Source: Candidatus Nanopelagicales bacterium (GTDB taxonomy: Bacteria > Actinomycetota > Actinomycetes > S36-B12 > GCA-2699445). From it: DNA of 53,276 nucleotides. The DNA is taken from NCBI GenBank assembly GCA_030700225.1, contig JAUYJT010000068.1:1-53276 (forward strand). Direction: 5' to 3'. The translations under genes were made by a program, and so were the position numbers. Under the pieces are notes generated by a model. It was not told where the DNA came from, ran no database searches, and saw nothing but the letters and a program-made list of their open reading frames with translations. Numbering within the stretch: position 1 is the first letter of the stretch; each line of letters opens with the position of its first letter. Of the stretch, positions 1-53,276 are shown piece by piece.

Positions 1-1286
1 GCGCCTCCCAGGGACCACGCGGTGACGTGATGCGGCTGGGTGTGCTCAGGACCCACATCACAACCCGGGATCACACACCCCCCGTCTCGAACAGCCAAGG
101 CCCTGCGCTGCGCTGGGGTCGCAAGACGTACCGAACGCCCCACCGCCACAGGCTGGAGTTGAGTCAAACCCAAACGGTTCAACAACGAACGCGGATCCAC
201 TGGTTCGCGAGGCTCAGCGATCACGGGAGTGATCTTGCAGGAACACAACCCGAACCGGGCACCGGCATGTCCTAGGACCTGATCGTGACCCAGCTGGCCC
301 AAGCCGGCACCGCCAGCGCACCACGAATCCGCCCCGGCGCCCGATTCGGCATCGGCGCCTTGGTGTGCGCCGCATTCGGTGTGCGATTCCGTGTGAGATT
401 GCCCGGGGGAGGTGTTGGCGACTTGTTCGGCTTGTGCCATGGTCATGGTCAACGTGACCGCCGCTGGTAGTCCGCCGTGTTTGGGAAGGTCGGCTTTGCT
501 GACCAGAAGCATCAAAGCGTCAGCGTTGCGCTGCGCGCGGGTCAAACCGTCGCCCTCGACGCGAACCGAGTCAGCGCAAGCCGCCACAGCTTCTTCGAAC
601 GCTTTGCCGTCCACACCAGCTAGGCGTCCCTCGAACACCGATATGTCACGGAACCTGGTGTACGACAAATATCGGTCGTCGTGGGCGTCTTGTTCGCATC
701 GATGCGCCAGGTCGGTTTTGGCCAAAGCCACAGCGTGAGCGCACGCCCGCGCCACCTGAGCCACACTCAACTCCGTCAGGACCGGCGCCAACGCCTTGGC
801 CACATCCTCGGCCTGGCCGGTGTCCAAGCCACGGGTGCCGCTTTCCATCCGCGCGTAACGTTCCACCCCCACCCGGCCCACGCGCCACGGCCCAGAGCAC
901 ACCGGGTGGGAATCGACGAACCGCGCCGCCGCTACAAGGCTGTGCGCCGCACCGCTGGCCCAACCATTGGCGCATAACGTGGAATGGGCCTGCAAAGCCA
1001 ACGCGTCCTGGTGTTCAGCCGCGGTAATACGGCGAGCCAGTTCCGCCTGCGCCGCGTGCACCGCCCGGGACAACACAGCCACGTCCGCGGCCAACACATC
1101 GCCGCAGCCCAGGCCCGAGGGAACCGTCGCGTCAGCCGCGGCCATCAGCGCCGACATCACCCCAGCAACCGGCGGCGACGCCGCGCACCCCACGCCCCCA
1201 GCTTCGGAAGACCCACCCAACTCAGCCACCGACATGGCCACCACCCCCATCCCCGCTTCGTAGAGGAAACCTGTACTCGCACACAT
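1..1286 (-). CDS. DUF222 / HNH endonuclease (13E12-repeat type), 3' end off window
   Basis: My own translation of the minus strand is open from an ATG at 1286 to base 1 (about 428 codons, no stop). The N-terminal part is Ala-rich; the middle has the DUF222 helical region (ARMESGTRGLDTGQAEDVAK, then EGDGLTRAQRNADALMLLV); the visible C-terminus holds the HNH start, with GGCVIPGC (about 95 nt from the edge) followed by HTQPHHVTAW. The last zinc/nuclease residues lie outside the window. Family members are usually 400-550 aa and multicopy in Actinobacteria; the exact role is unproven and mobile or repair-linked functions are suspected. Alternative in-frame starts are 1250 and 1235. I prefer 1286 because a degenerate SOS-like palindrome overlaps it, as in the gene at the other window end. 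The family call is confident; the start is not. Confidence 0.85.
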   Translation of the reverse strand, partial: MCASTGFLYEAGMGVVAMSVAELGGSSEAGGVGCAASPPVAGVMSALMAAADATVPSGLGCGDVLAADVAVLSRAVHAAQAELARRITAAEHQDALALQAHSTLCANGWASGAAHSLVAAARFVDSHPVCSGPWRVGRVGVERYARMESGTRGLDTGQAEDVAKALAPVLTELSVAQVARACAHAVALAKTDLAHRCEQDAHDDRYLSYTRFRDISVFEGRLAGVDGKAFEEAVAACADSVRVEGDGLTRAQRNADALMLLVSKADLPKHGGLPAAVTLTMTMAQAEQVANTSPGQSHTESHTECGAHQGADAESGAGADSWCAGGAGLGQLGHDQVLGHAGARFGLCSCKITPVIAEPREPVDPRSLLNRLGLTQLQPVAVGRSVRLATPAQRRALAVRDGGCVIPGCDVGPEHTQPHHVTAWSLGG

Positions 1287-1292
1287 GTTCCC
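1277..1292. promoter_or_regulatory. Degenerate LexA (SOS-box-like) palindrome over the DUF222 start
   Basis: The plus strand reads TCGCACACATGTTCCC, matching 9 of 12 arm positions of the mycobacterial-type SOS box TCGAAC-N4-GTTCGA. The minus-strand ATG at 1286 lies in the spacer. The spacer ACAT is identical to that of the near-perfect box at 53184-53199. The arm mismatches make this weak alone; its position supports it. Confidence 0.35.
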
Positions 1293-1328
1293 ACGAGGGT
1301 CCGACAATCAACGGCACACCACGCAGGC

Positions 1329-1365
1329 TGTGGATAACATCCCCGATGTCACGACCTGTGGACAA
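1329..1365. promoter_or_regulatory. Two DnaA-box-like 9-mers upstream of the DUF222 gene
   Basis: TGTGGATAA (1329-1337) is the exact complement of the classical DnaA box TTATCCACA. TGTGGACAA (1357-1365) is the complement of the actinobacterial form TTGTCCACA. They lie in the same orientation 28 bp apart, 43 to 79 bp upstream of the DUF222 start. No AT-rich unwinding region or dnaA/dnaN gene is nearby, so this is not an origin; DnaA titration or DnaA control of the divergent gene is possible. Confidence 0.45.
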
Positions 1366-1453
1366 AGAATGAACCGGGTCTCGTGCCACGTAAGGCCCAT
1401 GCCCGTGTGCAGCGGCATTCCGCGTCAGAGAAGTGCGCTTCTCGCATGTCGCC

Positions 1454-1530
1454 TGCCATGAGCATGGGACCGCTGTAGGCGGTTTTCTGCCAGGTTCATG
1501 GGACCACCTGGATTGCCAGTCATGGGACTA
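1454..1530. repeat. Three short direct repeats, possible remnant transposon end
   Basis: The motif TGCCA-N(1-4)-CATGGGAC occurs three times, with CATGGGAC cores at 1463-1470, 1497-1504 and 1521-1528 (34 and 24 bp apart). Clustered subterminal repeats of this kind are seen at the ends of some insertion sequences such as IS21-type elements, where transposase binds. No transposase is recognisable nearby, so it would be a relic. The assignment is an inference. Confidence 0.35.
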
Positions 1531-1869
1531 CCCGGTGCGCCTCCTCGGAGGTTCCTTGGCCTGGACCGTTCCCCTCGAAGGCGACAGGCCTAGCGCGCGG
1601 CCCGCCCTTGCTCGGGCGTGACCCGGTCGACTGCTACTTCCAGTTCCGAGAGGAGTCGCTGGCTTGTCGACCTCTGGGCGATCGCGTCACGCTGGACTTG
1701 CTCGCCGCCACCGAGTCGAGTCACAGCCGTCCCACCCTCAACTCCGAGAAGCCCGAGAAGCCCGAGAAGCCCGAGCACGACTATCGGTTGGTGTCCTGTT
1801 CACCGCCACCAGGTGACGGCGGACACGAGTACTGCCGACTGGTAGCCAGGAGGGCTGCCCGGCACGTTG

Positions 1870-2667
1870 CTAGCCGACTAGGTTGTCGGCTGGGCCGACC
1901 AAGTCCCAGCCGCCATCGGCAACGATTGTCGTGCCTGTGATGTAGTCACCCGCCGGCGAAGCCAGGAACGCGACAACGGCCGCGACCTCATCGGGAGTCT
2001 GAAGTCGGCCCAGCGGCACGAGGCGACCCACTTGGTCAGGATCCAGCCCGTAGCGCGATTCCCAAGCTTCGGTCCGCACGATCCCCGGCGCGACCGCCGC
2101 AGTCCGGATCCCGTATCGGCCCCATTCCTGTGCCCACGTGGCCGTCAAGCTCTCCACGCCCGCGCGGGCGGCCGAAGAATGAGACATGCCGGGCATCCCG
2201 CGTCTCGGAGTCATAGTGATCGACACGATCCGCCCGTATCCGCTTGGGATCATCGAACGCGCCGCGATCCGAGTCGTGACTCGCCACACGGCATCTAGGT
2301 TCAGCCGGGTAACCGCCCGGAACCCGTTCTCCGAGATCGCCTCCGCCGGGCTGATGAACTGCCCTCCGGCGTTGTTGACCACGATATCGATCTTGCCGCT
2401 GCGCTCCAGGATGTCATCGATTAGGGACTCGACGGCTTCGGGCTCACGCAAGTCGCAGGGCATCGGCCAGGCCTCTCCGCCGGCATCGCCGATGAGGGTG
2501 GTCGTTTCAGCGAGCGGTTCTGGCCGTCGCCCCACGCAGCACACGGTCGCTCCGAGCCTGGCTAGCTGGAAAGCACAAGCCCGACCGATTCCCGTGCCGG
2601 CTCCGCTCACCCACGCCGTTCGCCCGTCCAGGCAGCCCGCGGCAAGAACCTCGGAAACCGGTGTCAC
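1870..2667 (-). CDS. SDR-family reductase, peroxisomal trans-2-enoyl-CoA reductase-like
   Basis: A 265-aa classical short-chain dehydrogenase/reductase. The cofactor loop is SGAGTGIG (residues 21-28), the NNAG motif is at 98-101, and a C-terminal ITGTTIVADGG follows. The usual Tyr-x3-Lys is absent: the aligned segment is HSSAARAG (163-170), with Ser164 and Arg168 in place of Tyr and Lys, and the usual catalytic Ser region reads SITMT. GGQFISPAEAIS (101-112) and the HSxAARAG pattern resemble mammalian peroxisomal trans-2-enoyl-CoA reductase (PECR), so the likely substrate is an enoyl-CoA; this is inference. Its start overlaps the stop of the DUF2530 gene by 4 nt, indicating co-transcription. 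Confidence 0.8.
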   Translation of the reverse strand: MTPVSEVLAAGCLDGRTAWVSGAGTGIGRACAFQLARLGATVCCVGRRPEPLAETTTLIGDAGGEAWPMPCDLREPEAVESLIDDILERSGKIDIVVNNAGGQFISPAEAISENGFRAVTRLNLDAVWRVTTRIAARSMIPSGYGRIVSITMTPRRGMPGMSHSSAARAGVESLTATWAQEWGRYGIRTAAVAPGIVRTEAWESRYGLDPDQVGRLVPLGRLQTPDEVAAVVAFLASPAGDYITGTTIVADGGWDLVGPADNLVG

Positions 2668-2957
2668 GACTCGACCTCGTCCCCACCGGAGGGGCGATCA
2701 CTCACGATCTCCGGCGACTCCTCGCGAGCCTTCCGGTATACCGCTCGGCGCCGCACCGTGTATGTGATCGCCAGCAGCCCAAGCACGAAACCCGCGAAGG
2801 CCACCCAGATCCACCACCCGTTCCCCGCTGCCACCAACGAGTCCCGCAGCAACCACAGCACTACCAGCGCCACCGCCCAGGCTGCCGTGCCAGCTATCGT
2901 GGCGCCGACGCCGTCAACGTCCAGCGGCTTGATGTCCTCGTCCACTCCGGGCTCCAA
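2664..2957 (-). CDS. DUF2530-type small membrane protein
   Basis: A 97-aa protein with two predicted membrane helices (about residues 20-40 and 48-66), a short acidic N-terminus and a charged C-terminal tail beginning RRRAVYRKAREE. Size and hairpin topology fit DUF2530 of Actinobacteria, whose function is unknown. It starts directly after the stop of the upstream FxLYD-like gene and overlaps the SDR start by 4 nt, so three genes form one minus-strand operon. The family assignment is by recognition only. Confidence 0.65.
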   Translation of the reverse strand: MEPGVDEDIKPLDVDGVGATIAGTAAWAVALVVLWLLRDSLVAAGNGWWIWVAFAGFVLGLLAITYTVRRRAVYRKAREESPEIVSDRPSGGDEVES

Positions 2958-3497
2958 TCAGCTCTTGGCTGGCTCGAACCTCAGGACCACGAGTTTCTTC
3001 CCCGGCACCCATTCGTCATCACCGGACAACGTCACCTTCTTCGACTTACCCGGCCCAAACTTCTTGATGCCAGTCTTGGTGGTGGCCACGAGCTTCTTGC
3101 CGACGAACACGTACGCGACGACCGTCCCGTCCAGGGGCTTTGAGCTGACGTTTTCCAAGGTGCCGCGCACTCGCAACTCACCATCGGCGGACAACACCGA
3201 CCAGGCCGTCATCTCCACCTCTTCGGTGACCGTGTCGCTCGATTTCGGCGCCTTCGGAACGCCACTCTTCTCCGTCTGCTGCTCACCCGAGCCAGACGCG
3301 GCGCTGTCGGCCGAAGGATCTGAGCGAGGGATCAGTCCTGGGCCCGAGACAACGACCCAGAACCACACGATCATCAGGAACACTGCTCCGGCCGAGGCAA
3401 ACCATGCCAGCGCCATCTGCGGCCGATGGTGAGGTACCTCAGGCGGAAGGCGATCAAGCGCCCGGTGAGTCGGCCGCCCTTTGACATCCACGCTCAT
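2958..3497 (-). CDS. Membrane-anchored protein with FxLYD-like extracytoplasmic domain
   Basis: A 179-aa protein: cytoplasmic N-terminus of about 28 residues, one membrane helix (about 29-50), a Ser/Lys-rich linker (about 58-90), then a beta-rich domain with GELRVRGTLENVSSKPLDG and VVAYVFVGKKLVATTKTG, typical of FxLYD/DUF-type beta sandwiches on the outside of Gram-positive cells. No catalytic motif is visible; a cell-envelope structural or binding role is inferred. It is the first gene of a tight operon with the DUF2530 protein and the SDR. Confidence 0.6.
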   Translation of the reverse strand: MSVDVKGRPTHRALDRLPPEVPHHRPQMALAWFASAGAVFLMIVWFWVVVSGPGLIPRSDPSADSAASGSGEQQTEKSGVPKAPKSSDTVTEEVEMTAWSVLSADGELRVRGTLENVSSKPLDGTVVAYVFVGKKLVATTKTGIKKFGPGKSKKVTLSGDDEWVPGKKLVVLRFEPAKS

Positions 3498-3552
3498 GAC
3501 CCAAGGCTATGGCGCCAGGCACCGCCCCGCCGGAACTTCGCAATCCCCGTGC

Positions 3553-4692
3553 TCACCCGGCCATCCGCGCGATCAGGTAGTCAATGCAACGGGTCAGGGC
3601 GGCAACATCGGCTGGTTCCACCGACGGGAACATCGCGATTCTCAGCTGGTTGCGACCCAACTTGCGATACGGCTCGGTGTCGACGATTCCGTTGGCACGC
3701 AGCGCTTTGGCCACAGCCGCGGCATCCAGCCGCTCGTGGATATCAATCGTCCCGACCACCGCGGACCTCAACTCAGGGTCAGCCACGAAGGGCGTCGTCC
3801 AGACATTCGACTCAGCCCACGTGTACAAGGTCGAGGCCGATTCCTGGGTACGCGCAACTGCCCAGTCGATTCCTCCCGATTTGTTGAACCAGTCCACCTG
3901 CTCGGCCATCATCCAAATCGTCGCCAACGCTGGAGTGTTGTAGGTCTGGTTCTTCACTGAGTTGTCGATCGCCGTGACCAGATCGAGGAATGCGGGAATG
4001 TGGCGCCCCGACGCTGAGATCTCGCGAGCTCGTTCCAAAGCCAGAGGGGACATCAAAGCGATCCACAGGCCACCGTCCGACCCGAAGGACTTCTGCGGGC
4101 TGAAGTAGTACACGTCGAAATCCGCGGCCCTGACCGGAAGACCACCCGCTCCCGATGTGGCGTCGAAGACCATCAACGAGTCGTCGGATGAGCCAGCCAC
4201 GCGACCCGGCTTGATGGCCACTCCTGTCGACGTTTCATTGTGCGGCGAGGCGTACACGTCGATCCAATCAGCCGCCTCAAAGACGGGCGCGGAACCAGCG
4301 GGGGCGAGGCGAACATCCTGCTCACCAAGAAACGGCGCGATCGAGGCAGACTTGGCGGCCTTCGATCCGAACTCCCCGAACGACAAGAACTGCGCCCGTT
4401 CGCGGATTAGTCCGAACGTGGCCACTTCCCAGAACGCCGTCGCCCCACCGTTACCCACTACGACGCTGTAGTCATCCGGAAGCTTGAAGAAATCGCGCAA
4501 CCCTTCCTGGATTCGCGCGACCTGACCCTTCACCGTGGCCTGGCGGTGCGACGTTCCGAGATAGGTCGTCGCCACTCTCGCCAAGGAGTCCACTTGCTCG
4601 GCCCTGACCTTCGAAGGCCCGCATCCGAACCGTCCGTCGCCAGGCAGCATCTCAACTGGAATCACAATCTGCGCCGAATCAACCGCTGTCAT
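3553..4692 (-). CDS. serC: Phosphoserine aminotransferase
   Basis: A 379-aa PLP enzyme converting 3-phosphohydroxypyruvate and glutamate to phosphoserine in serine (and some pyridoxal) biosynthesis. FGCGPSKVR near the N-terminus and YYFSPQKSFGSDGG with the Schiff-base Lys mark the actinobacterial SerC type (length close to mycobacterial SerC, about 376 aa). GNGGATAFWE follows the pattern for the phosphate-binding loop. It starts 1 nt after the citA stop, so the two are co-transcribed; the close association of serC, citA and the DUF3027 gene is also seen in mycobacteria. The assignment is confident. Confidence 0.95.
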   Translation of the reverse strand: MTAVDSAQIVIPVEMLPGDGRFGCGPSKVRAEQVDSLARVATTYLGTSHRQATVKGQVARIQEGLRDFFKLPDDYSVVVGNGGATAFWEVATFGLIRERAQFLSFGEFGSKAAKSASIAPFLGEQDVRLAPAGSAPVFEAADWIDVYASPHNETSTGVAIKPGRVAGSSDDSLMVFDATSGAGGLPVRAADFDVYYFSPQKSFGSDGGLWIALMSPLALERAREISASGRHIPAFLDLVTAIDNSVKNQTYNTPALATIWMMAEQVDWFNKSGGIDWAVARTQESASTLYTWAESNVWTTPFVADPELRSAVVGTIDIHERLDAAAVAKALRANGIVDTEPYRKLGRNQLRIAMFPSVEPADVAALTRCIDYLIARMAG

Positions 4693-4693
4693 G

Positions 4694-5842
4694 TCACTTC
4701 CCGATCACTACTGAGTCTCTGCCAACGGCAGGCAGGCTCCCGGTCACCATGGTCTCGTCCCAGCCTGGAACCTGCTCGGGCTTGCGCGGGGCCGGACCCA
4801 CATATCGCGCCGATGGTCGAATAAGGCGACCCGTCCGCTTCTGTTCCAGGATGTGAGCGCTCCACCCCGCCAGCCGAGCGCAGGTGAACATGGAAGTGAA
4901 CAGGTGCGCCGGGACCTCCGCGAAGTCCAAGACAATGGCTGCCCAGAATTCGACATTCGTCTCCAGCACCCTGTCCGGGCGCCTCGCCCGGAGCTCCGCC
5001 AGAGCGGCCTGCTCAAGAGCCACAGCAGCTTCATACCTGGGAGCGTCCAGTTCCTTGGCTGTGCGGCGCAGCACGCGAGCGCGGGGATCTTCAGCCCTGT
5101 AGACACGGTGCCCGAAGCCCATTAGCCGTTCACCTCGGTCGAGGAGCCCGCGTACGAAGCCCTCTGGATCACCCGTGCGTTCGACCTCTTCAATCATGCT
5201 CAGGACGCGCGATGGCGCGCCACCATGGAGTGGCCCGGACATCGCACCCACAGCTCCCGAGATCGCGGCGGCCACATCTGCCCCGGTGGAAGCGATGACG
5301 CGGGCTGCGAACGTCGACGCGTTCATCCCGTGCTCGGCCGCCGAAACGAAGTAGGCGTCCACGGCCTGAACATGCTTCGGATCGGGATCTCCGCGCCACC
5401 TGATCATCATTCGCTCGACGATCGTTCTGGCTTTGTCGATCTCAGCCTGCGGAACCATCGGGACACCGAGTCCACGCGCGGACTGCGCGACGAACGACAT
5501 CGCCATCACGGACACGTGAGCCAAGTTCTCGCGAGCTACTCGGTCGTCAATATCAAGCAAGGGCCTCAACCCCCAGCCGGGAGCCAACATCGCGATCGCG
5601 GACTGGACGTCAACCCTGACGTCCCCGGAATGCACCGGGATCGGGTACGGCTCCGCCGGAGGCAGGCCCGGGTTGAACTCGTTGTCAACCAGAACGCCCC
5701 AAACGTTCGCGAATGAGACTCTGCCGACCAGGTCTTCAATGTCGACGCCGCGGTACCGCAGCGCTCCACCGTCCTTGTCTGGTTCGGCTATCTCGGTCTC
5801 GAAGGCTATTACCCCTTCGAGCCCCGGAATGAACTCGTCCAT
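4694..5842 (-). CDS. citA: Citrate synthase 2-type enzyme
   Basis: A 382-aa citrate synthase of the short actinobacterial type (CitA), condensing oxaloacetate and acetyl-CoA at the entry to the TCA cycle. The N-terminus GLEGVIAFETEIAEPDKDG is characteristic; family active-site regions are visible as EHGMNASTFAARVIAST, GPLHGGAPSRVL and GFGHRVYRAEDPRARVL. A GTG three bases upstream (5845) is an alternative start; I chose ATG 5842 because of the GGGGAG just upstream. It is the promoter-proximal gene of citA-serC. Confidence 0.93.
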   Translation of the reverse strand: MDEFIPGLEGVIAFETEIAEPDKDGGALRYRGVDIEDLVGRVSFANVWGVLVDNEFNPGLPPAEPYPIPVHSGDVRVDVQSAIAMLAPGWGLRPLLDIDDRVARENLAHVSVMAMSFVAQSARGLGVPMVPQAEIDKARTIVERMMIRWRGDPDPKHVQAVDAYFVSAAEHGMNASTFAARVIASTGADVAAAISGAVGAMSGPLHGGAPSRVLSMIEEVERTGDPEGFVRGLLDRGERLMGFGHRVYRAEDPRARVLRRTAKELDAPRYEAAVALEQAALAELRARRPDRVLETNVEFWAAIVLDFAEVPAHLFTSMFTCARLAGWSAHILEQKRTGRLIRPSARYVGPAPRKPEQVPGWDETMVTGSLPAVGRDSVVIGK

Positions 5843-5930
5843 CACTCCCCATTTCCCAAAGACTCGTTCCCCTGTACTCAGTCAACTAGATGTAGGCCCG
5901 GCCCTGCGAGGCAGCCCCTGTCAAGCGAGA

Positions 5931-6626
5931 TCACGGCTGCAGTCGCTCCACAGTCCAAGCTGCCGCCTCGTCCAGCCACGGGTAGTCGGTCTTCGCCTTG
6001 AACCTGAGCCGATCGTGCAGCCGGGACGGTTGACCCTGCCAGAATTCTACAGACGACGCGCGCACCAAATAGCCGCCCCAGTAGTCCGGCATCGGCACTT
6101 CCATGCCCTCCGGAAACTCCTCGGCGACCTGAACGACACGCTTGTACAAGCTGGCCCGGGATTCGATTGGCGCTGACTGCATCGACACCCAGGCGCCCAG
6201 ACGGTCATCACGCGGGCGGCCCGAGAAGTACGACTCTGCGACAGCGCGCGGCAGCGGCTCCGCCCGGCCGCGGATCAAGACCTGTCGGTGCAACGGGATC
6301 CACGCGAAACCCATCGCCACGCGCGGGTCGTCTTCGATCTGGCGAGCCTTGCGCGACATGCGGTTGGTGAAGAACCGAACCCCTTCGGGTCGAACTTCCT
6401 TGGCCAGGACCATGCGCACCGACGGACCGTCCAGACCACAAGTCGCCAAGCTCACCGCGTTGGGCTCAGGAAGGCCAGCCGCAACCGCGTCAGCGAACCA
6501 CTTCCGGAACTGACCCAAAGGCGTCGAAGCCAACTCTTCCTCAAGCAGAGGTGGGGCCTGGTACTGAACGCGCTGCGCCATGGCATGGTCGAATTCACCC
6601 GATCCCCCATCTGGGACCTTTACCAC
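5931..6626 (-). CDS. pdxH: Pyridoxamine 5'-phosphate oxidase
   Basis: A 231-aa FMN enzyme oxidising pyridoxine/pyridoxamine 5'-phosphate to PLP. Family features: SEPNAVSLATCG-like entry (here LPEPNAVSLATCG), RMVLAKEVRPEGVRFFTN (FMN/PLP binding), SRKARQIEDDPRVAMGFAWIP, and the terminal VEFWQGQPSRLHDRLRF signature ending in VERLQP. The GTG at 6626 overlaps the RHH gene stop; ATG 6581 (MAQRVQ) is an alternative start giving 216 aa, and neither has a good ribosome site. PLP made here serves SerC downstream. Function is confident, start uncertain. Confidence 0.93.
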   Translation of the reverse strand: MVKVPDGGSGEFDHAMAQRVQYQAPPLLEEELASTPLGQFRKWFADAVAAGLPEPNAVSLATCGLDGPSVRMVLAKEVRPEGVRFFTNRMSRKARQIEDDPRVAMGFAWIPLHRQVLIRGRAEPLPRAVAESYFSGRPRDDRLGAWVSMQSAPIESRASLYKRVVQVAEEFPEGMEVPMPDYWGGYLVRASSVEFWQGQPSRLHDRLRFKAKTDYPWLDEAAAWTVERLQP

Positions 6627-7042
6627 CAGCGACCGTCGCCCAACCCAGCGACCAGGACTTCAGTCACTAACGCGTCCAGCGTCTGGTCCGATTGGGCCGC
6701 CCGTTCGCGCAACTGCTTGCGAAGTGACTTGGGAACCTTGACCTTCAGGTCGACCTTCTTGCCCTGCGGCCGCCCCAATCTCATCGAGTCCGAAGTCGCG
6801 TGCCCCGCGGCCAGGAAGCTCGAACCGCCGGCCTTATCAGCCTTGCCGGACTTACCTGCCTTGCCAGCGTCGGCTTTATCGGCCTTGCTGGACTTGTCGG
6901 TACCGGGTGCGCGTTCCAAGGCGCTACCTGTCTTGCCAGCCTCGCCCGTTTCCAGTTCAGGCTCATCCAGTCGCAAGAGCAGCGCCGGATGGACATCGGC
7001 ATCAGGCGCCCGCCGCAACGCTGGACGGGGTCGCGTAGTCAT
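6620..7042 (-). CDS. Small ribbon-helix-helix protein paired with ParA-like ATPase
   Basis: A 140-aa protein. Residues about 45-75 are a low-complexity run of Lys/Ala/Asp/Gly triplets (KADKADAGKAGKSGKADK), and the C-terminus (about 97-135) has VDLKVKVPKSLRKQLRERAA followed by a helix ending LVTEVLVAGL, the pattern of a ribbon-helix-helix (CopG/ParG-like) DNA-binding domain. It starts 7 nt after the ParA-like gene stop, so the two form an operon resembling a partition pair on a chromosome, separate from the usual oriC parAB. A role in positioning or in regulating its own operon is inference. Confidence 0.65.
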   Translation of the reverse strand: MTTRPRPALRRAPDADVHPALLLRLDEPELETGEAGKTGSALERAPGTDKSSKADKADAGKAGKSGKADKAGGSSFLAAGHATSDSMRLGRPQGKKVDLKVKVPKSLRKQLRERAAQSDQTLDALVTEVLVAGLGDGRWW

Positions 7043-7048
7043 CCTGTC

Positions 7049-7831
7049 TCACACTCCCTGTGGTCTTCGACTTCCAGTCCGGTCCAGTGTCTGGCCCAGG
7101 AGACTCTCGAACACGCCCGTCACTTCGCCTCCGCCACGATGGTCCAGATCCTGAACGGCCACACCGGCACCCTGGGCGCGCTGGATGACCGCCCTCTCCG
7201 GCACGGCCGGCGTGAGCAATAGCTGAGGGTATGCCTGAGCTACCTCGTTCCACCGGTAAGTGTGCTCGGCCAGTGTTCGCCTCATACGGTTGACGATGAT
7301 TCCAGCCACTCTCAGCCTCAGATTGGCGCTGTCTCGAACAACTCCCACGGCCTCCAACGCCTGCTCCGCGCCAAGCAACGCGAAGAAACTCGGCTCGGTC
7401 ACTACCAGTGCCTGCATCGCGGCCGCGAGCCCGTTACGCGTGACCTCACCAAGAGACGGCGGGCAGTCCATGAGCACGACGTCGTACTCCTGGGCCACCG
7501 GCCTTAGCGCACGGCGAAGTCGCAGGGCTGACCCAGCTGTCTGTGACGAGTTCCTGTGCTCGAGCGCTGGCTCAGAAGCGATCAGGTCGACTCCACCCCA
7601 CCCCGAAGGGATGACAGCGTCGGCGGCCACGCCTTCACGCCCGTCCGCGAGCACGTCACCGCTAGTGAACTTCACCTTGCCGGGATTCAGGCCAGCGGTG
7701 GCGTTCGCCTGCGGATCGAGGTCGACAACCAGAACCCGCAAGCCGCGGGCCCTGGCGGCTCCCGCGAGTCCCAACACGACCGTCGTCTTGCCGACGCCAC
7801 CTTTCAGGGACACAACAGCGAGCCCAGCCAT
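7049..7831 (-). CDS. ParA/Soj/MinD-family ATPase
   Basis: A 260-aa deviant-Walker ATPase: Walker A KGGVGKTT (residues 10-17), VLVVDLDPQANAT with the switch Asp, and VLMDCPPSLGEVTRNGL (Walker B). Length fits ParA. The frame is open further upstream, but that part overlaps the divergent iron-regulator gene and lacks family similarity, so I start at ATG 7831, which begins MAGLAVVSLKGGVGK directly before Walker A. The RHH gene follows 7 nt downstream. There is no ParB with CTPase motifs here, so this is an orphan ParA-type system that may position a protein or DNA cargo. Confidence 0.88.
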   Translation of the reverse strand: MAGLAVVSLKGGVGKTTVVLGLAGAARARGLRVLVVDLDPQANATAGLNPGKVKFTSGDVLADGREGVAADAVIPSGWGGVDLIASEPALEHRNSSQTAGSALRLRRALRPVAQEYDVVLMDCPPSLGEVTRNGLAAAMQALVVTEPSFFALLGAEQALEAVGVVRDSANLRLRVAGIIVNRMRRTLAEHTYRWNEVAQAYPQLLLTPAVPERAVIQRAQGAGVAVQDLDHRGGGEVTGVFESLLGQTLDRTGSRRPQGV

Positions 7832-7941
7832 GGCCCCAGTGTTGCACTGTCGCTTCGCCACGGGGTCACCGCTACCCACCGTCACGACCTGCGGGATCGC
7901 GAAGATGCGACTATTGATGCTGTCCTCGTAGGAAGGCAATC

Positions 7942-8646
7942 GTGAGCGAGCTGATAGACACAACCGAGATGTACCTGCGCACGGTATTTGAGCTGCAGGA
8001 AGAAGGGATCCCGCCCTTGCGTGCGCGCATCGCCGAGCGTCTGGCGCAAAGCGGGCCGACGGTGTCGCAGACGGTGGCCCGGATGGAAAGGGACGGCCTG
8101 CTGCACGTCGGGGAAGACCGGCAGATCCACCTGACCGCTGCTGGCAGGTCCGCATCCACGCGCGTGATGCGCAAACACCGCCTCGCCGAGTGCATGCTCG
8201 TTGACCTGCTCGGCATGGACTGGGACTTGACGCACGCCGAGGCATGCCGCTGGGAACATGTGATCAGCGACGATGTCGAAAGGCTCCTAATGGCCGCTCT
8301 GCGCCAGCCAGAAGCCTCTCCGTTCGGCCAGCCCATCCCCGGGCTATCGGAACTTGACCCCGAAGCGCGACCAGGCCCCGCAGCCGCTGAAGGCGTCCCG
8401 TTGACACAAATCGCCGGTCCTCACGTCCGCCAAGCTCGAATACTCAGCATCGGCGAGTCCGCTCAGGCGGACCCGACGATCCTGTCGACACTGCGCCGAG
8501 TGGGAGCGCAGCCTGGCGGGCTTGTCCAGGTCCGCCGCGTTGGCGACCACGTGATGGTCGGAAGCACAGGTGAGTACGCCGAGATAGAGGAACCGGTTGC
8601 CTCGCACATCACCGCGCTTCCGATCGCCGCGGCGCAGGACGCATGA
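7942..8646 (+). CDS. ideR: Iron-dependent repressor, DtxR/IdeR family
   Basis: A 234-aa metal-dependent repressor. Winged HTH residues 1-70, dimerisation/metal domain 70-140, and a C-terminal SH3-like domain (about 155-228). All metal ligands of DtxR are present at the same numbers: Met10, Cys102, Glu105, His106 (primary site) and His79, Glu83, His98 (ancillary site), which argues for Fe(II) rather than Mn(II) specificity. The GTG start follows TAGGAAGG. It is divergent from the ParA gene (110-bp intergenic region) and overlaps the DUF3027 gene by 4 nt. The symbol is by family similarity. Confidence 0.9.
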   Translation: MSELIDTTEMYLRTVFELQEEGIPPLRARIAERLAQSGPTVSQTVARMERDGLLHVGEDRQIHLTAAGRSASTRVMRKHRLAECMLVDLLGMDWDLTHAEACRWEHVISDDVERLLMAALRQPEASPFGQPIPGLSELDPEARPGPAAAEGVPLTQIAGPHVRQARILSIGESAQADPTILSTLRRVGAQPGGLVQVRRVGDHVMVGSTGEYAEIEEPVASHITALPIAAAQDA

Positions 8647-9479
8647 GCACGTCCGGGGACACTGCGGGCCAACCTGCGAGAATGTCTAGCGTGTCCGTAC
8701 TTGCACGGCGCTCTGGCGCCATTACCCCTGACCCAATCTGCGCCGCAGCCGTCGACACGGCCTGGAGGGCCGCGATCGCCGATGGAGGGGCAGAGTCAGT
8801 CGGTGGCCACCGCGGAACTTCTGCCAATGATGAGCGCGTCGTGACTCACACATTTGAGTGCACGTCGGCCGGATACGTGGGTTGGCTATGGCACGTGACG
8901 GTAGTGCGCGCGGAACACTCCCACCGGGTCACCGTGAGCGAGGTAGTAGCCCTGCCGGGAACCACGGCGCTCGTCGCACCGCAGTGGATTCCGTGGGCGT
9001 GGCGTCTGAAGCCAGGCGATCTGACCTCTGGGTCCGTGCTGCCTACCGACCCAGCCGATCCGCGCTTGGCCCCAGGCTGGTCCGGCGACGACGATCTGGC
9101 TGGGCCCCTGGATCCTGGGCCGCTTCACCCTGTCTGCTGGGAGGCTGGCCTGGGGCGCTCCCGTGTGCCATCAGCAGCTGGACGACTGGAAGCCGCGAGC
9201 CGCTGGTACGCCGGTCGATTCGGCCCAGCGTCGGCTATGGCGAAGACAACGCCTGGTTCATGCACCTCCTGCGGATGGATGCTTACGGTAGGCGGGCCAA
9301 TGGGCCAGCAGTTCGGCATCTGCACTTGCGTCCTGTCTCCCGCCGACGGCAGCGCCGTGGCTTTCGACTACGGCTGTGGGGCCCACTCTGAGTCAACCGT
9401 GGCTTCTACTTGCGGGGGAGTCGCCGATGTCGCGGTCGACGATCTGGCACCTTGCGGCCTGGAGATCCAGCCCACGTGA
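8643..9479 (+). CDS. DUF3027-family protein
   Basis: A 278-aa soluble protein of unknown function conserved across Actinobacteria and found near serC in mycobacteria. ICAAAVDTAWRAAIADGG opens the conserved core; YVGWLWHVTVVRA and WIPWAWRLKPGDL are family-like, and a C-terminal part with CTSCGWMLTVGGPMGQQFG and CTCVLSPADG has paired Cys and could bind metal. It overlaps the iron-regulator stop by 4 nt (ATGA), so expression is probably coupled. Function is not inferable. Confidence 0.8.
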   Translation: MSTSGDTAGQPARMSSVSVLARRSGAITPDPICAAAVDTAWRAAIADGGAESVGGHRGTSANDERVVTHTFECTSAGYVGWLWHVTVVRAEHSHRVTVSEVVALPGTTALVAPQWIPWAWRLKPGDLTSGSVLPTDPADPRLAPGWSGDDDLAGPLDPGPLHPVCWEAGLGRSRVPSAAGRLEAASRWYAGRFGPASAMAKTTPGSCTSCGWMLTVGGPMGQQFGICTCVLSPADGSAVAFDYGCGAHSESTVASTCGGVADVAVDDLAPCGLEIQPT

Positions 9480-9552
9480 GCCTCGCTCCCCTAACCTCCC
9501 GCACGGCCGCGCGGAACGGGGATAACCTGAGGACCGCCAACGAGGAGGGTGC

Positions 9553-10008
9553 ATGCAAGGCAAACACGTTGCCGCTCTGAGCCTGGCGGCTGGGGCCGTC
9601 CTGATTCTGTCGGGGTGCCAGAAGCCGGCGCCGGCCATCACAGTGTGGAGCGGGACGACCAGCGTCGACCAACCCGCGTTGTGCTGGGCCTTCGATTCGG
9701 AGTCCCTCTCGCCGGGCGAATGCGCTGAGGAGATCATCACGGGGTCGGTGTCAACCGGGGTCGAGCAGATCGAAGCTGAAGCTGGAAACACCGTTGGGAT
9801 CAGTGTCGACACAGCTGTCGCGGAAAGCGGGTGGTTCCTCAAGATCGGCGGCCAGACCGTAAACCAGGAACCGCTAACCGGCACCTACTTCCGGTTCACC
9901 TTCCCCATGGGCATGCCCAAGAACGGCATGCCGATGCAGGTCGTCGCAGGCAATAGCGGCAACGTGCGGGGGATCTGGCTCGTGCGGCTCGTGCCCAGCG
10001 GCGCCTAG
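9553..10008 (+). CDS. Secreted lipoprotein, DUF2771-like
   Basis: A 151-aa lipoprotein: signal peptide with lipobox ILSGC (acylated Cys at about residue 22), then a beta-rich domain with PALCWAFDSESLSPGECAEE and late FRFTFPMGMP. ATG 9553 follows GAGGAGG with good spacing. The layout and conserved Cys pair resemble DUF2771, which often neighbours DUF3027 genes in Actinobacteria. It sits on the outer face of the membrane; ligand or partner unknown. A GGGGATAAC about 30 nt upstream may be part of its promoter. Confidence 0.65.
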   Translation: MQGKHVAALSLAAGAVLILSGCQKPAPAITVWSGTTSVDQPALCWAFDSESLSPGECAEEIITGSVSTGVEQIEAEAGNTVGISVDTAVAESGWFLKIGGQTVNQEPLTGTYFRFTFPMGMPKNGMPMQVVAGNSGNVRGIWLVRLVPSGA

Positions 10009-10057
10009 CTGGCGCTCATCACCGGCCCCTGACGCGACCCCGAACGCGATCAGACAG

Positions 10058-10441
10058 TCACACGTCGAGGTCGTCGGCGACAACCCGCAGAACAGCCGCT
10101 GCCTGACGCGCGGTCGCGTCATCGGGATAGCGGCCCCGACGAAGCTGATTTGAGACCTTGTCCAAGGACTTGATCAGGTCCTCCATGATCAACGCGAGGT
10201 CCTCCGCTGGGCGCCGACTAGCCTTCACCACTGACGGGGGGGTGTCCAGAATCTGAACCGACAGCGCCTGCTTGCCCTTCTGGCTCTCCGCGACGCTGAA
10301 ATCCACTCGAGTCCCTTGGCGAACGCTGGTCGTTCCAATCGGAAGTGCTCGCAAGTGGACGAACACGTCCTCACCATCGTCTGTTGTCAGGAACCCGTAT
10401 CCCTTCTCGGAATCGAACCACCTAACAATCCCCGTAGGCAC
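10058..10441 (-). CDS. Cold-shock-domain protein with C-terminal extension
   Basis: A 127-aa protein. The CSD spans residues 1-66 with RNP1 KGYGFLT and RNP2 DVFVHL, for binding single-stranded nucleic acid; residues about 75-127 form a helical tail (LALIMEDLIKSLDKVSNQLR) absent from the 67-aa CspA type. This is the actinobacterial CspB-like layout (mycobacterial homologue about 135 aa). It is likely an RNA chaperone. It stands alone, converging on the DUF2771-like gene. Confidence 0.88.
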   Translation of the reverse strand: MPTGIVRWFDSEKGYGFLTTDDGEDVFVHLRALPIGTTSVRQGTRVDFSVAESQKGKQALSVQILDTPPSVVKASRRPAEDLALIMEDLIKSLDKVSNQLRRGRYPDDATARQAAAVLRVVADDLDV

Positions 10442-10487
10442 GATTGGCCTCCTGACCTAGCGGGTTCACTGACCCTGTTCGCGTTCA

Positions 10488-10506
10488 CGGGCGGACTCTC
10501 CGCCCG
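10488..10506 (-). terminator. GC-rich hairpin downstream of gpmA
   Basis: CGGGCGGA, loop of three, TCCGCCCG: a perfect 8-bp stem lying 66 nt beyond the gpmA stop and before the cold-shock gene. There is no U-tract, as is common for actinobacterial terminators. It could also act on the cold-shock gene leader. Confidence 0.45.
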
Positions 10507-10571
10507 CATACCGTTCCAAGGCTAGTCCACAGCGGCCTGTTGCGGCTGATTCCGGGCGCAGGACCGTGTCC

Positions 10572-11330
10572 CTACCGCCCCTGGTTGGCCACAGCAGCCG
10601 CTGCCTTGGCAGCCTCCTCCGGATCCAAGTACTCGCCGCCTTCCACAGTTGGCGCGAGATTCTCATCGAGTCGGTAGACCAACGGAATCCCTGTGGGAAT
10701 GTTCAGCGCGGCGATGTCCTCGTCGCTAATGCCGTCGAGGTGCTTCACTAGTGCCCGCAGCGAATTGCCGTGGGCCGTGACCAGAACCGTAAGGCCAGAG
10801 CGCAAATCGGGGACGATCGAGTCGTACCAGTAAGGCAGCATTCTGTCTACGACGTCCTTCAAGCACTCCGTCGCCGGCAACTGCTCGGGGGCCAACCGGG
10901 CGTACCGGTCATCGTGAGTCTGCGCATACGGGTCTTCCGGGTCGATGGGCGGCGGCGGAGTGTCATAAGAACGCCTCCACAGCATGAACTGCTCTTCCCC
11001 GAACTCCTCCATGGTCTCTCTCTTGTTCTTCCCCTGCAGGGCGCCGTAGTGGCGTTCGTTCAGCCGCCAGTGACGCCGCACCGGGATCCAGTGCCGCTCC
11101 GCTGAATGCAGCGCGAGCTCGGCGGTCCTGATCGCCCGGAGCAGCACTGACGTGTGCAGGACGTCGGGCAGCACTCCGGACTCGAGCATCATCTCGCCGC
11201 CCTTGTCGGCTTCGAGGCGTCCCTGGTCTGTGATGTCGACATCCACCCAGCCGGTGAACAGATTCAGGGCATTCCATTCACTCTGGCCATGCCGTAGAAG
11301 TATCAAGGTCATTTCGTCGCTGAGGGTCAT
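10572..11330 (-). CDS. gpmA: 2,3-bisphosphoglycerate-dependent phosphoglycerate mutase
   Basis: A 252-aa histidine-phosphatase-fold glycolytic enzyme interconverting 3- and 2-phosphoglycerate. [10 protein letters not shown] carries the phosphorylated His; [23 protein letters not shown] and [19 protein letters not shown] (second His) are the dPGM signature. Starts at 11336 (GTG), 11330 and 11312 are all possible and none has a clear ribosome site; ATG 11312 (MTLILLRHG) is the shortest that keeps the fold. The order gpmA, YbjN-like, mshA, phoU, senX3-regX3 is a conserved actinobacterial block. Confidence 0.95.
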
Positions 11331-11375
11331 GGGCACATCGTGCCGCAGGACAGGTAGCTTTCGCCACGGAAGCCG

Positions 11376-11867
11376 CTACTCGTCAGGATCTCGCGGAGCA
11401 AGGCGGGCGAACCCCTCTAGATGGCGGGTGGATTCCCCCCGCGCCAGCCGCCAGCGCCACTCCTCGGTAATGGCGCGAGCGAACCCAAGCTCCAAGATGG
11501 TGTTGAAGTCGCCGTCGGCGTGAATCAGGACAGCGCCCAGGATCTGGTCGAGAACTTCTGACGTGACCGATGCCACCGGTATCCGTCCGGCCAGGTAGAT
11601 GTCGCCCTCGCGGTCCAGGCAGTAGGCGATCCCGAGCATCTTCAAGTTCCGCTCCAACAGCCAGCGATAGACGACCGCGTGGTTCTCATCAGGGCGACGG
11701 GCGACGAATGCGTTCACTCCGACCGAGTGAGTCCCGACCACTAGGGACACCGTCGTGCGCAGCTTGGTCTCCCCCTCAAGGACCACGACGAAGTGACCGG
11801 GAGTTGGCTCCTCCGCCGCCAGACCAGCGTCGCTGAGGTACTGGCGGATCACGTCTACAGCTGACAC
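11376..11867 (-). CDS. YbjN-domain protein
   Basis: A 163-aa protein with the YbjN / bacterial sensory-transduction-regulator fold (VVVLEGETKLRTTVSLVVG early, YRWLLERNLKMLGIAYCLD in the middle, DQILGAVLIHADGDFNTILE late), related to type III secretion chaperone folds. In mycobacteria the homologue lies between mshA and gpm1 as here. A GTG start follows GAAGGGCAGAGG. It is 14 nt downstream of mshA and is likely transcribed with it. The biochemical role is unknown. Confidence 0.8.
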   Translation of the reverse strand: MSAVDVIRQYLSDAGLAAEEPTPGHFVVVLEGETKLRTTVSLVVGTHSVGVNAFVARRPDENHAVVYRWLLERNLKMLGIAYCLDREGDIYLAGRIPVASVTSEVLDQILGAVLIHADGDFNTILELGFARAITEEWRWRLARGESTRHLEGFARLAPRDPDE

Positions 11868-11881
11868 GCCTCTGCCCTTCT

Positions 11882-13174
11882 CTAGTTGGCCACGACGAGA
11901 CCGGGGTCCGCATGTCGGGCGATCGCATCACGGTATTGCGCGAGAGTCGCAGCCGCCGTGGCAGCCCAGCTGAACTGGCTGGCATATGCCACAGCGGGCC
12001 CGGACATAGCGTCAAGCCGGGACCTATCGACAATGACGCTGGTCAGGATGTCAGCCCAATCGCTTTCGCCATGACCGTCAATCAAGAAGCCGCCTTCCCC
12101 GTCTCGCACGGCAGTGCGCAGGCCGCCAACACCAGCGGCGAGGACGGGAGTACCGCATGCCTGGGACTCCAGCGCCACGAGCCCGAATGACTCGGAGAAT
12201 GACGGCACAACCACAAGATCGGCAGCCCCGTACCACTTGGCCAGCGTTGCGGCATCGGTCGGTGGTTGGAACCTGACCAGGTCCTCGATCCCGGACCTGG
12301 CAACCAACCCCGACAGCCCGTCCATGTACCCAGTGCCACCCGACGGTCCGCCGCATACGACAACGCCAAGCCGTCGCCTCAACTCTGGCATGGCTTCCAC
12401 AACGCGGGCAACGGCCCTCAATAGCAAGTCGGGTGCCTTCAGGGGCTGGATCCTGCCCACGAAGAGAATCAGGAACTGGTCGTCCGGGATGCCGAGCCTA
12501 CGGCGATCCGCTGCCCGGTCGCCGGGCCGGAACACAGACACATCCACGCCCGGATGCACTACTGATATCGAACCGGGATCAGCACCGTAGTGATTCACAA
12601 GGTCTGCCGCTTCGTCGGCCGTGTTCGCGATGAATCGATCCGCGACACCTGCGAGTTGTTCCTCGGCGAGGACCCGCATCCGCGGCTCCGGCTTGTCCCG
12701 CTCGGTCAGTGCCGCGTTCTTGACCTTCGCCATTGTGTGCATGGTGTGCACCATCGGGACGTCCCAACGCTCGGCGGCCAGCCATGCCGCCTGCCCCGAC
12801 AACCAGTAGTGGCTGTGCACTACGTCGTAGGGGGGCCACGCGCCATTGGATTGCCTCCGCAGCAGCTCCGATGTGAACGCGCAGACCTGCCCAGGAAGAT
12901 CCTCCTTAGGCACACCCTGAAGGGGCCCCGCGGACAGGTGATGGACGCGAACGCCTGGCCAGGGGTGAACAACATCCGGCTGACGATCTGACGTGGCACG
13001 CGTGAACACGTCGACTTCGGCTCCCGCCGTCGCCATGCGCTCGGCGGTGCGCGCGATGTAGACGTTCATGCCGCCCGCGTCCCCTGTCCCCGGCTGGTCG
13101 AGCGGCGAAGTGTGCAGACTCACCACAGCGACACGCAGGGCTCGATCAGCGAGCCGAGAAGCAAGCATCGTCAT
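11882..13174 (-). CDS. mshA: D-inositol-3-phosphate glycosyltransferase (mycothiol step 1)
   Basis: A 430-aa GT4 glycosyltransferase transferring GlcNAc from UDP-GlcNAc to inositol-3-phosphate, the first step of mycothiol synthesis. Diagnostic segments: SLHTSPLDQPGTGDAGGMNVY (N-terminal acceptor domain), DVVHSHYWLSGQAAW, then the C-terminal Rossmann domain with ILFVGRIQPLKAPDLLLRAV and the EX7E-type region VVVPSFSESFGLVALEAQ-like (here SESFGLVALESQACG). The length matches mycobacterial MshA (480 aa with an extended tail) and corynebacterial MshA (418 aa). mshD is also in this window. Confidence 0.95.
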   Translation of the reverse strand: MTMLASRLADRALRVAVVSLHTSPLDQPGTGDAGGMNVYIARTAERMATAGAEVDVFTRATSDRQPDVVHPWPGVRVHHLSAGPLQGVPKEDLPGQVCAFTSELLRRQSNGAWPPYDVVHSHYWLSGQAAWLAAERWDVPMVHTMHTMAKVKNAALTERDKPEPRMRVLAEEQLAGVADRFIANTADEAADLVNHYGADPGSISVVHPGVDVSVFRPGDRAADRRRLGIPDDQFLILFVGRIQPLKAPDLLLRAVARVVEAMPELRRRLGVVVCGGPSGGTGYMDGLSGLVARSGIEDLVRFQPPTDAATLAKWYGAADLVVVPSFSESFGLVALESQACGTPVLAAGVGGLRTAVRDGEGGFLIDGHGESDWADILTSVIVDRSRLDAMSGPAVAYASQFSWAATAAATLAQYRDAIARHADPGLVVAN

Positions 13175-13232
13175 CGTCCCACCGGCCTGGCTACGAGGGG
13201 CCGCGCGCAGAATGCGAAATCACGCAAGTGCT

Positions 13233-13922
13233 TCAGACCTCGCCGTCGTCGGGAACACCTGGGCCAGCGACGCTGACTGCCGCGTATGGCTCTCCGGTAA
13301 CGATGTGGATGACCCTCTTGGCGATGGTGACGGCGTGATCCGCGAAGCGCTCATAGAACCGAGAAAGGAGCGTGACATCTATGGCCTCCTCGACACCGTA
13401 GGGCCATGACTCGGAAAGGACTCGCCTGAACAAGCTCGCGTGAAGTTCGTCCATGAGGTCGTCACTGCGTTCGATATCGATGGCCAAAGAAACGTCCTTG
13501 GTCGAGATGATCGAGCCCGTGAGCCCGACGATCGCCTCGGCAACAGCGCCCATCTGCGCGAAAGTTCCCCGGAGCTCCTGCGGCACGCTGGACTTCGGAT
13601 AGCGCAAGCGCGTCTGCCGCGCGACATGCCGGGCGAGATCACCCATCCTCTCCATCGACATCGAGATCTGAATTCCGGTCATGACGATCCGCAAATCGGT
13701 CGCCACTGGCTGCTGCAGTGCCGCCAGCTCATAGCACTGCTCATCGATGTCGGCGGCCATCATGTCGACGGTCTCGTCGCCTTCAATGACAGACTCCGCC
13801 AGCTGAAGATCCGCGTCCAGCAGAGCCCTAGTCGCTTTGCTGATCGCCGATCCGACCAGCACCGTCATCTGGACTAGCTCCTGGCTGATCGCATCCAGCT
13901 TCTCGTGGTAGGTCTCCCGCAT
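13233..13922 (-). CDS. phoU: Phosphate transport regulator PhoU
   Basis: A 229-aa protein of two PhoU three-helix repeats (about 10-105 and 115-210); the E/D-x3-D metal signatures are visible as ESVIEGDETVDMMAADID and DIERSDDLMDELHA, and ERMGDLARHVA / ERFADHAVTIAKRV are repeated. It links the Pst transporter to the SenX3-RegX3 two-component system by restraining kinase activity when phosphate is plentiful. I start at ATG 13922, preceded by CAGGGAG, rather than 13946. It is divergent from senX3, with which it shares a 131-bp control region. Confidence 0.93.
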   Translation of the reverse strand: MRETYHEKLDAISQELVQMTVLVGSAISKATRALLDADLQLAESVIEGDETVDMMAADIDEQCYELAALQQPVATDLRIVMTGIQISMSMERMGDLARHVARQTRLRYPKSSVPQELRGTFAQMGAVAEAIVGLTGSIISTKDVSLAIDIERSDDLMDELHASLFRRVLSESWPYGVEEAIDVTLLSRFYERFADHAVTIAKRVIHIVTGEPYAAVSVAGPGVPDDGEV

Positions 13923-14053
13923 CGTGAACTCCCTGCTTGATGCCACCAGTCATTCTAGTGCGCGCGAGTCTTGAACCTACGGCTGGAGACCGTGCGGGAG
14001 CGGTCCCCCGGGTGGGGCGCTGCCATGAGCCGCCAAAGTCGTACTCTTCGTGC

Positions 14054-15190
14054 GTGAACCCGAGCTCGCCCCACACACCGGACCTGTGTCCCGGCTCACC
14101 GTCAGGGGCGAGCGTGGGGTCTATCTCCCCAGAGCTGGAATCTGTCTTGTCCGTGCTCGGTGGTGTAGTCATCGTCTGCGACAAGACGGCCAGCGTAATC
14201 AGGGCGTCGCCGGGTGCCGCCCATCTGCGCCTGATTCGAAGAGGGCGGATCGCCTTCGATGAGATCGCTGAGTGCGCGGCCGACTCACAAGTCGCCGGGA
14301 AACCCGTAATCCGAGCCGTGACGGTGCGGCGCCCGCCTCTTCGGAAGGGATGGCTCGACCTGCGCGTGCGCGCCGTTCCCCTGGAAGGTGCCCTGTCACT
14401 CCTGCTCATCGATGACCTCACCGAGGAGAATCGGGTGGCCGCGGTGCGCCGGGACTTCATCGCCAACGTCAGCCACGAGCTGAAAACGCCCGTCGGCGCG
14501 GTGTCGCTCCTGGCTGAGGCTCTGGAAGCGGCCACTGATGACCCAGAGGCCGTGCGCCACTTCGCCAAGCAGTTACAGACTGAAGCGGGTCGGTTGTCCC
14601 AGCTGATCAGCGACGTGCTCGACCTGTCCCGAGTGCAAGGCGACGACCCCATGTCGCACGCCTATGACCTCTCTGTCGACGCGCTTGTGGCGGGGGCAGT
14701 GTCGTACGTGACCGCAGCCGCGGATGCCAAGGGAATCGCCATCGTCGTCGGAGGCGACCACGACGCCCACGTCTTCGGCGACGAGTCACAACTGCTCGCC
14801 GCCCTCAGGAATGTCCTGGCCAACGCGGTCGCCTACAGCGACACGAGCACCCGCGTCGCGGTCGCCGTAAGGGTCGGCGAATCCATCGTTGACATCGACG
14901 TGAAGGATCAGGGAATCGGTATCCCGGAGCCGGAACTGGACCGGATATTCGAGCGCTTCTACCGAGTCGACATGGCAAGGTCGAGAGCCACGGGAGGCAC
15001 GGGCCTTGGCTTGTCGATCGTCCGCAACGTGTGCCGCAATCATGGCGGAGACGTCAAAGTGTGGTCGGTCGCGAACGAAGGCTCAACGTTCACGATCCAG
15101 CTTCCAAGGTACAACGGGCAAGACCCGGCTGACGACCATGATCTGGCTCCGGCCATGGCGGTACCGAGTGACCAAAAGGAGCTGACGTGA
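14054..15190 (+). CDS. senX3: SenX3-type phosphate sensor histidine kinase, lacking membrane segments
   Basis: A 378-aa histidine kinase: PAS-like domain (about 25-110), DHp with phospho-acceptor His141 in NVSHELKTPVGA, and a HATPase domain with N box LRNVLANAVAYS, G1 DQGIGIPE and G2 GTGLGLSIV. The PVGAVSLLAEALE region and its position before regX3 identify the SenX3 family. Mycobacterial SenX3 begins with two membrane helices; the N-terminus here (residues 1-25, Pro/Ser-rich) has none, even with the longer frame open from 13937. GTG 14054 is my start, chosen because the frame upstream lacks family character. It overlaps regX3 by 4 nt. Confidence 0.88.
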   Translation: MNPSSPHTPDLCPGSPSGASVGSISPELESVLSVLGGVVIVCDKTASVIRASPGAAHLRLIRRGRIAFDEIAECAADSQVAGKPVIRAVTVRRPPLRKGWLDLRVRAVPLEGALSLLLIDDLTEENRVAAVRRDFIANVSHELKTPVGAVSLLAEALEAATDDPEAVRHFAKQLQTEAGRLSQLISDVLDLSRVQGDDPMSHAYDLSVDALVAGAVSYVTAAADAKGIAIVVGGDHDAHVFGDESQLLAALRNVLANAVAYSDTSTRVAVAVRVGESIVDIDVKDQGIGIPEPELDRIFERFYRVDMARSRATGGTGLGLSIVRNVCRNHGGDVKVWSVANEGSTFTIQLPRYNGQDPADDHDLAPAMAVPSDQKELT

Positions 15191-15867
15191 TTCGCCTGCT
15201 CGTCGTGGAGGACGAGGAGTCCATCCGCGATGCTCTCAGCTTCATGCTCCGCAAGGAGGGCTTCGAGGTTGAACTCGCGAGCGACGGAACCGACGCTCTT
15301 GCCCGGTTCCAGCGCCACGGAGCCGACTTGATCTTGCTTGATCTGATGCTCCCCGGCTTGTCGGGGACCGAAGTGTGCAAAGCGGTCCGACAGAAGTCGA
15401 GCGTCCCGATCATCATGGTCTCGGCGAAAGACACCGAGGTGGACAAAGTAGTCGGGTTGGAGCTTGGGGCTGACGACTACGTGACCAAGCCATACTCAAG
15501 CCGGGAGCTAGTGGCCCGGATCCGAGCTGTCCTTCGCCGAGGACCCGAATCCGAGGAACCAGCCGACACGAAGCTAGTCGCGGGGCCCGTGCGGATGGAT
15601 GTCGAGCGCCACATCGTCACCGTCGACGGCACCGAGGTTGCCCTGCCCCTGAAGGAGTTCGACCTGCTTGAACTGTTCCTGCGCAACACCGGGCGCGTGC
15701 TCACTCGAGGGCAGTTGATAGACCGGGTCTGGGGCTCCAACTATGTCGGCGACACCAAGACACTCGACGTCCACGTGAAGCGGCTGCGTTCCAAGATTGA
15801 GCCTGATCCAGCCAATCCGATCCTGCTGCGGACGGTCCGAGGTCTCGGCTACAAGTTCAGCTCCTGA
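15187..15867 (+). CDS. regX3: Phosphate response regulator RegX3
   Basis: A 226-aa OmpR/PhoB-type regulator: receiver domain 1-115 with acidic pocket EDE (8-10), phospho-acceptor Asp52 (LLDLMLPG), Lys in VTKPYSSREL; winged-helix DNA-binding domain 130-226 (LPLKEFDLLELFLRNTGRV ... TLDVHVKRLRSKIE). It binds direct-repeat PHO boxes and activates phosphate-scavenging genes, probably including the pstS promoter at 48127. It is co-translated with senX3 (ATGA-type overlap). Confidence 0.95.
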   Translation: MIRLLVVEDEESIRDALSFMLRKEGFEVELASDGTDALARFQRHGADLILLDLMLPGLSGTEVCKAVRQKSSVPIIMVSAKDTEVDKVVGLELGADDYVTKPYSSRELVARIRAVLRRGPESEEPADTKLVAGPVRMDVERHIVTVDGTEVALPLKEFDLLELFLRNTGRVLTRGQLIDRVWGSNYVGDTKTLDVHVKRLRSKIEPDPANPILLRTVRGLGYKFSS

Positions 15868-15968
15868 GGGCTGACAGACTCGCTGGCGGTCGTCGCCGCG
15901 TCTTCCGGCACGGAGACCGGGTGCCTCCGCGTGGTACCCTGGGTTCCCGGTGAAAGGGGCCACTCCAT

Positions 15969-16451
15969 ATGACGTTCAAGGTCGGCGACACCGTCGTATA
16001 CCCGCACCACGGAGCCGCTTCAATCGATGCGATCGAGACCAGAACCATCAAAGGCGAACCAAGAGAGTACCTAGTACTTCGCGTTCAGCAGGGAGATTTG
16101 ACCGTCCGGGTCCCCTCGGACAATGTGGATCTCGTTGGCGTTCGCGACGTCGTAGACGCGGAGGGCTTGGACCGCGTTTTCGATGTGCTCCGCAAGCCCC
16201 ACGTAGAGGAACCGACGAACTGGTCGCGTCGATACAAGGCCAACCTGGAGAAGCTCGCATCGGGAGATGTCGTAAAGGTCGCCGAAGTCATTCGCGACCT
16301 TTGGCGCCGCGATCAGGACCGCGGACTTTCCGCCGGAGAAAAGCGAATGCTGTCCAAGGCCCGTCAAGTGCTTGTCAGCGAACTGGCCTTGGCTGAGAAC
16401 ACGAATGAGGACAAGGCCGAAGCGCTGTTGGACGAGATACTCGCTTCCTGA
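15969..16451 (+). CDS. carD: CarD-family RNA polymerase-binding regulator
   Basis: A 160-aa essential actinobacterial transcription factor: N-terminal RNAP-interaction (Tudor-like) domain (1-65, [17 protein letters not shown]) binding the beta protrusion, and a C-terminal helical domain (70-160) that includes the conserved Trp wedge region ([11 protein letters not shown]). It stabilises open complexes at housekeeping and rRNA promoters. ATG follows GAAAGGGG, and TACCCT (15935-15940) resembles a -10 hexamer. Confidence 0.95.
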
Positions 16452-16520
16452 AGCCATGGGCGCTAGAGTCCCGGCACTGCGATCTGCGCTCGTCGTTGAG
16501 GCAGCTGTCGAAGGAGTGCC

Positions 16521-17609
16521 ATGGGACGACTCAAACGGCCCCCCAGCCGAGTTGTCGAAACCCTGCGATTCCTTGTCGTTGTTCTCTGCGCGGCGATCGG
16601 ATGGCAGATCGCCCGCTCCATCTCTGGAGCATCTGACGCCCCCATTCTCGGCTGGTTGAACGGGCCCACGCTTGGCCTGGTGATCGGAGCCGGATTCGGA
16701 TACTCCGCTGGCGGAATCGTTGCCAGGTACGCGGTGTCGTCGCTTGACCGAGGCGACCGCGCGCTCGAGGGCGTCACACCGGAGGAACTGGTCGCTGGCT
16801 CGATCGGCGGGATGGCCGCGGGACTACTGACGGCCCTTCTCACGTGGCCGGTGTTCCTGCTAACTCCCGCCGTGATCGCCGCCTGCCTGTTCGCCTTTGT
16901 CGTAATCCTCGGCTCAGCGTTCGGATTCACCGTCGCCAAACACCGACGGGAGGCCGTTCTGGGAGCACTCGGCGCCCGGGCCGGGATTTCCGCAACCCCT
17001 CGGCAGCTGACGAGAGGTCGGCTCATTGACAGCTCGGTCGCGATCGACGGCCGAATCCTGGACGTGATAGCGGCGGGTTTCGCGGAGGGGCGGATCGTGG
17101 TCTGCCAACCCGTTCTGGACGAACTTGCGAATCTGGCGGACAGCTCCGATCAGCGCCGACGGCAGAAGGGGCGCAAGGGCTTGGAGACCCTGGACGTGCT
17201 GCGCCGCACAGACGGAGTCTCGGTGACAGTCATTCCCGACGAAGCGCCAGAGATCGCCGATGTGGACGCCAAGCTCGTCCGTATCGCGATCGCTCGCTCG
17301 CTGGCACTACTGACCCTTGACACTGGGCTGGCCAAGTCCGCGTCAATCGCGGGTGCTGCGGTTCAGAACCTCCACGCTTTGTCGCTGGCACTGCGCCCAC
17401 CGGTCCTCGTCGGGGACTCCCTGACTGTCCGGCTCGTCAGGGAGGGCAAGGAGGCTGGGCAGGCTGTGGCCTACCTCGACGACGGAACGATGGTAGTAGT
17501 AGAGCGTGGACGTGACCGGATCGGTGGGGATCTCCATGTAGAGGTCACCAGCGTTCTTGTCACGTCGAACGGCCGGATGGTGTTCGCACGGCGACTGGAC
17601 GTTGAATGA
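16521..17609 (+). CDS. Membrane PIN-TRAM domain protein (YacL-like)
   Basis: A 362-aa protein: four membrane helices in the first about 140 residues, a PIN nuclease domain about 165-290 with acidic residues in DSSVAIDGRI and LTLDTGLAKSA, then a TRAM RNA-binding domain (about 300-360, VREGKEAGQAVAYLDDGTMVVVE). It resembles the Bacillus YacL family commonly next to carD/ispD. The PIN acidic set implies a possible ribonuclease; the substrate is unknown. AAGGAG precedes ATG. It overlaps ispD by 4 nt, so carD, this gene, ispD and ispF may be one transcript. Confidence 0.88.
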   Translation: MGRLKRPPSRVVETLRFLVVVLCAAIGWQIARSISGASDAPILGWLNGPTLGLVIGAGFGYSAGGIVARYAVSSLDRGDRALEGVTPEELVAGSIGGMAAGLLTALLTWPVFLLTPAVIAACLFAFVVILGSAFGFTVAKHRREAVLGALGARAGISATPRQLTRGRLIDSSVAIDGRILDVIAAGFAEGRIVVCQPVLDELANLADSSDQRRRQKGRKGLETLDVLRRTDGVSVTVIPDEAPEIADVDAKLVRIAIARSLALLTLDTGLAKSASIAGAAVQNLHALSLALRPPVLVGDSLTVRLVREGKEAGQAVAYLDDGTMVVVERGRDRIGGDLHVEVTSVLVTSNGRMVFARRLDVE

Positions 17610-18304
17610 CCGGCGTCGGATGTGTGATCCCCGCCGCTGGCAAAGGCGAGCGGTTGGGCGGGCCCGTGTCCAAGGCACTGCGAGATCTCGGCGGGGCGCC
17701 GCTGCTGGAACATGCGGTGCGCGCCATAGCCGCTTGCCGAGCCGTGACACACATAGTCGTTGCCGCGCCTGAACATCTGCTTGAGGAATTCAGCAGCGCG
17801 ATCGCAGGACTGGACACGGTCGCTGACCTCCACGTGACAGCAGGCGGAGCGAGCCGCACTAGCTCGGTGCGCCTCGGCCTGGCGGCGCTCCCGACAGGAA
17901 TCGACACGGTGCTGGTCCATGACGCGGCCCGTCCTTTGGTCCCGCCCGAAGTCGTCGAGTCGGTGGTCGCCGCGCTCAAATCGGGGGCGCAAGCCGTGGT
18001 TCCAGTTACTCGCGTCGTCGACACCATAAAGCAGATCGACGCTGCCGGGCGAGTGGTGTCAACGCTGGACCGATCCACATTGCGATCCGTCCAGACCCCG
18101 CAGGGCTTCCGCCGCGAAGTGCTGACCGAGGCGCTGCGGCTCGCGCGCGGCGAACGCACTGACGACGCCGCCCATGTCGAGGCCATCGGCGTGCCCGTGC
18201 TCGTTGTTCCTGGCCACGAGGACGCCCTGAAGGTCACGCGGCCCATCGACCTGCTCACCGCTGAAGCCCTGCTGCGACGTCGGATGGCTGCCCGTGTCAA
18301 CTGA
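17606..18304 (+). CDS. ispD: 2-C-methyl-D-erythritol 4-phosphate cytidylyltransferase
   Basis: A 232-aa MEP-pathway enzyme joining CTP and MEP to form CDP-ME for isoprenoid synthesis. [17 protein letters not shown] is the nucleotide-binding loop; [16 protein letters not shown] and the [11 protein letters not shown] segment are the signature. It is translationally coupled to the PIN-TRAM gene upstream and overlaps ispF by 11 nt. Confidence 0.95.
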
Positions 18305-18767
18305 GCTTCGCGTTGGAATCGGCGTAGATGTCCACCAGTTCGATGCGAGCAGGCCGCTGTGGTTGGCAACGCTGGCCTGGCCGGATGAGGCGGGACTGGC
18401 CGGCCACAGCGATGGCGATGTGGCAGCCCATGCCGCGTGCGACGCGCTGCTTTCAGCAAGTGGCCTGGGCGACATCGGAACGCTGTTCGGCACGTCCGAT
18501 CCCCAATGGCGCGACGCATCAGGCGCGACGCTTCTGGCCGAGACAGCGGCGCTTCTGCGCGAACGCGGAGCCGTCCCCAGCAACATCGCCGTGCAGATCA
18601 TCGGAAACCGGCCTCGCGTTTCGGCACGCGCCCGCGAAGCCGAGGCGGGAATGTCGGCAGCGGCTGGGTGCCCGGTCTCGATCTCGGGGACCACAACCGA
18701 CGGCCTCGGGCTGACCGGGCGGGGCGAGGGGCTGGCCGCGATCGCGACCGCACTCGTGCGTGTGTAG
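18294..18767 (+). CDS. ispF: 2-C-methyl-D-erythritol 2,4-cyclodiphosphate synthase
   Basis: A 157-aa MEP-pathway trimeric zinc enzyme that cyclises CDP-ME 2-phosphate. GIGVDVHQF (metal-binding Asp/His), [17 protein letters not shown], and the C-terminal [20 protein letters not shown] are the signature. The GTG start lies inside the ispD 3' end. The length is normal. Confidence 0.95.
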
Positions 18768-18811
18768 GCGTGTACAGGAATGCCTGGCACGGTCCTCGGT
18801 AGCCTTGTCGC

Positions 18812-20215
18812 GTGACCCTGCGCCTCCACGACACCGCCAGCCGGTCGGTCCGCGAATTCCAACCTGTCCGGCCCGGGACGGCGTCGATATACGTGTGCGG
18901 CGCGACGGTCCAGTCTCTGCCACACATCGGGCACATGCGTTCAGCCGTCGTGTTCGACGTCCTGCGGCGCTGGCTGGAGTACAAGGGCCTGGCCGTGACT
19001 CTGATCCGAAACGTCACTGACATCGACGACAAGATCCTGGCCAAGTCCGCCGAGGCCGGGTATCCGTGGTGGGAATGGGCGATGTTGAACGAGCGCGCGT
19101 TCGACTCCGCCTACACGTGCCTTGGTGTGCGTCCACCGTCCTACGAACCTCGGGCCACAGGACATGTGCCCGAGATGATCGACCTGATGAGCCGCCTCAT
19201 CGAGCGCGGTCATGCCTACGCGGTCGGAGCAGACGTCTACTACGACGTCCGGTCTTGGCCCGGCTACGGAGATCTCAGCGGCCACCGACTGGAGGATGTG
19301 CCCCAGGCCGAGGATGAGTCGCTGCGCGGTAAGCGCGACCCGCGGGACTTCGCCTTGTGGAAGAGCGCCAAGCCCGGCGAGCCGACATGGCCCACGCCGT
19401 GGGGAGCTGGACGGCCAGGGTGGCATCTGGAGTGCTCCGCCATGGCCACGAAGTACTGCGGGGAGGAGTTCGACATCCACGGCGGCGGACTGGACCTGGT
19501 CTTTCCCCATCACGAGAATGAGATAGCGCAGTCGCAGGGGGCTGGATACCCATTCGCCCGGTATTGGATGCACAACGCCTGGGTGACGACGGCGGGCGAG
19601 AAGATGAGCAAGTCGCTGGGCAACACACTCCTGGTCAGCGAGCTGATCAAGCAGGCCCGGCCGGTCGAGTTGCGCTATTACCTCGGGTCGGCTCACTACC
19701 GTTCGATGCTGGAGTTCTCCCCCGAGTCGTTGACGGAGGCCGCGGCTGGCTATCACCGAATCGAGTCCTTCGTCCAACGCGCGACGGAGCGCGTAGGCCA
19801 GGTCGAGCTGGGCGCGGTCCTGCCCCCGGCGTTCGTGGCCGCCATGGACGACGACCTGGGAGTCTCGGCGGCCTTGGCAGTGCTTCACAACGCCGTCAGC
19901 GACGGCAACACCCAGCTCGGCGCCGACGCGGCCGCACCCGAGCTTCGCGCGACGCTGGCATCGGTCAGGCTCATGGCTGATCTGCTTGGCGTCGACCCGC
20001 TGGCAAAGGAGTGGGTCCAGGACGTTGATGCGGGGATCCACGAGGCGCTCAGCGCTTTGGTCGATCACCTTCTGCTGCAGAGGCAGTCGGCCCGGGACCG
20101 GCGTGACTTCGCAGCCGCCGACGAGATTCGGGAGACGCTTCGGCGCGCGGGTATCGCGGTTGAGGACGGGGCCGCCGGATCCAGGTGGACGCTCGATCCC
20201 GCAGCGGACCAGTGA
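18812..20215 (+). CDS. cysS: Cysteinyl-tRNA synthetase
   Basis: A 467-aa class I synthetase: HIGH-type PHIGHMRS near residue 35 and KMSKS-type EKMSKSLGN near 265; [10 protein letters not shown] carries zinc/active-site Cys. The length matches mycobacterial CysS (469 aa). GTG start, with the ATG or SD upstream not obvious. It overlaps rlmB by one base; the ispF-cysS-rlmB order is conserved in Actinobacteria. Confidence 0.95.
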
Positions 20216-21162
20216 TGGCGGGTAACTCAAGCCGACGTGGAGCGGTTCGCGGCGCGAGGTCGGCTAAGGGCGCGGCCGTCGGTTCAGGCGGCCGAGGCAA
20301 GCGTGCTTTGTCGGGCAAAGGGCCGACTCCTCCGGCTGTGAACCGACCGGGCCACCCGGCGGCTGCCAAGGCCCGCCGTAAGCGCGCTGACCGTTCGCCG
20401 GGACCTGTTCGCGCGATGCGGCAGGAGGTGATCCTGGGCCGCAACGCAGTCGACGAGGCTTTGGCGGCTGGCATTCCGGCGGTGGAGCTGGCGGTGCTGG
20501 ACTCCGCCGTTGAGGACGTTCGGATCAGGCGGGCCAAGCGGGCGGCCGAACAGGGCGGTATCCCGCTGTCGCTTCGCACGCGCCCGGAGCTGGACCGTCT
20601 GGCTGACGGGCTGCCGCATCAGGGAATCGCACTCTTGGTCGCACCGTTCGCGTATGCGGACCTAGCTGACCTACGCCGCGCCGCTGGGGATCCGGCGGCC
20701 GGTCGGTCAGTCGTCGTGGTCCTGGATCACATCCAGGACCCCCGGAACCTTGGGGCGATCGCCAGATCAGCGGCCGCCTTCGGCGTGGACGGGATCGTCA
20801 TACCGGAGAGGCGGGCGGCGGCAGTCACCGCGGCGGCCTGGCGAGCCTCAGCGGGCGCGCTGGCTCGAGTGCCGGTCGCGCGCGTCGTCAACGTCGCTCG
20901 CGCGCTGTCGGCCCTACAGAAGGACGGCTACGTGGCCGTCGGCCTTTCGGCATCTGACGGAGTCCCGATCGAGAGCCTTGATAGCCGCCTGCTCGAGCAG
21001 CCCGTCGCACTCGTCGTGGGCTCGGAATCCAGCGGGATCTCCCGCCTCGTCGCCGAACGCTGCGACGCCGTGGCCACCATCGGCATTCATGAGCAGACCG
21101 AGTCGCTCAACGCCTCGGCGGCGACGTCGATCGCCCTATACCTGCTGACCCAGGGCCGCTGA
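20215..21162 (+). CDS. rlmB: 23S rRNA (guanosine-2'-O-)-methyltransferase
   Basis: A 315-aa SPOUT-class TrmH-like methyltransferase that 2'-O-methylates a 23S guanosine. Residues 1-70 are a basic Arg/Lys/Pro-rich disordered extension, followed by a substrate-binding domain (ILGRNAVDEALAAG) and the SPOUT knot with DHIQDPRNLGAIARSAA, VGSESSGISRLV and SLNASAATSIALYLL. ATG 20215 overlaps the cysS stop; an earlier in-frame start at 20185 would lie within cysS. Operon end: a hairpin follows at 21164. Confidence 0.93.
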   Translation: MAGNSSRRGAVRGARSAKGAAVGSGGRGKRALSGKGPTPPAVNRPGHPAAAKARRKRADRSPGPVRAMRQEVILGRNAVDEALAAGIPAVELAVLDSAVEDVRIRRAKRAAEQGGIPLSLRTRPELDRLADGLPHQGIALLVAPFAYADLADLRRAAGDPAAGRSVVVVLDHIQDPRNLGAIARSAAAFGVDGIVIPERRAAAVTAAAWRASAGALARVPVARVVNVARALSALQKDGYVAVGLSASDGVPIESLDSRLLEQPVALVVGSESSGISRLVAERCDAVATIGIHEQTESLNASAATSIALYLLTQGR

Positions 21163-21163
21163 C

Positions 21164-21188
21164 CCAGGCGGCGTTCGGGCCCGCCTGG
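21164..21188 (+). terminator. Hairpin after rlmB
   Basis: CCAGGCGG and CCGCCTGG form a perfect 8-bp stem with a 9-nt loop immediately after the rlmB stop. There is no U-tract. It probably closes the carD-rlmB transcription block and separates it from the accessory region downstream. Confidence 0.5.
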
Positions 21189-21311
21189 CGACCGCTCGCA
21201 GGAAATCTGAAAGAAGTTCGCTGTCCAGGTTGTATCCGTGGGAAACAGCGTGGACAATCAACAATATGTGACGCAGGTAACACGCTCTGTACGGGCGGAT
21301 TGGAGTTAGAG

Positions 21312-22301
21312 ATGAACCACGGGAAACGGCAGAGGCTGAGGATGTGGGCTGGGCTGGCATCCGCGGCTTTGGTAGCGGGCGCCATGACGGCGGTCGCTGT
21401 AGCACCAGCGCAGGCGGACGATTTCGATCAGGGGAACATCGATCCGGTCGTGTCAGCTGTGACGGCTGGCTTCGCGATGCAGCCTGCCGCGAACGGTACG
21501 TCGGCCACATATCAGATCGACGCGACGATCACTGACGGAAACACGCTATTGGATCTGAACACGGTGACCTTGTGTCTATACAACACCGCAGGAGGCACTT
21601 CGGACTGCTCGTCGACAGATTCGCAGAACACGATGAAGATGGTCTGGACGAGGGCGGATGACGCGTTCGTGCTCACTTCCGGCGGCTCGACGTATTGGGC
21701 CGACCAGACTTCCCTCTCGGACTACACCGCCACCAACACCGCGATGGACCTGAACTTCAAGTTCAAGGTCGGCGAGGCCGCGTTGCAAGGAGACTGGACG
21801 GCTAAGGTCACCGCGTTGGACACGAGTGCCGGGACGCACACGGTCACGGACGCAACGCATTCGGTCGCCTACTACGGATCCGTTGACACCAACCGTGCTG
21901 GTCAGAGCTACGGAGAGTTGGCGAAGGACGGAAGCGCGAACGCGCAGAACATCTCCCACGGCACGCTGCAGGTCAACGGCGCGACCGACATCTCATACGC
22001 CGTGGCGAACCTGACAGACGGGACCACGACGATGACGAACATGGGCGGTTTGGTTACCGCGGCGCCAGATGTCACCAAGTTCGCACTCGATTGCCTCGGA
22101 GGCTCGGCTACCTACGACAACACCGGCGCAGCCCGGATAGCCGCAGGAGCGACCGAAGTGCATTCGAACATTCTGACCGGCGGGGCAGTGGAGGACGGCA
22201 ACACCACCAACGTTGCGTCCTGCCGCCTGGCCACAGGTGGTCAGGTCCCGGCCCAGACCTACACAGGGGCCTTGACAGTGACCGTTGCCGCGCAGGCGTA
22301 G
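21312..22301 (+). CDS. Secreted beta-sandwich protein, WxL-like tail
   Basis: A 329-aa exported protein: signal peptide of about 34 residues ending APAQADD, then a beta-rich mature part with Cys pairs (VTLCLYN and TSDCSSTD; FALDCLGG and VASCRLATGG) and the terminal TYTGALTVTVAAQA. A closing YTGxxTxTV strand is typical of WxL-type cell-surface domains, although the W-x-L motif itself is not clear. Start ATG 21312 is preceded by GGAG. The neighbour downstream is a membrane-anchored protein with a WxL-interacting-protein layout. I infer a surface module; no known function. Confidence 0.6.
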   Translation: MNHGKRQRLRMWAGLASAALVAGAMTAVAVAPAQADDFDQGNIDPVVSAVTAGFAMQPAANGTSATYQIDATITDGNTLLDLNTVTLCLYNTAGGTSDCSSTDSQNTMKMVWTRADDAFVLTSGGSTYWADQTSLSDYTATNTAMDLNFKFKVGEAALQGDWTAKVTALDTSAGTHTVTDATHSVAYYGSVDTNRAGQSYGELAKDGSANAQNISHGTLQVNGATDISYAVANLTDGTTTMTNMGGLVTAAPDVTKFALDCLGGSATYDNTGAARIAAGATEVHSNILTGGAVEDGNTTNVASCRLATGGQVPAQTYTGALTVTVAAQA

Positions 22302-22317
22302 CAGCGAGAAGTCAGTT

Positions 22318-22351
22318 CTGAGGGTGGGGAGGGAAACCTCCCCACCCTCAG
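22318..22351. terminator. Perfect 15-bp stem-loop between the two surface genes
   Basis: CTGAGGGTGGGGAGG, loop GAAA, CCTCCCCACCCTCAG: a perfect 15-bp inverted repeat with a GNRA-type tetraloop. There is no U-tract. It could terminate most transcripts of the upstream gene, stabilise its mRNA 3' end, or lower expression of the downstream gene, whose SD lies 40 nt further on. Confidence 0.6.
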
Positions 22352-22403
22352 CATGTCAACCGACTACTCTCGCCGCAGGATGCGGACATTCGGAGGCGCA
22401 GCG

Positions 22404-23537
22404 ATGATCTGGAAGCGAGTCGCCGTGGGTTTCATGGCGGCATGGGCCCTATCAGTCGTAGCGGTGGCCGGACTGCCCTCACAGGCCACAGCGGAGCCCC
22501 GCTACGGGATCGGGGGCTCTAGCTCTTTCCCGGCCAGCACCGTCTTCTCGATCCAGCCTGGGGCGGAACTGCCGCCAGTGCAGTTTCTGCGCATCCAAAA
22601 CACCGGAACCGGGAAAGCCACGGTGGAGTTCGAATCGAAAGTACCTGACGGCATCACGGTCGTACCGGACAGCCCAACCGCCGATCTGGCCCCAATGCAG
22701 CAGCACGACTTCCACTTCGCCATCAAGGTGGAGGAGTTCGTCCCCAAAGGGGAATACGAGATTCTGGTGGAGGGCAAGCAAACGAACGTGCCACACAAGC
22801 AGGGGAAGCTGGTGTACAAGCCAGCGTTCGCGGTCGTGTTCAAAGTTGTCGTTCCAGGCGAAGCGGGAAGCGTCAAGGTGCAAGCGCTCTCCTCTGCCGA
22901 CGATTCCGCAGTCTCCGGCGGGTTGAGTATCGCGATGCCAGGCAAACCAACCCCCATCACTGTCCGCGAGACTGTCGGCTCCACATTGGAGGCGACCTTG
23001 GCGCCTGGTGACTACTTCGCCGTCTTCAACATCCCCAAGCTCGTGAACGTCCGTGAGCCATTCCACCTCGACGCGAACGAGGACAAGACGGTCGTCATCA
23101 AGGTGGACACCGTGTCGTTCCTAGTCGCCGCAGCCAACAAGAAGATGGAGGAAGACAAGATCGTCACCGTGGATCTGCTTGGCGCGGTCAAGAACAACGT
23201 CCGACCAATCGAAGGGCCTGTTACCGCGGACGTCCGCGTCATGCGCGACGGCCAGGAGATTGACAAGGTACTACTCCAGCAGTTCCCAAAGCTCCCCACC
23301 GGCATCAGCGAGCTGCGCCAGAGCTATCGGCCTGACGACGGCTTCATCCCCGGCGAGTATGAGTTCGTATTCCAACTTGTCACCCCCGACTTCACGATCA
23401 CCGCGGCCCAAAACCCGAAGTTCACCGTTTCTGGACGAAGCGGCATGCTGTGGGGTGTGGCAGCGGCTGTCCTCGTGGCGGCCGTGGCGCTCGGGCTCTT
23501 CCTCCTTCGCCTGTGGATCCGCACCCCCAAGCCGTGA
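22404..23537 (+). CDS. Membrane-anchored Ig-like protein, WxL-interacting-protein-like layout
   Basis: A 377-aa protein: signal peptide of about 30 residues (ends SQATAEP), two or three beta-sandwich domains (about 35-165 with FLRIQNTGTGKATVEFESKV; 165-240; 245-345), one C-terminal membrane helix (about 348-370) and the short basic tail RLWIRTPKP. This matches the layout of WxL-interacting proteins (DUF916 plus DUF3324), though similarity is only structural by eye. Start ATG 22404 is supported by GGAGG seven bases upstream; an upstream ATG at 22353 abuts the stem-loop and lacks an SD. Likely holds the secreted partner on the cell surface; inferred. Confidence 0.55.
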   Translation: MIWKRVAVGFMAAWALSVVAVAGLPSQATAEPRYGIGGSSSFPASTVFSIQPGAELPPVQFLRIQNTGTGKATVEFESKVPDGITVVPDSPTADLAPMQQHDFHFAIKVEEFVPKGEYEILVEGKQTNVPHKQGKLVYKPAFAVVFKVVVPGEAGSVKVQALSSADDSAVSGGLSIAMPGKPTPITVRETVGSTLEATLAPGDYFAVFNIPKLVNVREPFHLDANEDKTVVIKVDTVSFLVAAANKKMEEDKIVTVDLLGAVKNNVRPIEGPVTADVRVMRDGQEIDKVLLQQFPKLPTGISELRQSYRPDDGFIPGEYEFVFQLVTPDFTITAAQNPKFTVSGRSGMLWGVAAAVLVAAVALGLFLLRLWIRTPKP

Positions 23538-23592
23538 TTCGCGAAGTCCGGCGCCGGACTTCCCACTGCAGCCCCGCCCTCCCCCCGCCGAA

Positions 23593-23689
23593 GCGGATGC
23601 TCCGAACAAACGCACCCGTTACGCGAAGAAACGCTCGTTGCAACGGGCGCGTCTGTACCCAAACCGTCGCGTTTGTCGGGAACGGCCGC
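23593..23689 (-). repeat. 97-bp palindromic repeat, copy 1
   Basis: Inverted copy of the element at 35614-35710; by hand alignment about 83 of 97 positions agree. One end reads GCGGCCGTTCCCGACAAACG on the minus strand; the other end is a degenerate version (GCGGATGCTCCGAACAAACG). Terminal inverted repeats plus small size suggest a MITE- or REP-like mobile repeat. It lies between the membrane-anchored surface gene and tRNA-Thr. Confidence 0.75.
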
Positions 23690-23784
23690 AAACTCCTGGG
23701 GGGTGATGGCCGACGATGCGGAGCCCGAACCGAGCATCGGCGCGGGGCACGCATCACCCCAACCGTCCTACACTTCTTGAGTCG

Positions 23785-23857
23785 GCCGACGTGGCGCAAT
23801 TGGCAGCGCACCTGTCTTGTAAACAGGTGGTTCCGGGTTCGAGCCCCGGCGTCGGCT
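23785..23857 (+). tRNA. tRNA-Thr (anticodon TGT)
   Basis: A full cloverleaf: acceptor GCCGACG/CGTCGGC with discriminator T, D stem GCGC/GCGC, anticodon stem CCTGT/ACAGG with loop CTTGTAA (anticodon TGT at 23818-23820), T arm CCGGG-TTCGAGC-CCCGG. CCA is not encoded. It reads ACA/ACG codons. It sits at the border of the accessory region; I found no duplicated 3' end nearby that would mark an integrated island. Confidence 0.97.
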
Positions 23858-24050
23858 CTGGTGCTGAGCCTTGGACTCAGCTCCCCCCACGGCGCGGCGT
23901 CTGCCCCATCTGAAGGCTCGACCTGAAGTCCGGCGGAACCCCTCGCAATCCCCGCGCGTCTGACCCCCGAAAAGGGTGGCGCACGCGCCGATCGAGAGGG
24001 TCCTGTCAGACGCCAGGGCGGAGCTTGGTCGTTGCGGGGAAAGGGGAATC

Positions 24051-25358
24051 ATGGGAAGCAGCCCGAATCGTCGCAGTCTCGTGCTTGTCGGTTCTCTCGC
24101 GGGCCTGCTGGTGACTGTAGGGGTCTTGGCTGGCTGCACGGCCGCGCCCGACACGGAGAGCATGCGGTTCGACGCGACCTTCACCGCCAACACCAACGGC
24201 GGCCTGAATGGGGCTGGCTCCTCCGTAGCAGTGCAGACTGACGGCAAGATCATCGTGACCGGCAGCTTCACCAAAGCCGGAGGCACAAGCGCGCCGCGCA
24301 TCGCGCGCTTCAACACCGACGGCACACCCGACACCAGCTTCAACGCCAGCACAAACGGCGGCCTGAACAAGGCTGGCCACTCCGTAGCAGTGCAGACTGA
24401 CGGCAAGATCATCGTCACCGGCAGCTTCACCAAAGCCGGAGGCACAAGCGCGCCGCGCATCGCGCGCTTCAACGCGGATGGCACGCCAGACACGGCCTTC
24501 AACGCCAGCACAAACGGCGGACTTACTGACAAAGGCTGGTCAGAGCCGTCGAAGCGAAGCATCGACCCGGGGATGGTGATTCCTCCCAGCGGCAACTCCG
24601 TGGCCGTGCAGCCCGATGGAAAGATCGTGGTCACCGGCGGTTTCAACCTAGCCGGAGGCGCCACCGCGAACGGCATCGCGCGCTTCAACGCCGACGGCAC
24701 CCCCGACACCAGCTTCATCAAGATGACCAACGGCGGCCTCGACTCCCTCGGGGGCAACTCCCTGGCTGTTCAGCCCGACGGCAAGATCATCGTCGCCGGC
24801 GGCTTCAGCGAGGCCGGGGGCATGACTTCAAGCCTCGTCGCGCGGTTCGAAGCAGACGGCCGTCCTGACGTCCGCTTCATCGTCAACTTCGCCGACCGCC
24901 CCGAAGCTGGCTACGGCTCGGGCTCCTCGGTGGCTCTGCAGCCCGACGGCAAGATCATCATCACCGGTAGCTTCATGACAACCCACGGTGCTCCAGGGGA
25001 TCGCATCGCCCGGATCGACTCCGACGGGGCCCCCGACGTTCGCTTTGCCAGCAACACTTACGGCGGCCTCAACGGCGCCTACTTCGCAGGCTTCGCCGTG
25101 GCTCTGCAGCCTGACGGCAAGATCGTCGTGACCGGCGACTTCAACAAGGCTGGCGGCATCCCCACGAACAACGTCGCGCGATTCAACGCGGACGGGACGC
25201 CCGATTCCAACTTCAACGAAAACAACGGAGGCCTGAACGGGATGGGCTACTCGGTGGCGATACAGCCCGACGGAGGGATCGTCCTCACTGGCAGCTTCAC
25301 GACCGAAAACGGCGCCCCCGGAAACCGCATCGCCCGGCTGTCCCCTGGACCGGGATAG
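24051..25358 (+). CDS. Delta-60 repeat lipoprotein
   Basis: A 435-aa lipoprotein: signal peptide with lipobox LAGC (about residues 22-25), then seven repeats of about 53-60 aa with the delta-60 pattern SVAVQTDGKIIVTGSF ... IARFNADGTPDTSF (beta-propeller). Repeats one and two are nearly identical at the DNA level (period 159 bp). The third repeat carries an insertion of about 20 residues. ATG 24051 follows AAAGGGG; the in-frame start at 23976 lacks a signal peptide. Such proteins are surface-displayed; ligand unknown. Confidence 0.9.
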   Translation: MGSSPNRRSLVLVGSLAGLLVTVGVLAGCTAAPDTESMRFDATFTANTNGGLNGAGSSVAVQTDGKIIVTGSFTKAGGTSAPRIARFNTDGTPDTSFNASTNGGLNKAGHSVAVQTDGKIIVTGSFTKAGGTSAPRIARFNADGTPDTAFNASTNGGLTDKGWSEPSKRSIDPGMVIPPSGNSVAVQPDGKIVVTGGFNLAGGATANGIARFNADGTPDTSFIKMTNGGLDSLGGNSLAVQPDGKIIVAGGFSEAGGMTSSLVARFEADGRPDVRFIVNFADRPEAGYGSGSSVALQPDGKIIITGSFMTTHGAPGDRIARIDSDGAPDVRFASNTYGGLNGAYFAGFAVALQPDGKIVVTGDFNKAGGIPTNNVARFNADGTPDSNFNENNGGLNGMGYSVAIQPDGGIVLTGSFTTENGAPGNRIARLSPGPG

Positions 25359-25547
25359 CCCTGACTCACTCCTCCGCAGCCGGGCCACTGGCGTCCGCTG
25401 GGGGAGAACGGTCCTGAGGCAAGTCTGCGTCGTTCGCCTCGACTGCGGCGCATCCACAGGCACGGCCCGACCCGGGTTTTCAACAGTGTCGGCGCCGCGC
25501 CGAACAAGTCCTCCAGACTGACGGACCTACGGAATAGCCTGCGTAGC

Positions 25548-26798
25548 ATGCGCTCCGTTGAACTCTTCGCTGGAGCCGGCGGCCTGGCCCTCGGCTGCGA
25601 GCTCGCTGGCTTCCATCCCGCTCTCGTCGTGGAGTGGGACCGGTGGGCGTGCGACACGATCCGGCACAATCAGGCCGCAGACTACCCGCTCGTCCGCGAA
25701 TGGAATCTTGTGGAAGGCGATGTCAGGTCCGTGGACTGGGGTTCGGTGGAGGGGCCAATCGACCTAGTCTCCGGTGGACCACCGTGCCAGCCCTTCTCGA
25801 TGGGCGGCAAACATGGTGCCGCGCAGGATCGCCGAGACATGTTCCCCGCAGCCACCGAGGTGATCAGGGCCGTGCAGCCTCGGGCGTTCATCATCGAGAA
25901 TGTTCGCGGGCTGACCCGTTCTACGTTCGCGAACTACTACCAGTACATCCTTCTGCGACTGAGCTACCCGGAATCGGTTCGACGCGATCCCGAGACCTGG
26001 GTCGACCACTTCCACCGGCTCCAGGCGGAGCAAACCAGCTCAGAGCACGGCCTGGCGTACAACGTCGTGCCGACAGTCGTGAACGCAGCTGACTACGGCG
26101 TTCCCCAACAGCGCCACCGAGTCATCATCGTGGGCTTCCGCTCCGATGTGGACGCGGAATGGAGCTTCCCCGACGCCACGCATTCGAAGCAAGTCCTGCT
26201 GCACGATCAATGGGTTACTGGCTCTTACTGGGAGCGGCACCGTGTCAAACCAGGAGATCGGCCGACGGCGCCTGACTCGCCCCCGGAGCTTCCTCGGCAA
26301 GACTGCGATCTGCGCCCGTGGCGCACGGTGCGCGACGCGCTCGTCGGCCTGCCAGAACCCCTCCCCCACGGCACCGCGAACGCGCTGAACCACGTTCTAC
26401 AGCCGGGTGCCCGCCCATACGTGGGCCACACCGGCAGTCACCTGGACTTGCCCGCGAAGACCCTGAAGGCTGGCGACCACGGAGTTCCAGGTGGCGAGAA
26501 CATGATGCTGCGACAGGACGGCTCCGTCCGGTACTTCACCGTTCGCGAGAGCGCTCGGCTCCAGACGTTCCCTGACCGGTACGAACTGCACGGCTCGTGG
26601 ACCGAAGCGATGCGTCAACTGGGAAACGCGGTTCCGGTCCTGCTCGCACAGCGCCTCGCCGGGAGTGTGGCGGAGCACCTCGCGATCGCCGGAATGGGGG
26701 TCCTCCCCCTCCCCGGCTGTCGCCGGGCGGGGGGACCCCCACCGCTCCGTGGGGGAGGCGCGACACGATCGTCGGGCGGCAACAGACTGACCGCATGA
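25548..26798 (+). CDS. DNA (cytosine-5-)-methyltransferase, M.Eco29kI-like
   Basis: A 416-aa C5 methyltransferase: motif I VELFAGAGGLALG, motif IV GGPPCQPFSMGG with the catalytic Cys, motif VI IIENVRGL (ENV), motif VIII QRHRVIIVGF, and motifs IX-X at RESARLQTFPD and QLGNAVPVLLA. The variable region (about 185-290) sets specificity. The associated GIY-YIG endonuclease suggests an Eco29kI-type system; its target would then be CCGCGG, an inference. The last about 40 residues (Gly/Pro/Arg-rich) come from a GC-rich palindrome and look extraneous. It overlaps the endonuclease gene by 4 nt. Confidence 0.9.
   Translation: MRSVELFAGAGGLALGCELAGFHPALVVEWDRWACDTIRHNQAADYPLVREWNLVEGDVRSVDWGSVEGPIDLVSGGPPCQPFSMGGKHGAAQDRRDMFPAATEVIRAVQPRAFIIENVRGLTRSTFANYYQYILLRLSYPESVRRDPETWVDHFHRLQAEQTSSEHGLAYNVVPTVVNAADYGVPQQRHRVIIVGFRSDVDAEWSFPDATHSKQVLLHDQWVTGSYWERHRVKPGDRPTAPDSPPELPRQDCDLRPWRTVRDALVGLPEPLPHGTANALNHVLQPGARPYVGHTGSHLDLPAKTLKAGDHGVPGGENMMLRQDGSVRYFTVRESARLQTFPDRYELHGSWTEAMRQLGNAVPVLLAQRLAGSVAEHLAIAGMGVLPLPGCRRAGGPPPLRGGGATRSSGGNRLTA
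26696..26755 (+). promoter_or_regulatory. Overlapping, mutually exclusive hairpins at the methylase-endonuclease junction
   Basis: GGGGGTCC (26696-26703) pairs with GGACCCCC (26733-26740), closing a long stem with inner CGGC/GCCG around loop TGTC. The same CCCCC run (26736-26740) can instead pair within CCCCCAC (26736-26742) with GTGGGGG (26749-26755). The hairpins lie 40 nt before the endonuclease start, which lacks an SD, so they could modulate its coupled translation. They may derive from an inserted palindromic repeat. Confidence 0.45.
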
Positions 26799-27394
26799 GC
26801 AAGCCGTTCAACCCGCTCGACATCGAGAACCTGGGCGCCTCCGTGGCCCAAGCGCTCGCGGTATCAGAAGCGACGCCGTTCGCGGAACTGGACCAGTTCG
26901 AAGGTGCCGGGATCTATGCGGTCTACTACACGGGGCCGTTCCCCTCCTACGCGCTGCTCTCGGAGGCGAACCGGGAGAGCTACGACGTGCCGATCTACGC
27001 CGGAAAGGCCGTTCCAAAGGGCTCACGGAAAGGACTGCTCGCAGCGCCGCAGTCCAGGGCTCTGTGCCATCGTCTTCGCCAACATCGTCGGAGCATAGAG
27101 ATGGCGGAGAACCTTGAGCTGGAGGACTTCGGTGTTCGGTGGCTGGTCGTGGAGCAGATCTGGATACCGCTGGGTGAATCACTCCTGATCAACCGTTCGG
27201 CTCCGCTGTGGAACGCGCTCATCGACGGCTTCGGTAACCACGACACGGGCAGCGGCAGGCATGCGGGGGTGCGTTCGCGCTGGGACGTTCTGCACCCTGG
27301 CCGCGCATGGGCCAACAATCTGCAACCGCGGCCCGAGACATCTGAGGAGATCCAAGCTGACGCCCAGGAGTACCTGACGCAGCGACTCGACTAG
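26795..27394 (+). CDS. Type II restriction endonuclease, Eco29kI family (GIY-YIG)
   Basis: A 199-aa protein with GIY-YIG nuclease features: GAGIYAVYYTG (residues about 38-48, the GIY strand) and IYAGKAVPKGSRKG (the YIG strand, about 68-81), followed by the HRLRQHRRSIEMAENLE helix and the late NRSAPLWN segment carrying a catalytic-type Asn/Glu region. Length and order fit Eco29kI and relatives, which cut CCGCGG. ATG 26795 overlaps the methylase stop (ATGA), so methylase is made first and coupled, a common safety arrangement. Confidence 0.85.
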   Translation: MSKPFNPLDIENLGASVAQALAVSEATPFAELDQFEGAGIYAVYYTGPFPSYALLSEANRESYDVPIYAGKAVPKGSRKGLLAAPQSRALCHRLRQHRRSIEMAENLELEDFGVRWLVVEQIWIPLGESLLINRSAPLWNALIDGFGNHDTGSGRHAGVRSRWDVLHPGRAWANNLQPRPETSEEIQADAQEYLTQRLD

Positions 27395-27414
27395 CCGCGT
27401 CCGACACTGGAGGC

Positions 27415-27849
27415 GTGACACAAGCGGCGAGTTGGGCGAGCACGCCAGCGGTTCGCTCCGTGATGCGGGGCAACCGGAGCAGGGATACCCAACCTGAACT
27501 GGCTCTCAGATCCGCCGTGCATGCGTTGGGTCTGCGATACCGAGTCGACAAGCAACCGCTGCCTCAGCTTCGTCGGCGGGCCGACCTTGTGTTCACGAGG
27601 GCGAAGGTCGCTGTGTTTCTGGACGGGTGTTTCTGGCATGGGTGCGCCGAACATCATCGACCAGCCACCCTGAATTCCGGGTTCTGGGCCCGCAAAGTCA
27701 CCGACAACATCGCCAGGGACAAGGGCACCGACGGCCATCTCGTCGATGCCGGGTGGCGGGTCATTCGCATCTGGGAGCATGACGATCCGCAGCAGGCGGC
27801 ACGTCGAGTGGCCGCTGCGGTGCGGCCGACACATGACCTAGTCCTGTGA
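27415..27849 (+). CDS. vsr: Very-short-patch repair endonuclease
   Basis: A 144-aa Vsr-type mismatch nuclease that nicks 5' of T in T:G mismatches arising by deamination of 5-methylcytosine. NRSRDTQPELALRSAVHALG, RRADLVFTRAKVAVFLDGCFWHGC and the terminal RVIRIWEHD are the signature; catalytic Asp (ADLVF) is present. GTG start, 20 nt after the endonuclease gene, so it is part of the restriction-modification operon and should repair its own methylase damage. The 3' end overlaps the convergent ClC gene by 12 nt. Confidence 0.92.
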   Translation: MTQAASWASTPAVRSVMRGNRSRDTQPELALRSAVHALGLRYRVDKQPLPQLRRRADLVFTRAKVAVFLDGCFWHGCAEHHRPATLNSGFWARKVTDNIARDKGTDGHLVDAGWRVIRIWEHDDPQQAARRVAAAVRPTHDLVL

Positions 27850-28965
27850 AGCCGCACCGACGGCATCGGCCGTCTCAGGCTCAGCCGGTCTCGGTATCGG
27901 AATCGGAATCAGGCGACCGCAAGCACCGCCAATCAACGCGACTGGCACCATCGCAGGTCCTGCGAGGCCAAACGCGATGACAAGGGACAGTGCCAGACTC
28001 ACGCTCCATTTCGCGTGAGCCAGGAACGTGATCCCGGCCAGAACTCCCGCGATCGCCGCTGGCTCGGCAGACAGGCCTAGGGCACCTGCCCCTGCCGCAC
28101 CGAGACCGGCCCCGGCGAACATCGCGGGGAAGTAAGGTCCGCCACGGAATCCAGACCCAAGGCTCACCGCGTACGCGGCGCACTTGGCCAGGACCGTCCA
28201 AGCGATCAAGCTGGCCGAGCCGAGCGTCACGAGCGGCGCGATCAGAGTCTCCCCACTCGTCAGCACCAGGTCCACCTTCTGGCCGCTCGCCGACTGGTAG
28301 CCGACCGCGATCGCACCCACGACCAGACCGCCCACCATCAGCTGCCAAATCCGCGGCTTGTCGCCGCCCCGGAAGCGCAGCAGCCCAATGGCCCCCAGCC
28401 TCACGACCACGAGCAGAAGGGCAGTCGCCACTCCGGCTCCAGCCGCCATCGGCAGGTCCCAGGCAGAGAACTGGTAGACGCCCTGGATCCTCAGCTGGCC
28501 GGAGAAGAGCGGATCGACTAGGAGCGCGGCAAGAGACGCGGCCGCCCCGATCATCACGCCTCGCTTGACCGGCACGCTCCACGCATTTCCCAGGGCGCCA
28601 CCCAGGAATGACCCGGTTGACACCATGGCTACCTCAGGACCCAGCACGAGCCCGCCCGCCAAGGACAGCACTATCGCCGCCAGAACGCTCGGGTAGTCAC
28701 GCGGGCTCACGGGCTCCATGGAGATCCCGAATAGCGGGTTGTGCCCATCCCCGCCGCGCGACCTGGCCAGGTAGACCAGCGCGCCCGCAGCGACCGGAAG
28801 AGCGAGCATGTAGATCCACGGCGGGCGCCCATCCCACCAGGACTCGGGGCCCTCGATCCACAGCCAGCCCACGATCGCCTGAACGACCCTGTAGACGACG
28901 TACCCGCAAGGCAAGCTGATGACCGCGATCAGCGCGGAGGGTAGGACACCGCCTCTTCGCACCAC
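27838..28965 (-). CDS. ClC-family chloride channel/antiporter
   Basis: A 375-aa membrane protein with about 10 hydrophobic helices. ClC selectivity motifs are visible: GGLVLGPEVAMV (the GxGPE-type loop), and GSGFRGGPYFPAMFAGAG (the GxFxP loop). No cytoplasmic CBS domains, as in short bacterial ClCs (typical 400-470 aa), so it is on the short side. The GTG start at 28965 has a weaker alternative at 28962. It moves chloride or another anion. It converges on vsr with a 12-nt overlap. Confidence 0.88.
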   Translation of the reverse strand: MVRRGGVLPSALIAVISLPCGYVVYRVVQAIVGWLWIEGPESWWDGRPPWIYMLALPVAAGALVYLARSRGGDGHNPLFGISMEPVSPRDYPSVLAAIVLSLAGGLVLGPEVAMVSTGSFLGGALGNAWSVPVKRGVMIGAAASLAALLVDPLFSGQLRIQGVYQFSAWDLPMAAGAGVATALLLVVVRLGAIGLLRFRGGDKPRIWQLMVGGLVVGAIAVGYQSASGQKVDLVLTSGETLIAPLVTLGSASLIAWTVLAKCAAYAVSLGSGFRGGPYFPAMFAGAGLGAAGAGALGLSAEPAAIAGVLAGITFLAHAKWSVSLALSLVIAFGLAGPAMVPVALIGGACGRLIPIPIPRPAEPETADAVGAASQD

Positions 28966-29053
28966 GCCTCAACGATTCCACATGCGGCCGCCCGCGAGCC
29001 GGGGAAGGATCTGCCTGTCCGTATTGTCGGATTCCTGGATCGCATCGACCCGC

Positions 29054-29150
29054 TATGGTCGCTAAGAACGCGAATGTCGGGCCTATGGCGACCATAACGG
29101 GCAGATTGGCGCCGCTGGTCAGTTCGAGCGCGGCCTGGCAGTTCGAGCGC
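29054..29150. repeat. Inverted and direct repeats in the ClC/CPBP intergenic region
   Basis: TATGGTCGC (29054-29062) and GCGACCATA (29088-29096) are a perfect 9-bp inverted repeat with 25 nt between. CAGTTCGAGCGC occurs twice as a direct repeat at 29120-29131 and 29139-29150, 19 bp apart. Together they look like operator-type signals for the divergent ClC and CPBP genes; the protein that binds is unknown. Confidence 0.4.
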
Positions 29151-29247
29151 CTCCGTGCCCCGACTCCAAACGCCCGCCGCAAGGACCCGGCCGCCTGGAT
29201 CTAAGATCAGACAGCGCGGCAATTCCGCTGCGGGATGCGAGGGTGGC

Positions 29248-30012
29248 GTGATCGAGGCCTTTCTCTCGTCCTGGGGTAGCGCGATCCCCAAGGTCGAGTC
29301 CGGGCTCCCGATCTGGCCTGTAATCGCCGTACTCGTTCTGCTGGTGATGATCAACGTGGCAGCGCACAAGGCGCTACCCGGCTACTACCTGTTCTGGACG
29401 CTCGGCGGATCGGTCGTGGCGCTGGCCCTCGGCAAGCTGGACGGCTCAAGTTGGGCCTCCATGGGTCTTGCGCCTTGGACGTGGCTCACCGGGGCGATAT
29501 GGGGCGCGATCGCCGTGCTATCGATATTCACCGTCTACGCGATCGGTTCGCGCCTGCCCCACACACGCGGCGCATTCCAGGACCACGACATCGCGAATCT
29601 GTCGCTGCCGAAACTCTTCTGGCACTCAATGGTTGAGCTGCCCATCGGCACCGTGCTCTTCGAGGAGGTCGCATTCCGAGCGGTCCTTTGGGCGATGCTC
29701 GCGCGGCGGTACGGCGTCGCCTGGGCCACCCTGATGTCGGCCGTGCTCTTCGGTCTGTGGCACGTGCTGCCGTCCCTGGACATGCACCTGCGAAACGACC
29801 GGCTATCCCGAGTCGGTGGCGGTGGACTGCTGGCCAAGATCACAGCGGTGCTCATTTCCGTCGTCACGACGACGATCGGCGGGATCGTCTTCTGCGTCTT
29901 GCGGATGGGGTCCGGGTCGCTCATCGCCCCCATGGGCATGCACTGGGCAACGAACGGGTGGGGCTATCTGTTCGCGCGCCGGGAAGCGGCTCGATCAAGC
30001 TCCGGCAGCTAG
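29248..30012 (+). CDS. CPBP-family intramembrane metalloprotease
   Basis: A 254-aa membrane protein with about six helices. The CPBP (CAAX protease and bacteriocin-processing, Abi) motifs are present: LFEEVAFRAVLW (EExxxR), FGLWHVLP (FxxxH) and GMHWATN (H-x3-N-type). It is a probable intramembrane zinc-independent protease acting on membrane substrates. GTG 29248 follows GAGGGTG; the frame is open upstream but those residues have no membrane character. Stands next to the defence-type operon, but its role is unknown. Confidence 0.88.
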   Translation: MIEAFLSSWGSAIPKVESGLPIWPVIAVLVLLVMINVAAHKALPGYYLFWTLGGSVVALALGKLDGSSWASMGLAPWTWLTGAIWGAIAVLSIFTVYAIGSRLPHTRGAFQDHDIANLSLPKLFWHSMVELPIGTVLFEEVAFRAVLWAMLARRYGVAWATLMSAVLFGLWHVLPSLDMHLRNDRLSRVGGGGLLAKITAVLISVVTTTIGGIVFCVLRMGSGSLIAPMGMHWATNGWGYLFARREAARSSSGS

Positions 30013-30137
30013 GCCGACTCCGGCGTGCTCTCGGAACCGCGAACTGCTCCCCGTGTGCTCCACGAGTGAGGCGCACCGTCGCAATACGATGGTGCCCAAC
30101 GCGTCGGGCCACGGGAGCAGGCTGGGGAGATAGACAG

Positions 30138-30443
30138 ATGATCGCAAGCGCACACCGGACCGGCTCGGCCGACGCGGAACTGGGGGTACCGCCCTTTAGG
30201 GGACTGCCTGACCTTGACAGAAGGATCCTGGAGTTCGAGCGGGCTTGGTGGCGCGTCGGCGCGGTCAAGGAAGATGCGATTCGAGAGCAGTTCGACTTCT
30301 CGACAACGCGCTACTACCAGACGCTCAACAACCTGATCGACAACCCGGAGGCCCTGTGCGCCGATCCGGTACTCGTGAGGCGCCTGCGCCGACTCCGAGC
30401 CTCACGAAACGAGGCGCGGACCTCGCTGCACCGTCGGACGTAG
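30138..30443 (+). CDS. DUF3263-family protein
   Basis: A 101-aa cytoplasmic protein with the DUF3263 core (LDRRILEFERAWWRVGAVKEDAIREQF, then SATRYYQ-like FSTTRYYQTLNNLID), probably a small helix-turn-helix-like fold conserved across Actinobacteria. Starting ATG follows GGGGAGA. It converges on gpgS with a 42-nt overlap of coding sequences. Confidence 0.85.
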   Translation: MIASAHRTGSADAELGVPPFRGLPDLDRRILEFERAWWRVGAVKEDAIREQFDFSTTRYYQTLNNLIDNPEALCADPVLVRRLRRLRASRNEARTSLHRRT

Positions 30444-31424
30444 CCCCGAGACCGGCGCGCGCAGCCGACCACCGCGATACTCCGGCACGGACGATAGCGG
30501 TGGGCGCTCCAGCACCTGAACCGGCCGGTCCTGCCTGTCGAGCCCTTCCGGTGTCCTGACGAATCCGGGCAGAGCCGCGCCCTGCCCAGGCTCAAACATC
30601 AACCCGGCCGGATCGGCTCTGAGCATCGCCGCATGGATGATCTCAGCGGCCATACCGGAAAGACCCGCCCAATCCTGGTGGCGGTGCACGCGCACACCAA
30701 GGTCCACCTGCGCGATGCCATCAATCCCCACCGCGCGGAAGACGTCAACAAGTAGACCCGTCTCCACTCCATAGCCGCACGGGAACGGGAGCGACTCCAG
30801 CAAGGAACGCCTCGCCGCGAACTCTCCGGCGAGAGGCTGCGCGACACCTCCGAGCTCAGGCCAAAGGGCGTTGATCAAGGGCCTGGCAAGCACCTCGGTC
30901 ACGCGCCCCCCGCCGTCGGCGATCCGCTGATCCCCAAGGACCAAGGGCCGGTCGTAGGCGGCCTTGACGAGGTGGACAGATGGGTCCGCCAGCAGCGGCC
31001 CGAGCAGCCCAACCACGTACCCGGACGTGAACGACCGCAAATCCGCGTCCAAGAACACGACCAAGTCACCGGCCGTCGCAGCCAGCCCCCGCCACATAGC
31101 CTCGCCCTTGCCACGCTCAACCGGCAAGTCCGTCAGCACGGAATCCGTCTTCACGACTCTCGCGCCAGCCGCCGAGGCACGATCCACGGTCGCATCGGTG
31201 CTGCCCGAGTCAACAACGATGACTTCATCCACGAGCCTGCGACCGGGTGCCACGAGATCCCGCATGATCGCGGCCACGATCGGGCCCACGGTGTCCTCTT
31301 CATCCAGAGCAGGCAGAATCACGTCGACCCGGGCGGTTCCCTTGGTCTCCAGCAACCTGTCCAGATCCCAATCCGCCAGGGCTGAGGACCGATTCTCGAA
31401 CCAGTTCCCCTCCAACCGACGCAT
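30402..31424 (-). CDS. gpgS: Glucosyl-3-phosphoglycerate synthase
   Basis: A 340-aa GT81/GT-A glycosyltransferase joining UDP-glucose and 3-phosphoglycerate, the first step to glucosylglycerate and (in mycobacteria) methylglucose lipopolysaccharide. VIVVDSGSTDATVDRA and the DxD-type FLDADLRSFTSGYV are diagnostic, with FPCGYGVETGLLVDV and an HRHQD segment late. The mycobacterial enzyme is 324 aa; the C-terminus here is longer. ATG 31424 (MRRLEGNWFENRSS) fits the family start; longer starts to 31553 are not supported. Confidence 0.92.
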   Translation of the reverse strand: MRRLEGNWFENRSSALADWDLDRLLETKGTARVDVILPALDEEDTVGPIVAAIMRDLVAPGRRLVDEVIVVDSGSTDATVDRASAAGARVVKTDSVLTDLPVERGKGEAMWRGLAATAGDLVVFLDADLRSFTSGYVVGLLGPLLADPSVHLVKAAYDRPLVLGDQRIADGGGRVTEVLARPLINALWPELGGVAQPLAGEFAARRSLLESLPFPCGYGVETGLLVDVFRAVGIDGIAQVDLGVRVHRHQDWAGLSGMAAEIIHAAMLRADPAGLMFEPGQGAALPGFVRTPEGLDRQDRPVQVLERPPLSSVPEYRGGRLRAPVSGLRPTVQRGPRLVS

Positions 31425-31542
31425 CCCACGCTCCCATCTCCGGCAAACCCTGAAGTACAGTGTTAGGGCCTGGGTGATCATCGCACGGGCCACCTCACAA
31501 CGGAAAAGGCTCATCCCAAGGGCAGCAGGAAGGCCCCGTGCA

Positions 31543-32841
31543 GTGACCGCCAACAGTCCCCAGAACGATCTGGCTGCGGGCCAGCCCGATTTCGGGCCGG
31601 CAACGCACCTGAAGTGCCGCGAGTGCGGCGCACGGTACGACCTCGGCGCGGCCTACGCATGCATGGAGTGCTTCGGCCCACTTGAAGCCGCGTATGTGTT
31701 CGGCGAGGTGACGAGGGCCTCCATCGAGGCGGGTCCGAACTCTCTGTGGCGCTACTCCGGACTACTCCCGGTCGCCGCGTACGCCGGGCAGGAGCCGAAC
31801 CTGCAGGCCGGACAGACCAAACTCGTGCGAGCGCACAATCTTCAGCGAGCCCTGGGCATGACCGCTCCTTTGTGGATCAAGGACGACAGCGGCAACCCAA
31901 CGCACTCGTTCAAGGACCGCGTCGTCTCCGTCGCCCAATCCGCCGCTCGTCGGCTGAACCTGTCAACGCTGGCGTGCGCGTCAACCGGGAACTTGGCCAA
32001 CGCGGTGGCGGCGGCCGCTGCTCGCGCCGGGCAACGTTCCGTGGTCGTGATCCCAGCCGACCTTGAGGCCGGCAAGACCGTGACGACCGCTGCCTACGGC
32101 GGAACTTTGATAGGCGTGCGTGGCACCTACGACGACGTCAACCGGCTGTGCAGCGAACTGATCGGCGACCCGATTACCGACACGTGGGGCTTCGTCAACG
32201 TCAACTTGCGGCCCTACTACGCGGAGGGCTCCAAGACCCTCGGGTACGAGGTCGCCGAACAACTTGGATGGCGCCTGCCGGATCAGATCGTGATACCGGT
32301 GGCGTCAGGGTCGCTGCTGACGAAAGTCGACAAGTCCTGGCGAGAGTTCGTGTCACTCGGCCTAGTGGATGAGCACGAATACAGGGTGTTCGGGGCGCAG
32401 GCCGACGGGTGCTCCCCGGTGGCCCAGGCGTTCGCCGAGGGAGCTGATGCGGTCAGGCCCGTCAAGCCCAACACCATTGCCAAGTCACTGGCCATCGGAA
32501 ACCCGGCTGACGGGCCCTACGCGCTCGACGTCGCCCGGCGGACAAACGGAGCCATAGACAGCGTCAGCGATCCGGATCTCGTTGACGCGATCCGGCTGAT
32601 GGCGCGAACGGAGGGGATCTTCGGCGAGACCGCGGGCGGGGTAACTCTGGCCGTGTTCCGCAAGCTCCTGGCGACGGGAGTCGCCAACCCGGACGCGGAG
32701 ACCGTGCTGCTGAACACTGGCGACGGGTTGAAGACCCTCGACGCGGTGGCAGGAGTCGTGGGACCGACCGCTGTCATCGACGGTTCCGTCGAGGAGGCCC
32801 GGGAAGTCCTAGCGCGCGCTGCTGACGACCGAACCGCCTGA
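31543..32841 (+). CDS. thrC: Threonine synthase
   Basis: A 432-aa PLP enzyme converting O-phosphohomoserine to threonine. The N-terminus (about 22-45) has a zinc-ribbon-like CREC ... CMEC pair typical of the archaeal/actinobacterial type; NPTHSFKDRVV contains the Schiff-base Lys, and ASTGNLANAVAAAAA is the phosphate-binding loop. GTG 31543 follows AGGAAGG; the long upstream open frame runs antisense over gpgS and is not real coding. It is followed 29 nt later by the CysO-like gene. Confidence 0.95.
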   Translation: MTANSPQNDLAAGQPDFGPATHLKCRECGARYDLGAAYACMECFGPLEAAYVFGEVTRASIEAGPNSLWRYSGLLPVAAYAGQEPNLQAGQTKLVRAHNLQRALGMTAPLWIKDDSGNPTHSFKDRVVSVAQSAARRLNLSTLACASTGNLANAVAAAAARAGQRSVVVIPADLEAGKTVTTAAYGGTLIGVRGTYDDVNRLCSELIGDPITDTWGFVNVNLRPYYAEGSKTLGYEVAEQLGWRLPDQIVIPVASGSLLTKVDKSWREFVSLGLVDEHEYRVFGAQADGCSPVAQAFAEGADAVRPVKPNTIAKSLAIGNPADGPYALDVARRTNGAIDSVSDPDLVDAIRLMARTEGIFGETAGGVTLAVFRKLLATGVANPDAETVLLNTGDGLKTLDAVAGVVGPTAVIDGSVEEAREVLARAADDRTA

Positions 32842-32870
32842 TCTGTGGCCGCAACCAAGTAAGGAGAGTC

Positions 32871-33158
32871 ATGCCCGTTACCGTCCGAGTCCCGACGATT
32901 CTGCGCACCTACACCGGAGGGGCCGCCGAAGTCACCCTCGAATCCCCCGGATCGACTCTGGCTACCGCACTTCAGTCACTCGAGGAGGCCGCACCGGGCA
33001 TCCGGGCGCGCGTGCTGGACGATACCGGAGCGATGCGCAGGTTCGTGAACATCTACGTCAACGACGAAGACGTCCGGTTCTCCGGTGGCCTTGACACCCC
33101 CCTTGAGGATGGCTACTCGATCGCCGTGATTCCGGCTGTAGCCGGCGGGGCTCAGTAG
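32871..33158 (+). CDS. cysO: CysO/MoaD-ThiS-type sulfur carrier with GG-Ala-Gln tail
   Basis: A 95-aa ubiquitin-fold protein very like mycobacterial CysO (VRVPTILRTYTGG, RFVNIYVNDEDVRFSGGL, IPAVAGG), the sulfur donor for CysM-type cysteine synthesis. CysO ends in the reactive GG; here GG (92-93) is followed by Ala94-Gln95, which must be removed before adenylation, as a JAMM protease removes the extra residues of QbsE-type carriers. AAGGAGAG precedes ATG. The thrC-MoaD-like arrangement occurs in other Actinobacteria. Confidence 0.88.
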   Translation: MPVTVRVPTILRTYTGGAAEVTLESPGSTLATALQSLEEAAPGIRARVLDDTGAMRRFVNIYVNDEDVRFSGGLDTPLEDGYSIAVIPAVAGGAQ

Positions 33159-33481
33159 TCCTCTAGCGCCCGGCGGGCCGCGCGGGTCAGGGTTGGGTCC
33201 GCCGCCGCCTCTTCCTCCTCGTCGGCGACGAGATGCACTGCGGCTTCCTCGGCAGACAGGTCGCTGACGTCGTGGCTGTCGAAGGCCAGAACCTCCGAAG
33301 TGGTGTCGGGGCGGACACCCTCGTCCTCCTCCACCAGCCGCCCGATGACGCTCTCGTCCGGATGTCCGAATGTCTCCTCGGGGCCGTCAGTGCCCAAGTC
33401 TTCCGATATCTCGTGGTACATCTCCTCAACGACGTCCTTGGCTGGGTCGTACCGCTCACTACTTCGTCCGTGCCTAGACAT
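33152..33481 (-). CDS. DUF5709-family acidic protein
   Basis: A 109-aa, strongly acidic cytoplasmic protein with MSRHGRSSERYDPAKDVVEE, ESVIGRLVEEDEGVRPDTTSE and C-terminal ADPTLTRAARRALEDY. This fits the actinobacterial DUF5709 family, function unknown. ATG 33481 follows GGGAGGGG; the longer start at 33625 lacks family residues. It converges on the cysO gene with a 7-nt overlap. Confidence 0.75.
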   Translation of the reverse strand: MSRHGRSSERYDPAKDVVEEMYHEISEDLGTDGPEETFGHPDESVIGRLVEEDEGVRPDTTSEVLAFDSHDVSDLSAEEAAVHLVADEEEEAAADPTLTRAARRALEDY

Positions 33482-33625
33482 GAGCCCCTCCCTTTCGCCG
33501 TCACGCGCTCCACCGGTATGCGGATACCTCATTCTGACACCTGCAGGCCGCCTGTAGACAGTCGGCGGGAGGCCGCAATTGACCGCTCCACGCTGCCTTC
33601 GCTGGTTGATCGCACTAGGCGTCAT

Positions 33626-33687
33626 CTTGCACTCTGGCCGTTAGAGTGCTAATAAGTGAGTTAGCACTCTCGGGGGTCGAGTGACAG
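33626..33687 (+). promoter_or_regulatory. Tandem CIRCE (HrcA) operators upstream of groEL
   Basis: CIRCE is TTAGCACTC-N9-GAGTGCTAA. First element: CTTGCACTC (33626-33634), N9, GAGTGCTAA (33644-33652): left arm 7 of 9, right arm perfect. Second: TTAGCACTC (33661-33669), N9, GAGTGACAG (33679-33687): left arm perfect, right arm 6 of 9. So HrcA should bind one or both; a long leader of about 158 nt separates them from groEL. No other gene lies in the 364-bp gap 33482-33845. Confidence 0.8.
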
Positions 33688-33812
33688 ATCGTGGCATGAA
33701 CTCGGTCTGGATCTGGTCCTGTGGGGGTGTTGTGCCGGTTCGACGAGGTCTGGTGTCGGCTCTGAAGGAGGAGTCGGTGCCTTGCCGTCCGTCGCGGGCG
33801 TCGCGCCGGTAA

Positions 33813-35483
<1,671 letters not shown>

Positions 35484-35613
35484 GAGGTCCGAGCCAGATA
35501 GGCCCAAAGCGAGGGGCGGTTCCGCTACGGCGGCGCCGCCCCTCCACAATTCAGCCGACGCCGCGCCCGCTGCCCGCCATCCGCTCCCGCGTCGACGCCT
35601 CCCCCTTGCGTTA

Positions 35614-35710
35614 GCGGCCGTTCCCGACAAACGCGACCGTTAGGGTACAGACGCGCCCGTTGCAACAGTCGTTTCCTTGCGGAACGGGTGCCTTTGTCGG
35701 GAACGGCCGC
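35614..35710 (+). repeat. 97-bp palindromic repeat, copy 2
   Basis: Starts GCGGCCGTTCCCGACAAACG and ends with the inverted TTTGTCGGGAACGGCCGC: an 18-bp perfect terminal inverted repeat, with an imperfect internal inner repeat. It is the better-preserved copy of the element at 23593-23689, in inverted orientation. It lies in the 339-bp groEL-DUF2516 gap, which holds no gene. Candidate MITE or REP-like element; the partner transposase is not in the window. Confidence 0.8.
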
Positions 35711-35759
35711 TCCTGCGGTGGGGGTGGGGGGCGTGGGAATGATTGCTGCGGGCATGCAG

Positions 35760-35819
35760 CCCAGGCGCTCGCCAAACCGCCCAGGCGCTCATCAAACCGC
35801 TCAGGCGGACATCAGGTCC
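35760..35819. repeat. 20-bp tandem repeat, three units
   Basis: Units CCCAGGCGCTCGCCAAACCG (35760), CCCAGGCGCTCATCAAACCG (35780) and a degenerate CTCAGGCGGACATCAGGTCC (35800). The first two differ at two bases. It directly precedes the stop of the DUF2516 gene. Such repeats can vary in copy number. Confidence 0.7.
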
Positions 35820-35822
35820 GAG

Positions 35823-36104
35823 TCACCGGCGCCAGGTCAGCTCGGCCATCCTGGGTCGCAGATCGAAAAGGTAGATCAAAGCGACGACGATGCCTGCGAT
35901 GCCCACCAGCCCGACGGGATCGAATAGCAACCCGGTCAAGACGCTCACGCCCGTAAGGGCCACCCAAAGACCCTTGTTCTGCCGACCGATCGCGGGAAAC
36001 GCCCTCGAGGGTCGGCGGAGGCAGTCAAGGAAAGCCCAGGCCTTCAACACCAGGAACACGAGCCAGATCAGCCCCAGGACAGAAGCTTGAGCTTGCCAAA
36101 ACAT
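35823..36104 (-). CDS. DUF2516-family membrane protein
   Basis: A 93-aa protein with two membrane helices (about 6-27 and 48-80) and a conserved FLDCLRRPSRAFPAIGRQNKGLW loop between them, matching DUF2516 (mycobacterial homologue next to hbhA). Function unknown. Its upstream neighbour is a Lys/Ala-rich protein, preserving the mycobacterial hbhA-DUF2516 order. Confidence 0.85.
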   Translation of the reverse strand: MFWQAQASVLGLIWLVFLVLKAWAFLDCLRRPSRAFPAIGRQNKGLWVALTGVSVLTGLLFDPVGLVGIAGIVVALIYLFDLRPRMAELTWRR

Positions 36105-36212
36105 GCGCCCAGCCTACGGGCTGATGTTCGTGGGGTTTCGTGGAGTGGGCGCCAGCCACAGGTCGCTCTCGCGCGACATCGGCGGCCAGCTGGCAGCGCT
36201 GACCGGATTCAG

Positions 36213-36647
36213 CTACCTGCCCAGGGCCTCGCGAATGAAAGCCACGACCTTCGCGACACGCTCCCGCAGGTCCTGGACCAGATCTTGAGCCTTCGACGGA
36301 GCGGTCCCGACCGCGTCCTGTACTCCATCGACTGTCCGCGCCAAAGACGCGCGCAAGTCTTCGGGCTTCGGCAACTCCAGCCCAGACAGGCGACTCCACC
36401 CATTGCTTGATGCGGGGGCTGCCGCGACCGGGGCGGCGGACGCCCTCGCAGGCTTTCGGCTGGCGGCAGAAGTCTTCGGCGCGGCAGAAGTCTTGGAGGT
36501 GGCTGTCTTCTTCCGCGCGGCGCGCGCCGCCGGACTCACCTTCTTTGTCGCCGACGACTTGGTCGCGGCTCGCTTGCGCGCTGGGGCCTTGCGCGGGGGC
36601 TTAGCGGCGATCGGATCCGGTGACTTCGACTCAGGACCAGTACTCAT
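36213..36647 (-). CDS. Lys/Ala/Pro-rich HbhA-like or histone-like protein
   Basis: A 144-aa basic protein: residues 15-80 are low-complexity Lys/Ala/Ser/Pro runs (KAPARKRAATKSSATKKV) like histone H1-type tails, and the C-terminal part (about 88-144) is helical and amphipathic (PEDLRASLARTVDGVQDAVG). Mycobacterial HbhA has the Lys/Ala/Pro repeats at the C-terminus, here they are N-terminal, so the domain order is reversed relative to HbhA. It may bind DNA or surface heparan-like ligands; no direct evidence. Lies 42 nt downstream of the RsiG-like gene. Confidence 0.55.
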   Translation of the reverse strand: MSTGPESKSPDPIAAKPPRKAPARKRAATKSSATKKVSPAARAARKKTATSKTSAAPKTSAASRKPARASAAPVAAAPASSNGWSRLSGLELPKPEDLRASLARTVDGVQDAVGTAPSKAQDLVQDLRERVAKVVAFIREALGR

Positions 36648-36689
36648 TTCTGATTTTCCCGTCTTCTCGTTGCGTGTGGGTAACGAACA

Positions 36690-37232
36690 TCACGATGTTG
36701 GGTAGGCCTCTCCACTGCGATAGCGCCTGCCGAGCTCAGCGGACAAAGCTTCAATGACTTCATGCACCTTGTTGCGCACCGACGATACGTCGCGCTCTTC
36801 GGCTCGCAGCAGAAGCAGCGCCGCCTCAGCCTTGGCCTTCGTCATTGTCGCCGGGTCGGAAAGCCCAACATCAGTCATGAGCCGTTCCGCGCGCCGCCTG
36901 CGCGCTCCCGTCCCCCCGGACTCGCTGGTGAGCCGTCGCGCGGACCCACTGCTTCTTGGCCCGGACCCAGTCAGAATCTGCGTGAGCCCCTCCACAAGTT
37001 CCTGCGTGCCTTTGACACCCGAGCCCAAGCCGTCGGTGAGTATGTCGATGCGTCCCTGGAGCATCCGTCGTACGTACGACAGATCCGCCTCCTCGTCCAT
37101 CGCCTGGCCGCGCCGATCGCGCAACTCGGCCAGCGTGAGCCTGGGCAGATCCATGACGAAACTCCGATCCAAGATGCGGTCGATTCTCCTTCGACCGCCA
37201 GGGATCGGATCCCCGGGTTTCGGACTTGACAC
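36690..37232 (-). CDS. RsiG-like c-di-GMP-binding anti-sigma-type protein
   Basis: A 180-aa protein with two long helices. The c-di-GMP signature of the Streptomyces anti-sigma RsiG, E-x3-S-x2-R-x3-Q-x3-D, is present exactly once as E48-S52-R55-Q59-D63 (in EEADLSYVRRMLQGRIDIL), and a second, degenerate copy E146-S150-R153-H157-E161 lies in the second helix (EERDVSSVRNKVHE). RsiG holds the sporulation sigma WhiG when c-di-GMP is bound. No WhiG-type sigma is in the window. Start is GTG. Divergent from the DUF4388 gene, with 123 bp between. Confidence 0.75.
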   Translation of the reverse strand: MSSPKPGDPIPGGRRRIDRILDRSFVMDLPRLTLAELRDRRGQAMDEEADLSYVRRMLQGRIDILTDGLGSGVKGTQELVEGLTQILTGSGPRSSGSARRLTSESGGTGARRRRAERLMTDVGLSDPATMTKAKAEAALLLLRAEERDVSSVRNKVHEVIEALSAELGRRYRSGEAYPTS

Positions 37233-37355
37233 GGATCACCTCCGACACGAGCCTAGCCATTCTCTCGCCCGCCGTGCACGCAGACCGGTTGGGGTCAAGT
37301 AAACCGCCAACACAGCCGATCACACAGATTGGGGGACGACACTCAGGAGGTCACG

Positions 37356-38417
37356 TTGCACCCCAACTCCGATCAGATCGCCACGTTCGAAAACGAACTG
37401 CTGGACCTAGTCGCGCAAGGAGCGTCCGGTCGGCTCATCATCAGCGGACCCGACGCCGACACCGGTTGGATTTGGCTCCGGGACGGCCACGTGTGCGGAG
37501 TCTCCTCCGCTTGCCGCACGCCACTGCTCGCGGCCCGACTCGCGGCGTTTGGGGTCCTTTCCCAGGCTCAGATAGCCAACGCCCTGAGCGCGACCCGGGC
37601 GTCACCGGGCACCCGACTCATTGATGTGCTGCTAAGCAAGCGAGGCGTCCCTGAGGACTTCCTGACTGAGTTCGCTACAGCGACCGCTGGCGAACACCTC
37701 GCGGTGGCTCTTCGCCTGGGAGTGTCATCGACTCGGTTCGAAAACGGTCGCCTGCCGCAGACGAGCACGCTGCTCCTCCCGGCCATGCGCGTGCTGGAGC
37801 AGGCGGCTAGATACCGCGACGCGGCCCAACCGCGACAGTCCCGGCTTTTGGCCGTAGACACCGGCGCGCACGAAGGTCTCGCGACGATCCAGCAAGCGAT
37901 CGTGAGCAGCTGCGTCGGAGACGTTGACACTGTTGGGATCGCCGATCGATGCGGACTGACAATCCTTGAGGCCGTGGAGCTAGTGGAACCTCTCATCGAG
38001 AGCGGCATGATCCTTGCGATAGGCCGGGACTCCGAGGAGCGCGACGTCGACCTTTCAACCCACCCCGTGATGGCGGCCCATGGCTTTGGTGGCGACGAGC
38101 TAGCTGAGCAACTGGCAGAAGCCGCAGCTGACTCGGGCACCCTAGCGAACCCTGAACCCACCACGGCCGAAACCCCGCCAAGGGCGACTCGGGAAACGGC
38201 GTCCCAAGGCCAGCGCGATCAGCCCGCGACACCAGAGCCGACTTCGGCACCTGCGAGACCCCCAAGAGGCGGATTGAGCAACAGAGAGGTCTTCCGGGAG
38301 TTGCATTCGCTCGGAACCAGGGTGACCGAACCGGCGCCTGACAAAGAGGCCCCCACGAAGGAGCGGGCAGACGCCAAGGCATCCGATGCCAAGCGCCGCA
38401 AGCGCTTCGGCCGATGA
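37356..38417 (+). CDS. DUF4388 (PATAN)-domain protein
   Basis: A 353-aa protein: N-terminal DUF4388/PATAN domain (about 8-90: ASGRLIISGPDADTGWIWLRDGHVCG), a middle helical region with HTH-like segments (GVPEDFLTEFATATAGEHL; 190-220), then a Pro/Ala-rich charged tail from about 250 (TTAETPPRATRETASQG ... KRRKRFGR). PATAN domains are found in two-component-type regulators, for example with receiver domains, but none is present here. TTG 37356 is chosen because AGGAGG lies five bases upstream. Divergent from the RsiG-like gene. Confidence 0.65.
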   Translation: MHPNSDQIATFENELLDLVAQGASGRLIISGPDADTGWIWLRDGHVCGVSSACRTPLLAARLAAFGVLSQAQIANALSATRASPGTRLIDVLLSKRGVPEDFLTEFATATAGEHLAVALRLGVSSTRFENGRLPQTSTLLLPAMRVLEQAARYRDAAQPRQSRLLAVDTGAHEGLATIQQAIVSSCVGDVDTVGIADRCGLTILEAVELVEPLIESGMILAIGRDSEERDVDLSTHPVMAAHGFGGDELAEQLAEAAADSGTLANPEPTTAETPPRATRETASQGQRDQPATPEPTSAPARPPRGGLSNREVFRELHSLGTRVTEPAPDKEAPTKERADAKASDAKRRKRFGR

Positions 38418-38423
38418 CGGGCA

Positions 38424-39467
38424 TCAGGCCACGACGACACACACCTGAGTGGCCGTCGCGCCATCCACCTCGACCTCAGCGTCCGACGGGACAGATCGCT
38501 TGACAACCGCCGTAGAGATCGGACCCAGCTCGAAGTGGATCGCCGAAGTCGCGATCCAACCGACAGAACTGCCACCCACCCTCACCACGGTCCCGTGCGC
38601 AGGTAGCTCGTCGCTAGACCCCAAATGCAGCAGCACAAGCCGCCGGGGAGGCCGACCCATGTTGTGAGTTCGCGCCACTGCCTCCTGGCCCCTATAGCAA
38701 CCTTTCGCCAGATGCACGGCCGATCCAATCCATCCGACCTCGTGCGGCAGGGATCGGGCATCGGTCTCCATTCCGATGCGCGGGACCGCAGCAGCGACTC
38801 GAACCGCCTCCCACGCCCACGTCCCAGCCCGGTGGGGGGCCGCCTGGAGTGCGGCCGCGATGCTGCGTCGCGGCATCACCCACTCGCGGGCCGGGAAGAC
38901 GCCGGGCCGATTCGGCACGTATCTGTCAGCCGAGCCGCCACGGTCAGCGCCCGACTCAGTCAGGCCTGTTCCCGCGAACTCGGCAGGAGCGGTCCAATGG
39001 ACCACGGACTCAGGACGAACCGCCACCGATCGCTCACCGCTTAGATCTCCAAGCACCCCGAACTGCTCGGATGCGTCAATGACGTCGACGCTGAGCAAGA
39101 ACCGCATTGAATTCAGGTAGCCAACCAAGGCATGGACAGTGCCCGGCTCAACGATCAGCCAAGTGGCATCGCCGTCATCGACCAGATGAAGTTCGTGCTC
39201 CACTCGCCCATGCGGGGACAGGATCAGGGCCACTCGGCTCTCACCGGGAGGAAGCCGCGACACCTTCGCCGTCGTCAGATCGTCCAGCCAGGTCAGTCTG
39301 TCGGGCCCCTCTACACGGATCACGCCGCGGTCGGACAGATCGACAACCGCGGTGCCTTCAACCAGCCAGCGCTGCTCGCTCAGCGGATCGCCGAAGTGCC
39401 AGGCGACACCGGCGTCCGGGCCGCCCTCAGGCTGGGCGCACGCGTCTGGCAGGTCCAGGGAGTTCAT
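38424..39467 (-). CDS. ygfZ: YgfZ/GcvT-family folate-binding protein
   Basis: A 347-aa protein with the three-domain GcvT fold. The YgfZ signature K-G-C-Y-x-G-Q-E is seen as KGCYRGQEAVARTHNMG. In E. coli YgfZ supports iron-sulfur enzyme maturation with a tetrahydrofolate. It converges on the DUF4388 gene (6 nt between stops) and is 25 nt downstream of the Fur-family gene, so they may share a transcript. Confidence 0.9.
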   Translation of the reverse strand: MNSLDLPDACAQPEGGPDAGVAWHFGDPLSEQRWLVEGTAVVDLSDRGVIRVEGPDRLTWLDDLTTAKVSRLPPGESRVALILSPHGRVEHELHLVDDGDATWLIVEPGTVHALVGYLNSMRFLLSVDVIDASEQFGVLGDLSGERSVAVRPESVVHWTAPAEFAGTGLTESGADRGGSADRYVPNRPGVFPAREWVMPRRSIAAALQAAPHRAGTWAWEAVRVAAAVPRIGMETDARSLPHEVGWIGSAVHLAKGCYRGQEAVARTHNMGRPPRRLVLLHLGSSDELPAHGTVVRVGGSSVGWIATSAIHFELGPISTAVVKRSVPSDAEVEVDGATATQVCVVVA

Positions 39468-39491
39468 CTGACCAGTGTGCTCCGGTCTCGG

Positions 39492-39941
39492 TCAGCCAAT
39501 CCCAGACGGGTCACCGGCGCATCGTGCGCAACGTCCGTAGACGGCGGCGTGTCTCACATCCGCCTGGAACCCAGCCGCCTGGGCAACGTCCTGCGAGAAC
39601 CGCTCCCCGACCTCGATCGGGGCACTCGTCACCGTTCCGCAGTCAACGCAGACCAGATGGATGTGCGGGGGCGCGTCGGCCCAGTGATAGGCGGGCGACC
39701 CAGTGCCGATGTGCGCATGCGTCACTAGGCCAACTTCCTGCAGGACCGCGAGCACGCGGTAAACCGTCGACAGGTTCAAGTTCGGTTCGACAGCGCGCGC
39801 CCTGGCCAGGATCGATTCGGGAGTCGCGTGCGACAGTGCCCGGACCGCATCCATCACAAGCTGCCGCTGCGCGGTCAGGCGGTACCCGCGGTCCCGCAGC
39901 CTCTTGGCCAAGTCGGATCCGCTCTGGGGAGATTCGCCCAT
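39492..39941 (-). CDS. Fur-family metalloregulator (Zur/FurB-like)
   Basis: A 149-aa regulator: winged HTH (about 10-75, LTAQRQLVMDAVRAL, STVYRVLAVLQE), then a metal domain with PPHIHLVC (the HxH and Cys sensing region) and two paired-Cys sites CVDC and CARC for structural zinc. The presence of two CxxC motifs points to Zur/FurB/PerR-like proteins; the metal is not certain. Start 39941 has GAAGGC upstream; 39962 has no SD and overlaps the nitrobindin gene by 11 nt. Co-transcribed with nitrobindin. Confidence 0.85.
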   Translation of the reverse strand: MGESPQSGSDLAKRLRDRGYRLTAQRQLVMDAVRALSHATPESILARARAVEPNLNLSTVYRVLAVLQEVGLVTHAHIGTGSPAYHWADAPPHIHLVCVDCGTVTSAPIEVGERFSQDVAQAAGFQADVRHAAVYGRCARCAGDPSGIG

Positions 39942-39951
39942 CAGACTGCCT

Positions 39952-40479
39952 TCATTCGCCAACAGGCAGGTCCGGCCGGAGCCTGGCAGCCAGGTGGTTC
40001 TGTAGCGGCAGCCCCATCGCCGCCATGTCGAATGTCCACATCAGATCGCCGTCGACTAGCCCGTACAGCCGGTGCCCGGCCGTGTATGGCTTGGCGTCGT
40101 GGGTCCTGGCGACCAAGTCCGTGCGAAGATCAGCTCGCGCGCCGGTGATCTTGTTCCCCGACATCTCGGTGACCTCCACGCTGCCTTCCCAAATCTCGGT
40201 GAACCCCGTGGGGTGCGCCAGAAGCAGCTCCAGCGAGCCGTCCGGTCCAGGACGGACGAAACCAACCTCTGTGGCTGCCTTGCGGATCCGATTGCCCTGA
40301 TCGTCCAAGACCCACGATCGGGACCAGTAGCTCAGGAATGGGCGGCCGTCCGTGACGAAGCCAAGCTCCTGCCCGAACCGGAAATCCTCGATCGTTGGAT
40401 AGTGACCCGTGCCAACCCCGACCCAACGCCCGATCAGCCATGACAGCGGAATGAGTTCCTGGGGCAGAGCCTCGGACAC
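39952..40479 (-). CDS. Nitrobindin-like heme protein
   Basis: A 175-aa FABP-fold protein with GxWxGxG (IGRWVGVGTGHYPTIEDF), EVTEMSGNKITGA and the C-terminal heme-ligand region MAAMGLPLQNHLAARL in which His is expected to bind heme, as in mycobacterial nitrobindin (Rv2717c, 164 aa). Nitrobindins bind NO and may isomerise peroxynitrite. GTG 40479 follows the stop of a small ORF by two bases and gives a natural length; the longer start at 40530 is less likely. Confidence 0.85.
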   Translation of the reverse strand: MSEALPQELIPLSWLIGRWVGVGTGHYPTIEDFRFGQELGFVTDGRPFLSYWSRSWVLDDQGNRIRKAATEVGFVRPGPDGSLELLLAHPTGFTEIWEGSVEVTEMSGNKITGARADLRTDLVARTHDAKPYTAGHRLYGLVDGDLMWTFDMAAMGLPLQNHLAARLRPDLPVGE

Positions 40480-40481
40480 TG

Positions 40482-40583
40482 TCAGCTTTGGCCCTTGTAC
40501 AGCCTGGCCACGACCATGACCGCGAACCACGCGATCACAAGACCCATCACAACCAGCAACACTTCAAAGAAGACATCGACCAC
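40482..40583 (-). CDS. Small one-helix membrane protein upstream of nitrobindin
   Basis: A 33-aa ORF that translates as VVDVFFEVLLVVMGLVIAWF then AVMVVARLYKGQS, a single hydrophobic helix with a short basic end. The TGA is two bases before the nitrobindin GTG, so translation looks coupled. GTG start, no clear SD; unannotated by length filters. It could anchor or assist nitrobindin; that is a guess. Confidence 0.5.
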   Translation of the reverse strand: MVDVFFEVLLVVMGLVIAWFAVMVVARLYKGQS

Positions 40584-40632
40584 GTGACAACGATAGCCGG
40601 TCACTTTCCGAGGCGACGCACGCCGGGCCGGG

Positions 40633-41076
40633 CTATCCCCGCTCGCTCGCCCGCTTCCACATCAGGTACACCTCACATCCGATGCAGAAACCGAACACCG
40701 CGTTGAGGAATGCCGCCGCCCACGCGAACGCCACCGCCACCAGAGCCAAGGGAACCGCCTGGAACGCCAAGCCGACCAGCGCAACGACGATGAACACGCA
40801 TCCAACGATCTGAGCGAACCGTGGTGGAGCCTGCGCCTCAAGCGCGGATGGCGGGCCCAGCCTGGCTCGGATCCACTTGCGGAACACCCACCCGTATGGC
40901 TGGAAACGAAGCCCGAGGATCCCGCCAGCCCCGAAGGCGAGGCCCTGCAAGACCAGAAGCACCGAAGCCGCGGGTGACGGGATGAGGATCAGGGCCGCGG
41001 CAAGGACGACGACCGTGACTGTGGCACCGAACCGCGACCCGCGCGGATCCACAAGCACGCCCTTACCGTCATCCAT
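40633..41076 (-). CDS. DUF4395-family membrane protein
   Basis: A 147-aa protein with four membrane helices and the DUF4395 motifs: GLRFQPYGWVFRKWIRARLGPP and the C-terminal FGFCIGCEVYL with a CxxC. Found next to thioredoxin-like genes in Actinobacteria (mycobacterial Rv0816c/Rv0817c). Likely a partner in thiol redox transfer at the membrane. Its start lies 10 nt after the thioredoxin stop. Confidence 0.85.
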   Translation of the reverse strand: MDDGKGVLVDPRGSRFGATVTVVVLAAALILIPSPAASVLLVLQGLAFGAGGILGLRFQPYGWVFRKWIRARLGPPSALEAQAPPRFAQIVGCVFIVVALVGLAFQAVPLALVAVAFAWAAAFLNAVFGFCIGCEVYLMWKRASERG

Positions 41077-41086
41077 ACGTCAAGCA

Positions 41087-41557
41087 TCACACGACTTCAC
41101 CGATGGCTGCCACAATGTCGGGCTTCCTGGGCTGGCCGCTCGCCCTCTTGCGGATCGCGCCGGTGGCGTCCAGTAGGAACACGGTTGGCGTACGTCGGAC
41201 TCCAAGATGGCGGACCAGATCCATGTGGGACTCAACGTCGAGCTCAACGTGAGACACACCCGACAGACACTTGGAGACGTCGCTGAGGATGAGTCGAGTC
41301 GCCCGGCATGGCTGGCAAAACGATGACGAGAACTGCACCAGCGTCGCTTTCTCACCCAGCGGCTGTCCCAGATCCGCCGACGACAGCGTCTCCCCGCCAT
41401 GGTGCGAGCGATCCGGCGTCTCCACGGCGACGGGGCCCTCATCGTCGGCGACAGGCCCGGGGATCACGTCACGCCACCGCCCCCCGCGAGCCCGCAGCCA
41501 CAGCCCCAGGACCGTAGCCGCGACGAGCGCGACTACGAGTACAGCCAATCCCGTCAT
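41087..41557 (-). CDS. Membrane-tethered thioredoxin-family protein
   Basis: A 156-aa protein: N-terminal membrane helix (about 3-22), then a thioredoxin fold with active site [10 protein letters not shown] and cis-Pro region [10 protein letters not shown]. Similar to the mycobacterial ThiX-like protein upstream of DUF4395. The domain is probably extracytoplasmic. ATG 41557 follows GAGGAGTG. It is divergent from glnR and in an operon with the DUF4395 gene. Confidence 0.88.
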
Positions 41558-41650
41558 CGACACTCCTCGATTACCAAGCACAGGCTCAACCGTGTTCTCC
41601 TGTCACCATGGTCAAGTACCCTCGCATCAATCGGTAGCCTGGGAGGTGTC

Positions 41651-42430
41651 ATGCGTCTGCTCGTGCTCACGTCCGACGCGGGACCTGCGGCCACCGTACT
41701 GCCCGCGCTTGAGCTGCTCACCCACACCCTGCGGGTTCTTCCGGCGGACGGCACTGCCCTGCTGGACTCTCCCCCGCACGAAGTCATCATCGTGGATGGT
41801 CGCACGTCCTTGCCGCACGCGAGGGGCCTGACCCGCCTTCTGCGCGCCACCGGCGCCAGCGCACCCGTGCTGCTCGTGGTCACTGAGGGCGGACTGGCCG
41901 CTGTACAGGCGGACTGGGGGATGGACGACGTACTCCTGGACTCGTGCGGACCAGCGGAGGTCGAGGCGCGGCTGAGGCTGGCGCTGGGGCGCAGCAGAGC
42001 CGAACGCGGTGAGGCCGCAGCCGACTCACGCGACCGAATCCGCAGAGGTGAGCTCGTTATCAATGAGTCCTCGTACACCGCGTCCCTTGAGGGCAGGAGT
42101 CTGGACCTGACCTTCAAGGAATTCGAACTGCTGAAGCACCTCGCCCTGCACGCCGGGCGCGTCTTCACCCGAGCCCAGTTGCTACAGGACGTTTGGGGCT
42201 ACGACTACTACGGCGGCACCCGTACCGTCGACGTTCACGTCAGGCGGCTGCGGGCGAAGCTGGGGCTTGAGTACGAAGCCCTGATCGGCACGGTGCGAAA
42301 CGTTGGGTACCGGTTCGTGGAAATGCCCGCCGACGACGCCAACGCCGCCGACGCCGACGACGCGGCGGAAGTCGACTCGACCGCCCAAGCCGGGGAGCCC
42401 CAGGATCGGAACCGACTGGCCCAATCGTGA
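41651..42430 (+). CDS. glnR: Atypical OmpR-type regulator, GlnR
   Basis: A 259-aa protein: receiver-like domain 1-115 in which the usual acidic triad is reduced, with Asp49 (VIIVDG) kept; a winged-helix domain about 125-220 ([36 protein letters not shown]), and an acidic Ala/Asp-rich tail. In Actinobacteria GlnR is the global nitrogen regulator and lies next to mshD, as here. It may not require phosphorylation. ATG 41651 follows GGGAGGTG. Confidence 0.88.
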
Positions 42431-43353
42431 CAACTGGTGGCACCGACCGCGTTGATGTCGTTAGCACGCGCCGACTCAGCCGCGGCCAGGCACGAGCGGC
42501 GCTCCTGCTAGCGGCGCTGGAAGAGGACCGATGTGGTCGTCAGGTGCTTCCGGAGCACGTCCTGTATCCCCTGGGAGACAGGGGCGAGACAACGGATCGG
42601 CCCAACGTCAGGCACTTGCTTTGCCGATCCGAGAATCGACTGGTTGGCTACGCCCACCTCACTGACTCAAACGGTCATGCCGTCCTTCATCTCACCGCGA
42701 TGGCCTCATGCCCGGCGGCGGCTGATCTCCTGGTCAGCGAAGCCGCGGCGCAGACAGCGAACCTTGAGCTCTGGGCACACGGCAACGACTCGGCGGCCGG
42801 TCTGCTGGCGAAACGGTTGGACTTGACGCCGTCCCGCGAACTGCTGATCATGATCAGACCGCTCCCCGCTGAAGCCGACCCACAGCCGCCCGCCCCGATC
42901 AGGATCCGGCCGTTCGACCCAGCTCGGGACACTAACAGTTGGCTGGAGCTGAACAGTCTGGCGTTCGCGCAACTCCCCGACCAGGGGGATTGGACCGCGG
43001 AGGATCTTCGCTCTCGCCTCGACGCCGATTGGTTCGACCCCGGCGGATTCCTTGTGGCGGAGGATCCGACGACCGGGCTGGTTGGCTTCCACTGGACCAA
43101 GGTCGACCCACACGTCCGGGTCGACCATCAGGTGTCGGGCGAAGTGCTAGTCCTGGGGGTCAAGCCCCAGTGGCGCGGATCGGGCGTGGCCCAGGCCCTG
43201 CTTTCAGCCGGTCTTGAGCAACTGGAGGACAACGGTGTGACGCGGGCGCATCTGTTCGTCGACACCGACAATCCCAGGGCCATCAGGTTCTATCAGCGAG
43301 CCGGTTTCGAAGTGTTCGACCGGGACTGCTCCTTCCAACTCCCACCCGGCTGA
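42427..43353 (+). CDS. mshD: Mycothiol synthase
   Basis: A 308-aa protein with two GNAT acetyltransferase domains (1-140 and 155-308), the last step of mycothiol biosynthesis (acetylation of Cys-GlcN-Ins). Acetyl-CoA binding segments: [20 protein letters not shown] and the late [15 protein letters not shown] start overlaps the glnR stop (GTGA). mshA is in the same window at 11882. Confidence 0.93.
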
Positions 43354-43431
43354 GGCAGCCCAAGGCCGTGGCGTGAACCCGCGACGCGTTGAGAGCCGGA
43401 ATCGAGTTGGAGTCTGTGCCAGGATCTTGAT

Positions 43432-45585
43432 ATGACAGCGGACGTCGTCGGAGAGAAGACGACCCACGCTGGGCAACCACTCCGCGCGGCTGTGCCGGGA
43501 GACCCAACTGAAGGGGATCTGCCCGAGCTGCCGCCGGATCGCTTCCTGGACCGCGAGCTTTCGTGGCTCGCGTTCAATCATCGCGTTCTTGAGCTGGCCG
43601 AGGACAAGCGATTGCCGCTACTCGAGCGGGCCAGATACTGCGCGATCTTCGCCAGCAACCTTGACGAGTTCTTCATGGTCCGCGTCGCGGGCCTGAAGCG
43701 CCGGATCGCGACCGGGATCGCCGTCCGCGCCGCGAGCGGTCTGCTGCCCCGCGAACTGCTGGAGCGCATCTGGGATAGTGCGCGCGAGCAGATGCGCCGC
43801 CAGTCCGAATGCTTCGCCGACGACATCAAGCCCGCCCTGGACGAGGCCGGCATCGAGCTTCTGCACTGGGATGACCTGTCGCAGGACGAGCAACAACAGA
43901 TGCACGGATTCTTCCGGCGGCGAGTATTCCCGGTCCTGACTCCATTGGCCGTCGACCCGTCACACCCTTTCCCGTACATCTCCGGGCTGTCCCTGAACCT
44001 CGCCATAGTCGTGCGCAACGCCGAAACCGGCAACGAGCTGTTCGCCAGAGTCAAGGTGCCCCCGCTTCTTCCGCGGCTGGTGGCTGTCGGCGATGAACGG
44101 TTCATCCCGCTGGAGGACGTGATCGCGATCCACCTGGACCAGCTGTTCCCGGGCCTGGAGATCCTGCAGCACCACACCTTCCGCGTTACCCGCAACGAGG
44201 ATCTCGAAGTCGAAGAAGACGACGCCGAGAATCTGCTCAAGGCGCTTGAGCGAGAGCTGATGCGGCGCAGGTTCGGTCCGCCGGTGCGACTCGAAGTCGA
44301 AGGTTCAATCGACCCGTACGTGCTGAACCTGCTGGTTAGCGAGCTTGGTGTGGGGCCGGATGAGGTAGTCCAGCTGCCTGGGCCACTGGACCTGACCGCT
44401 TTGACGCGGATAACTGACCTGAACCGCGACGACCTCAAGCAGCCATCGTTCGTCCCCAAGACCAACCGTGACTTGGCGGAGGTGGAGTCAGCTTCACCTC
44501 CCGACGTGCTGGACGCGATCCGGCAGAAGGAAGTCCTGGTTCATCACCCGTACGACTCGTTCTCCACGTCCGTTCAGCGGTTCCTGGAACAAGCCGCGGC
44601 AGACCCGCAAGTGCTCGCCATCAAACAGACCCTTTATAGGACGAGCGGTGATTCCCCGATCATCGATGCTCTGACGGACGCGGCCGAGTCCGGTAAGCAG
44701 GTGCTGGCTCTGGTCGAAATCAAAGCGCGTTTCGACGAGCAAGCCAACATCAGATGGGGCCGCAAGCTTGAGCGCGCGGGTGTGCACGTCGTGTACGGAC
44801 TCGTGGGCTTGAAGACCCATTGCAAGCTGAGCATGGTCGTTCGCGACGACGGGGACATGCTGCGTCGCTACTGCCATATCGGGACGGGGAACTATCACCC
44901 CAAGACAGCGCGGCTGTATGAGGATTTCGGTCTGTTGACAACCGATCCAGCGATCGGCGAAGACGTAAGCCGACTGTTCAACGTCTTGTCCGGGTACTCG
45001 CTGAACACCGAGTATGAGCGTCTCCTGGTCGCGCCACGGTCCATCCGATCCGGGCTTCTGGAGCGCATCGAGTCAGAGATCGAGAACCACAGAAACGGAC
45101 TCCCCGCCAGGATCAGGTTCAAGTGCAACTCGATCGTTGATGAGCGCATCGTGGACAGCCTCTACCGCGCGGCTCAGGCGGGCGTCCCGGTCGATCTTTG
45201 GGTGAGGGGGATTTGCGCGGCCCGTCCTGGCATTCCTGACACCGGAGGCCGCCTGCGGGTGATAAGCATCTTGGGCAGGTTCTTGGAACATTCGCGAGCT
45301 TTCGAGTTCGCTAACAGCGGCAAGCCCGAAACGTGGATCGGCTCAGCGGACCTGATGCACCGCAACCTCGACAGGCGCGTTGAGGCACTGGTACGACTTC
45401 AGTCGGATGAGCATGTCGCCGAGATAGGAGCCCTCTTCGACATGGCGTTCGACCCGGCAACGTCGGCCTGGCATCTGGGCGAAAACGGAGACTGGACCCG
45501 TAGAATCCAATCATCGGACGGTTCTGAGTTGAACGACTACCAGGAATCGCTCATCCGGCTGAAGAGTGCCAAGCGAGGAGCGTGA
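43432..45585 (+). CDS. ppk: Polyphosphate kinase 1
   Basis: A 717-aa PPK1 making polyphosphate from ATP. Domain [25 protein letters not shown]; catalytic C1/C2 domains with phospho-His segments [11 protein letters not shown] and [23 protein letters not shown], and the C-terminal [17 protein letters not shown]. The length is typical. It is followed 3 nt later by the CYTH-CHAD gene and then mutT1 and pst, a phosphate/polyphosphate operon. Confidence 0.96.
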
Positions 45586-45587
45586 GC

Positions 45588-47192
45588 ATGTCGGAGAGCG
45601 GCGGCCCTCCAGATTTGCCATTCGCCGGGAGTGACGCAACGGCCGCGCACGCCGCGGAACCGTCGACCGTGCGCGAGGTTGAGAAGAAGCTGCGTATCCA
45701 TGCCCTGTTCAGACTCCCGCAGCTTGCGGGCAGCGTAGAGGGTCTGTCAGCCGTAGAACCTCAGCCCACCCGCGATCTGCTCGCGGTCTACCACGACACT
45801 TCGGACCTACGCCTCTTCCGATGGGGGATAACGCTGCGCCGACGCGAGGGCGGCCACGACGCCGGATGGCACATGAAACTGCCCGTCGATGATGAGGGCC
45901 AAGGAGTCCGGGACGAGATTCGCTTGCCTTTGAGCGCGGGGGAGGTCGGACACGTTCCAGCGGCTCTCTCGGACATCGTGATAGCCCTGACGCGGGAAGC
46001 CCCTCTTGTCCCCGTCGCGATACTGCGCACGGAGCGGGCGCCGTATCTGCTGTCGGACGCCAGCGGTGAGCCCACGCTCGAACTCGTCGATGACACCGTC
46101 TCGGTCCTCGACGCGGACAGGGTCGTCGCGCGGTTCCGCGAGATCGAGGTCGAGGCCCTGACGCCGGAGGCCGCCACCGATCCGCTTCTGGGAAGGGTCG
46201 TCACCTACCTCACGCAGTTCGGCGCCGTTCCCAGCACGTCATCGAAAGCGGCGACCGCCTTGGGGCCTCATGCCTCAGCGCCGCCGGACGTGATGCCGCC
46301 TGACACCGTTACGCCGAGCGACGCGGCCGGCGCGGCTGTGCGGGCCCACCTGGCCCGGCACGTTCGCAGACTGTTGATCCAGGATGTGAGAGTCCGCCGC
46401 GACTCCCCAGACTCGGTTCACCAGATGCGTGTCGCCGCACGCAGGATCCGAAGCGGGCTGCGCGCATTCTCCCCACTTGTGCAAGAGGAATGGGCGCGGC
46501 ATCTCCGCGACGAGCTGGGCTGGGTCGCCGGCGAGCTCGGCGCCGCCCGTGACACGGAGGTGATGCTCCAACGCCTCGAGGACCGCGCCGCGAGTTTGCC
46601 CCACGATGAAGCCGACCTTGCCACCTCCGCGATCGACAAGGCCCTGCGGGCCCGCCTTGTCGATGCCAGGGCGCACGCTCTGGCCGCCCTGCGCAGCGAG
46701 CGGCATCGCCAACTTCTCACCGAACTCGTCGAGGCGGTCCGATCGCCGCGTCTGACTCCTGAGTCCGACAAGCCATGCGTTGACGTTCTGCCCCCCCTGG
46801 TGGAGAAGGCCTGGATTCGGCTAGCGAAGGACGTCCGCAAGTTGCACATCGATAGCCCCGCCCATCCTTGGCATGAGACACGTATCGCGGCCAAGAAGGC
46901 CCGCTACGCGGCTGAGGCCGTCGAGCCGGTGTTCGGCAGACCGGCCAAGCGCCTCGCCACGGGACTGGCTGAAGTAACCGAGGTCCTCGGTGACCACCAG
47001 GACGCCTACGTCGCCCAGATGACGTTGAAGGAGCTCGCGTCCGACCCCGACGTCGACGGGCCAACCGGGTTCGCGATCGGACTATTGCATTCACTCGAAA
47101 TCGAGCACGAGATGTCGCTTCGGGCTGAATTCCGGCACTTGTGGCCAACGATGCGCAGAATGCATGACGAGACCTCGCTAGCCTCTGGCTGA
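45588..47192 (+). CDS. CYTH-CHAD domain protein
   Basis: A 534-aa protein: CYTH domain about 20-200 (EVEKKLRIHALF, RWGITLRRREGGHDAGWHMKLP), a triphosphate-processing fold, and CHAD domain about 245-525 (HQMRVAARRIRSGLRAF, WHETRIAAKKARYAAEAVEP) with conserved His binding polyphosphate. Close to ppk; probably binds or trims polyphosphate or triphosphate. ATG 45588 is favoured over GTG 45582 by AGGAG spacing. Confidence 0.92.
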   Translation: MSESGGPPDLPFAGSDATAAHAAEPSTVREVEKKLRIHALFRLPQLAGSVEGLSAVEPQPTRDLLAVYHDTSDLRLFRWGITLRRREGGHDAGWHMKLPVDDEGQGVRDEIRLPLSAGEVGHVPAALSDIVIALTREAPLVPVAILRTERAPYLLSDASGEPTLELVDDTVSVLDADRVVARFREIEVEALTPEAATDPLLGRVVTYLTQFGAVPSTSSKAATALGPHASAPPDVMPPDTVTPSDAAGAAVRAHLARHVRRLLIQDVRVRRDSPDSVHQMRVAARRIRSGLRAFSPLVQEEWARHLRDELGWVAGELGAARDTEVMLQRLEDRAASLPHDEADLATSAIDKALRARLVDARAHALAALRSERHRQLLTELVEAVRSPRLTPESDKPCVDVLPPLVEKAWIRLAKDVRKLHIDSPAHPWHETRIAAKKARYAAEAVEPVFGRPAKRLATGLAEVTEVLGDHQDAYVAQMTLKELASDPDVDGPTGFAIGLLHSLEIEHEMSLRAEFRHLWPTMRRMHDETSLASG

Positions 47193-48124
47193 TGAGTGAT
47201 GAACCGATCCGAGCAGCTGGAGTCGTGCTGCTCCGGCAAACATCACGCGGTCCGCAAACGCTCATGGTGCACAGGCCTAGCCACAAGGACTGGTCGTTGC
47301 CCAAAGGCAAGCTCGACCCAGGCGAGAGCACTGTCGCCGCCGCCATACGCGAGTGCGATGAGGAGACAGGGATCATCCCAGTTCTGGGAGTGCCACTGAA
47401 ACGCCAGACCTACCAGGCGATGGGTCGGAAGAAGACCGTCGACTACTGGACCGCGACGATCGGCCTGGACAATGGATTCGCACCTGACGGGGAGGTTGAC
47501 GAAGTCCGCTGGGCGTCCCTGGACGATGCTCGTGCGCGGTTGAGCTACGCCAGGGACGCCGAGCTGGTCGCGCGGGCCTTCGCCTCGCCGCAAACCTGGC
47601 CCCTGATAATCCTTCGCCACGCGGCCTCCGTCAAGCGTGGTGACTTCGACGGCCCCGACATCAGACGGCCGCTCACCGACAAGGGAAAAGCCGAGGCCCG
47701 GGGTCTCATCCCATTGCTAGCGGCCTACGGGGTGACTCACGTCCACAGCTCCGACGCCCTGCGCTGCCTGGAGACGGTGAGGCCATACGCGGAAGTCGCT
47801 CGCGCGAAGGTCGAAGCCGAACCTCTGCTCAGTGAGGCTGGCTACAAGGACCGCCCAAAGTCGACCCGGAGCCGGACACAGGCTCTGGCTGGCGAGCGCC
47901 GCAGCCTCGCGATTTGCAGCCATCGGCCGGTCTTGCCGAGCATGCTGACGAGCATTGGAGCACTCGGCAAGTCCGCAGCGCTCAAGCGTTCCACGCGAAC
48001 CACGATCCCGCCCGGAGGGATGATCGTGATACACCGCTCCTTCGTTAAGCATGGATGGTCGGTTGTCGCGGTGGAGCGACATGAGGGACCTCACCTGCCC
48101 GCCAAGGGAGGCCCGAGTAACTAG
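47192..48124 (+). CDS. mutT1: MutT1-like Nudix hydrolase with histidine-phosphatase domain
   Basis: A 310-aa two-domain protein: Nudix box GESTVAAAIRECDEETGI after LPKGKLDP, then a histidine-phosphatase domain from about 135 (LIILRHAASVKRGDFDG; ICSHRPVLPSML). In mycobacterial MutT1 the two cooperate to clear 8-oxo-dGTP and related nucleotides to monophosphate. Start ATG overlaps the CYTH-CHAD stop (TGATG). A diadenosine-tetraphosphate hydrolase role is possible. Confidence 0.9.
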   Translation: MSDEPIRAAGVVLLRQTSRGPQTLMVHRPSHKDWSLPKGKLDPGESTVAAAIRECDEETGIIPVLGVPLKRQTYQAMGRKKTVDYWTATIGLDNGFAPDGEVDEVRWASLDDARARLSYARDAELVARAFASPQTWPLIILRHAASVKRGDFDGPDIRRPLTDKGKAEARGLIPLLAAYGVTHVHSSDALRCLETVRPYAEVARAKVEAEPLLSEAGYKDRPKSTRSRTQALAGERRSLAICSHRPVLPSMLTSIGALGKSAALKRSTRTTIPPGGMIVIHRSFVKHGWSVVAVERHEGPHLPAKGGPSN

Positions 48125-48126
48125 AC

Positions 48127-48148
48127 GTTCACGGCGAGTTCACTCCGA
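48127..48148 (+). promoter_or_regulatory. PHO box (RegX3/PhoP direct repeats) upstream of pstS
   Basis: GTTCACGGCGA (48127-48137) and GTTCACTCCGA (48138-48148) are two 11-bp direct repeats, the layout of actinobacterial PHO boxes with GTTCAC cores 11 bp apart. They sit 94-116 bp upstream of the pstS start. RegX3 from 15187 is the natural binder. Confidence 0.75.
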
Positions 48149-48242
48149 ATGAGGCAAGGAGTCACGTGCCGCCCCTAGCGTCCGAGTGTCGGCGCTGATG
48201 CTGGCTCCCGCGTGGAGCGGGGAAAACGATGGAGGGAAGAGG

Positions 48243-49223
48243 ATGAGAACTAGACGTGCACTCACGGGAGTGCTAGCCGCAGCTGTAGCGGGGACGCTTG
48301 TGCTGGCGGCTTGCGGCAAGTCTGACGGTTCCGGCGGTTCAGACGCTTCTGGGACAGTGACGGCGGACGGCTCGTCCACTGTGGGCCCCCTGACTTCCGT
48401 GGCGGCCGAGCTCTTCAGGCAGCAAGCGCCAAACGTGAACGTCACGGTCGGTACGTCCGGAAGCGGCGGAGGTTTCGAGAAGTTCTGCCGAGACGAGACC
48501 GACATCTCTGATGCCTCCCGACCTATCAAGGACGTGGAGATCGAGGCGTGCAAGAAGAACAGTGTGCGCTACACCAAGCTCGTCGTGGCCAATGACGCGT
48601 TGACCGTCGTAGTGAACAAGTCGAACTCGTTCGCCAAGTGCCTGACAACGGGCCAGCTGAAGAAGATCTGGGAGCCCGGCTCCAAGATCAACAACTGGAA
48701 CCAAGTGGACTCGAAGTTCCCGAACCTGCCGCTTGAGCTGTTCGGACCGGGAACCGATTCCGGCACGTTCGACTACTTCACCGATGAGATCAACGGTGAG
48801 GAGGGAGCCAGCCGAACCGATTACACCCCCAGCGAGGACGACAACGTACTCGTTCAAGGAGTAGCCGGCTCCGCGGGCGGACTTGGCTACTTCGGGTACA
48901 CCTACTTCGAGGAGAACCCGGGCAAGCTGAACGCGGTGGAGATCAACGGCGGTAGCGGCTGCGTGGCCCCGTCACCTGAAACGTCCCGCGACGGCACGTA
49001 CACGCCGCTGTCTCGCCCGCTGTTCATCTACCCGTCCATCAACCGGCTCAGTTCCAACCCATCGCTGCGGCAGTTCCTGGACTACTACGTGGACAATAAC
49101 GCGCAGATCGCGAAGGACGCTCAGTACATCCCTTTGAGCGACAAGCAACGATCTGAGCTCAAGACGGCGTACGCCGATGCACTCAAGGAGGCTGGGGTCA
49201 GCTCATCCCCGGCGGTCGGCTAG
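48243..49223 (+). CDS. pstS: Phosphate ABC transporter substrate-binding lipoprotein
   Basis: A 326-aa lipoprotein: signal peptide with lipobox LAAC at about residue 22, then the phosphate-binding fold with GSSTVGPLTS, TSGSGGGFEKFCRDETDISDASRPI and PGTDSGTFDYF. ATG 48243 follows GGAGGG; the earlier in-frame start lacks an SD. First gene of pstSCAB and preceded by a PHO box. Confidence 0.96.
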   Translation: MRTRRALTGVLAAAVAGTLVLAACGKSDGSGGSDASGTVTADGSSTVGPLTSVAAELFRQQAPNVNVTVGTSGSGGGFEKFCRDETDISDASRPIKDVEIEACKKNSVRYTKLVVANDALTVVVNKSNSFAKCLTTGQLKKIWEPGSKINNWNQVDSKFPNLPLELFGPGTDSGTFDYFTDEINGEEGASRTDYTPSEDDNVLVQGVAGSAGGLGYFGYTYFEENPGKLNAVEINGGSGCVAPSPETSRDGTYTPLSRPLFIYPSINRLSSNPSLRQFLDYYVDNNAQIAKDAQYIPLSDKQRSELKTAYADALKEAGVSSSPAVG

Positions 49224-49241
49224 GAGGCAGGGTAGTCGTCT

Positions 49242-50192
49242 ATGGGAGTAACAGGACTGCGCCCAAGGAGCGCCCCAGCCCCGGACGGGAGTCTGGACCT
49301 GGGGCGCTCCTCACCCCGCTACGGCGAGGCCGTGATCAAGGGCTTGCTGACCGCGGCCGCCGCCGTCACGATTCTCACCACTGTCGGGATCATCTGGGCC
49401 CTGATCGTCCCGACAGTTCAATTCTTCCAGGCTGTGTCGATTCCCGATTTCCTCTTCGGCACCGAGTGGTCGCCTCTGTTCGCCGACCCCAAGTTCGGGG
49501 TTCTGCCGCTGGTCAGCGGCACCCTGGTGATCACGGCGATCGCGTGCGTGGTGGCGATTCCGCTAGGACTGCTGTCGGCGATCTACCTTTCGGAATTCGC
49601 CAAGCCGAAGGTTCGCCGGACCATCAAACCGATTCTGGAGGTGCTGGCCGGAATCCCCACAGTGATCTTCGGCTTCTTCGCGCTCGAGTTCGTGACGCAA
49701 GTGATCCTGAAGGCCATATGGCCCGACATCGGAGTCTTCAACGCGCTGTCCGCCGGTCTGGTCATGGGCGTGATGATCATCCCCACCGTCGCATCGTTGT
49801 CCGAAGACGCGATGTCGGCAGTTCCTCGCAGTCTGCGCGAAGCGGGATACGCCCTGGGCTCATCGAGGAGTCAGGTGGCCACAAGGGTCGTCGTTCCAGC
49901 CGCGCTGTCGGGAATCATCGCGGCCTTCGTACTGGCGGTTTCGCGCGCGATCGGCGAGACAATGATCGTCGCCATCGCGGCCGGCCTGCAGCCGCGACTG
50001 AGTTTGAACGTGCTTGAAGGCATGCAGACAATGACCTCATTCATCGCCGCCGCTGGGTCGGGCGACCAGCCGACCGACTCAATCGGCTACAAGACAATCT
50101 TCGCGGTGGGTTCATTGCTGTTCGTCATGACGTTCCTGATGAACCTGTTCAGCATCAGGCTGGTACGCAAGTACCGGGAGGTCTACGAATGA
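49242..50192 (+). CDS. pstC: Phosphate ABC transporter permease PstC
   Basis: A 316-aa permease with six membrane helices; the EAA-type loop that contacts PstB is [32 protein letters not shown]. Cytoplasmic N-terminus of about 30 residues. AGGAGG upstream. Overlaps pstA by 4 nt (ATGA). Confidence 0.95.
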
Positions 50193-51046
50193 GGAACATC
50201 CGGCGCGCCCCAGTCAAGGACATGGCCTTCGCTGGGCTCCTCTTCGTGGCGCTGGCAATCGCCCTAGTCTCCCTGGCGGCGCTCCTTGGATTCATCAGCA
50301 TCGAAGGCTGGCCGAGGCTGACGCCGACCCTCTGGGAGAACATGCCGTCGGTCCGTCTGCCCGAACTCGCTGGCGCGCAATCAGCCATCACAGGAACCCT
50401 TTGGGTCTTGAGCACTACCGCGGTGATCTGCCTTCCCGTCGGGATCATGGCGGCGATCTATCTGGAGGAGTACGCCAACCCGACGAGCCGCTTCTACCGG
50501 CTCGTTGAGATCAATATCCAGAATCTGGCGGCCGTGCCCTCCATCGTTTACGGGATCCTGGGACTGGGCGTGATAGCCCGAGCGCTCGCCCTTGGCCAGA
50601 CCGTGATCACGGCGGCCCTGACACTGTCTTTGTTGGTCCTGCCGATCGTGATCATCTCCACCAGAGAAGCCTTGCGTGCTGTTCCGTCCTCCATCCGATT
50701 CGGGTCGATGGCACTCGGGGCCACCAAGTGGCAGACCACGTGGCGCTCAGTGCTGCCAGCGGCGATACCGGGCACGGCTACCGGAGCCATACTGGCCCTG
50801 TCGCGGGCGATCGGGGAAGCGGCTCCGCTGATAATGCTTGGGGCTGTCACGTTCATCACGTTCAACCCGTCCGGACTGTCCAGCACCTACACCGTTATCC
50901 CAATCCAGATCTACAACTGGGTATCCCAATCCAGGGCTGAGTATCAGGTGCTCGCAGCCGCGCTGTGCATTGTTCTGCTCGTGATTCTGTTGATAATGAA
51001 CGGGATCGCCATCTTCCTTCGAAACCGCTACCAAAGGCGCTGGTGA
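50189..51046 (+). CDS. pstA: Phosphate ABC transporter permease PstA
   Basis: A 285-aa permease with six membrane helices and the EAA loop [37 protein letters not shown]. Forms the channel with PstC. Its stop abuts the pstB ATG. Confidence 0.95.
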
Positions 51047-51892
51047 ATGACTGTGTTTGCTGCCAATCCCTCCGCACTGTTCACGCAGATCGCAGGACCC
51101 AAATCCGATCCATTGGCCGAACCACTGGTTGATCTCGAATCCGTCGGCGTGTACTACGGCGACTACTACGCGGTCCGCGATGTCAGTCTGGTCATGCGGA
51201 GGAATGAGATCACGGCACTGATCGGACCGTCCGGATGTGGCAAGTCCTCGCTTCTGCGTTGCCTGAACCGCATGAACGACTTGATCCCAGGAGCCCGGGT
51301 CGTCGGGACCGTCACGGTCCAGGGCACGGACATCTATGGACCCGAGATCGACCCAATCGAAGTGCGGCGTCACGTGGGCATGGTCTTCCAGAAGCCCAAT
51401 CCGTTCCCGAAGTCGATCTACGACAACGTGGCCTACGGCCCCAGGGCACAGGGGAAGAAGCACGACCTGGACGACACCGTCGAGCGCGCTTTGACCAGCG
51501 CGGCCCTATGGGACGAGGTGAAGGACAAGTTGCGGTCCAACGCACTGTCCTTGTCAGGCGGACAGCAGCAGCGGTTGTGCATCGCTCGGTGCATCGCCGT
51601 GCAGCCACAAGTGATCCTCATGGACGAGCCCTGCGCGTCATTGGACCCGATCGCGACCGGCAAGATCGAGGACCTGATGCGTCAGCTAGCGGACGATTAC
51701 ACCATCGTGATAGTCACCCACAACATGCAGCAGGCCGCGCGCGTGTCAGATCGCACCGCCTTCTTCACTGCCGAACTCGATTCCGACGGCGTCCGCCATG
51801 GCCGCCTCGTCGAATACGGCGTAACTCATCAGATCTTCACAGCGCCGGTGGACCAACGGACCGAGGACTACGTTTCCGGCCGTTTCGGCTGA
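51047..51892 (+). CDS. pstB: Phosphate ABC transporter ATPase PstB
   Basis: A 281-aa ATPase: Walker [15 protein letters not shown]-loop [20 protein letters not shown] signature [14 protein letters not shown], Walker [15 protein letters not shown]-loop [11 protein letters not shown]. Powers phosphate import with PstC/PstA. N-terminal extension of about 25 residues is longer than in E. coli PstB (257 aa). Confidence 0.97.
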
Positions 51893-51911
51893 TCGAATCA
51901 GAGGAGACTCC

Positions 51912-52220
51912 GTGGCGAGCAGTACTGACCCGCGCACTACGCACGTCGTCATGTTCCGGCTGGTGGACCCAGCCGACGTCGAGGAAGCTCTCGTCCGCCT
52001 GCGCGGCATGGCGGGACGTATCCGGAGTCTGCGCTCCATCCGAGCGGGCCGGAACTCCAACGCCTCCCCCGCTGCTTTCGATGTCGTCCTGGTCACCGAG
52101 CATGACGACCCGGCGGGACTCGCCGAGTACGCCGCGCATCCTGTTCACCAGGAGGTCCTCGCGTGGCTGAAGGCCCGTTGGACCGACCGCGCGGTAGTGG
52201 ATACCGACCGGTTAGCTTGA
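51912..52220 (+). CDS. Stress-responsive Dabb (A/B barrel) protein
   Basis: A 102-aa ferredoxin-like dimeric alpha-beta barrel protein with TTHVVMFRLVDPADVEEALVRL, GRNSNASPAAFDVVLVTEHDD and AEYAAHPVHQEVLAWLK, the Dabb signature. Function unclear; some are heme- or polyketide-related, others stress-induced. GTG follows GAGGAG, 19 nt after pstB. Confidence 0.85.
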   Translation: MASSTDPRTTHVVMFRLVDPADVEEALVRLRGMAGRIRSLRSIRAGRNSNASPAAFDVVLVTEHDDPAGLAEYAAHPVHQEVLAWLKARWTDRAVVDTDRLA

Positions 52221-52300
52221 TCTGTGGCTGCCAGTGAATCTGCCCGAAACGGCGGAACAGCGCACATGGCTACGATGATGGATTCAACGAAGGAAGGTCG

Positions 52301-53092
52301 ATGACCCAACGTCTTTCACACATTATTGTCGTCCTAGCCCTTGGCCTGGCTTTAGCGGGCTGCGTAAGCGCGACGGACACGCCTGACGCGCCGAGCGGAT
52401 CGGCGTCAACTTCCGCGGACGGCGTGTCCGCGATCGTGGTGCAGGCTGGCGAGCAGACGCTGGCCACGGGGAGCGCGCGCTTCTCAGCGACCATGACAAC
52501 GCCCGGATCGGCTGGCACACAGGTAACCATGGATGGCACGGTCAACTTCGCGAAGAACGAGGTCGAGGCCAACCTGAAGAGCAAGGGTCCAGGCGGGAAT
52601 GGGCGGATGCGACTCATCTCCGCGGACGGCGTCCTGTATATCAAGACCAACCAGGCCCCGAAATGGATGAAGACCACCGCCGGACAGCTCGGCGAGATCG
52701 CGTCGCCAAGCGAGGGTCTGGCCAATCTCGATTCGATCACCGGCATGAAGAAGGTCGGAAGCGAGAAGGTGGCGGGCGTGCGGGCGACCAAGTACCAAGG
52801 CACCCTCGACCTTCTGACGGCGCTCGGGTCGGCCAGCATGAGCGACGAGAATCGCCAGGCTCTGGAACAGCAGATGCAGGGCGCGACGGCCAAAGTCACC
52901 GTCTGGATCGACGGCGACGGTCGTGTACTTCAGTTCAAGCACAAGGGCGATATCGTCACCGCTGAGGGCCTCGGCGTGCAGTACGAAAGCACGATGCGCT
53001 TCTACGACTTCGGCGTGGCTTCCAACATCAAACCGCCGCCCGCTTCTGACGTCGTGGATGCCGGGGAGCTGACGGACATGGTCACGAAATAG
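52301..53092 (+). CDS. LppX/LprAFG-like lipoprotein
   Basis: A 263-aa lipoprotein: lipobox LAGC (about residue 18-21), then a beta-half-barrel with a hydrophobic cavity, SARFSATMTTPGSAGTQVTMDGTVNFAKN, VLYIKTNQAPKWMK and GVRATKYQGTLDLL. Similar to actinobacterial LppX/LprG, which carry lipids across the envelope. AAGGAAGG precedes ATG. Substrate unknown. Confidence 0.75.
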   Translation: MTQRLSHIIVVLALGLALAGCVSATDTPDAPSGSASTSADGVSAIVVQAGEQTLATGSARFSATMTTPGSAGTQVTMDGTVNFAKNEVEANLKSKGPGGNGRMRLISADGVLYIKTNQAPKWMKTTAGQLGEIASPSEGLANLDSITGMKKVGSEKVAGVRATKYQGTLDLLTALGSASMSDENRQALEQQMQGATAKVTVWIDGDGRVLQFKHKGDIVTAEGLGVQYESTMRFYDFGVASNIKPPPASDVVDAGELTDMVTK

Positions 53093-53183
53093 CTTCAACC
53101 CGGCGATCGGCGATCCCCCGCCGGGGCTCCGGGCACCGGGGGCGCGTGTCGTTGGGTGGGGTTGTCGGGGGGGTCGATTAGTA

Positions 53184-53199
53184 TCGGACACATGTTCGA
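53184..53199. promoter_or_regulatory. SOS (LexA) box overlapping the start of the second DUF222-type gene
   Basis: TCGGACACATGTTCGA matches the mycobacterial-type consensus TCGAAC-N4-GTTCGA at 11 of 12 arm positions. The ATG (53192-53194) lies across the spacer and right arm. TAGTAT (53179-53184) looks like a -10 element placing the transcript start at about the ATG, so the mRNA may be leaderless and LexA would block initiation directly. Confidence 0.7.
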
Positions 53200-53276
53200 T
53201 GGTGTTGGTTCTTCGCCTCTTGACCCGGCAGCCGGGTCGAGGGTTTTCGCCGCGCCTGTGGCCGACGCGTCGAGCC
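53192..53276 (+). CDS. 5' end of a probable DUF222/HNH (13E12-type) gene
   Basis: The visible 28 codons begin MFDGVGSSPLDPAAGSRVFA, followed by Ala-rich residues. MFD/E-G-type starts and an SOS box over the start codon are typical of 13E12/DUF222 genes in Actinobacteria, several of which are LexA-controlled in M. tuberculosis. The body lies outside the window, so the family call rests on the start and the regulatory site. It mirrors the outward gene at 1-1286. Confidence 0.5.
   Translation, partial: MFDGVGSSPLDPAAGSRVFAAPVADASS

Follow-up and report, generated by a model that had tools for sequence, protein, structure and literature searches.

The gene at 36690..37232 on the reverse strand of the window (the whole 53,276-nt stretch of DNA that was analysed) encodes what family, fold and tree comparisons identify as a true RsiG-family member, an orthologue of Streptomyces RsiG in its ancestral locus, here called RsiG1. 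RsiG1 probably acts as a c-di-GMP-dependent anti-sigma factor of WhiG, which would be released at low c-di-GMP to transcribe genes with TCAA-N16-GCCGAT promoters, with a pili/PATAN module as the likely output rather than spores. New here are a conserved WhiG-type promoter at the divergent PATAN gene and an anciently distinct twin-motif paralogue, RsiG2. The literature searched does not describe this variant of the circuit, with its PATAN promoter, predicted pilus output and second twin-motif RsiG. The features of the locus are as follows.

35823..36104 (-), DUF2516 membrane protein, downstream neighbour (PF10724, E 1e-25; near RsiG1 in 28 loci)
36213..36647 (-), Lys/Ala-rich basic protein (ORF; downstream of rsiG, 42 bp gap)
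36690..37232 (-), RsiG1, RsiG orthologue, 180 aa (PF22802, PDB 6pfj, AlphaFold model, tree clade)
36750..36797 (-), c-di-GMP motif 2, E146-S150-R153-H157-E161 (sequence; helix 132-173)
37044..37091 (-), c-di-GMP motif 1, E48-S52-R55-Q59-D63 (sequence; helix 34-70 of the model)
37295..37322 (+), predicted WhiG (sigma-28-type) promoter TCAA-N16-GCCGATCA of the PATAN gene (conservation, consensus resemblance)
37356..38417 (+), PATAN-domain (DUF4388) protein, predicted WhiG target (PF14332, E 4e-7)
38424..39467 (-), YgfZ/GcvT-like protein, synteny marker (PF01571)
39492..39962 (-), FUR-family regulator, synteny marker (PF01475)
39952..40530 (-), THAP4-like heme-binding protein, synteny marker (PF08768)

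Identity of RsiG1 and its locus

The original prediction had described an RsiG-like protein, and this description was borne out by the sole Pfam family found, PF22802 (RsiG; 87 bits, E 6.6e-25, cut-off 27), and by the nearest PDB entry, S. venezuelae RsiG/AmfC (6pfj/6pfv; E 1.2e-21, residues 15-177). The Pfam match comprised two stretches, both also recovered independently in a six-frame genome search (68 and 27 bits), while the single-motif RsiGs of Rubrobacter aligned mainly around the first helix. The start codon is a GTG at 37232, with GGAGGTGATCC just before it (GGAGGTG). In the AlphaFold model (mean pLDDT 76, above 90 in the helices and of low confidence in the flexible linker), two long helices spanning residues 34-70 and 132-173 each bear one motif and form an antiparallel two-helix coiled coil in agreement with the RsiG fold, and the only significant PDB matches of the model were the four RsiG chains of 6pfv/6pfj (TM 0.56-0.66). 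Moreover, RsiG1 grouped with Streptomyces-type RsiG, apart from RsiG2 (SH-aLRT 99).

Synteny was evaluated by tblastn of the neighbouring genes of the window over 102 rsiG loci. YgfZ was found in 81, THAP4 in 68 and FUR in 57 of them, with order and orientation mostly kept, and the arrangement rsiG-YgfZ-FUR-THAP4 was conserved in most Pseudonocardiaceae loci (e.g. Saccharopolyspora, Amycolatopsis and Saccharothrix) as well as in two 9-Mb genomes from a presumed Streptomyces family (G275 and G170; loci L292 and L293). The divergent PATAN gene and the Lys/Ala-rich ORF noted in the original prediction are both present, but its statement that the context differs from that of known RsiG loci did not hold: the order shared with Streptomyces-type genomes and Pseudonocardiaceae indicates an inherited rsiG locus, and the features peculiar to the source lineage and some relatives are limited to the PATAN insertion and the Lys/Ala-rich ORF. 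The divergent PATAN gene adjoins RsiG1 in 30 of the 102 loci, which belong to the taxonomic order of the source and its near relatives. The Lys/Ala-rich ORF, possibly co-transcribed with rsiG, was weakly conserved (tblastn match in six loci only). The plasmid search gave no match, and a scan of named genomes with a single-sequence query found nothing.

WhiG and c-di-GMP signalling in the source genome

The source genome (2.6 Mb, 96% complete) belongs to a lineage that stands close to freshwater Nanopelagicales. The absence of a WhiG sigma factor near the gene, as originally noted, is literally true at the locus, yet the genome search located one WhiG elsewhere (G000:C2:2319-2996), on another contig than RsiG1. 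This protein scored 378 bits against the 'sigma factor WhiG' equivalog model NF004935 (cut-off 343), had S. venezuelae WhiG as its best PDB match (E 9e-100) and keeps the PLVKYVAGR stretch, including K-x3-G-R; as in the S. venezuelae system, the partner therefore carries the c-di-GMP-contact residues, which in solved complexes are K57, G61 and R62 of WhiG (PMC8325347). The stretch was present in all WhiG-type sigma factors that could be read, with a Lys to Arg change in two. This change, at Lys57, was observed in both genomes of genus g29 (L125/G067 and L128/G058), where only RsiG2 was found. The second- and third-best sigma matches of the source genome (contigs C45 and C50) were rejected as RsiG partners, being without the K-x3-G-R residues.

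A search of the genome for WhiG/FliA-type sigma factors and diguanylate cyclases, proposed along with the original prediction, returned this WhiG and 12 GGDEF matches, so the case named there as refuting, a genome with neither a sigma partner nor diguanylate cyclases, does not apply. Given WhiG and the GGDEF proteins, the c-di-GMP control of a sigma factor suggested at the outset is the best reading, with RsiG1 as the putative c-di-GMP-armed anti-sigma factor of WhiG. Among 148 relatives, 35 encoded both RsiG and WhiG, five RsiG only, six WhiG only and 102 neither (Fisher p 2e-22), and RsiG1 is predicted to bind the WhiG of its own genome. In S. venezuelae, the GGDEF/EAL protein RmdB displaces RsiG from WhiG (PMC13232838), and the source genome likewise has GGDEF proteins. 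RsiG-WhiG has been called the only sigma/anti-sigma pair known as a c-di-GMP target (PMC8325347, 2021).

At high c-di-GMP, the two antiparallel helices of RsiG1, with one motif each, would bind a c-di-GMP dimer, and the loaded protein would hold WhiG; as c-di-GMP falls, WhiG would be set free to transcribe genes with TCAA-N16-GCCGAT promoters, giving rise to type IV pili together with a linked PATAN/Roadblock/GTPase module for surface motility. The twin-motif anti-sigma fold of RsiG1 resembles that of the RsiG-(c-di-GMP)2-WhiG complex of Streptomyces venezuelae (6PFJ, 6PFV). Unlike the single-motif, homodimeric RsiG of Rubrobacter radiotolerans, found in a (RsiG)2-(c-di-GMP)2-WhiG complex (7LQ2-7LQ4), RsiG1 carries two motifs and is expected to function as a monomer.

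A conserved WhiG-type promoter at the PATAN gene

According to the alignment, translation of the PATAN gene likely starts at a TTG codon at 37356, after AGGAGG at 37345-37350, while the ORF caller gives 37329. The element TCAA-N16-GCCGATCA sits in the gap between RsiG1 and the PATAN gene, ending 33 bp upstream of the start at 37356, and matches, except at two positions, the flagellar consensus applied to WhiG (TAAA and GCCGATAA, with a spacing of about 15-16). Of 26 non-redundant genomes, 20 had the pattern TCAA-N16-NCCGA within the 230 bp that precede PATAN; with any other spacing between 8 and 25 the count was 0 to 2, on the reverse strand it was 2, and shuffled upstream regions gave a mean of 0.06 and a maximum of 2. 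The sequence between and around the half-sites varies among genomes, a pattern indicative of selection on the element. It was missing in the remaining six genomes, including three of the source's own family. By its resemblance to the flagellar consensus, the element is probably read by WhiG, and its presence upstream of the divergent gene agrees with the control of neighbouring genes that had been predicted. This system differs from that of S. venezuelae in having a second RsiG-like paralogue and, inserted beside RsiG1, a PATAN gene preceded by a WhiG-type promoter, and the promoter beside the anti-sigma gene provides a testable target for a role of RsiG-WhiG outside Streptomyces and Rubrobacter.

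As in the cyanobacterial proteins PixG, PixE and LsiR, the PATAN domain would be tied to type IV pilus control; unlike these, the PATAN protein of the window showed no receiver domain, and the pilus link comes only through promoter type and the operon context of relatives. In addition, a helical stretch of the protein (37539-37673, +) gave a very weak match (E 0.06) to NF053729, a model of the MshEN-type c-di-GMP-binding motif, and the PATAN protein might itself sense c-di-GMP.

WhiG-type sites elsewhere and the predicted output

The strict WhiG consensus TAAA-N14-16-GCCGAWAW had zero matches in the source genome, where TAAA-N15-GCCGATAA with two mismatches allowed gave 24 matches, against 24 for the reversed-pattern control, and exact TCAA-N16-GCCGAT occurred at four sites only. 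The excess of this exact pattern was discarded as regulon evidence, since counts over 55 genomes exceeded the reversed control in those with and those without RsiG/WhiG alike and the excess therefore reflects composition; a global WhiG regulon is not established by genome-wide counts. No conclusion could be drawn from an unbiased locus scan for this class of promoter, as the gene caller places starts too far upstream.

The placement of the sites was examined for 40 exact TCAA-N16-GCCGAT sites from six related genomes. Seventeen of them lay outside genes, just upstream of starts, compared with 5.4% of random positions (p 7e-12, a value that overstates independence, given the relatedness of the six genomes and the presence of orthologous repeats among the sites). 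Exact sites were found upstream of pilT, followed by pilC (L357), of a prepilin-like/minor pilin gene after pilA (L362), of Roadblock-PATAN-GTPase operons in three genomes (L358, L352 and L373) and of a T2SSE/Tad-type ATPase gene (L343). Roadblock/GTPase pairs resemble MglA/MglB-type polarity control. In the source genome, the pilus contig (C59; pilB, pilT and pilA) carries TCAA-N16-GTCGATAA at C59:18305-18332, after pilA and before the minor pilin gene, in the same place as in L362. A WhiG-type site also preceded a row of zinc-ribbon, phosphoesterase, SRPBCC and ArsA-like genes in three relatives (L359, L366 and L372).

The sites before pilT, the minor pilin gene and the Roadblock-PATAN-GTPase genes in relatives thus make type IV pili, with the PATAN/Roadblock/GTPase surface-motility module, the likely output in place of sporulation. 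In cyanobacteria, PATAN proteins act on pili (PMC7690835), and control of type IV pili has been proposed for the RsiG-WhiG switch of the presumably non-sporulating Rubrobacter radiotolerans, to which the predicted WhiG control of pilus genes is similar, whereas the output in S. venezuelae is spores. The proposed pilus role would thereby be extended from single-motif to twin-motif RsiGs.

We regard it as unlikely that RsiG-WhiG runs a sporulation-like developmental programme here, as in Streptomyces, with pili not the main output. Such a programme would be in keeping with the Streptomyces-type synteny with which the locus was inherited, and with an orphan, atypical receiver-LuxR regulator that has a WhiG-type site ahead of it in five relatives (L350, L354, L355, L365 and L371). 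This regulator could be an orthologue of WhiI, which in Streptomyces is reportedly a known, classical WhiG target of the receiver-LuxR kind. The sites in relatives, however, sit at pilus and surface-motility genes, the genomes measure 2-4 Mb, and the near relatives come from lineages that are not known for spores.

The c-di-GMP motifs of RsiG1

Both motifs were found as originally described: motif 1 fits E-x3-S-x2-R-x3-Q-x3-D exactly, and the near-copy with His157 and Glu161 reads E146-S150-R153-H157-E161, i.e. ESRHE where S. venezuelae RsiG has ESRQD (Gln to His and Asp to Glu). Residues E48, S52, R55, E146, S150 and R153 were invariant in the alignment of 17 RsiG1 orthologues. Gln and His swap freely at the Gln positions, and H157 is ordinary among orthologues; E161 is unusual, most orthologues having Asp (His in L064 and Leu in L046). 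When two E-x3-S-x2-R-x3-[Q/H]-x3-D motifs were sought, motif 1 of RsiG1 was exact and motif 2 ended in Glu, Asp being the norm at this position but not invariant. Glu in motif 2, where nearly all homologues have the guanine-reading Asp, counts against the main reading. Even so, RsiG1 is predicted to bind c-di-GMP despite Glu161.

It is quite improbable, in our estimate, that RsiG1 has lost c-di-GMP sensing through Glu161 and His157 and persists as a constitutive or weak anti-sigma factor, leaving RsiG2 as the c-di-GMP sensor of WhiG. The rarity of E161 and the variation of this position in the two orthologues mentioned above would fit such a loss, as would the fact that RsiG2 keeps both motifs and co-occurs with WhiG even without RsiG1. 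Nevertheless, all of motif 1 and four of the five motif-2 positions are retained in acceptable form, Glu can in principle replace the Asp contact, and His at the motif 1 Gln position is common, a His-containing RsiG binding c-di-GMP (PMC8325347). For other RsiGs, the Kd for c-di-GMP is 6 to 25 uM when alone and sub-micromolar in the presence of WhiG. Direct action of RsiG1 on the PATAN protein or the pilus machinery, with no sigma factor involved, is very improbable: the PATAN adjacency in 30 loci and the action of cyanobacterial PATAN proteins on pili would favour it, but the tight co-occurrence with WhiG and the sigma-28-type PATAN promoter explain the adjacency without contact.

RsiG2, a second twin-motif paralogue

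A second paralogue in the source genome, RsiG2 (G000:C71:8594-9151, +; L102:5068-5664), has both motifs intact (ESRQD and ESRHD), and the best PDB match of its model was again RsiG, although weakly (E 0.008). RsiG1 and RsiG2 formed two separate clades (SH-aLRT 99). In 39 of 46 loci, RsiG2 is flanked by nth and crp, both within the taxonomic order of the source and in further families of the class. Both copies were present in 25 of the 40 RsiG-bearing relatives, with RsiG2 only in eight and RsiG1 only in seven, and WhiG was kept in six genomes of each of these last two groups. The locus points to a second RsiG family. In a published survey that covered 673 actinobacterial genomes, Acidothermus was the only one reported with a second RsiG (PMC8325347, 2021). 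Across the class, a WhiG/FliA-type sigma factor was found in 49 of 52 RsiG2-bearing genomes, against one of 12 without RsiG.

In family f91 (G551, G569, G583 and G608), a WhiG-type sigma gene lies 6-7 kb from an RsiG2-like gene, and in the G583 cluster (L302, G583:C77:4000-23900) the order is pilC ... pilB-rsiG2-pilT, pilM ... pilD, sigma. Two further loci, L301 and L303, are, like L302, type IV pilus clusters from outside the source's family that contain an RsiG2-like gene and a WhiG-type sigma gene. In G649, where no RsiG1 was found, the WhiG-type sigma and RsiG2-like genes are divergent neighbours (L304:10780-11499, -, and 11450-12160, +). We see an even chance that two anciently separate twin-motif RsiG lineages of Actinomycetes both serve WhiG-family sigma factors, with one sigma gated by two c-di-GMP-armed anti-sigma factors, and that this switch governs type IV pili and the PATAN/Roadblock/GTPase motility module.

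WhiG-type sites occurred upstream in only seven of 40 RsiG2 loci, so autoregulation of RsiG2 is not proposed as a general feature. G061, G052 and G048 have additional, diverged copies of the RsiG2 kind at positions other than nth-crp (L099, L101 and L086), those of L099 and L101 having lost motif residues. Finally, RsiG2 lies in line with crp, across a gap of 74 bp, an arrangement that suggests possible crosstalk between c-di-GMP and the Crp regulator.
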